This document shows positions 1 through 34,106 of a stretch of 34,106 nucleotides of DNA, piece by piece. The position numbers and the translations under genes are program-made. The stretch covers positions 1-34,106 of the forward strand of contig DATLUO010000118.1 in NCBI GenBank assembly GCA_035533075.1. The letters are read 5' to 3'. The DNA comes from Pirellulales bacterium. GTDB taxonomy: Bacteria > Planctomycetota > Planctomycetia > Pirellulales > JAICIG01. How positions within the stretch are numbered: the stretch's first letter is position 1; each line of letters begins with the position of its first letter. The notes under the pieces are model-generated. The model was not told the DNA's origin, made no database searches, and was given only the letters and a program-made list of their open reading frames with translations.

Positions 1-95
1 TGAACCCTGAACCCTGAACCCTGAACCCTGAACCCTGAACCCTGAACCCTGAACCCTGAACCCTGAACCCTGAACCCTGAACCCTGAACCCTGAA
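1..95. repeat. (TGAACCC)n heptamer tandem array
   Basis: Thirteen perfect copies of the heptamer TGAACCC run from the first base of the window to position 91, followed by a partial unit (TGAA). The array may continue to the left beyond the window. The reverse complement of the same unit recurs at 11971-12026 and degenerate units at 13101-13128. No function is visible; it lies about 135 bp upstream of the ANTAR regulator. Confidence 0.97.
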
Positions 96-229
96 TTGGC
101 ATGACGATTGCTGCATATCCGGTGCCCTAACGGGCGCCGCCTTCGGACGACGAGGGCGAAACTAGGACGTCCCACTCAGTGAGCTGCCGGATGATAGCGA
201 CTCGAAGCAGTACGGTTGTGGAGGCCGAA

Positions 230-838
230 ATGAGAACGGATCGCCTGCGCGTGGCCATCGCGGACGACGACCAGGAAATCCGCCGAACTTTGACCAAGAT
301 ATTGAAGGCGCTGGGCCACGACGTGGTCTTCGCCGGTTCGACGGGCAGAGAGTTGGTCGACTATTGCCTGGAGCAACGGCCCGACATGGTTCTCACCGAC
401 ATCGATATGCCCGACATGGATGGCCTGGACGCGGCGATGGTGATTCATGAACGTTCGCCGGCGCCGGTGATTCTGCTGACCGGCTTCTGCAACCCGGAGT
501 TGATCGACCGGGCGGAGCAGAACCACGTGTTGGGCTATTTGATCAAGCCGACCTCGCAGGCGCAGCTCGAAGCGGCGATCGGCCTGGCCCTGCGGCGTCA
601 CGAAGAGTATCAATCGCTGAGGCAAGAGGCGGCCGACCTGCGGCAGGCGTTGGCCGACCGCAAGATGATCGAACGGGCCAAGGGGCTGCTGATGAAGCAC
701 CTGAGCGTGGACGAGCCGGAAGCCTTTCGCCGCTTGCAAAAATTCGCCAGCAACAAAAACAAGAAGCTGGTGGAGATCGCCGAGACGATCGTCATGGCCT
801 CGGAAGCGTTGGACGGGAAGACGCCTTTTAATCGCTAA
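230..838 (+). CDS. ANTAR-domain response regulator (AmiR/NasT type)
   Basis: A two-domain cytoplasmic response regulator of 202 aa. The receiver domain (about residues 6-120) has the acidic pocket ADDD and a phospho-acceptor Asp57 in LTDIDMPDMDG, then the conserved Thr and Lys regions (LLTGF, LIKPT). A short coiled linker (about 125-145) leads to a C-terminal ANTAR domain with the signature DRKMIERAKGLLMK. ANTAR domains bind two-hairpin RNA leaders and prevent transcription termination, so this protein is expected to act on RNA after phosphorylation by a histidine kinase that is not in the window. I chose the ATG at 230 because GGAGG lies at 220-224 and the receiver domain begins almost at once; an in-frame ATG at 191 (or the upstream GTG at 179) would add an unconserved extension. 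Its 3' end abuts the remains of an oppositely oriented gene, so its current neighbourhood may be recent. The target RNA is unknown. Confidence 0.92.
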   Translation: MRTDRLRVAIADDDQEIRRTLTKILKALGHDVVFAGSTGRELVDYCLEQRPDMVLTDIDMPDMDGLDAAMVIHERSPAPVILLTGFCNPELIDRAEQNHVLGYLIKPTSQAQLEAAIGLALRRHEEYQSLRQEAADLRQALADRKMIERAKGLLMKHLSVDEPEAFRRLQKFASNKNKKLVEIAETIVMASEALDGKTPFNR

Positions 839-840
839 GG

Positions 841-2449
841 CGTTCACGCCAGGCCAGCGCAGGGGAGAGGTTTCCGGCTCGGCTTCGCCCGCGGTGGTGT
901 GCGGCTCGACCATCGCCACCACGCGATAGTTCTTCGTGGGCGACGCGCTCTCGTCGTAAGTGGCGGCGGAGATGGCGATCGTCTCGCCGGGCCGATAAAA
1001 ACGCTTGTCGGCCGAGGCCACCAGCCGCCGCCGGCCGATCGCGGAATTTTCCGTGAGCCAATAGATCAGGTTGCGGCAGAACTTGGCGTAGTAGCGGTTG
1101 TCGCCCAGTCCCCAACGCTGCACCAACTCGTCGGCGTAAGGCGCGGTGATGGCAAACGCCATCGCGGCCGTGCGACCGCGGCCGTAGCGGCCCACCACCA
1201 CCGCCGGCACGGAACCCGCCGATTGTGCCCCAGCCACCAAGAATGCCCCATCGCCGGCTGCGTTTGTCGTGGGTGTGCTCGACACGGCGGCCGTGGCCAG
1301 CACCGTGGTCAGGTTCGTCCTGGCTCCCACCCAGCGGTTCAGCCCGCTCACCGCCGGCAGTGAGCCGACGATCTGCCGGTTCTGCTTGGCGTCGGCCATC
1401 AGGGTCCAGATGGGGTGCGGCGTGGCGGGCAGCTCCGCTTGCAGCCGCACGCTCTCGCCGGGCGTCCAGTCGAGTCCGCCGGGCAACAGCTCGACGGGCA
1501 GCATCGGGCCGACGCGCGTCTCGCTCCAGCCGCCCGAAGCGAAGCTGTGCTCTCCGCCGATCATGCACAGGCCGCCGCCGCGCTGGCCGATCCACGGCTC
1601 GATCCAATCGAGCTGCCGAAGCTGCGCAGAAAGACCTGCACTTCGACTTCGGCGAACTTGCGTGCCCGTTGCGGAGCGACGACGGCGGCCACGGCCACGT
1701 CTCCCCCTTTGCTGACATCACCCACGGGCACGACGTGGACCGGCGTTTTCAAGCGGGCGAACTCGGCGGCGAGTTGTTCGACGCCGACGTCGTCATGTGC
1801 CCGGCCGTCGGAGAACACGACGATGCCCAGCGGCGGCACGCGGCCGAAGCGGCTGGAAATTTGCCGCAGCGCCGACAGCAGCCGCGTATCGGCGTCGGTG
1901 GGAGACAGTGACGAGAGATCCGCGGTCGACGACGACGGCGGTGCGGCGTCGCTTGTGATGTGGGCCTCTGGCCCGCCCTCCTTGCTGACGGCCTGAGAAG
2001 GCCGCCCCATTTCGATCGCGGCCAGTCGTTGGCCAAAAGCGGAAGGGCTTGACGATTGCGGGCGACGGCTTGGCCAGCTCTCGTGCCTGCTCGATAAGTT
2101 CGCGCGATTCATCCCAGCGGTTTTTGGGGCTGCCATTATGCATGCTGGCCGACATATCGAGCAGGTAGAACAATTCCGGACGTTCGACCGGGCCGCGCAG
2201 TTCATCGACCCGCACCGGGTTCAGCAGCACGACCGCCACGACGGCCAGGATCGCTCCGCGCAGCGTCCACAAGTTCCAGCGATGCGAGACGGCGTTGGCC
2301 GGGCCGAGCAGCTTTCGCAGCACGAGCACCGCCAGCGGCACGGCGACCACGACGGCCACCGCGGCGCCCAGCGGCAGCGGCGGGAGGAGTTCCATACCGG
2401 AGTCGGCGAAGACCGTGAAGTCGGAAACAGGCAACTGGGTTTGTTCCAT
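841..2449 (-). pseudogene. Decayed vWA / glutamine-amidotransferase-like membrane protein gene
   Basis: Three coding pieces on the minus strand join into one degraded gene. Piece 1 (2449 to about 2046) begins MEQTQLPVSDF, has two hydrophobic segments (about residues 25-45 and 64-81) and the start of a von Willebrand A domain with a MIDAS-like DMSAS. The reading frame breaks in a TTTT run near 2048: one T fewer would give the continuous sequence PFRFGQRLAAIEMG. Piece 2 (about 2045-1620) carries the rest of the vWA domain (GIVVFSDGRAHDD). It then jumps, in another frame, from VQVFLRSFG to LDWIEPWIGQRGGGLCMIGG, the glutamine-amidotransferase-like domain (piece 3, about 1617-841). Relatives as I remember them carry well over 100 residues between those motifs, so an internal deletion is likely. 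The C-terminal part, expected to end in another membrane helix, is missing where the ANTAR gene begins. The family is frequent in planctomycetes, often in MoxR/vWA loci; its function is not known. Confidence 0.8.
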
Positions 2450-2856
2450 GTCCTAAGTCTCGACGGACGCCCCTCTCGCGGTCAACGGTCGGAATCCGAC
2501 AGTGGCTGCCGGGCCGGCAAGCCCGAGCCTCCCAATCCGCGGCACGGGCCAGTCTCGCCGATTTTAGACAACATGTCTTTACCACGCAAGAACGCGACCC
2601 GATACAACCAGCCTTCGTTACCTCCACCGTCACTCCGATTACTTCCGGCTGGAGCGACGAGTTGCCGGGCGGGGCTTTCACTCGCTCGCAACATCAACAC
2701 CGTTCCTGGCGCACCGGTGATTGACCGCCAGAGGCCGGCCGCGCGAAAAGCCGTCCCCTTGCCGCGCGATGCGTCCCGCCGCGGCGTTGGCGGCGGCGGG
2801 ACGTGCGCCCGGCCACCGCGTCTTTCGATCGCTGATCACCGTGGTATACTTGCTGC
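2450..2856. other. Intergenic region, GC-rich hairpin
   Basis: No convincing gene is seen. An inverted copy of the start of a repeat element (GATTGACCGCCAGAGGCCGG, near 2719) matches the left end of the element at 4673. It is followed by a GC-rich inverted repeat around 2769-2803 (CGTCCCGCCGC against GCGGCGGGACG). A possible -10 box TATACT at 2845-2850 lies only 6 bp before the next ATG, which would make that mRNA leaderless; no good -35 accompanies it. Confidence 0.5.
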
Positions 2857-3114
2857 ATGAGCAGAACCAGCATCCTGGACCGCTTTCTGGATCCCGTCGT
2901 CGAGTTCCTGCCTGCCGACGCGGCCCGCAAAATCATCGAGCTGCGCATCGATCCCGAGCTTCAGACCCGGCTGGACGAGCTCGCAGAAAAGGCCAACCAG
3001 GGAAATCTATCACCCGACGAGCGCAAAGAGTATGAGGGATACATCGAGGAGCTTGACATCATCGCGATCTTCAAGCTCAAGGCAAAGGCGGCTCTGCGGC
3101 GCCAGGGCTTATGA
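2857..3114 (+). CDS. Small helical protein paired with an HNH nuclease (copy 1)
   Basis: An 85-aa, highly charged, predicted mostly helical protein with no recognised domain. It is clearly a paralogue of the protein ending at 4241: both carry an ILxRxxDP start, an AAR-I-L segment, a LAEK-x2-QG-x-L centre, an E-rich stretch and a KA(K/R)xxLRR end. Its stop overlaps the start of the following HNH gene by ATGA, so the two are probably translationally coupled. The start ATG at 2857 has no obvious Shine-Dalgarno, and the possible -10 at 2845-2850 suggests leaderless expression. The repeated pairing with an HNH nuclease suggests an accessory, regulator or antitoxin-like role, but that is inference only. 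Confidence 0.75.
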   Translation: MSRTSILDRFLDPVVEFLPADAARKIIELRIDPELQTRLDELAEKANQGNLSPDERKEYEGYIEELDIIAIFKLKAKAALRRQGL

Positions 3115-3515
3115 GCGACCCTACCGTCCGCGGTTTGGTGTGGCGGCGAGCAGATGACAGGTGCGAATACTGCCGCCTGCCGCAGCACGCAATGGAGGCA
3201 ACGTTCCACGTTGAGCACATTCTTGCGTGCAGCATTCGCCGCCTGATGCCGACGCCCCGGAAAACCTGGCTTTGGCCTACCAGCACTGCAATCTGCACAA
3301 GGGTACAAATCTTAGCAGCATTGATCCTGCCAGCGGGCTTGTCGTTGCTCGGTATCACCCGCGTCGTGATGATTGGTCGCAGCATTTCGCGCTGCAGGGG
3401 GCACAAATCGTCGGACGGACGCCGACCGGCCGAGCCACGATTCGGTTGCTTCAGTTCAATACGCCCCCGCCGTTTGGAATTGCGCGAGGGGTTGATTGCT
3501 GAGGGCGAGTTTTGA
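3111..3515 (+). pseudogene. HNH endonuclease, two compensating frameshifts (copy 1)
   Basis: The gene starts in frame with MSDPTVRGLVWRRADDRCEY and reaches the first HNH half, CEYC...FHVEHI (to about 3218). It then needs a shift into another frame, which supplies PENLALAYQHCNLHKGTNL and the RYHPRRDDWSQHF segment (about 3227-3465). A second shift near the CCCCC run at 3464-3468 returns to the first frame and gives the expected end LREGLIAEGEF, matching the intact paralogue's FRAELMDEGVF. With both shifts ignored it would be a normal HNH protein of about 134 aa with all zinc and catalytic residues (CxxC, EH, N, CN). Two compensating indels can mean recent decay or base-calling errors near homopolymers. 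Its start overlaps the stop of the small gene upstream by ATGA. Confidence 0.8.
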
Positions 3516-3534
3516 ATGGCGCTATCTTCGTCTG

Positions 3535-3554
3535 CCACCAGATTTATCTGGTGG
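3535..3554. repeat. Short perfect hairpin
   Basis: CCACCAGAT and ATCTGGTGG form a perfect 9-bp inverted repeat with a 2-nt loop, 20 bp after the stop of the first HNH copy. No T-run follows, so a factor-independent terminator is not strongly supported, but the position fits a 3' end structure. Confidence 0.55.
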
Positions 3555-3690
3555 TTGACGGCTAACAGTCCCCATCATTCGTCAGCCGGCTTCAGCCGGG
3601 CTTCCGTGTTGGTTTTAGCCCTGTGCGCGGCGGCGGCGGCACGCACGGCACGGCAACCCAGGGAGGCAAAAAGGGCGGCGCGGGGCCATT

Positions 3691-3779
3691 CGTCTCTGGC
3701 GTCCAATCAGCGCCCCACCGGCATAAAGCCGGATGGTGGCTTGCCGAGCGTGAGCCAAACCGCGTCCGGAGAAAGGGTC
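3691..3779. repeat. Dispersed ~88-bp repeat, copy 1
   Basis: This stretch contains CCACCGGCATAAAGCCGG and GAGCGTGAGCCAAACC and is repeated nearly base for base at 4806-4893. It is truncated and split at 5186-5220 and 5311-5340. The surrounding gap (3516-3932) holds no convincing gene; a -10-like TATAAT is at 3885-3890, upstream of the next small gene. Confidence 0.75.
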
Positions 3780-3932
3780 AGAGGGCCTCGACAGGCCGCC
3801 GCCCTTTTTCAACAGGCTGTGTTAGGCCGCCGCTTAGGCGGAAGGAGAGCAACGATCGTGCTAGCCGGCGTGCTGACGAGGAACTATAATCGTGTCGAAA
3901 GAGCCTTCCTTTGTTGCAACGCCGGTTTTTTG

Positions 3933-4241
3933 ATGGCAACCGTCACACCATCGTCGAAGAGTGAGATGGCAATTCTGCGACGCGTTGTCGATCCTGCCCG
4001 ACCATACCTCTCCTGCGAGGCCGCGCGCGACATTCTGCGGCTACAGTTTTCGAAAAGCGATCGCCGCCGCATGAACCTGTTGGCGGAAAAGAATCGCCAA
4101 GGAAAGTTGACCGCCGGCGAGGAAGAGGAACTCGATAACTTCATTCGTGTCGGCCAAACCCTTGGCATTTTGCAGTCGAAGGCGCGGCGAACGCTGCGCC
4201 GCGCCGAAAAACTGAACGGCAAAAAATCGCGGCGCGAATGA
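3933..4241 (+). CDS. Small helical protein paired with an HNH nuclease (copy 2)
   Basis: A 102-aa protein from the ATG at 3933; an in-frame ATG at 3966 would give 91 aa and aligns better with the start of the 85-aa paralogue at 2857, so the start is uncertain. It is charged and probably helical throughout, and no known domain is recognised. Shared positions with the paralogue include the xxVDPxxxxL start, AARDIL, LLAEKNRQGKL and a basic end KARRTLRRAEK. A TATAAT at 3885-3890 may be its promoter's -10. Its stop overlaps the next gene's ATG (ATGA at 4238-4241), repeating the layout of copy 1, so the pair looks like a single functional unit. The role is unknown; an accessory or antitoxin-like partner of the nuclease is a guess from layout. 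Confidence 0.75.
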   Translation: MATVTPSSKSEMAILRRVVDPARPYLSCEAARDILRLQFSKSDRRRMNLLAEKNRQGKLTAGEEEELDNFIRVGQTLGILQSKARRTLRRAEKLNGKKSRRE

Positions 4242-4633
4242 GTCGAGCGTTGCGCAAAGAACTGCGTCGCCTTGCCGCCCAGCGCTGCGATTACTGTCGG
4301 ATGTCCGAAGCATTCGACCCCCTGCCATTCCAGGTCGACCATATCATTGCCGAGCAACACGGCGGCGCGACCGTACTGGAGAACCTTGCCTGGAGCCGCA
4401 TGCATTGCAACAAACGGAAGGGACCAAACATCGCGGGCATCGACGCCGATTCCGGTCAGTTGGCCGCTTTGTTTCATCCGCGCCGGCAGGCTGGGGACCG
4501 GCATTTTTACTGGGACGGCCCGGTCCTCCGCGGCCGCACGCGCTCGGCACGGGCGACGATTGCGGTTCTCGGCATCAACGATCCCGATTTCGTAGCGTTC
4601 CGAGCCGAGTTGATGGACGAAGGGGTATTCTAG
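4238..4633 (+). CDS. HNH endonuclease (copy 2, intact)
   Basis: A 131-aa stand-alone HNH nuclease. It has CDYC (Cys17, Cys20), the DH of the first histidine (Asp34-His35 in FQVDHIIAEQHGG), Asn49 in LENLAW and HCNKRKG (Cys57-Asn58), then the LFHPR and GRT...RATI segments common in this small HNH group. HNH enzymes cut DNA with one metal ion; the target here is unknown. It overlaps the upstream small gene by ATGA and is intact, unlike copy 1 at 3111. Such 130-aa HNH proteins are widespread in planctomycetes and cyanobacteria, and neither a homing nor a defence role has been clearly assigned to this group as far as I know. The palindrome-rich repeat zone starts just after its stop. Confidence 0.88.
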   Translation: MSRALRKELRRLAAQRCDYCRMSEAFDPLPFQVDHIIAEQHGGATVLENLAWSRMHCNKRKGPNIAGIDADSGQLAALFHPRRQAGDRHFYWDGPVLRGRTRSARATIAVLGINDPDFVAFRAELMDEGVF

Positions 4634-4672
4634 CCGGTCGTCCGCCACGCCCCGCTCCTTGCCTCGGTCGGG

Positions 4673-4825
4673 CGATGATTGACTGCCAGAGGCCGGCCCG
4701 GCCAAATGCCCCTTCCCTCAACGGGCTTTCGCCAGCCGCCGCGTCGCGGCGGTTGGCGGACGACCGTCGCGCGCACCGTCGACGGCGTAAGGGAGGTCGC
4801 CGCTTCGTCTCAGGCGGTCAATCAC
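4673..4825. repeat. Palindromic MITE-like element, copy 1
   Basis: The element is bounded by an imperfect terminal inverted repeat, GATTGACTGCCAGAG (from 4678) against CTCAGGCGGTCAATC (to 4823). It contains a central hairpin GCCAGCCGCCGCG-T-CGCGGCGGTTGGC (about 4731-4757). Its right 109 bp (4717-4825) is repeated at 5097-5205 with about nine differences. There is no open frame of note, so if mobile it would need a transposase elsewhere. The whole gap 4634-5648 holds no convincing gene. Confidence 0.6.
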
Positions 4826-4893
4826 AGCCCCACCGGCATAAAGCCGGGTGCTGGCTTGCGGAGCGTGAGCCAAACCACGTCAGGCGAAAGGAT
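4806..4893. repeat. Dispersed ~88-bp repeat, copy 2
   Basis: This is the second copy of the repeat at 3691-3779; it shares CCACCGGCATAAAGCCGG and GAGCGTGAGCCAAACC. It partly overlaps the right end of the palindromic element at 4673-4825, so the two repeats may be parts of one larger mobile or recombining unit. Confidence 0.75.
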
Positions 4894-4900
4894 CCCGAGC

Positions 4901-5080
4901 ATGCCGCCCGCTTGCCGGGCGGAGGCTCACGTTGGTCTCTAAAAGGGTCGGGGCGGCACGTCACGAGGATGCCGCCCGCTTGCCGGGCGGAGGTTTCACG
5001 TTGGTTGCTAGAGCTGCCGTTGAGCGGGCTCGCCGCCTTTAGAGACCAGCGTTAAGTACCGCCGGGCAAGCCGGCGGCAT
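4901..5080. repeat. Three copies of a ~45-bp hairpin repeat, two direct and one inverted
   Basis: Copies at 4901-4947 and 4969-5013 are direct and begin ATGCCGCCCGCTTGCCGGGC. A third copy at 5036-5080 is inverted and ends CCGGGCAAGCCGGCGGCAT. Each unit carries its own small hairpin (CCGCCCG/CGGGCGG or CCGCCGG/CCGGCGG). Copies 1 and 3 form an imperfect inverted repeat of about 45 bp that includes GGTCTCTAAA / TTTAGAGACC. No gene is seen. Confidence 0.7.
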
Positions 5081-5096
5081 GTTCCGTTGGAAACCT

Positions 5097-5205
5097 CTCA
5101 ACGGGCGTCCGCCAGCCGCCGCGTCGCGGCGGCTGGCGGACGCACGTGGCGCGCACCGTCGACGGCGTAAGGGAGGTCGCCGCTTCGTCTCTGGCGGTCA
5201 ATCAC
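5097..5205. repeat. Palindromic element, copy 2 with perfect 18-bp hairpin
   Basis: This repeats 4717-4825. Its hairpin is perfect here: CGTCCGCCAGCCGCCGCG (5106-5123), one T, and the exact complement (5125-5142). The left terminal repeat present in copy 1 is absent. A run of eight C follows at about 5208-5215. Confidence 0.75.
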
Positions 5206-5460
5206 CGCCCCCCCCGGCACGAGCGCGAATGGTGGTGATCACTCGCGATGCGCGCGGCCAGCCCACCCATCCGCTATACCAACCGGCATGGAGGTCACAA
5301 TTCATGACTCCACGGCATCAAGCCGGATGGTGGCGTGAGGGCAATCACAGCCAATGCACCGGCGCGTCGCCGGCCGACCGAATCGGCGAATGGCAAGGCG
5401 CAGGCCGCGACGGTACGAATCCGGCACCGCCGCGCCGAACGAATAGCCGCCGTGAGGCGC

Positions 5461-5490
5461 TCGACATCCCCCTGCGCCGCCGATTATAAT
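5461..5490 (+). promoter_or_regulatory. Putative sigma70-like promoter
   Basis: TCGACA (5461-5466), an 18-bp spacer and a perfect TATAAT (5485-5490) resemble a sigma70 promoter pointing at the PIN-associated gene at 5649. The leader would be about 150 nt. A second TATAAA at 5611-5616 lies nearer but has no good -35. Confidence 0.4.
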
Positions 5491-5648
5491 AGCCAAAAGT
5501 TCATGCCTAGACCCCCAAGTTCGAACAGCCTCGGTCGTGCCCGGCATTGTGCAAAACGCCGAAGCCATTTATAAGTTCGCCGTCAAACCGCCAACCATAG
5601 GTTCGGCCGTTATAAACTGCTCGGGTTTTGCTGCAAAGGTGGCCCTTC

Positions 5649-6455
5649 ATGGCGCCTAAAAAAAAGCCACCACTGACGTTCGAGGTGCGGTTCGTAGCGG
5701 AAGGGCTCGTTCCCGAGGAAATACCCCTGCGTGCCGTGAGCGATGCCCTCTCGGCCGTGCAGGATCTGGCCAGCGGGCGCGATCCTGCGGAGCTGCCTCA
5801 GGTTCCCGCCGAAAAAAGAATTGCCCTAATGGATGTCCGCAGGGGCTCCGCCGTCTACAGTTGTGTCGCACGCGCCCCGGATGAGGCGACGGCGAACCTG
5901 GCTAGCGTCGGGGCCATGTTGTCCGGCGATGCCTCGTTCCCCATTGCCGACGAGCGGCTGATTGCGGCACTGCATCCGATTGAATCGCTAAGCAAGGTAG
6001 CTCGGTCGGTCAAGTGCAACCTCGAGGTGGCGCCAATCGGCCGACATGAGCGTCCGCTCTTGGTCGTCGAGCCGGATGCTTACGAACGGATTTCGCAGAG
6101 AGTGCTTCTGCGCGGTGACACGACCGTCGTGGGAGAGGTGGAGCGCGTCGGCGGCGCGACGAAGATGCGCTGTTTGTTGCGAGTTCCAGGGCATCGTCGC
6201 CTTCTCTATTGCGACTTGGAAAGTAAGGATCTTGTCCGCCGCTTGGGCCAGCATCTTTACGAACGGATAGCCGCGACGGGCACGGCCCAGTGGATCCACA
6301 GCACCTGGCAGATCTACCGCTTTGCGATTCGTGACTTCACGCAGCCCAAACTAGGCGATCCAAAACAAGCTATCGCCGAACTGCGCACCGCCGGCCTCGC
6401 TGCCTGGGACACCATCGCCGACCCGGAAGAATACATGAGGGAATTGCGTTCGTGA
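5649..6455 (+). CDS. Unknown protein paired with a PIN-domain nuclease
   Basis: A soluble 268-aa protein with no signal peptide or membrane helix. I do not recognise the family. It opens with a lysine-rich tail (MAPKKKPP), followed by a strand-rich stretch (LTFEVRFVAEGLVPEEIPLR) and alternating helix/strand regions, and it contains two Trp residues in WIHSTWQIYRF near 220. The ATG at 5649 is preferred over an in-frame TTG at 5628 because AAAGGTGG lies just upstream. The stop overlaps the GTG start of the PIN gene (GTGA), so the two are probably translated together. By layout it could be the antitoxin or targeting partner of the nuclease; at 268 aa it would be much larger than a typical VapB. 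Confidence 0.75.
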   Translation: MAPKKKPPLTFEVRFVAEGLVPEEIPLRAVSDALSAVQDLASGRDPAELPQVPAEKRIALMDVRRGSAVYSCVARAPDEATANLASVGAMLSGDASFPIADERLIAALHPIESLSKVARSVKCNLEVAPIGRHERPLLVVEPDAYERISQRVLLRGDTTVVGEVERVGGATKMRCLLRVPGHRRLLYCDLESKDLVRRLGQHLYERIAATGTAQWIHSTWQIYRFAIRDFTQPKLGDPKQAIAELRTAGLAAWDTIADPEEYMRELRS

Positions 6456-7000
6456 GCGTCGGCCTTGACTCGATGGTTCTGGTTTACGCGGGCATCGTGC
6501 CATCCAACCCGGCCACCCGCGCCGACGATTTTGCCGACCTTCAGGTCCGTGCGCACATTCTCTTGCACAAACTCGCACGGCGCGACGCGATCATCTACCT
6601 TCCCACGGTCGCAATCGCCGAACTGCTTGTGCCTGTTCCAAAGGCGCAAAAGGGGCTGCTCATCGCGAAGCTGGCCGAGAAGTTCGTTTGCCCGAATTTC
6701 GATCTACACGCCGCGGCCATTGCCGCGGAATTGTGGGCACAACACAAGCAGTTGCCGCACGACCTGCAATACAAGAACCGCCACCTGTTGAAAGCCGACA
6801 TTCTGATAACTTCCTCCGCCCGCGCGGCGGGCGCCGTCGAATTCTACAGCCACGACAAACGTTGTCGTGCTCTCGCCGCCATGATCATGCAGGCACACGA
6901 TCTGCCCAGGGAGGATCCGGAGGACATGTTCCTCAAGGGTGATTTACAACGTGGCGAGGTCGAACTCCCGGAGCGCTTCACGGGCCGCAAAAAGAAGTGA
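6452..7000 (+). CDS. PIN-domain ribonuclease-like protein (VapC-like)
   Basis: A 182-aa protein with the acidic set expected of a PIN nuclease: Asp6 (GLDSMVLVYAG), Glu57 (PTVAIAELL), Asp116 (LLKADILITSSA) and Asp135 (FYSHDKRC). PIN toxins of the VapC type cleave RNA with Mg2+, but this protein is longer than classical VapC (about 130-140 aa), with an extra basic C-terminal tail (ERFTGRKKK). The start is a GTG overlapping the upstream stop by GTGA, which supports a coupled two-gene module. It sits inside the island with HNH, ApeA and type IIG genes. Its partner is not a recognised VapB, so this may be a non-classical toxin-antitoxin pair or an RNA-cleaving defence pair. Confidence 0.82.
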   Translation: MSVGLDSMVLVYAGIVPSNPATRADDFADLQVRAHILLHKLARRDAIIYLPTVAIAELLVPVPKAQKGLLIAKLAEKFVCPNFDLHAAAIAAELWAQHKQLPHDLQYKNRHLLKADILITSSARAAGAVEFYSHDKRCRALAAMIMQAHDLPREDPEDMFLKGDLQRGEVELPERFTGRKKK

Positions 7001-7060
7001 GAGCAACACTGACTCGGCCCGTTTGTCGATCGCGGCGAGTCTATGGGACGAGGGCTACCG

Positions 7061-8491
7061 CTAATTCGTATTTTGCGTCGGCGTTTTGATGCATTCTCGC
7101 TGCCTATTCCCAAGATAGATGTACTGTGCAAGCCGCGGATGATGAGTGACGCGCGCGACAATCAGTTGCTCATCGACCCCAACCCACCGCAAGAGCAATA
7201 GCCGCAAAAGCATCTGCAACTTGTCGCACGCCCAAGCTAAAGGAATTCCGCTCAAAGCTTTGGGGCGAAGCTCATCGGTCAGGTGCGTAAAGTAATGCCT
7301 CGTGTCAACGATTCCTGAAGTGAAATCGCTGGCTGACGCGCAAACGCACGCCACCATCTGTGGGCCCATTGAACCGAGCAATCCTGATAAGCGCTTGCGA
7401 AGCGAGTGTTCGTTTCCATACTTGATCCTGTTTTTCAGGCTCGCGCGATGGTCCTCGCCGACCTCGCTGGGGATCGCAGCCACCAAGGCGTTCTTCACGC
7501 GTTCGTAGTCCCCGTCCGCCATGTATGCTCCGGGCATTGTGGCGCGACTGAATGCCTCCAATGCCTGCGACAATATCAGGAACCGGCCACGATTTGAGGG
7601 GTCTGCACTTCGATGAGCGTCCCGAAACAGGTAAATCGCGCTCAACAATACATCACTTGCCGAGAACCACTTTTCCAGAATCGGTCCGAGGCGGTCCGCC
7701 AATTGCGAGAAATAGAATAACAGCACGGAGGACCGCAGGGCGTCGCGCTCTCTATGCGGTCCGCTCGACGTGTAAAGCAGCGGCCCATCACACGGGTCGC
7801 CGTTTGGCGTTACGCGAATCCAACATGCGTGGCAGGGCTCGTCTGTCAGCAGGGTCAGCAGGTCGCAAAGCCGCCACAACGTCTTCTGGAACCACTCCAA
7901 CGGTTGCGGCGAATCTGGAATAATATTGAAGTGGCTGCCGGCAATTGCCTCCGCCATATTGCGGTCTCCTTTCAGCCTAAATGTCGAATCGATCTCGAAC
8001 CGCGCCGAAATTGACGAGATTGCGAAGACCTGCCTTTCCGGCTTCGTATAGGTGAGCGTTGCCTGGTCTACAGCATCGGTTGCCTGCACTGCGAAAACGT
8101 TGCGGTCCAAAAACTCGTCTAGCTTCGAAGGCGACGCGGATACACCGTCGAATCGCAATTGGTCAAGACCTTCGAGGTGGTAGCCGACGACGAGATAGAT
8201 GCCGCTGCAAACCATCCAGGATCCCGTGAATGCCGTCACGAACGCACGAAACAACGTGCATTTCTGCCCGTCATCCAACACACCATGCAACCGATCAAAC
8301 CTGCGAAAATCGGAAGCAAGCACACCCATTTGTTCGACCGACACGGAACCCAGCGTGCCGTCCAGGCGGACACTAAGCTCATCCCGGCTGTATTTCAAGG
8401 AGCCTCCGACGACCGTTTCGGGAGCGTCAGGCAGCCACCAGCGGCCACCGCACTCAAAGGCCTCGAAAAGCACGACTTGGCGCTCTCGCAT
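7061..8491 (-). CDS. apeA: ApeA-like HEPN-domain anti-phage protein
   Basis: A 476-aa protein whose N-terminal part (about 1-200) matches the ApeA N-terminal domain: a GGRWWLPDAPETVVGG turn, then LKY and VRLDGTLG strands. The C-terminal half is a helical Apea-like HEPN domain ending in the nuclease motif R-x4-H (Arg398 to His403 in TRHYFTHL). HEPN R-x4-6-H proteins are RNases; ApeA is a known single-gene abortive-infection system in other bacteria. No membrane helix is seen. It lies 43 nt downstream of the type IIG restriction-modification gene on the same strand, so the two are likely co-transcribed. A later start is possible because there is no clear Shine-Dalgarno, but the N-terminal domain would be cut. 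The assignment rests on motif recognition without a profile search. Confidence 0.8.
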   Translation of the reverse strand: MRERQVVLFEAFECGGRWWLPDAPETVVGGSLKYSRDELSVRLDGTLGSVSVEQMGVLASDFRRFDRLHGVLDDGQKCTLFRAFVTAFTGSWMVCSGIYLVVGYHLEGLDQLRFDGVSASPSKLDEFLDRNVFAVQATDAVDQATLTYTKPERQVFAISSISARFEIDSTFRLKGDRNMAEAIAGSHFNIIPDSPQPLEWFQKTLWRLCDLLTLLTDEPCHACWIRVTPNGDPCDGPLLYTSSGPHRERDALRSSVLLFYFSQLADRLGPILEKWFSASDVLLSAIYLFRDAHRSADPSNRGRFLILSQALEAFSRATMPGAYMADGDYERVKNALVAAIPSEVGEDHRASLKNRIKYGNEHSLRKRLSGLLGSMGPQMVACVCASASDFTSGIVDTRHYFTHLTDELRPKALSGIPLAWACDKLQMLLRLLLLRWVGVDEQLIVARVTHHPRLAQYIYLGNRQRECIKTPTQNTN

Positions 8492-8534
8492 TTGTTATCC
8501 ATACCTGACGAAAGGGTAGCATTGTGGGCCGGCA

Positions 8535-11500
8535 TCAATCGGGCAGAGGCTGAGCCGGGGAAAGAAACGGCATCCTTGGCGGCGCGGTGGCCCACATGAG
8601 GGCGACTTCGTCGGGGGTGAGACCGTAGGCGGCGTTCACGAGGTCGCTGAGGCGATGTTCCAGCGATAAGGCTTCGACCGCCAGACGCCGGGCCGGCTCG
8701 ATCGTCCGCTCGTATTCATCGCGAAGACCCCGCAACCCCGCCGCACTCAAGGGGTTCTTCCGCCCGCGGGCCTTCTGCACCTCGCCCACAAAGGCGTCGG
8801 AGTCGAGGTCGAAGGGCGATTGCAGCTTTTGGCTCGGCTTCTCGATTTCGTGCTCGACGCGGAGCCAGTCGAGGAGCGATCGCAGCGTGCCGTGCTCGTC
8901 GCGCGTCAGTTGGATGAGCTGGCCAACCGTGCGATTGGCTTCGGCGCGCTGCGTGTGGTCGGGCTGCGGGACCGGCAAATCGCGAACAAAATCCTTGATG
9001 TACCGCAATGCTTCGTCCTTCCCGTGCATCGCCGTGCGCCAGGCATACCACCACGTTATCGGCGCGTTGGCCACCGCGAGAATCCACGAATCATTGGATG
9101 GCAAGAAGTAGGCCGTGTTGTTGCAAAGTGTGCCCGACGAGTCGATTATCCATGCGGCTCGCCAGGTGATTTCTGGGTACATGATCTTCGCCTCGTCGAA
9201 GGACGCCCAATAGGCGCATGACCGCAGCTCCCACCAATACCGCCCGTGATCCTGGCGATTTAACAGCGCGCCGCGGAACTGCGATAGATGTGCGTGTATC
9301 GCCGGATACGTTTTCGCGAAGACGGCTTCCGCGCTATCGCCCTGGTCTGCCCACGGCCATTTGAAATTTTCGCTGGACCGCAGCACAAGCATCCACCAGC
9401 CGGCCCAGTCGGCGCTCCAGCGGCTGAAATCTTGGCCGCGGAGGTAAGGTTTTAGCAAAGCCGCACTGCCGGCGTGCGACGCGACGATCGCTTCTTTTGT
9501 CTGAGTATCAATGAGATATGCTTCGTTGAGCCCAGTCTTGATGCCCGATAGCGGTTCGACCGCCGCAAAGTCCGCCAGGCGCCGCCCACGCTCGACGAGC
9601 TTAGCCAAGAGATGGCCAACGCCTTGAGGCTCAAGCTGCCACGTTTCGGCACCGAGCTGCTCCAGTGGCAGCGCGACGCCTTCATGCTCAATCTGCCGAC
9701 TCAGGTCGTCGACGCGGAGTTGCTCGCGCGGGATGGTACAGAGCCGCGCGGTCTTGGGCTTCAGCGCGGCGGTCGGTTTACGCGCGACGATGATTGAGGG
9801 GAAGACGTCGGCGTCCTCAAAGATCTGCTTGGCGTGCCCGAAGTCGACGACCGATTCAATCCAGGCGCTGTCGGCAAAAAAGCGGCGGAGCGGCTCGCCG
9901 TAGCCGGATTTCATCCATTTGTTCGTTACGATCATCGAGAGCAGCCCGCCCGGCCGCAGCAGGCGCAGGCCGCGCTCGTAGAAGTAGACGTACAGATCGG
10001 CCATGCCGTGATACGAGCGATACGCGCGCTCCAGATACGGCTTGATGTCGCTCAACAACTCCTGACGCACGTAGGGCGGATTGCCCACCACCACGTCGAA
10101 GCCGCCTTCGCCGTTTCGGTCTCCAAAGATTTCGGGGAACTCGCCGTGCCAGTCGAAGGCGCGCAGGTATACGGCCGGGTCGCTGACGACGCTGTTGCCC
10201 ACGCGGATCGTGTGGTCGAGACTCGTCAGCACCTTGCCCCGCTCGGCCGTCTTGATCCAAAGACTCAGGCGGCAAATCTCGATCGCCTCTTCGTTCAGGT
10301 CGACGCCATACAAATTGTTTTCCAGGATGCGCTTGTCGAGGTCGAACAGCGTGCGGTGCCCACGAAGCTCTTGCAGCCGGTCGTTCGAGGCCTGATAGGC
10401 GGCATGCAGTTGGTCGAACGCTTCGATCAAGAACGCGCCGCTGCCACAGGCCGGGTCCAAAAGGCGGACCGAACCGAGCTCGTCCTGCCACGATTCCCAG
10501 AATTTGACCAACGCCGCGCGGGCCGCCGGCTTCAGGTCGTCGAGCTTGTAGACGTTCGGATCGGCCAGCGCCGTTCGGGCAGGACCCTTCTTCGCCGCCG
10601 CTTCTTCGTGCTCGCGCCGCAGCCGCGCGAAACGGTCTTTCAGCACGCCGCCCAACGCCTGCTCGATGATGTACCGCGTGATAAAGGCCGGCGTGTAGAA
10701 GGCGCCCTCTTTTTTGCGACGGGTGCGCGCGGTTTGGGGCGTTTTGGCCGTCATCGTGGGAAGTGACGGGCTGGGAAGCCCATCCTCCTGCGACGGACCA
10801 CTGACAACAGACAACTGACTCCTGAGCTTTTCCAGGTCGGAAATCGACTGCTCGAAAATGTGCCCGAGAATCTCGACGTCGATCAAGCTGCTGCCGGCGG
10901 CCGACTGCGCGGCCTGCGAGGCGGGACGATAGTCGTAGGCGCCCAAGTCGCGAAAGGAGCCGCACACGGCGTCGGACACGCGCAGACGGTCGAGCAGCGG
11001 GTCGGGAGCGAACAGCCCGCCGTTGTAGGCGTGGATGCCCAGCGCCGCGTTGCCGCCGTTGATCGAGTCGAACAGGCCGCGAAAATTGTCCCAGATGGGG
11101 CGCGGATGGTAGGGGTCGCGGTGCTCGTAGGCCTTGCGGATGGTTTCGGTCGGCAGCAGGCCGCGGTCTTCGCAGAAGGCGCAGAACAGTACGCGGTCTA
11201 ATAGCTTTTGCGTGGCGGCCAACACGTCGCCCCGCGGGGCGTCGGGATTGTCACGGGCAAGTTCCTGGAAGGCGCTCTGCCGCATGTCGGCGTAACGCTG
11301 GTAAAAATCGCGGGTCAGCTCGCGGCCCACGCGTTGCGATTCGTCCCAGAGCGAATAGAGATGGCATCGCCCGGCCGCCGGCACGACGCGCTCGGCCCCC
11401 AGCAGAAACACGAACCGCTTGAGGTGCGCCGCGTCGTCGGCCAACTGTTCGGTGTCGAAACGCTCGTAGGTGTGCTGGTCGGCGCCCTTGTAATACAAGC

Positions 11501-11966
11501 GGGTCTCACGCACCGACGTGACCACGATCCAGTCGCACGGTAGGTTGATGGCGTAGCGATAGGCTTGATCGACGGCCGACATGCGGCGGCCGGCGAAGGG
11601 GCGGTCGAGCGGATCGCGCGGGCCTTTGCCCTCCAGGGCCACCAGGTAGCGCTGCTCGCCGTTGAAATCGCCCAGCACCGCGTCGGCGAACTTTCCGTCG
11701 ACCTCGACGTGTTTTTCCCGCGAGAGCGTGTAGCGCGGCTGCCCGTCGGCCGGACGCGTGTAGCCCAACAGGCCGCAGAAAAAGTCGGTCAAGAAGTCGG
11801 GCAGCAGCTCCTGCTCTTTGAAGCTGTCTGCGCGGCGTGAAGAAAGCAACTCGGCCCAGTGACGCAGCTTGGGCGCGACGATTTCGACGCGGTGGGGCAA
11901 CGGAAAGGCCGCCAGGTGCGTGCGGAGAACGTCGGGACGGAACAGCGGCTTGGCTTCGAGGGGCAA
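8535..11966 (-). CDS. Type IIG restriction-modification enzyme (Eco57I-like)
   Basis: A single 1143-aa polypeptide with nuclease, methyltransferase and specificity parts. N-terminal: a PD-(D/E)xK-type site, Asp95 (KFADAVLG) and Glu112-x-Lys114 (ALEGKG). Middle: methyltransferase motif X (EGAFYTPAFITRYI), motif I at Asp504 (LLDPACGSGAFLIEAF) and motif IV at Asn629 (VVGNPPYV), the gamma class that makes N6-methyladenine. The C-terminal ~450 residues should hold the target recognition domain. The start is a TTG at 11966 directly abutting a GGGTTCA array; upstream in frame there is a TGA inside the array, and no Shine-Dalgarno is present, so the exact start is uncertain. A degenerate heptamer array lies inside the gene between the nuclease and methylase parts without breaking the frame. 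ApeA follows downstream. Confidence 0.92.
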   Translation of the reverse strand: MPLEAKPLFRPDVLRTHLAAFPLPHRVEIVAPKLRHWAELLSSRRADSFKEQELLPDFLTDFFCGLLGYTRPADGQPRYTLSREKHVEVDGKFADAVLGDFNGEQRYLVALEGKGPRDPLDRPFAGRRMSAVDQAYRYAINLPCDWIVVTSVRETRLYYKGADQHTYERFDTEQLADDAAHLKRFVFLLGAERVVPAAGRCHLYSLWDESQRVGRELTRDFYQRYADMRQSAFQELARDNPDAPRGDVLAATQKLLDRVLFCAFCEDRGLLPTETIRKAYEHRDPYHPRPIWDNFRGLFDSINGGNAALGIHAYNGGLFAPDPLLDRLRVSDAVCGSFRDLGAYDYRPASQAAQSAAGSSLIDVEILGHIFEQSISDLEKLRSQLSVVSGPSQEDGLPSPSLPTMTAKTPQTARTRRKKEGAFYTPAFITRYIIEQALGGVLKDRFARLRREHEEAAAKKGPARTALADPNVYKLDDLKPAARAALVKFWESWQDELGSVRLLDPACGSGAFLIEAFDQLHAAYQASNDRLQELRGHRTLFDLDKRILENNLYGVDLNEEAIEICRLSLWIKTAERGKVLTSLDHTIRVGNSVVSDPAVYLRAFDWHGEFPEIFGDRNGEGGFDVVVGNPPYVRQELLSDIKPYLERAYRSYHGMADLYVYFYERGLRLLRPGGLLSMIVTNKWMKSGYGEPLRRFFADSAWIESVVDFGHAKQIFEDADVFPSIIVARKPTAALKPKTARLCTIPREQLRVDDLSRQIEHEGVALPLEQLGAETWQLEPQGVGHLLAKLVERGRRLADFAAVEPLSGIKTGLNEAYLIDTQTKEAIVASHAGSAALLKPYLRGQDFSRWSADWAGWWMLVLRSSENFKWPWADQGDSAEAVFAKTYPAIHAHLSQFRGALLNRQDHGRYWWELRSCAYWASFDEAKIMYPEITWRAAWIIDSSGTLCNNTAYFLPSNDSWILAVANAPITWWYAWRTAMHGKDEALRYIKDFVRDLPVPQPDHTQRAEANRTVGQLIQLTRDEHGTLRSLLDWLRVEHEIEKPSQKLQSPFDLDSDAFVGEVQKARGRKNPLSAAGLRGLRDEYERTIEPARRLAVEALSLEHRLSDLVNAAYGLTPDEVALMWATAPPRMPFLSPAQPLPD
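10797..10824. repeat. Degenerate heptamer array inside the type IIG gene
   Basis: Four successive 7-mers on the plus strand (ACCACTG, ACAACAG, ACAACTG, ACTCCTG), consensus ACAACTG, read on the minus strand as part of the linker SQLSVVSGPS between ISDLEKL and the methylase motif X. It looks like an intergenic-type heptamer array captured in coding sequence. Confidence 0.65.
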
Positions 11967-11970
11967 GACA

Positions 11971-12026
11971 GGGTTCAGGGTTCAGGGTTCGGGGTTCAGG
12001 GTTCAGGGTTCAGGGTTCAGGGTTCA
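11971..12026. repeat. (GGGTTCA)8 heptamer array
   Basis: Eight units, seven perfect and one GGGTTCG, the reverse complement of the TGAACCC array at 1-95. It occupies the place where the promoter-proximal leader and Shine-Dalgarno of the type IIG gene should be, ending 4 bp before its TTG start. Confidence 0.95.
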
Positions 12027-12562
12027 GGCCAGGGACAGGCCGACGCCGAGAGTATAAGGGACGCGGGGCGGAGAAAGAACATGGCGGCGGACGCGGGATA
12101 TTGGATTTTGGATTGGTGGGGCGGCGCGACTGGAACAAGCCAAGCCAGGGGCGTGATAGGATGCTGGCCGACTCTTGATCCGTGCCCATCCGTTTTATCC
12201 TTGGTTTCCCCTCTTTTGCGGCCATGCTGGCGTGCCTAAGAATTGAGCAGCCGGGCCGCGCGGGGTCCAGCGCGGCACCTCGGCGCACGGCTTTTGCAAA
12301 TTTGCAATAGCCGGTCAAACACGGCGTTTTTTAGCATCTCGTACCTAATTGGAGGGGCAATCCGCGCGACTGCCTAATCTGTACGCATGCGGCTATTTGT
12401 GTGCATATATATTAGGCAATCATGGATAAAGACGAGGGATCAGAGACGAGGGACCGGAATCAGCGAAGCGGTGGACGAGCGCGTCGCGAGAGCGGTGCAA
12501 GCCAATGGCCGTGCAAGATGAGTGATGAGCCATCAGGGATGAACCGCGCTCAAAGGACGGAT

Positions 12563-12657
12563 GACAGAAAGATTACCTGACAGAAAAACAAGCCACCCAA
12601 TGGCGCCTCACTCGACCGCCGCGTTCCCCATTTTTCTGCCAGGTAATTTTTCTGGCA
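12563..12657. repeat. Imperfect inverted repeat with ATTACCTG.CAGAAAAA arms
   Basis: ATTACCTGACAGAAAAA (12572-12588) pairs with TTTTTCTGCCAGGTAAT (12631-12647) with one mismatch, and the match extends outward through GACAGAAA and TTTCTGGC. The arms are separated by about 42 bp. There is no gene inside; it is compatible with a small non-autonomous element or a bidirectional terminator-like structure. Confidence 0.65.
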
Positions 12658-12763
12658 GCATCCCTACGGTACACGCCCAAGCCAGTCGGCGAGTAGAGTG
12701 CGAGTACGGAACCGGACGACCGCGGAACGCACCTCAACGCCGAACTCGCGACTTTATTTCGGC

Positions 12764-12791
12764 CATCCTTCATCCCTCATCGCTCATCCCC
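12764..12791. repeat. CATCCCT heptamer array
   Basis: Four consecutive 7-mers: CATCCTT, CATCCCT, CATCGCT, CATCCCC. The reverse-complement type (AGTGATG, AGCCATC, AGGGATG) appears at 12521-12541. Confidence 0.7.
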
Positions 12792-12830
12792 TCTTCGGAA
12801 CTACGAGATGATGAAATCCCTCGGGTTTTT

Positions 12831-12858
12831 CTCGTTTGTGCAAATTTGCACGAACGAG
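12831..12858. repeat. 28-bp near-perfect palindrome
   Basis: CTCGTTTGTGCAAATTTGCACGAACGAG is self-complementary except for one base pair, centred on AAATTT (first half CTCGTTTGTGCAAA). With no loop it fits a dimeric protein's operator or a cruciform better than an RNA hairpin. The half-site TTTGCAAATTTGCAA recurs at 12293-12307. A further perfect 12-bp inverted pair, CCGTGGCGTTCC / GGAACGCCACGG, follows at 12882-12893 and 12928-12939. Confidence 0.75.
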
Positions 12859-13100
12859 GACCGCTCTGCCGGGAACGCCCTCCGTGGCGTTCCGCGCAGC
12901 GGGGTCGGCACCGCGCCGCCAGAGCTCGGAACGCCACGGAAGCCGTCGCGTACAGAGCCATCCATGTCAAGCCGGCGGTTTTGCGCTTGTACAAGTCGGC
13001 GTCGATGCTTCCTCGCATCGTCGCAAACTGCTGGCCCCTACCAGCTTGGATGGCCCAGACGGCGCGCTTGATTCTTGTTTTTCACAAGCAAACCGGCCCC

Positions 13101-13128
13101 TGAACCCTGACCCCCGAACCCCGAACCC
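13101..13128. repeat. Degenerate TGAACCC heptamers
   Basis: Four units: TGAACCC, TGACCCC, CGAACCC, CGAACCC. They end 15 bp before the ATG of the small gene at 13144, again a heptamer array close to a start codon. Confidence 0.8.
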
Positions 13129-13143
13129 GGAGAACCCAACACC

Positions 13144-13374
13144 ATGCCCAAGCCAGGAAAGGCGCAGCGACCTGCCAACCGGACGACGGCGGACGAACGG
13201 CCGCCCAGCCAGCGCGATTGCGGAATCTACGAACAACACATCCTGCGCGGCGAGACGCGACAACACGTGGCCGCGGCACACGCCTTGTCGGGGCAGCGAG
13301 TCGCACAAATCGCCGCCCGTGTCGAAGCCTGGCTCGCCATCCACCCCGAACATCCCCTGGCCCAAGATCATTGA
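13144..13374 (+). CDS. Small helix-turn-helix-like protein, unknown
   Basis: A 76-aa basic protein. The N-terminal 25 residues are disordered and basic (MPKPGKAQRPANR). The rest reads as a helical unit with a possible helix-turn-helix (HVAAAHALSGQRVAQIAARV followed by EAWLAIHPEH), resembling sigma-region-4-like or small DNA-binding proteins. No family is assigned. There is no strong Shine-Dalgarno; the leader contains heptamer repeats. It precedes tRNA-Thr on the same strand by about 120 bp. Confidence 0.55.
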   Translation: MPKPGKAQRPANRTTADERPPSQRDCGIYEQHILRGETRQHVAAAHALSGQRVAQIAARVEAWLAIHPEHPLAQDH

Positions 13375-13492
13375 GTGAATCAGGGCCGCGCCTTGCGTCC
13401 GCCGCCGAGGCTGTCGCCGCACGTCATTCGCTTCTGCGGCTTGCTGACGGCGCGTTTTTCGCTAAGATTGTTCATTCGGCGTTTCCTTGCTG

Positions 13493-13566
13493 GCCAGCAT
13501 AGCTTCAATTGGCAGAGCACCGCATTCGTAATGCGGGGGTTGTGGGTTCGACTCCCACTGCTGGCT
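13493..13566 (+). tRNA. tRNA-Thr (anticodon CGU)
   Basis: Full cloverleaf: acceptor arms GCCAGCA / TGCTGGC, a D stem GCTT/GAGC with one G-U pair, an anticodon stem CCGCA / TGCGG with loop TTCGTAA (anticodon CGT at 13527-13529), and a T arm GTGGG-TTCGACT-CCCAC. The discriminator is T at 13566, and the CCA end is not encoded. It reads ACG threonine codons. Confidence 0.95.
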
Positions 13567-13677
13567 CTCGGCCCGCGGTCGTCGCCTTGGTCGCGGGGGG
13601 CGTGTTCACGGGCCTATATTTTTGCCGCCTCGGTGAGGGCGGCGCCACGGTTCGAACTTGCATTGGGAGAAAGCGGA

Positions 13678-14997
13678 ATGCCACAAGGTTTGGAAGTAGA
13701 CCTCAAGCAAATGTTGCTGTCCGACGGCCAGCTCGATGCCGCCGCCGTTCGACGGATGATCGAGGCCCTGAGCGCCGACGCCACGAACTACCGGCCGCTG
13801 CGCGAGGCGGTGCAAGAATTGGAGAAGGCGGCGGAAGGTGCCTCGGCCAAATTGCGGCTGGGCGTGGGCTACTACTTGTTGGGCCGCTTCCGCCTGGCCG
13901 GGCAAACGCTCGCCGCGGTCCAAGGCGGCGTCGCCAAGTATTATCTCGGCAAATCGCACTTCGCCCTGGAAGACTACCGCGCCGCGATTCAAGACTATGA
14001 GGCCGCCGCCAAAGCCGGCTACGACGGCGATGCCAGCACCTTGGGGCGGGCCGAAGCCGTCCGCTACACGGGCGACGCACGCGCCGCCTTGAAGGTGCTC
14101 GACAGCCTCTCCGGCGCGGTCGAGCAGACCGCCGACTATCTCTATCAACGCGGCGCCACCGTGGCCGCCATCGGCGGAAACCCCAGTGAAGTCGTGGCCT
14201 TGCTGGAACGCGCCGTCGAGACCGATCCCAAGCACGCCGGCGCCCTGTTTGCCCTGGCCGTCGAAAACGACCGCCGCGGAAACGATGAGACCGCGCTCGA
14301 TCTCTATCAACGGTCGACCTCGCGGTTTCCCGCCCATCTTGGCGCCCTGTTGAACCTGGCCATCCTCTACGAAGACCGCCAGCAATACGAGAAGGCGCGC
14401 CAATGCTACCTGCGCATCCTCGACGCCTATCCCAATCACCCTCGCGCCCGGCTGTTCTTCAAAGACGCCCAGGCGTCGGGCGAAATGTTCTTCGATGAAG
14501 ACGCCCAACGCCGCCGCGACCGGCTGGGCCAGGTGCTCACGATGCCCGTGACCGATTTCGAACTCTCGGTCCGCAGCCGCAATTGTCTGCAAAAGATGGG
14601 GCTGTTGACGTTGGGCGACCTGGCCCGCGCCACCGAGCAAGAACTGCTGTCGAGCAAGAACTTCGGCGAGACCTCGCTGGTGGAAATCAAGGAGATGATG
14701 GCCTCCAAGGGCCTCAGCTTGGGCCAGTTCGCCGGCGAAAAGCGCGTGCCCGAAGTCACCTACGAGCCCGAAGTGATGTCGCCCGACGAACAGGCCCTGC
14801 TCAGCAAGCCGATCGCCGATCTGAACCTTTCCGTGCGTGCCCGAAAGTGTATGATCCGGCTGGGCATCAGCACCATCGGCGAGCTCGTGCGGCGGACGCA
14901 AGACGAGTTGTTGGAGTGCAAGAACTTCGGCGTCACCAGCTTGAACGAAGTCCGCGACAAGCTGACCGTACACGGGTTGAAGCTGCGCGGTGACTGA
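13678..14997 (+). CDS. TPR protein with two RNA-polymerase alpha-CTD-like domains
   Basis: A 439-aa protein. About residues 50-270 are tetratricopeptide repeats ([40 protein letters not shown]). The C-terminal part holds two copies of the helix-hairpin-helix fold known from the RNA polymerase alpha subunit: [20 protein letters not shown] ... [15 protein letters not shown], and [20 protein letters not shown] ... [13 protein letters not shown]. In true alpha this domain binds promoter UP elements and activators; here no alpha N-terminal domain is present. It could therefore contact DNA or transcription factors while the TPRs bind proteins; this role is inference. The ATG at 13678 follows GGGAGA. 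The stop overlaps the tgt start by 8 bp, so the two are co-translated. Similar TPR/alpha-CTD proteins are familiar in planctomycetes. Confidence 0.88.
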
Positions 14998-16117
14998 ACC
15001 CGGAGCGTTCGCATTTCGCCTGCTGCATCAGGACGCCGGCTGCCGCGCGCGGCGCAGCACGTTTCACACGCCGCACGGCGCCGTCGAAATGCCGGCCTTT
15101 ATGCCGGTCGGCACGCAAGGCACCGTCAAGGGGCTGGCCATCGACCAGCTCCGCTCCACCGGCGCGCAGATGGTGTTGGCCAACACCTATCATCTGGCGC
15201 TGCGGCCCGGCGAAGAGGTCGTGGCCGAGTTGGGCGGGCTGCACGCCTTCATGGGCTTCAGCGGCCCGATCTTGACCGACAGCGGCGGCTTTCAGATTTT
15301 CAGCCTGGCGGTGATGGCCCGCATCGACGAGCAAGGCGCCACCTTTCGCTCGCACATCGACGGCAGCCTGGTGGCGCTGTCGCCCGAACGGGCGGTGTCC
15401 CTTCAGGAGGCGCTTGGTTCCGACGTGGCGATGGTGCTCGATCACGTGGTGGCCTTGCCCGGCGGACCGCCTGCCGTGCGCGAGGCCGCCGAGCGCACCG
15501 TGCGGTGGGCGGAGCGCTCGCGCGACGCCCATCGCCGCGGCGACCAGGCCCAATTCGGCATCATCCAAGGCGGTCTCGACGAGCCGCTGCGCGTGTGGTG
15601 CGCCGAGCAGCTTGCGGCGCTCGACTTCACGGGCTACGCCGTCGGCGGGCTGAGCGTGGGCGAGACGCCGGAAGAGATGTATCGTGTGCTCGATTTCACC
15701 GTGCCGGCGATGCCCGACAACAAGCCTCGCTATTTGATGGGCGTCGGGCGGCCGCAAGACCTGCTGGAAGCGATCGAGCGGGGCATCGATCTGTTCGACT
15801 GCGTGATGCCGACGCGCAACGGCCGCAACGCGGTGGCCTTTACCGACTTTGGGCCAATCCGCCTGCGGAACAAGCAATTCGAGCGCGACCCGCGGCCGCT
15901 GGACGCCGACTGTCCTTGTGCCGCTTGCCGGCACAGCCGCGGTTATTTGCGGCATCTGTTCATGGCCCGCGAGATGCTTGGCCCGGTGCTCCTTTCGATC
16001 CACAACCTGACCTATTATCAGCGGCTGTTGGCCGCGGCCCGACAGGCGATCGCGGCTGACCGTTTCGTGGAATACCGCCGCGGAAAAGAGCAAGTCTGGC
16101 GGAGCGGCACGCCATGA
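14990..16117 (+). CDS. tgt: Queuine tRNA-ribosyltransferase
   Basis: A 375-aa tRNA-guanine transglycosylase that exchanges guanine-34 of tRNAs with GUN anticodons for a queuosine precursor. It shows the substrate-pocket Asp in [13 protein letters not shown], the nucleophile region [13 protein letters not shown] and the zinc site [11 protein letters not shown] ... IHNLTYYQ (three Cys and one His). The length is normal. The start is GTG at 14990 inside the end of the TPR/alpha-CTD gene (8-bp overlap); an upstream SD-like sequence is embedded in that coding region. The DUF1805 gene follows 43 bp later on the same strand. Confidence 0.97.
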
Positions 16118-16160
16118 CGTTAAACTACGTGGGGACCGACTCTGCCGAGTGGAGCTTTTT

Positions 16161-16505
16161 ATGTCCGCGTCGCTGCCGCATGCCGTCCAACGAACGTTGC
16201 AAACGCCTCATGGTCCGGCCATCGGCGCCAGTTATCGCTGGCCGGGCGGACAATACTGCGCCATCCACACCGTGCGCGGCATCGTCGGCTGCGGCTTGTT
16301 CGACGTTGCCGTCGCCTCCGAGTTCGGCATGGCCGTGGCGATTGCCAAGGGCACGCCGGCCCGGCCGCTTTGCGAGCCGGAAGACCTCTATCAGGCCAGG
16401 ATTGTGGCCGTCAGCGAGCCGGCGCGCGACCTGGGCATCGAGCCCGGCATGACCGGCAGCCAGGCGCTGGAAAAATTCTTGACGCCGCCTTCGGTCGCTG
16501 GCTGA
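16161..16505 (+). CDS. DUF1805 (YunC-like) protein
   Basis: A 114-aa protein. The centre, CAIHTVRGIVGCGLFDVAVA, and the C-terminal LGIEPGMTGSQALEKF pattern match the DUF1805 family (Bacillus YunC type), small alpha/beta proteins of unknown biochemical role. ATG at 16161 is preferred because GGAG lies 6 nt upstream; an in-frame GTG at 16149 is less likely. It follows tgt on the same strand and is convergent with the oxidoreductase gene, leaving 3 bp between stops. Confidence 0.8.
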   Translation: MSASLPHAVQRTLQTPHGPAIGASYRWPGGQYCAIHTVRGIVGCGLFDVAVASEFGMAVAIAKGTPARPLCEPEDLYQARIVAVSEPARDLGIEPGMTGSQALEKFLTPPSVAG

Positions 16506-16508
16506 GAG

Positions 16509-17867
16509 TCAGATTTCCCAACCCTTGCGATACGGCGGGTTGATCAGCCCGGCGGCCTCAGGCACGTTCGTCACTTGCACCTTCTCGGCGTCGTAGTCCA
16601 GCGCCTTGCCCAGGCGGACGGCCGCATTGCCCAAGAGCATCGTTTCGGTCAACACGGCGGCGTAATCGAAATTGCTCATGGGCGGCGGGCCGCCCAGAAT
16701 GGCCCGCGCCCACTCGCCCTTTTGATTGTCGTCGGGATTGCCGTCCATGCGGGCCAGTGTCGGCTCGGGCGGGCGGTAGCCCTCGAACTGCTTCGCCGGC
16801 AGCAGCTTCTGCTGGGCGCCGTAGTCGTTGGGCGAGAACATGGCGCCGCGCTCGCCGATCAGCAGCGCCCCGCTCGACGACGGCGTTTCGCCGAACAGCA
16901 ACTCGGCAGGCGGCAGGTTCCGCTCGCCGTTGCGGGCGCCCTCGTACCACGTGAGCTTCACCGGCGGCAGGTCGCCGCGGGCGGGAAACTCGTAGGTGAT
17001 CGTCGCCCAGGCCGGATACGTTTCTTGATTGATCTCGCCGCTGATCGCCGAAACACGCGTCGGATAGCCGAGCCGCAGAGCCATGAACGGCAGGTTCGTC
17101 GTGTGGCAAGCCATGTCGCCCAGCGAACCGGTGCCAAAATCCCACCAGCCGCGCCAGTTGTGTGGATGATAGACCGGGTGATACGGCCGGGCGGGCGCGG
17201 TGCCGAGAAACAAATCCCAGTGGACGTACTCGGGCACGGGCGGCATTTCGGTGGGTCGGGCGACGATGTCGGGCGATTGTTTCCAATACTTGAAGGGCCG
17301 GTTCGTCCAGACGTGGACTTCGCGCACCGGGCCGATGGCGCCGGAGCGGACAATCTCCACGCCCTGGCGGAAGCCCTTGTCGGCCGTCCCCTGGTTGCCC
17401 ATCTGCGTGGCCACCTTATATTGCCGGGCAGTGTCGCGCATCAAGCGGGCCTCGGCCACCGTGTGCGTGAGCGGCTTCTGGCAATAGACGTGCTTGCCCA
17501 GCCGCATTGCCCGGACGGCCGCCGGCGCGTGCGTGTGGTCGGGCGTGCTCACGACCACGGCGTCGATCTGGGCGTGCATTTCGTCGAGCAGCTTGCGATA
17601 GTCGTTGTAGGTCTTGGCCTTGGGAAACTTCTCGGCCTTGGCGGCCAACCGCTTGTCGTCGATATCGCACAGCGCCACGATATCGCCGTAGTTGCCGGCC
17701 TGATCGGTGTCGCTGGCTCCCTTGCCGCCCACGCCGACGCAGGCGATGCGGAGCTTGCCGTTGGGCGAGTCGGAAAACACGCGGGCTTCACTTCCGGCCA
17801 CCCAAAAGCCGGCTCCCGCCAGCGACACGCTTTGAAGAAATCGACGCCGATTGGTTCCACGAGCCAT
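16509..17867 (-). CDS. Tat-exported Gfo/Idh/MocA-family oxidoreductase
   Basis: A 452-aa NAD(P)-dependent dehydrogenase-fold protein. The N-terminus carries a twin-arginine signal, NRRRFLQSVSLAGAGFWVAG, so it is probably exported folded to the periplasm. The Rossmann dinucleotide-binding segment follows (IACVGVGGKGASD), then the conserved CQKPLTHT (EKP-like, Lys in the catalytic position). C-terminal to it is the family's beta-sheet domain with GTGSLGDMACHT, which contains a metal or substrate-binding His. Planctomycetes encode dozens of these proteins, thought to act on sugars; the substrate cannot be read from the sequence. The start ATG is at 17867, with GGGAGATAA just upstream on that strand. 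Confidence 0.93.
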   Translation of the reverse strand: MARGTNRRRFLQSVSLAGAGFWVAGSEARVFSDSPNGKLRIACVGVGGKGASDTDQAGNYGDIVALCDIDDKRLAAKAEKFPKAKTYNDYRKLLDEMHAQIDAVVVSTPDHTHAPAAVRAMRLGKHVYCQKPLTHTVAEARLMRDTARQYKVATQMGNQGTADKGFRQGVEIVRSGAIGPVREVHVWTNRPFKYWKQSPDIVARPTEMPPVPEYVHWDLFLGTAPARPYHPVYHPHNWRGWWDFGTGSLGDMACHTTNLPFMALRLGYPTRVSAISGEINQETYPAWATITYEFPARGDLPPVKLTWYEGARNGERNLPPAELLFGETPSSSGALLIGERGAMFSPNDYGAQQKLLPAKQFEGYRPPEPTLARMDGNPDDNQKGEWARAILGGPPPMSNFDYAAVLTETMLLGNAAVRLGKALDYDAEKVQVTNVPEAAGLINPPYRKGWEI

Positions 17868-17909
17868 GTTTATCTCCCAGAAGAGGATTTGCTGATGTAC
17901 GCCTCACCG

Positions 17910-17938
17910 ATTACATCCACCGGCGGTATAGCCTATAA
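17910..17938 (+). promoter_or_regulatory. Sigma70-like promoter of the toxin-antitoxin-like pair
   Basis: TTACAT (17910-17915), a 17-bp spacer and a perfect TATAAT (17933-17938) point rightward at the gene starting at 17990, giving a leader of about 45 nt with GAGGAATCG as a possible ribosome site. Confidence 0.55.
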
Positions 17939-17989
17939 TCTACATCAGCATGGCGACGAAGACGACAAGAGTCAAACACGAGGAATCGA

Positions 17990-18226
17990 ATGACGATCTT
18001 GACGGTTGATTCAGGGACGTTATCCCAACTCGGCAACCTCGCTGATCTCACCGAGATCCGAGACGAATCGGGCCGCGTGCTAGGGTATTTTCACCCCGTG
18101 ACGGCGACCACTGGTTCTGGTGGAAACGTTCGTCGGTCACCCTTTGCCGATGACGAGTTGCGCCAGCGCCAGCAGCAGCGTACCGGAAAGCCTCTATCCG
18201 AGGTGCTTGCAAGACTCCCGTCATGA
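17990..18226 (+). CDS. Antitoxin-like protein
   Basis: A 78-aa protein. The N-terminal half contains EIRDESGRVLGYFHP, a short strand-turn-strand motif also seen twice in the protein at 22638; the C-terminal half is a charged helix (DDELRQRQQQRTG) ending in PLSEVLARL. The stop overlaps the next start by ATGA, and the downstream gene is a ParE/RelE-like toxin, so it is probably the cognate antitoxin, with the C-terminal helix wrapping the toxin. No DNA-binding motif is obvious. A good promoter is at 17910-17938. Confidence 0.75.
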   Translation: MTILTVDSGTLSQLGNLADLTEIRDESGRVLGYFHPVTATTGSGGNVRRSPFADDELRQRQQQRTGKPLSEVLARLPS

Positions 18227-18474
18227 GATTCACCGTCATTTGGACCATGGCGGCGGAACAAGATCTGGCTGCAATTTGGCTTGACGCCGTCGACCGCGAT
18301 GGAGTTTCATCCGTGGCGAACACCATCGATCAGCTCTTGAAGCAGAATCCGCTTGCTATCGGCGAGGTTCGTTTCGACACCGTCCGAAGTCTCGCCGTCG
18401 CGCCGCTTGGCGTGGATTTTGAGGTGCTTGAACAGGATCGCCTGGTGTACGTCTTAAGCGTCTGGGAGGCATGA
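18223..18474 (+). CDS. ParE/RelE-family toxin-like protein
   Basis: An 83-aa protein with the usual layout of the fold: strand (MRFTVIWTMAAEQDLAAIWL, the helix-rich opening typical of ParE/RelE), two helices, then strands with VRSLAVAPLGVDFEVLEQD and a terminal RLVYVLSVW. Such toxins either cut mRNA in the ribosome or poison gyrase; key residues are not conserved enough to say which. It is translated from an ATG overlapping the antitoxin stop (ATGA). Confidence 0.78.
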   Translation: MRFTVIWTMAAEQDLAAIWLDAVDRDGVSSVANTIDQLLKQNPLAIGEVRFDTVRSLAVAPLGVDFEVLEQDRLVYVLSVWEA

Positions 18475-18519
18475 GGCCGCAGTTCCGTGCCCAACTCACC
18501 GCCCGTCACGCTCTTGAGA

Positions 18520-18549
18520 TTGTCATTCCGCCCTCCCATCGGCTACAAT
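18520..18549 (+). promoter_or_regulatory. Putative sigma70-like promoter of ispF-cysS
   Basis: TTGTCA (18520-18525), an 18-bp spacer and TACAAT (18544-18549). If used, transcription would start near 18556, almost at the TTG at 18557, which argues for a downstream translation start of ispF. Confidence 0.45.
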
Positions 18550-18556
18550 CTTCGTT

Positions 18557-19096
18557 TTGGTTGAACTTCTGACTGCGCATCAAGTTACGGAGGACCAAGC
18601 CACGCTGGCCGCACGAGTTGGAATTGGACACGATACCCACCGCCTGGCGCCCGGCGGGCCCTTGCGGCTGGGAGGCATCGATGTGCCGCACGAGCAGAGT
18701 ATGGTCGGGCACAGCGATGCCGACGTGCTGCTGCACGCCATCACCGACGCGCTGCTCGGCGCGGCGGCCCTGGGTGATATCGGCGAGCTGTTTCCCGACA
18801 CCGATCCGGCCAACCGCGGCCGCGATTCGGCCGACATGCTCGAACGAGCACTCAACGCCGTCACGGCCGCGGGTTTTCGTGTGGTGAACGTCGATTCAAT
18901 CGTGTTTGCCGAACGCCCCAAGTTGTCGGCCTATAAAACGGCCATTCGTGAGCGGATCGCCGCCATCCTCGAACTGCCCGTCGAGTGCGTCGGCTTCAAG
19001 GCCAAGACCGGCGAGCGGGTGGGGCCGGTCGGGCGGCAGGAAGCCGTGATGGCCGAAGCGGTCGTTCTCCTGGAGCGCATGCCCACCTCGGTTTGA
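18557..19096 (+). CDS. ispF: 2-C-methyl-D-erythritol 2,4-cyclodiphosphate synthase
   Basis: Fifth enzyme of the non-mevalonate isoprenoid pathway (MEP), which makes the cyclic diphosphate. The metal-binding signature RVGIGHDTHRL and GHSDADVLLHAITDALLGAA are present, as are DIGELFPDTD and the C-terminal KAKTGERVGPVGRQE. From TTG at 18557 the protein is 179 aa, about 20 residues longer than usual. There is no ATG or GTG near the conserved start; GGAGG at 18589-18593 precedes a CTG at 18605, which would give a normal 163-aa protein beginning just before RVGIG. I therefore suspect a CTG or other rare start. cysS starts 9 bp after its stop, so they form an operon. Confidence 0.93.
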   Translation: MVELLTAHQVTEDQATLAARVGIGHDTHRLAPGGPLRLGGIDVPHEQSMVGHSDADVLLHAITDALLGAAALGDIGELFPDTDPANRGRDSADMLERALNAVTAAGFRVVNVDSIVFAERPKLSAYKTAIRERIAAILELPVECVGFKAKTGERVGPVGRQEAVMAEAVVLLERMPTSV

Positions 19097-19105
19097 TTTT
19101 CGGCT

Positions 19106-20679
<1,574 letters not shown>

Positions 20680-20683
<4 letters not shown>

Positions 20684-20775
20684 GGTGGGACCAGCGAGCT
20701 TGCGAGCGCCGGCCCACCGAGATCGACGTCGCCAACGGTGGGCCGGCGCTCGCAAGCTCGCTGGTCCCACCCTAC
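20680..20775. repeat. 40-bp perfect inverted repeat after cysS
   Basis: The left arm 20680-20719 (starting GTAGGGTGGGACCAGC) and the right arm 20736-20775 are exact complements, with a 16-nt loop; the cysS stop codon is part of the left arm. No T-run follows. A half copy lies at 23137-23175, so this is a dispersed repeat that here exists as a head-to-head pair; an RNA hairpin this strong would also block or terminate transcription between cysS and ruvC. Confidence 0.9.
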
Positions 20776-20788
20776 CTATTCGTAAAGC

Positions 20789-21346
20789 ATGATCCGTCCA
20801 GAAAAAATCCCAGATAAAACCGGCTCCGGCCGCGCGCCACGCGTGCTGGGCGTCGATCCAGGACTGAACACCACCGGCTACGGCGTGCTGGAAGTGGCCG
20901 TGGGCGGTCCCAGGCTGTGCGAGGCGGGCGTGGTGCGCGGCCGCGACCGCCGCTCGCTCACCTCCCGCGTGGCCGAGCTGTTCGAGGGCCTTGTCGATGT
21001 GATCGAGCAGCTCAAGCCCTGCGCGATGGCGCTGGAGCAGCTCTACAGTCATTACGATCGTCCCCGCACGGCGATTCTGATGGGTCATGCTCGCGGCGTG
21101 ATTTGCCTGGCGGCCGCCCGTGCCGGCGTGCCGGTGATCAGCTATAGTGCCACCGAGGTAAAAAAAACGCTGACGGGCAATGGTCGCGCGAAGAAAGACC
21201 AGGTGCAGCGGGCGGTGCAGCGCGAGTTGAACCTGAAGGCCCTGCCCGAACCATCGGACGTGGCCGACGCCTTGGCCATCGCGCTGTGTCATTATTATCG
21301 TCAGCCGGAGTGGGCCGCGCTCGCCCGGCGGAGCCGGACGGCATGA
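20789..21346 (+). CDS. ruvC: Holliday junction resolvase RuvC
   Basis: A 185-aa endonuclease that resolves Holliday junctions with RuvAB. All four acidic residues are in place: Asp23 (VLGVDPGLNTTGYG), Glu83 (MALEQLYSHYD), Asp157 and Asp160 (SDVADALAIAL). There is an N-terminal extension of about 17 residues before the domain; the ATG at 20789 has no strong ribosome site. No ruvA or ruvB is in the window. It is convergent with the next gene. Confidence 0.96.
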   Translation: MIRPEKIPDKTGSGRAPRVLGVDPGLNTTGYGVLEVAVGGPRLCEAGVVRGRDRRSLTSRVAELFEGLVDVIEQLKPCAMALEQLYSHYDRPRTAILMGHARGVICLAAARAGVPVISYSATEVKKTLTGNGRAKKDQVQRAVQRELNLKALPEPSDVADALAIALCHYYRQPEWAALARRSRTA

Positions 21347-21407
21347 CAGCGCTACCGCTTCTGTGCTGGCTGGGGCAGGCGGCCTGGCCTGGCCGAAGGA
21401 CGGAGGA

Positions 21408-22625
21408 TCACCGCGACGACGCGGAATTGCCCAGAAAATGCCCCATCAGCTTCCAGCCCTCGTCAAAGGCCAGCTCGCTCTTGCCGGCGGCCACTTCGTC
21501 ATAGGTTTGGGCGGCGTCGGGCGAGATGCCGCTGCCGGCCATCACGAAGGGAACATAGCCGTGGCTGTGCGTCTTGGTCCGCAAGGGCGTGGGATGGTCG
21601 GGCGTCACGAGAATGCGGTAATCCGGCTCGCTCTTCAGCGCCTCCCACAGCGGCCCCACGATGTGGCGGTCGATCTCTTCCAGGGCCTTGATCTTGGCGG
21701 CGCAGTTTCCTTCGTGCGACGCTTCGTCCGTCGCTTCCACGTGGACGCAGATCACGTCGGTGGTGGGCAACGCGTCGATGGCGTAGCGGCCCTTGGCGGC
21801 GTAATCGGTATCGAGATAGCCGGTCGCGCCCGGCACCTCAATCCGCTGCCAACCTAAGAGCGCCGCCAGGCCGCGCAGCAAATCGACGGCCGTAATCATC
21901 GCGCCGCGACGGCCATAAAGCTGGTCGAACGGCGTGAGAACCGGGGCCTTGCCCTGACCCCACAGCCAGACGTTCGTCGCCGACAGTTTGCCTGCTTGCC
22001 GACGGGCGACGTTCACCGGATGGTCGGCGAACAGCCCGACGCTGTCGCTCATGAGCTGGTTCAGCAAGTCGCTTCCAGGACCGCGGGGATAGTCGTCGAG
22101 CACCGATTTGTCGGTCAGGTCGTGCGGCGGCGTGGCCCGCGTGTCGTGAGTGAACGGCGCCTTGTGCTGGCCGGGACGATAGATCAGCAGGTTGCGGTAG
22201 CTGACGCCGGCGATGAACTGCAATCGCTCGCTGCCGAGGTTTTCTTGGGCGGCGGCCAGCAACTGCCGGGCTTCGTCGGTCGAGATGTGCCCGGCCGTGA
22301 AGTCGCGCATCGTCTGGTCTTCGACCGTGACCAGGTTGCAACGAATGGCCCAGTCGTTTTCGGCCAAGGGAATACCCTGGGCGGCGGCCTCCAGCGGCGC
22401 GCGTCCGGTGAAGTGTTCCAGCGGGTTGTAGCCCAGCAGGCTGAGATTGGCCACGTCGCTTCCGGCCGGCAACGAGGCAGGCACATGGTTGGCCCGCCCG
22501 ACGACGCCGGCCGCGGCCAAGGCGTTCATGTTCGGCAGCTTGGCGGCCTGCATGGGCGTGCGGCCTTCCAACACGTCTTGCGGCTCGTCGGCACAGCCGT
22601 CGGGAATGATGATGGCGTATTTCAT
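21408..22625 (-). CDS. apgM: ApgM-like phosphoglycerate mutase / proposed homoserine kinase
   Basis: A 405-aa alkaline-phosphatase-superfamily protein of the archaeal-type cofactor-independent phosphoglycerate mutase group: MKYAIIIPDGCADEP, LPAGSDVANLSLLGYNPL, VHVEATDEASHEGN and LVTPDHPTP carry the two-metal ligands and the Ser nucleophile region. The same group contains a subfamily (TIGR02535) proposed to be a homoserine kinase because it clusters with threonine genes. Here homoserine dehydrogenase lies about 560 bp upstream on the same strand, with one small gene between. I cannot separate mutase from kinase by sequence alone. Confidence 0.88.
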   Translation of the reverse strand: MKYAIIIPDGCADEPQDVLEGRTPMQAAKLPNMNALAAAGVVGRANHVPASLPAGSDVANLSLLGYNPLEHFTGRAPLEAAAQGIPLAENDWAIRCNLVTVEDQTMRDFTAGHISTDEARQLLAAAQENLGSERLQFIAGVSYRNLLIYRPGQHKAPFTHDTRATPPHDLTDKSVLDDYPRGPGSDLLNQLMSDSVGLFADHPVNVARRQAGKLSATNVWLWGQGKAPVLTPFDQLYGRRGAMITAVDLLRGLAALLGWQRIEVPGATGYLDTDYAAKGRYAIDALPTTDVICVHVEATDEASHEGNCAAKIKALEEIDRHIVGPLWEALKSEPDYRILVTPDHPTPLRTKTHSHGYVPFVMAGSGISPDAAQTYDEVAAGKSELAFDEGWKLMGHFLGNSASSR

Positions 22626-22637
22626 GTGGCCCTAGTC

Positions 22638-22994
22638 TTAGTCCAAAGCTTCCAGATACGCGAGCACCTCGGCCGTCGTGTAGGTGGGTTCCGCCAAGCG
22701 GCGATGTAGTTCATCTTCACTTAATGGCGGCGGCTCCCGATCGTAAATGACGGGTGCGCGCAGGGGCAAGTACCAGGCTAAACGACGACCGCTCGCATCG
22801 CGAAACTCCAATTCGTCTTCAAAACCGTGCATTCGCTTGCGCCACGCATCGTCGACGAGGACCGTGGTCTTCAGACGTGTGATTGGCTCCGGTAGAAGAC
22901 GCCCGAGATTTCGGCCTTGATCATCATAAAACAGGAGCTGGCACTTGAAATTGTGCAGAATTCTGCGCCACTCGTCATTGATCTCGATTTTCAT
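22638..22994 (-). CDS. Small protein with two antitoxin-like strand-turn motifs
   Basis: A 118-aa protein. It has an internal duplication: LLFYDDQGRNLGRLLPEP and LEFRDASGRRLAWYLPLR, both resembling EIRDESGRVLGYFHP of the antitoxin-like protein at 17990. The C-terminal tail (SEDELHRRLAEPTYTTAEVLAYLEAL) also has the same order of parts as that protein. There is no toxin gene next to it. It lies between hom and apgM on the same strand. Orphan antitoxin or transcription-factor-like roles are possible; not assigned. Confidence 0.65.
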   Translation of the reverse strand: MKIEINDEWRRILHNFKCQLLFYDDQGRNLGRLLPEPITRLKTTVLVDDAWRKRMHGFEDELEFRDASGRRLAWYLPLRAPVIYDREPPPLSEDELHRRLAEPTYTTAEVLAYLEALD

Positions 22995-23136
22995 CAGCGG
23001 AAATGCCTCGCTATGCTCGCCATCAACGAGCGTTGCCTGGAAGTGATTTCCCGATTCTAGCCGACGGAAGGTCGCAGTCGCTAGCGACCGTTGGCGTCGG
23101 TAGTGTTATCGGTAGTGTTAATAGTGAGCCGAAAAT

Positions 23137-23175
23137 GGTGGGCCGGCGCTCGCAAGCTCGCTTGTCCCACCCTAC
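23137..23175. repeat. Single half copy of the 40-bp cysS-ruvC repeat
   Basis: GGTGGGCCGGCGCTCGCAAG and the following bases through CCACCCTAC match 20737-20775 with one difference (CTTG for CTGG). It lies just downstream of the hom stop (hom is on the minus strand), again near a gene end. Confidence 0.9.
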
Positions 23176-23189
23176 GACTATGGGCTTTT

Positions 23190-24500
23190 TCAATCGAGAA
23201 TCCTCATCCTCACGCAGCCCTGCCGCACGCATTTCAGCCGGTCGATCTCGTCCAGCGCGGCCACGGTGGCACTTTCGATGGTCTCGTGAGTGATGATCAC
23301 CAGCGAAACGACGGCCTGCTCTTCGGTGGCCGGCTCGCGCTGAATCACCGAGGCGATCGAGATGCCGCGGCGGCCCAGCACGCCGGTGATCTCGGCCATC
23401 ACGCCCGGACGGTCTTCCACGCGCAGCCGCAGATAGAACCGGCCCGTGACTTTCTTCGGATCTCGCAGGGCGACACGGGCCTCTCGCTGCGACCAAAGTT
23501 CGAGCGTGCGGAAGGTGATCGCCGTGCGGCCGACGACGGTGTCGATCAGGTCGGCCACCACGGCCGAGGCGGTGGGCATTCTGCCCGCTCCCAGGCCGTG
23601 AAAGAACACGGGGCCGACCGCGTCGCCGACCACGCGGATGGCATTGAACGCTCCGCGGACTTCGGCCAGCGGTGTGCCGACTCTCACCAGCGTCGGCGAA
23701 ACGTGAAGTTCCAGCCCATCGCCGGCCAGTTCCGCCACGGCCAGCAGCTTGATGCGATAGCCCAGCTCTTGAGCATTCTTGATGTCGGCGATGTCGAGGC
23801 CGTCGATGCCCTGCCGCGGAATGTCGCGCCAGTGGACCCGCGCGCCAAAAGCCAGGTGAGCCAGGATGGCCAGCTTTTGGGCCGTGTCGGTGCCGTCGAC
23901 GTCCATCGTGGGATCGGCCTCGGCGTAACCCAGCTTCTGGGCTTCGGCCAGTGCGCTGCGATAATCGGCGCCGCGCTCTTCCATTTGCGTGAGAATGTAG
24001 TTGCTGGTGCCGTTGAGGATGGCGGTCAGCGATTCGAGTTGGTTGGCCGACAGACACTGGCTGATATTGGCGATGATCGGAACGCCGCCTGCCACGGCCG
24101 CTTCGAAGGCGATCGAGCGGCCCAACTCGCGGGCCAGGTCGAACAGCTCCGGGCCATGCTCGGCCAGCAGCGCCTTGTTGGCCGTGACGACGTCTTTGCC
24201 GCTCTCCAGCAAGGCGATCATGATGGAGCGTGCCGGCTCCAGTCCGCCCACCAAGTGCGCCACGGCACTGATCTCGGCGTTGCCGGTGATGGTGGTCAAA
24301 TCGTCCGACAAAACGCCGCCGGGCAACTTATAGTCGCGTTCTTTCTTCAGGTCTTGAACGACAACCTTTTCCAGCCAGATTCTGCGGCCGGCATGGCGCG
24401 CTGTGCGATCGCCGTAGTCGACCAGCAGGCGGGCCACGCCCGAGCCGACCGTTCCCAAACCGACAATCGCAACCTTGGTTTTTTCCACAGCCTCACACAC
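23190..24500 (-). CDS. hom: Homoserine dehydrogenase with ACT domain
   Basis: A 436-aa enzyme reducing aspartate semialdehyde to homoserine, the branch to threonine and methionine. The NAD(P)-binding KVAIVGLGTVGSGVARLL is at the N-terminus, followed by the catalytic domain (GTSNYILTQME, GYAEADPTMDVDGTDTAQKL). The C-terminal ACT domain has RPGVMAEITGVLGRRGISI, which usually gives feedback control by threonine. The start is GTG at 24500, or GTG at 24488. No aspartate kinase or threonine synthase is in the window. The downstream ApgM-like gene may act on its product. Confidence 0.95.
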   Translation of the reverse strand: MCEAVEKTKVAIVGLGTVGSGVARLLVDYGDRTARHAGRRIWLEKVVVQDLKKERDYKLPGGVLSDDLTTITGNAEISAVAHLVGGLEPARSIMIALLESGKDVVTANKALLAEHGPELFDLARELGRSIAFEAAVAGGVPIIANISQCLSANQLESLTAILNGTSNYILTQMEERGADYRSALAEAQKLGYAEADPTMDVDGTDTAQKLAILAHLAFGARVHWRDIPRQGIDGLDIADIKNAQELGYRIKLLAVAELAGDGLELHVSPTLVRVGTPLAEVRGAFNAIRVVGDAVGPVFFHGLGAGRMPTASAVVADLIDTVVGRTAITFRTLELWSQREARVALRDPKKVTGRFYLRLRVEDRPGVMAEITGVLGRRGISIASVIQREPATEEQAVVSLVIITHETIESATVAALDEIDRLKCVRQGCVRMRILD

Positions 24501-24839
24501 ATCGTGGGGCGGAACGGCGACCTATGGCAGAAATCCATCGGCCGCGCCGAGAAGAAGCGGCTCTTCCGGCATTCCGCAGACCAGACAATCGTAGGTCGGC
24601 GGCCGATCGAGCGTCAAGGCGGCCGGGCCAGAACAGACCTAGCGCGTCGCACAACGGCCGGCAGGTACCGGGACAAATCCTTACTCGGACGCGTTGTGCG
24701 ACGCCAACTAGGTTTTGGGATCGGAGTGCCCTTTTGATAAACGGTGCGGCAGGCGAAAAGCGCGCGCCGCCAGCACGGAATTCTGGCAAGAAGCAGGTCC
24801 CAGCGATGCCAGCGCAGCGCAGCAAACGACGCAAACCGT
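24501..24839. other. Intergenic region with a 12-bp inverted repeat
   Basis: There is no convincing gene. CGTCGCACAACG (24645-24656) and CGTTGTGCGACG (24692-24703) are exact complements, and the outer CCTAG/CTAGG (24638-24642, 24708-24712) extend them to about 20 bp with a small bulge. On the minus strand a short frame ends CLVCGMPEEPLLL..., which resembles a zinc-ribbon end, but no credible start is seen. Confidence 0.5.
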
Positions 24840-25763
24840 CTATTGAGAACGGTTTGCGACACGCGAGCTTGGCGGTTCGAGCAGAACCTCCACGGGCAAT
24901 CCCAGGAGCAGATCATGCCCGGCTTCGAGATCGACGACGACTTCGCGCACCCGCACGTCGACACGTTCGCCGGGCCTGAGATTACGCTGCGATTTGAGTC
25001 GAAAGTAGGGCGAGCAGGTGCGGACCGTTCCACGATGGCGCTTGCCGGGACTCGCGGCCGCCGTGACCAAGGCACGCTGGCCGGGCGAAACGAGCAGGCC
25101 ATCCAGCTCTTCCACGAAAGCTCGCACCTGGCTCGCGGCGCCGTTGACGATGACGAACAAGTCGCGATCGTCGGTCGGCCCGGTGAATTCGCCCGGCTCC
25201 GCGACGGCGCGCAGCACGAGTCCGTCGGTGGGCGCGACGAGCCGCCCGCGGTCGGCAAGCAGCAGCGCGCGGCGCACCTCCGCTTCCGCCAGCGACACCT
25301 TGCCATCGGCGATGGCTTTCTCCTCCGGGCTAAGCGGTGCCTCTGGCGCGGCGAGTTGCGACCGCGGTCGTGCACGGGCAAGCTGCCCCGCGTTGGCCAG
25401 CATCTGGTCGCGCTCGGCCGAGGCGATCGTCAGCCGCGTGCGCGCCTCGGCAACTTGGATCTCTGTCATGTCCGACTCCAGCTCAGCCAACACATCACCC
25501 GCCTTGACACTCTGTCCTTCGCGAACGTACACGGCCTTGATCCGTCCCGGCGTCTCGAACCTCAGCGCTAGCTCTCGATGCGCCGCCTCGACAACGCCGT
25601 CGGCAAACAGACACGGCGCCGGCCCGACCGCGACGGATTCGTCCGGTCCGTCCGTCTCGGCGGCCGCGGACGCTTCCGAAGGCACGTCTCTCAATCCGCC
25701 CCAAGCAAGGAAGGCCAGAGCAGCCACCGCCGCGGAGATCGACACCAGCATCAACCAGCGCAT
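24840..25763 (-). CDS. HlyD/DevB-type membrane fusion protein
   Basis: A 307-aa periplasmic adaptor. There is one N-terminal membrane anchor (about residues 4-21), a low-complexity acidic linker, then the split lipoyl/beta-barrel halves: GRIKAVYVREGQSVKAGDVL opens the first half and GRLVAPTDGLVLRAVAEPGE the second, joined by a helical hairpin (about 103-170) that is short. The C-terminal barrel contains GQRALVTAAASPGKRHRG. It is the last gene of a three-gene ABC exporter operon; its start overlaps the ATPase gene's end by 13 bp. The partner outer-membrane protein and the substrate are not in the window. Confidence 0.9.
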   Translation of the reverse strand: MRWLMLVSISAAVAALAFLAWGGLRDVPSEASAAAETDGPDESVAVGPAPCLFADGVVEAAHRELALRFETPGRIKAVYVREGQSVKAGDVLAELESDMTEIQVAEARTRLTIASAERDQMLANAGQLARARPRSQLAAPEAPLSPEEKAIADGKVSLAEAEVRRALLLADRGRLVAPTDGLVLRAVAEPGEFTGPTDDRDLFVIVNGAASQVRAFVEELDGLLVSPGQRALVTAAASPGKRHRGTVRTCSPYFRLKSQRNLRPGERVDVRVREVVVDLEAGHDLLLGLPVEVLLEPPSSRVANRSQ

Positions 25764-26515
25764 GAGACGGCTCCTCGCGGAGGTTGGACAGCAAGCGGAA
25801 TGTGCGGGCGGGGCACCGCGCTTTGGGCAAGCTCTTCGACAATCCGCCCGTCCGCCAGCCGCAGAATGCGGTCAGCCATCGAGTAGATTCGCGAGTCGTG
25901 AGTGACCACGACCACGGTTTTTTTCAGGTCACGACACAGGTTCTTGAGGATCCGCATGGCGTTGAAGCCCGCGTCGGCGTCGAGCGACGCGGTCGGCTCG
26001 TCGGCCAAAATCACTTCCGGACCGCCGGCCAGCGCCCTGGCAAAGGCCACGCGCTGCCGTTGTCCCATGCTCAGCCGAGTTACGCGGCAAGACGCCTTGT
26101 CCCGCAAGCCGACCAACGACAGCAGCTCGAGCGCCTTGTCGCGCGAGCGGGCTTTCGGCCAGCCGAGCAGATCGAGCGGCACGCAGACGTTTTCCGCCGC
26201 GGTCAACGCGTCGAACAGATGGAACCGCTGAAACACAAAGCCGATCTTCTCGCGGCGAAAACGGGCCTGTTCGCGGGGCGAGAACCGCAACACGTCGAGA
26301 CCCAAAATGTTGAGCAGGCCCGCATCGGCCGACAGCACGCACCCCAGGATCGACAGCAACGTGGTTTTGCCACTCCCGGAAGGGCCGACGAGATACACGC
26401 ATTCGCCGCGGGCCACGGAGAAATCGACGCCGCGCAGCACCGGGCAGCGTTCTTCGCCGGTCTGATAGCTTTTCATCAGGCCGGCGGCCCGGATCACCAC
26501 GTCTGGCATGTGCAT
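25751..26515 (-). CDS. ABC transporter ATP-binding protein (LolD/DevA type)
   Basis: A 254-aa ATPase. Walker A GPSGSGKTTLLS, Q-loop FVFQRFHLF, signature LSMGQRQRVAFARAL, Walker B VILADEPTASLDADAG and the H-switch VVVVTHDSRIYSMAD are all intact. The subgroup is that of MacB/LolD/DevA, which drives MacB-like permeases. It is followed, with a 13-bp overlap, by the membrane fusion gene and preceded by the permease (7-bp gap), so the three form one operon on the minus strand. The C-terminal tail of about 25 residues is not part of the ABC fold. Confidence 0.95.
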   Translation of the reverse strand: MHMPDVVIRAAGLMKSYQTGEERCPVLRGVDFSVARGECVYLVGPSGSGKTTLLSILGCVLSADAGLLNILGLDVLRFSPREQARFRREKIGFVFQRFHLFDALTAAENVCVPLDLLGWPKARSRDKALELLSLVGLRDKASCRVTRLSMGQRQRVAFARALAGGPEVILADEPTASLDADAGFNAMRILKNLCRDLKKTVVVVTHDSRIYSMADRILRLADGRIVEELAQSAVPRPHIPLAVQPPRGAVSCAG

Positions 26516-26522
26516 TCGCTTT

Positions 26523-27644
26523 TTATCCGATCAAGACGGTGGCCGGGTCGATGCGGCGGATGCGGGCAAAAGGCAACAGCGAGGAGACCAGACAGAGAAC
26601 GACGACCATTGCCACGGCCGACCCCATCAGCGTCGCCGGGATTTCGACGGGCGCCAGCGGCGAATTCCAGAACGTGCGGATGGCGGCCACGATGGCCAGG
26701 CCGCCCAACGACCCCGCGGCCGCGATCGCCAGCGATTGCAGCATGATGACGCCGCACACGTGGCGGTCTTCCGCGCCGATCGCCTTGAGCGTGGCGTATT
26801 CGTCAAGGTGATCGAGGGCCAGCGCATAGAGGCTTTGGCCGACCATCATCAACCCCACGAGCAAGCCCAGCGCGGTCGAGGCGCCGAAGCTGATGCCGAT
26901 GCCCGTCCGCCTCATCCAATAGTTTTGCGAGACTCGGGCGAACTCGCCGGGGGTATAGACGGCGGCCTTGGGAACGCGGCGGCGGATGGCGGCCAGCACG
27001 CGCTCCCGGTCTGCCCGCGGCCATAGTTTGACCAGAAAGAAGGAACACGCCCCCGGCGCGATGTGCGCCATTCGCCGGGCGGTCTCGAAGGTGGTGAAGA
27101 GGTACGGCATGGTGACGAAATTAGTGATACCGCGCGTGCGGGCGACCAACTGGGCGCGATGCCCGCTGATCTCCAGCCAATCTCCCACCCGTGGATTGCC
27201 GAGCTTGGGCGCATCGACTTCGTCGAAGCTGAGGCCGTCGGGCCGCTTGAGATCCTCTTTCGAGCCTTCGACAAAACCCCAAGCGGTGCCGAGCATGGTG
27301 CTGGGATCGGAGCCGATGAGCCACACGTCTTCCATGTGGCCTCCGGCCAGCGCCGCCGCCTTGCCGACGAGATAGGGCTTGACCGATTCGACCCCCGGAA
27401 TGCCCCGCAGACGGTCGATCCAGAGTTGCGGAATGTCTCGCGCCAGGTCGACGGTCTCGACCATTGGATGGGCGACCCAAACGTCGGCCTGGCAATGGTC
27501 GATGAGCACGCTCGCCTTGCGCATCAGCCCCAGATACAAGCCACCCTGCACGGTCACCAGGACCAGCGAAAAGACGACGCCCGTCAGGCCGGTCAACAGC
27601 TTGCCGCGCTCGGAAATCAGCGTTTTGAGGGCGAAGGAGAACAC
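26523..27644 (-). CDS. ABC transporter permease (DevC/MacB-like)
   Basis: A 373-aa inner-membrane protein with four helices: one near the N-terminus (about 17-38), then a large periplasmic domain of about 200 residues (IPGVESVKPYLVGKAAALAG typical of the MacB-like core), and three C-terminal helices (about 250-272, 299-327, 338-360). It begins SFALKTLISERGKLL, matching DevC-type permeases of cyanobacterial glycolipid exporters rather than the longer MacB. The GTG start at 27644 is uncertain, as no clear ribosome site is seen. It is the first gene of the exporter operon; about 160 bp without a gene lies upstream. Confidence 0.92.
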   Translation of the reverse strand: MFSFALKTLISERGKLLTGLTGVVFSLVLVTVQGGLYLGLMRKASVLIDHCQADVWVAHPMVETVDLARDIPQLWIDRLRGIPGVESVKPYLVGKAAALAGGHMEDVWLIGSDPSTMLGTAWGFVEGSKEDLKRPDGLSFDEVDAPKLGNPRVGDWLEISGHRAQLVARTRGITNFVTMPYLFTTFETARRMAHIAPGACSFFLVKLWPRADRERVLAAIRRRVPKAAVYTPGEFARVSQNYWMRRTGIGISFGASTALGLLVGLMMVGQSLYALALDHLDEYATLKAIGAEDRHVCGVIMLQSLAIAAAGSLGGLAIVAAIRTFWNSPLAPVEIPATLMGSAVAMVVVLCLVSSLLPFARIRRIDPATVLIG

Positions 27645-27806
27645 ACGATGCCGTCATGGAGAGGAAAGACGACTGCTGGACTGTAAGGCACGAAACGGGC
27701 ACAGGGCGAGAACGGGGCGGCGGAATGTACACGCCCACGAGCACGACGCAAAGGGCAGTCTGGAAATGAGCTTTACGGCGAAGCGGGGTCCGATTAGCAT
27801 TCGGCG

Positions 27807-27998
27807 TCAGTTCGCGTCGAGGGCCATCCAGAGCAGGAACAGCAGCCACAGCGCCACGCCGGCCGCCGACAGGGCGAGAAACCAGGCTCGCCGCCGCGGC
27901 GGATCGGGCCTGACGCCCGGCGGCGCCAGGAACTCGGCTGCGGGCAGCGGCGTTTTGGGCTGGGACGCGGTCCGCTCGGCACGGTTCGGCTTGGGCAT
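27807..27998 (-). CDS. Small single-helix membrane protein
   Basis: A 63-aa protein. A proline- and arginine-rich N-terminal half (MPKPNRAERTASQPKTPLP) is followed by one hydrophobic helix, AWFLALSAAGVALWLLFLLW, and a short tail. The ATG at 27998 lies 5 bp after the stop of the Minf_1886-family gene on the same strand, so it belongs to that operon. Function unknown. Confidence 0.7.
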   Translation of the reverse strand: MPKPNRAERTASQPKTPLPAAEFLAPPGVRPDPPRRRAWFLALSAAGVALWLLFLLWMALDAN

Positions 27999-28003
27999 CG
28001 CGG

Positions 28004-28462
28004 CTACGCTTGTCGCTCGCGCGAGCTGTGCTCGATGCGGAACTCCCGCCGCAGGGCCGCATCGAAGTCGTAGACATCGTTGAAATCTTCGCGACGATCG
28101 TCTTTGGTCTTTTTCATCTCGCCGATGCGGATCAGGTTGAACACGATCTCGCCGAAATCGGCCGTGCTGTGGACTCCCCAATTGTTGAGCACGCACTTGG
28201 CCATGTAGCCGTATTGCTCCAGTGCATACCGCCGGATGGCCTCGCAGAGTTGCTGGCCGGTGAGATGGTTCTCCGGCGATTCCTGCTGGCTGCTCGCGGC
28301 TTTCGTCTTCTTGCGGCCGGCCTGCTCGCTGCGCTGGGGCGTGCCCAGGCCGAGCACCTTGTGCGCGTAGGCCAGCGATTCGAACACGAAGGCATAGGCT
28401 TCGAACCGGTAACGCCGGTCGCGTTTCGTCAGCTCGATGATTTTGTGGGCCGTTTCAGACAT
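28004..28462 (-). CDS. Minf_1886-family protein
   Basis: A 152-aa protein typical of planctomycetes and verrucomicrobia (TIGR04138-like). Recognisable are RDRRYRFEAYAFVFESLAYA, GQQLCEAIRRYALEQYG, WGVHSTADFGEIVFNLI and REDFNDVYDFDAALRREF. A lysine/Gln-rich stretch in the middle (about residues 49-64) is unlike most members I know. The ATG at 28462 is preferred; a TTG at 28489 would overlap the upstream PSP1 gene. The function of the family is unknown. It sits between PSP1 and a small membrane protein, all on the same strand with short gaps. Confidence 0.85.
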   Translation of the reverse strand: MSETAHKIIELTKRDRRYRFEAYAFVFESLAYAHKVLGLGTPQRSEQAGRKKTKAASSQQESPENHLTGQQLCEAIRRYALEQYGYMAKCVLNNWGVHSTADFGEIVFNLIRIGEMKKTKDDRREDFNDVYDFDAALRREFRIEHSSRERQA

Positions 28463-28485
28463 GGGATCGAGATGGAACTGGACCT

Positions 28486-29307
28486 TCAAAGAGCTTCGCC
28501 TCGTGCAACCACGGTCAATACGTCGCCCGCTGCGATCAACACGCGGCGGTGGTCTTCGGTCTCGACGAGCAACTGGCGGGCCAGAATCTCGTGGGCCAAG
28601 ACCTTCGCCCGCCCGCCGGCGGTGAGCACGTCGCAGCCGATCGGCGGCAACTCCTTTTGAAGCTGCTCGTAGGTGTCATACTCGTAGCGTAAGCAACACT
28701 TCAGCCGTCCGCAACGCCCCGAAATCTTGGTCGGGTCGAGCGTGGCCTTTTGCAGCTTGGCCATTTTCATCGACACCGGCGGCATTTCCGAGAGATGGGT
28801 GTTGCAGCACACCGGCTTGCCGCAATCGCCGTAATCCGCCAGCAGCTTGGCCTCGTCGCGCACGCCGATCTGCCGCATTTCGACGCGGGTCTGAAACTCG
28901 GCGGCCAGCCGCTTGACCAGCTCGCGAAAATCGACGCGGTTCTCCGACAGGTAGTAGATCACGATCCGCTCGCCGCCGAAGATGTGCTCGACGTCGACAA
29001 GCTGCATCGGCAACTGCATCTCGGCGATCAGCCGCTCGCAGGCCGCGGCTTCGGCCCGTTCCTGCTCGTGCATTCGCTCCAGCTCGTGCTTGTCTTCGGG
29101 GGTCATGGCGCGGAGCACCTGCCCTTTGCCCGGATCTTTGATCTGGGCCACGGCCTGCTCGGACGCTTCGCACAGCACCTCGCCCACCTCCAGGCCGCGG
29201 TCGGTGCGCACGACGACTTGCGTTCCGCGCGACACGATCTCGCCGCGGCTGGTCGAAAACACGCCCAGCATTCGCATCACGCCGCAACGGACAACGTATT
29301 TGGGCAT
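28486..29307 (-). CDS. PSP1/RicT (YaaT)-family protein
   Basis: A 273-aa protein with the PSP1 C-terminal domain: SENRVDFRELVKRLAAEFQT, VEMRQIGVRDEAKLLADYGD, then the cysteine cluster CGKPVCCNTHL and GRCGRLKCCLRYE. In Bacillus, YaaT/RicT works in a complex with RicA and RicF that carries iron-sulfur clusters and affects RNase Y; the cysteines here are conserved. RicA/RicF homologues are not in the window. The ATG at 29307 (MPKYVVRCG) is preferred; a longer frame upstream has no conserved content. The Minf_1886 gene follows 23 bp later on the same strand. Confidence 0.9.
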   Translation of the reverse strand: MPKYVVRCGVMRMLGVFSTSRGEIVSRGTQVVVRTDRGLEVGEVLCEASEQAVAQIKDPGKGQVLRAMTPEDKHELERMHEQERAEAAACERLIAEMQLPMQLVDVEHIFGGERIVIYYLSENRVDFRELVKRLAAEFQTRVEMRQIGVRDEAKLLADYGDCGKPVCCNTHLSEMPPVSMKMAKLQKATLDPTKISGRCGRLKCCLRYEYDTYEQLQKELPPIGCDVLTAGGRAKVLAHEILARQLLVETEDHRRVLIAAGDVLTVVARGEAL

Positions 29308-29535
29308 CGGCGAATTCAGAGCTAGGCGACGCGCCTGGCCAATCGTAGCCAAGCTGGTTGGGCGGGAACAACTGCGGAGAACGCCAGTATACCTGGCCCT
29401 CCGCACGGAGGGAAGGCGCGTGCAAGCGACTGCCTATCAAAGAGGGTCCAGAACTTCTGGCCGTTGACCTTGATGTGCTGACGGACGCGACCCATGCTGT
29501 CACCTGTGCGAATTGTCGATGGGCAGTTTCGGAAG

Positions 29536-30681
29536 TCATTTTAGACTCGGATCCCGCCGCAAGCCGGTGGACGACACATCCATGCAATACTCCGCGGCCG
29601 GCACTTCGTCGCAAAGCTGCGCGAGCACGGGCGGCAACTCGAGGGCCGCCAGAGAGCGGAACGAGCCGTCGTAGTGCCGCCCGAACACCAGGAAGCGGAC
29701 GCCCGACGCCGCAAAGGCGGCCAGCACGGCGTCGCGCACGGACGTGCCGCCGTAATACTTCGCCTGGGCGATGCGCGCGAGAGTATCGACGCCCACGACG
29801 AACGTCGCCGCGGGAAACAAGACGGCCTTTTCCACAAACGTCGCTGCGCGAGTCAACCAGAGCGGCTCGTCGTCGCCGAACTGAGCGGCGCGTTTTTGCA
29901 TCTCGATGAAGTCAATCGGTGGTTTGTCGACGTTGACGATCGACAGTTCGTGCTCGACCGGCAGTCCGACGCGCGCGGCGGCCAAGCGCGCCATTTCGCG
30001 ATGGCCGTCATGCCGCGGATGATACGCTCCGGAAAAGATCAGCCGGCGGCCCGGCGACCGCGGCCTCGCCCCACGGTTGGCGGGCACGCGTTGCCGCTCG
30101 CCACTCAACAGCTGCTGCCACTCGGGCGGAGCGTCGCACCGCTGGACCAGGAGGGACTCTTCGGCAAGCAGCCCGGCCTCAAGCCGCGGCTCTCGCCCTT
30201 TGAACTCGGCCACCAGGTTCAAGGCCAACGCGGCAGCAACCGTTTCTTCCTCGAAACGGCTGCGCCGGCCTTTGGCCAGTGTGAGCGAATGCGAGAGGGT
30301 CAGGGCGCTCGTCTGAAGCGCCAGGTGAATACGGTGCGGACCGTGCTTGGGTTGGTCGCTGGCCAGGCTGGCGGTGCAGGCGATGCCCGCCAAGGCGGAT
30401 CCCGCTTCGGCGCCGGCATCGTCGAGCGCACGCCGATAGGCCGACATCGCCATCAGCCGCGCCGTCTCCTCGCTGCAAAACTGTTCGGGCGTCGCTCCCA
30501 GCCAACGCACCAGCGCCTCGTCCGCATAGGGAACGGCCGCTTCCAACACCGTTCGCGAAGCACCCGGCACTTCGAGCAGTGCGGAAATCGCCTGGCTGCC
30601 GCCGCCCGTGACCACCAATACCAGGCGGCCGGGGGAGGCGTGAAGGGCTTCGATGAACCCTTTGTTCCATGATGCCGACAT
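29536..30681 (-). CDS. CinA-like / NadD-like nucleotidyltransferase fusion
   Basis: A 381-aa two-domain protein. The N-terminal half (about 1-165) resembles the CinA/PncC nicotinamide-nucleotide amidohydrolase fold: VTGGGSQAISALLEVPGASR, then the VPYADEAL and GIACTASLA segments. The place of the usual ESCTGG reads VVTGGGS, so the serine normally used is missing. The C-terminal half (about 210-375) is a nucleotidyltransferase with FSGAYHPRHDGH (His224, His227) and a final DVSSTGLR (the ISSTxxR motif). In known pathways the two activities are consecutive: NMN to nicotinate mononucleotide, then to NaAD. A plant family of nucleotidyltransferase-like proteins has the same order, as I recall. Whether the first domain is catalytic is open. 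The start ATG is at 30681. Confidence 0.82.
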   Translation of the reverse strand: MSASWNKGFIEALHASPGRLVLVVTGGGSQAISALLEVPGASRTVLEAAVPYADEALVRWLGATPEQFCSEETARLMAMSAYRRALDDAGAEAGSALAGIACTASLASDQPKHGPHRIHLALQTSALTLSHSLTLAKGRRSRFEEETVAAALALNLVAEFKGREPRLEAGLLAEESLLVQRCDAPPEWQQLLSGERQRVPANRGARPRSPGRRLIFSGAYHPRHDGHREMARLAAARVGLPVEHELSIVNVDKPPIDFIEMQKRAAQFGDDEPLWLTRAATFVEKAVLFPAATFVVGVDTLARIAQAKYYGGTSVRDAVLAAFAASGVRFLVFGRHYDGSFRSLAALELPPVLAQLCDEVPAAEYCMDVSSTGLRRDPSLK

Positions 30682-30695
30682 AGCTGTGCGGTTTT

Positions 30696-30716
30696 AGGTC
30701 TTGGGTCTTGGGTCTT
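30696..30716. repeat. GGGTCTT heptamers before the CinA/NadD gene
   Basis: AGGTCTT, GGGTCTT, GGGTCTT in tandem, just 14 bp before the ATG at 30681 (minus strand). It is another 7-bp array next to a start codon, with a different unit. Confidence 0.75.
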
Positions 30717-30781
30717 CGGTCCAGCCGATGAATCACAGCATGTGTTTTACCAAGACGCAAGGGGCGGTCTTCGGTGATGAA

Positions 30782-30943
30782 ATCGTCGTTCTGGCGGCGC
30801 AGCAACTCGAATCGCCGACCGACCTGCTCGGGCGTGCCGCGCAGCAAATAAGGCGTCGCCTCGTCGGTCATTTTCATGGCCAACTTTAAACGCTCCGCCG
30901 TGGTCATCCGACGATAACGCTCCAGCGTCTCGCGACTTAACAA
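30782..30943 (-). pseudogene. Small conserved protein, 3' end lost
   Basis: The first 54 residues (MLSRETLERYRRMTTAERLK ... VGRRFELLRRQNDD) look like a planctomycete family of about 60-70 aa. After QNDD the frame runs without a stop through a heptamer repeat and more than 500 bp antiparallel-frame-shifted into the CinA/NadD gene (to 30179), giving an unlikely Arg/Gly-rich tail. The natural end therefore seems to have been lost by a small rearrangement at the GGGTCTT repeat. Function unknown. Confidence 0.5.
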
Positions 30944-31047
30944 GCCGTCACCTCGCTATCGTACACACGATCAATTCTGCCGTGCGACCACGCCGCAGGC
31001 AAGCCGGCGAGGCAAAACACCAAAACAGCGCCGTCCCGCCGGACGCC

Positions 31048-31076
31048 TTGAACGCGCGGCAGAATGCCGCTAGACT
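31048..31076 (+). promoter_or_regulatory. rplM: Sigma70-like promoter of rplM-rpsI
   Basis: TTGAAC (31048-31053), a 17-bp spacer and TAGACT (31071-31076) lie about 45 bp before the rplM ATG, giving a leader of about 40 nt. Confidence 0.55.
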
Positions 31077-31121
31077 GACTGTTTCCCAAAATTCCGGGCA
31101 AACTTGCAGTGCGAGCGTAAC

Positions 31122-31556
31122 ATGAAGACCTACATGGCCAAACCGGGCGAAATCGAGCAAAAGTGGTGGCTGGTCGATGCCTCCGATAAGGTCGTCGGAC
31201 GGCTGGCCGCCGACATCGCCATGATCCTCATGGGCAAACATCGGCCCACCTACACGCCCCACGTCGATACCGGCGACCACGTGATCGTCATCAATGCCGA
31301 AAAGGTCGCGTTCACCGGCAAAAAGTGGGCCCAGAAGCGCTACACCTGGTACACCGGCTACACCCGCCTGCGGTCGGAAACCGCCGCCGAACGCCGCGAG
31401 TACAAGCCCGAAAAGATCATCACCGAGGCCGTGCGGCGCATGCTCCCCAAGAACAAGCTGGCCGTGGCGATGCTCACTAAGCTGAAGGTCTACTCCGGCG
31501 CCGAACACCCGCACCAGGCACAAATGCCCGAAGCCAAGGAACTGGGCGTCAAGTAG
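31122..31556 (+). CDS. rplM: 50S ribosomal protein L13
   Basis: A 144-aa uL13. The start [20 protein letters not shown], then [30 protein letters not shown] and [20 protein letters not shown] are typical. The ATG at 31122 gives the usual length; a TTG at 31104 would add six residues. L13 is an early-assembly protein of the large subunit and here heads the usual rplM-rpsI pair (58 bp apart). Confidence 0.98.
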
Positions 31557-31613
31557 GCCGCCCTCCGCAATCCGTCGTAAAACCGTCGAAGCCCAACGAT
31601 TAGCGAACCGATC

Positions 31614-32033
31614 ATGTCCACTGTCGAAACCCCCGTCAAGATTTCTTCGTCCGACGCCTTGGGCACCGGCCGCCGCAAGACAGCGGTCGCCCGCGTGCGC
31701 ATTCGTCCGGGCGGCGGCAACATCACCATCAACGGCCGGCCGCTGGAAGATTATTTCGTCAACGAGCACGAGCGACTGGACGTAGTGGTGGGGCTCGTCA
31801 AGACCGAGCGGCGGCAGGTGGTGGACGTGGTCATTGCCGTGAAGGGCGGCGGTCCCACCGGGCAGGCCGGCGCTTGCAAAATGGGCATCGCGCGGGCGTT
31901 GAAAATCTACGACCCGACGTTGGAGCCGATTCTGCGGGCCAACAGCCTGCTCACGCGCGACAGCCGCATGAAGGAACGCAAGAAGTACGGTCTCCGCGGT
32001 GCCCGTCGCGGCACGCAGTTCTCGAAGCGGTAA
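31614..32033 (+). CDS. rpsI: 30S ribosomal protein S9
   Basis: A 139-aa uS9. GTGRRKTAVARVRIRPGGG, ITINGRPLEDYF, VKGGGPTGQAGACKMGIARA and the basic end DSRMKERKKYGLRGARRGTQ lead to the C-terminal KR that reaches the ribosomal P site. A short N-terminal extension of about 15 residues is common in these bacteria. It is convergent with the signal-peptidase-like gene; no clear terminator is seen in the 57-bp gap. Confidence 0.98.
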   Translation: MSTVETPVKISSSDALGTGRRKTAVARVRIRPGGGNITINGRPLEDYFVNEHERLDVVVGLVKTERRQVVDVVIAVKGGGPTGQAGACKMGIARALKIYDPTLEPILRANSLLTRDSRMKERKKYGLRGARRGTQFSKR

Positions 32034-32090
32034 GAGCTTCTTCTCCGCAAGGACGATTGCTCTGTCGTGGGTCAGGAAAGGGCACCCGCG

Positions 32091-33020
32091 TCAGTTCACC
32101 GGGCGCAAACCGGCGACGTGAAACAGCCGCGTGCTGACCAAATCGGCGCGGCGCACCCATTCGAGCTGTTGGCTGTCGGTCCCGGTATCCTCCGAGTCTT
32201 CTACCACGAAATAGCAACCGTCGGGCACCTTGCGCTCGTCTGGATACGCCGGCACCGATAAAGGGGCATCCGCGTCGGCGGCGCCCTGATACGTGCTGGC
32301 TTCGCGGTTCACCAGGTAGTGGCCGACGCGAGCGGACCGTTTTGGCTTGGACCGCTTTGTTCGGCCCGGCTGCTTCGGCTGCGGCGAGGCGTCGCGCACG
32401 CGGACCGCCAATTTGTCGCCCGGCACGGCCAGAATGCGGGCCACCTCCAAGCTGCCCGGCGCTCCCGCTTTCGACCACGGCGGCAGTTGAAACAGCACGA
32501 CGGTGCCCGGCTTGAGATCGCTTTCGGCGACGCGTCGATGATAGATCAGTCGCTCGCCCGGTTCGACGGCCGGCGCCATGCGGTCGAACTGGATGGCCAT
32601 CGAGCCGAAGTAGAGGGGAATCAAAAGCACCACGATCAGCCCGGCTGCCCAGACGACGAAGGTCACAAATCGGAAGCGGCGAACCAGCAGGCTCTCCGTC
32701 GAGGACCGCACCCTGCACCAGGAAACATCGAGAATCTCAGCGATCCAGAGGGTCAGTGCGACCAGCGTGGCGACGCCGGCGGCCCACACGCCGGCCGGGC
32801 TTAAAGTGGCCACCAGCCAAGCCAGCGCCGTCAGCATCGCCGACACGCCGGCCAAAACGAGCATGCCGCGCCGCGGGTAACCGAGCAGGGCCCATCCGGC
32901 GCCGGGGCAAAGGCCGGCACGGCGACGGGCACGCCTGCGGACCGCCTTCTCTTCGACCGCGGCGGCCTCGACGGGCGGCACACTGGCTCGCTCTTCGCTG
33001 GTGAGTGTCTGTTGTGGCAT
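32091..33020 (-). CDS. Signal-peptidase-fold (S26) protein without catalytic residues
   Basis: A 309-aa membrane protein. The first ~50 residues are disordered and basic; three hydrophobic segments follow (about 53-73, 77-97, 119-138). From about 140 it reads as a type I signal peptidase: box B where SMxPT is expected is FDRMAPAVEPGERLIYHRRV, box D is VARILAVPGDKLAVR, and box E is VPDGCYFVVEDSEDTGTDS. The Ser of box B is Arg147 and the Lys of box D (K-R-x-x-G-x-PGD) is Ala194, so both members of the Ser/Lys dyad are absent. It cannot be a normal leader peptidase; a binding or regulatory role is inferred. The ATG at 33020 is preferred because the longer frame runs into a palindromic repeat. 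Confidence 0.85.
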   Translation of the reverse strand: MPQQTLTSEERASVPPVEAAAVEEKAVRRRARRRAGLCPGAGWALLGYPRRGMLVLAGVSAMLTALAWLVATLSPAGVWAAGVATLVALTLWIAEILDVSWCRVRSSTESLLVRRFRFVTFVVWAAGLIVVLLIPLYFGSMAIQFDRMAPAVEPGERLIYHRRVAESDLKPGTVVLFQLPPWSKAGAPGSLEVARILAVPGDKLAVRVRDASPQPKQPGRTKRSKPKRSARVGHYLVNREASTYQGAADADAPLSVPAYPDERKVPDGCYFVVEDSEDTGTDSQQLEWVRRADLVSTRLFHVAGLRPVN

Positions 33021-33052
33021 GGTGTTGCTGCCGGCAGGCCCTTCCCTAATTC

Positions 33053-33221
33053 TATACGTCGCCCGGCCGAGAATGAGACGTTTTGCCGCGCGGAAAAGCG
33101 GTGGCTGGGGCAGAGCTTGGCCAGATAGCGGCTGGCGCCCTTTAGAGCGTGGCGGCCAAGCGATGCCCCGGAGCGTCACCCAGCCACCGCCAATGTCTCA
33201 TTCTCGGCCGCGTGAAGTATA
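33053..33221. repeat. Nested palindromic element (MITE-like or structured RNA)
   Basis: Three nested inverted pairs: 33053-33079 with 33195-33221 (TATA ends, GGCCGAGAATGAGAC / GTCTCATTCTCGGCC), 33098-33109 with 33179-33190 (GCGGTGGCTGGG / CCCAGCCACCGC), and 33115-33122 with 33154-33161 (GCTTGGCC / GGCCAAGC). A direct copy of the left end (TATACGTCGCCCGGCCGA) follows at once at 33219-33236, and CCCAGCCACCGCC recurs near 33405. There is no reading frame of note; the gap 33021-33448 otherwise holds nothing recognised. Confidence 0.75.
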
Positions 33222-33448
33222 TACGTCGCCCGGCCGAAAGTGAGGGCCCGGGCCGCCGCTTCTGTAGGGAACGGCCTCTCCCGGCGCGCCGGGATTCCGC
33301 AGATTCGCCGGTGGCGAGTCCGTTGGTCGCCCGCGGAACCGGGCGGCATCGACGCCTGGTCGGCCGAGATCGACGCCGGCGTGCCGCGGTATTGACCCCC
33401 TCAACCCAGCCACCGCCTGCCAGCCCTCAATCGGCGACTGACAGTGTA

Positions 33449-33679
33449 CTACCTGCGGCCTCGCGCGCGCCAGGCGAAAAGCCGAAGCGCGATGGCGCCC
33501 GCGGCCGCCAGCGCGACCAGCGCGGTTCTGACGACGAACTGGTCGGTGGAAACGGCGGGACCGTTGACCCAGTAGAGAAACGGGGCCAACGCCAGCGTCG
33601 TCCAGCAGCAAAATTCCGCCCACTGCCGGACTTCCCGCGGCGTCAGTTCAGGTTCTCGCTCGGGCCTGTCTTCAGTCAT
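33449..33679 (-). CDS. Small two-helix membrane protein
   Basis: A 76-aa protein. An acidic N-terminus (MTEDRPEREPELTPREVRQW) is followed by two hydrophobic helices (about 24-40 and 49-69) with a short loop, and an Arg-rich end (RARGRR) predicted on the cytoplasmic side. The ATG at 33679 lies 10 bp after the FGE-sulfatase stop on the same strand, so they may be one operon. Function unknown. Confidence 0.65.
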   Translation of the reverse strand: MTEDRPEREPELTPREVRQWAEFCCWTTLALAPFLYWVNGPAVSTDQFVVRTALVALAAAGAIALRLFAWRARGRR

Positions 33680-33689
33680 GGCACGGAAT

Positions 33690-34106
33690 CTATTCTCCGA
33701 CCTCGCACACGACGCGGAAACCGACGAACGGGCTGTTTCGCCAGGGAGACATGATGGGGTAGTTGATGCGGCAAAGCTCGCCCACGAAAATCCAGTCGCC
33801 GCCGCGCACGACCTTGAGGTAGCCCTCGGCGGGTCCCTGCGGATCGGCGAGCGGCGAACGGCCGTAATACGTGCGATCGAACCAGTCGCCGCACCACTCC
33901 CATACGTTGCCCCGCATGTCGTGGAGCCCAAACGCATTGGCCGGATAGCTCCCGACCTTGCTCATGGCGAGCGCCGGCTCGATGCCCGCCGCTTCGCCCG
34001 ACTTGTCGTCCGGCGTGCGCCGCGCGCTCCAGCGATACGCCTCGCTCTTGCCGGCCCGGCAGGCGTATTCCCACTCGGCCTCGGTCGGCAATCGGTAGCG
34101 CCGATG
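33690..34106 (-). CDS. FGE-sulfatase (formylglycine-generating enzyme-like) protein, 5' part missing
   Basis: Only the C-terminal ~139 residues are in the window; the gene continues past 34106. The visible part has YRLPTEAEWEYACRAG, GLHDMRGNVWEWCGDWF and KVVRGGDWIFVGELCR ... PFVGFRVVCE, the core of the SUMF1/FGE fold. True FGE oxidises a sulfatase cysteine to formylglycine and needs two cysteines near the C-terminus; here Cys residues occur in ELCR and VVCE but the spacing does not match the known pair, so activity is doubtful. Such domains are abundant in planctomycetes, many as binding modules. The lead part may contain a signal or kinase domain. Confidence 0.88.
   Translation of the reverse strand, partial: HRRYRLPTEAEWEYACRAGKSEAYRWSARRTPDDKSGEAAGIEPALAMSKVGSYPANAFGLHDMRGNVWEWCGDWFDRTYYGRSPLADPQGPAEGYLKVVRGGDWIFVGELCRINYPIMSPWRNSPFVGFRVVCEVGE

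What the first reader, a model, noticed from the sequence alone, without database searches (positions are those of the whole stretch)
2857..4633. Duplicated two-gene cassette: small helical protein + HNH nuclease, overlapping by ATGA
Seen: two consecutive cassettes, each a small charged helical gene (85 and 91-102 aa) whose stop overlaps the ATG of a ~131-aa HNH gene. The small proteins are recognisable paralogues, as are the nucleases. I know no named system of this shape. The pairing and coupling suggest a functional unit such as a toxin-antitoxin, defence or homing module.
Basis: partly seen in the sequence, partly recalled or inferred. Interest (0 to 1): 0.62.

Follow-up and report, generated by a model that had tools for sequence, protein, structure and literature searches.

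The report
PtuB-like nuclease with antitoxin-like partner gene
The two gene pairs are copies of a widespread, unnamed two-gene unit in which a small helical protein almost always precedes a PtuB-like DNA/RNA-cutting enzyme; its inheritance pattern is that of a toxin with its antidote, although both nucleases in this window look broken.

Summary
The two cassettes are real. Each is a small helical gene whose stop overlaps the start of an HNH gene (ATGA). One correction: the first HNH is frameshifted, and the second has lost a zinc ligand (C54R) and a Trp (W86G) that are otherwise invariant, so both window nucleases look dead while both small genes stay open.

The unit is general. I collected 202 intact, non-edge HNH loci from Planctomycetota, Cyanobacteria, Acidobacteriota, Verrucomicrobiota, Chloroflexota and plasmids. 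Of these, 194 have a recognised small gene directly upstream, and only two lack an intact small gene altogether. No third gene is shared. The HNH matches PtuB (Septu/retron I-A) by sequence (23/23) and predicted fold, but without PtuA. The small protein belongs to no Pfam or NCBIfam family: its C-terminal helical hairpin is constant, while its N-terminus varies and sometimes resembles known antitoxins (RHH, RelB/Phd), below curated cut-offs. Lone small genes are common; lone nucleases are almost absent.

Best reading: a new family of two-gene toxin-antitoxin-like modules, an HNH toxin neutralised by a modular hairpin antitoxin (confidence 0.68). Toxicity, neutralisation and target are untested. 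I found no paper naming it.

The parts
2857..3114 (+). Small gene 1 (85 aa), helical, antitoxin-like; open
   Evidence: Translation; hairpin HMM E 3e-24; paralogues in the genome
3111..3515 (+). HNH gene 1, pseudogene: only its N-terminal piece (about 3111-3230) is in this frame; starts in the small gene's stop (ATGA)
   Evidence: profile positions 4-39 in this frame
3227..3502 (+). C-terminal piece of HNH 1 in another frame (frameshift at about 3225-3245)
   Evidence: profile positions 44-116; 44% identical to HNH 2
3933..4241 (+). Small gene 2 (102 aa from ATG 3933; 91 aa from ATG 3966), helical, antitoxin-like; open
   Evidence: hairpin HMM E 4e-29; longer start fits relative L104
4238..4633 (+). 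HNH gene 2 (131 aa), PtuB-like; open but with C54R (codon 4397-4399) and W86G (codon 4493-4495); start overlaps small gene 2 (ATGA)
   Evidence: Pfam HNH E 1.6e-8; PADLOC PtuB E 5e-7; residue counts

Best explanation
Each cassette is (or was) a two-gene toxin-antitoxin-like module of a family I found no name for. The downstream gene encodes a stand-alone PtuB-like HNH nuclease, the toxin. The upstream, translationally coupled gene encodes a small antitoxin-like protein: its conserved C-terminal helical hairpin binds and silences the nuclease, and its exchangeable N-terminal part serves dimerisation and, in the RHH-like or RelB/Phd-like forms, probably autoregulatory DNA binding. If the small protein is lost or degraded, the nuclease is freed and cuts an essential nucleic acid; by analogy with PtuAB either tRNA or DNA. 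SHOWN (computationally): near-obligate pairing, gene order and coupling; co-inheritance of partners; PtuB-like sequence and predicted fold; constant hairpin with variable N-terminus; frequent solo small genes against almost no solo nucleases; plasmid carriage. INFERRED: toxicity, neutralisation by direct binding, target, autoregulation. In this window the modules look like relics: both nucleases are damaged and both small genes are open.
For: Pairing: 77 of 80 loci found by the HNH alone, 194 of 202 intact loci overall, spacing -28 to +32 bases; -4 overlap in 27 of 77. Loss asymmetry: at least 21 broken HNHs with an intact small gene against 2 the other way, two-sided p 6.6e-5; 25 of 69 small genes without an intact HNH. 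Co-inheritance within genomes: Spearman 0.38 against a null of 0.11 +/- 0.07, 0 of 1000. Nuclease: PtuB models match 23 of 23; PtuB chains Z 8.0-8.4, next 4.4. N-termini hitting RelB-like (5 of 5), RHH_5, FitA-RHH, RHH_1, PhdYefM, sub-threshold. Plasmid carriage beside MazF or MntA/HepT-like and ParAB genes. No third conserved gene. Fused-pair model pTM 0.77. Orphan antitoxins are abundant in known TA families (PMC7192599).
Against: No experiment. PtuB of retron-Eco7 is not toxic without PtuA (PMC11555353). N-terminal antitoxin matches are below curated cut-offs and PDB profile searches did not confirm them; the predicted cyanobacterial small protein shows no clear RHH. The window's own small proteins have no recognisable DNA-binding domain. 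Solo small genes next to rsmH in three genomes (L367, L369, L374) may have another role.
Confidence: 0.68

Rival explanations
1. Obligate two-subunit nuclease: the small protein is an activating or targeting subunit (replacing PtuA), and the pair together forms a defence or restriction effector; neither part is toxic alone.
For: PtuB needs PtuA for toxicity (PMC11555353); near-perfect pairing; PtuB is a defence nuclease; in this window ApeA and a type IIG enzyme lie close by.
Against: An activator would not be expected to outlive its nuclease so often nor to carry antitoxin-like N-termini. Neighbours elsewhere are mostly ordinary genes.
Confidence: 0.18
2. Host regulatory or DNA-repair pair with a housekeeping role, not addictive.
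For: Mostly chromosomal, often between ordinary genes; weak hairpin resemblance to UPF0291/YnzC (E 5e-5).
Against: Very patchy (41 of 146 cyanobacteria; about ten of 199 planctomycetes), multi-copy, plasmid-borne, frequently decayed.
Confidence: 0.09
3. Homing or mobile cassette: the HNH promotes copying of the pair into new sites.
For: Multi-copy genomes, tandem copies here, a partial duplicate at C262 with the same flanking repeats, neighbouring integrases on plasmids.
Against: No shared insertion site or neighbour; no phage or viral relative; homing does not need a small partner or explain its survival without the HNH.
Confidence: 0.05

Closest known systems
PtuB of Septu (PtuAB) and of retron I-A (Eco7/Ec78)
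   Same: HNH nuclease; sequence models match 23 of 23 members; predicted fold aligns over 121-130 residues at Z 8.0-8.4.
   Different: No PtuA ATPase and no retron; the partner is a small helical protein encoded upstream; no conserved third gene.
Type II toxin-antitoxin modules (RelBE, Phd-Doc, VapBC and others)
   Same: Two small coupled genes, small partner first, patchy multi-copy and plasmid distribution, solo antitoxin-like genes, N-termini that sometimes resemble RHH or RelB/Phd domains.
   Different: The nuclease is HNH/PtuB-like, a toxin class not listed among the type II families of PMC2701414 or PMC4963859; no toxicity data; the C-terminal hairpin is not a catalogued antitoxin domain.
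NetFlax node D29-D51 (PtuAB-like, PMC10440598)
   Same: D51 is a PtuB-like HNH in a predicted toxin-antitoxin-like network.
   Different: Its partner D29 is an AAA ATPase, not a small helical protein.
UPF0291 / YnzC (DUF896)
   Same: Similar short hairpin (profile E 5e-5 to PDB 3bhp; weak Foldseek match).
   Different: Below the Pfam cut-off in every member; no HNH partner known to me; probably only a shared simple fold.

Membership tests
Type II toxin-antitoxin | Two small adjacent co-directional genes, closely spaced or overlapping, antitoxin usually first | tested here: met
   194 of 202 intact loci, spacing -28 to +32; ATGA in the window
Type II toxin-antitoxin | Toxin cannot persist without antitoxin; antitoxin can persist alone | tested here: met
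   At least 21 against 2, p 6.6e-5; 25 of 69 small genes solo. A genomic proxy only
Type II toxin-antitoxin | Antitoxin has a DNA-binding domain and a toxin-binding domain | tested here: inconclusive
   Sub-threshold RHH and RelB/Phd matches in some classes; none in the window's small proteins; PDB profiles negative
Type II toxin-antitoxin | Toxin expressed alone stops growth and antitoxin protein neutralises it by binding | not testable with these tools
   Needs expression assay; the fused model pTM 0.77 is only suggestive of contact
Septu (PtuAB) | PtuB-like HNH nuclease | tested here: met
   PADLOC PtuB 23 of 23 members, best E 3.9e-13; Z 8.0-8.4
Septu (PtuAB) | Adjacent PtuA ATPase | tested here: not met
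   Immediate partner is the small gene; no recurring neighbour family at 80 loci; no ATPase beside the window cassettes
Retron I-A | Reverse transcriptase and msr-msd with PtuAB | tested here: not met
   No recurring third gene among neighbours of 80 loci; no RT beside the window cassettes
HNH homing endonuclease | Located in an intron, intein or at a fixed target site, often in phages | tested here: inconclusive
   Neighbours differ between loci; none in phages or viral contigs; cleavage site not testable
UPF0291 (DUF896) | Pfam PF05979 gathering score | tested here: not met
   Best E 0.0016; 6 of 27 members match weakly; window member 13.4 bits against cut-off 24.2

The most novel reading that the evidence does not exclude
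A large, unnamed toxin-antitoxin superfamily spanning at least five phyla in which the Septu/retron nuclease PtuB is free of PtuA and under a hairpin antitoxin that swaps N-terminal regulatory domains (RHH-like, RelB/Phd-like and others) while keeping the toxin-binding hairpin; possibly the evolutionary source of PtuB effectors.
Probability: 0.4. Interest if true: 0.75.

Novelty: new variant of a known kind. Interest (0 to 1): 0.62.

Why it matters
If true, it adds an HNH/PtuB-type toxin to the toxin-antitoxin repertoire. It would explain many 'HNH endonuclease' plus 'hypothetical protein' pairs in cyanobacterial and planctomycete genomes, and give a minimal two-gene system in which the PtuB nuclease (reported targets: tRNA or DNA) can be studied without PtuA or a retron. 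It would also link a toxin-antitoxin module to the evolutionary origin of a phage-defence effector.

Tried and rejected
Literature: eight searches found no description of the pair; NetFlax mentions only PtuAB-like D29-D51. Subscription papers are not covered.

Pfam and NCBIfam for the small protein: nothing above cut-off.

Fold search of the cyanobacterial small protein: no confident match, weak YnzC hairpin; the N-terminal part of that model is helical and does not show a ribbon-helix-helix.

PDB profile search of the N-termini: no convincing antitoxin hit.

Phage origin: no relative in phage records or viral contigs.

Conserved defence neighbourhood: rejected as a general rule. Neighbours are heterogeneous, mostly ordinary genes; the ApeA and type IIG genes here are local.

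Most of the 147 of 199 planctomycete genomes with an HNH match carry a different, generic, longer HNH protein (E about 1e-9 to 1e-13), which I excluded from the family.

Programmed frameshift in HNH 1: not favoured; nearly all relatives are in one frame, and other copies in this genome show several kinds of decay.

Full report
WHAT IS IN THE WINDOW. Two co-oriented cassettes lie at 2857-3515 and 3933-4633. Each is a small gene (85 aa; 91 or 102 aa) whose stop codon overlaps the ATG of an HNH gene as ATGA. The first HNH is broken: its N-terminal piece and its C-terminal part lie in different frames that part at about 3225-3245. The second HNH is open, but it alone among 194 intact relatives has Arg instead of the zinc-ligand Cys54 and Gly instead of Trp86 (193 of 194 conserved at each). 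Both small genes are open. The window is therefore best read as two decaying copies.

COPIES IN THE SAME GENOME. The genome (G000, 8.5 Mb) has about ten copies. Besides the window's second copy, C236, C247, C114, C38 and C239 have both genes open; C38 and C239 have upstream small genes with different N-termini. C152 has both genes but an HNH with Cys20 changed to Arg. In C222 and C184 the small gene is intact and the HNH is mostly or wholly deleted. C236b and C256 keep only HNH fragments. C262 is a 97.8%-identical copy of part of cassette 1 with an internal deletion, followed by the same intergenic repeats.

GENERALITY. A database scan by the HNH alone gave 80 loci in Planctomycetota, Acidobacteriota, Verrucomicrobiota, Chloroflexota, Cyanobacteria and records labelled Proteobacteria. 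The small family, built from four planctomycete sequences, is found directly upstream in 77; two of the other three are cut by the contig start. With plasmids and whole cyanobacterial genomes (41 of 146 positive, up to 8 copies) the set is 202 intact, non-edge HNHs, of which 194 have a recognised small gene upstream at -28 to +32 bases. Inspection of the other eight found three with a small gene starting at a non-ATG codon (L147, L251, L314), three separated by an insertion (IS4 in Rippkaea, L181; L244; L259, with a small gene 1.1 kb upstream), and two with a broken small gene (L276 nonsense, L291 deletion). Nearest neighbours at 80 loci share no family, so the unit is two genes.

ASYMMETRY OF LOSS. 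Of 29 broken, non-edge HNHs at least 21 keep an intact small gene, against 2 intact HNHs without an intact small gene (two-sided sign test p 6.6e-5; one-sided 4e-4 if the HNH is 57% of the mutational target). From the small side, 25 of 69 hits in cyanobacteria have no intact HNH; several carry remnants (L359, L361, L363, L371, L373), and the rest lie beside unrelated genes. Further cases are Nostoc C052 (small gene alone) and Anabaena cylindrica (HNH truncated behind an inserted IscB element). Caveats: loci were ascertained by homology, relatives are not fully independent, and three insertion-split loci were counted on neither side.

CO-INHERITANCE. Within 25 genomes holding two or more cassettes, small-protein distances correlate with HNH distances (Spearman 0.38). 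Shuffling partners within genomes gives 0.11 +/- 0.07 and never reaches it in 1000 trials.

THE NUCLEASE. Pfam HNH is above cut-off. All 23 members of a diverse alignment match PADLOC PtuB models (best 3.9e-13), the window's over nearly its whole length. The predicted fold aligns with PtuB of retron Ec78/Eco7 and Septu over 121-130 residues at Z 8.0-8.4, rmsd 2.3-3.2; the best non-PtuB chain scores 4.4. In retron-Eco7, PtuAB degrades tRNA-Tyr and is toxic only as a pair (PMC11555353); a Septu also cleaves tRNA-Tyr (PMC13096335).

THE SMALL PROTEIN. No Pfam or NCBIfam family passes its cut-off. It ends in a helical hairpin (roughly R-x2-E-L-x2-K-x3-G-x-L-T-x2-E-x2-E-L), weakly like YnzC. One hairpin HMM finds most small-protein classes, while the N-terminus is of many kinds. 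Some resemble antitoxins: 'VQYITNxxGERVGVLLxLExY' forms match RelB-like in 5 of 5 and PhdYefM in one; 'ITLxLPDEVYxxAE' forms match RHH_5, FitA-like RHH, RHH_1 and DUF6364. All are below curated cut-offs, and PDB sequence profiles did not confirm them. A class with 'RAIAGDKQSxGKTAGQALDAL' (L258, L260) also occurs in this genome at C239; its HicB-like look is only my reading by eye.

COMPLEX. I read through the stop codon of in-frame pairs to make one chain (20-row alignment). AlphaFold2 gives pLDDT 85.8 and pTM 0.77 with a disordered linker at 91-104. That is higher than I would expect for two unoriented domains, but coordinates and a mismatched control were not available, so it is suggestive only.

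CONCLUSION. The best explanation is an unnamed toxin-antitoxin-like module with a PtuB-like nuclease and a modular hairpin antitoxin (0.68). The main rival is an obligate two-subunit nuclease (0.18). It works like a type II module; formal membership awaits toxicity and neutralisation assays. It is not Septu or a retron, since PtuA and reverse transcriptase are missing.

Noticed in passing
window 5649-7000 (+): Another coupled pair (268-aa hypothetical, then a PIN-like gene overlapping as GTGA); PIN match E 0.0018, below cut-off. A second possible toxin-antitoxin pair next to the cassettes.
   Followed up: partly
window 7061-8491 (-): ApeA-type anti-phage protein (ApeA_NTD1 E 1e-38, HEPN_Apea E 3e-23).
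   Followed up: yes
window 8535-11966 (-): Type IIG restriction enzyme-methyltransferase (PADLOC E 5e-117), so the left third of the window is locally a defence region.
   Followed up: yes
window 17990-18474 (+): Small gene overlapping a ParE/RelE-like gene (ParE E 6e-4, just below cut-off): a probable further toxin-antitoxin pair.
   Followed up: partly
window 3689-3755, 4640-4870, 5097-5219: Intergenic repeats flanking the cassettes, in 23 places in the genome, several of them clustered (C262, C145, C118, C244).
   Followed up: partly
window 1-94: The contig starts in a tandem array of the heptamer TGAACCC, probably the reason for the assembly break.
   Followed up: no
window 13375-14997 (+): Protein joining TPR repeats to two RNA polymerase alpha C-terminal-like domains.
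   Followed up: no
L367, L369, L374: Solo small genes lie directly before what looks like rsmH in three cyanobacterial genomes; a conserved solo position may mean a role without the nuclease.
   Followed up: no
L178 3004-5312; L373: Mobile elements interrupt the pair: an IscB element between small gene and truncated HNH in Anabaena cylindrica, and apparent group II intron reverse-transcriptase sequence after a truncated HNH in L373.
   Followed up: partly
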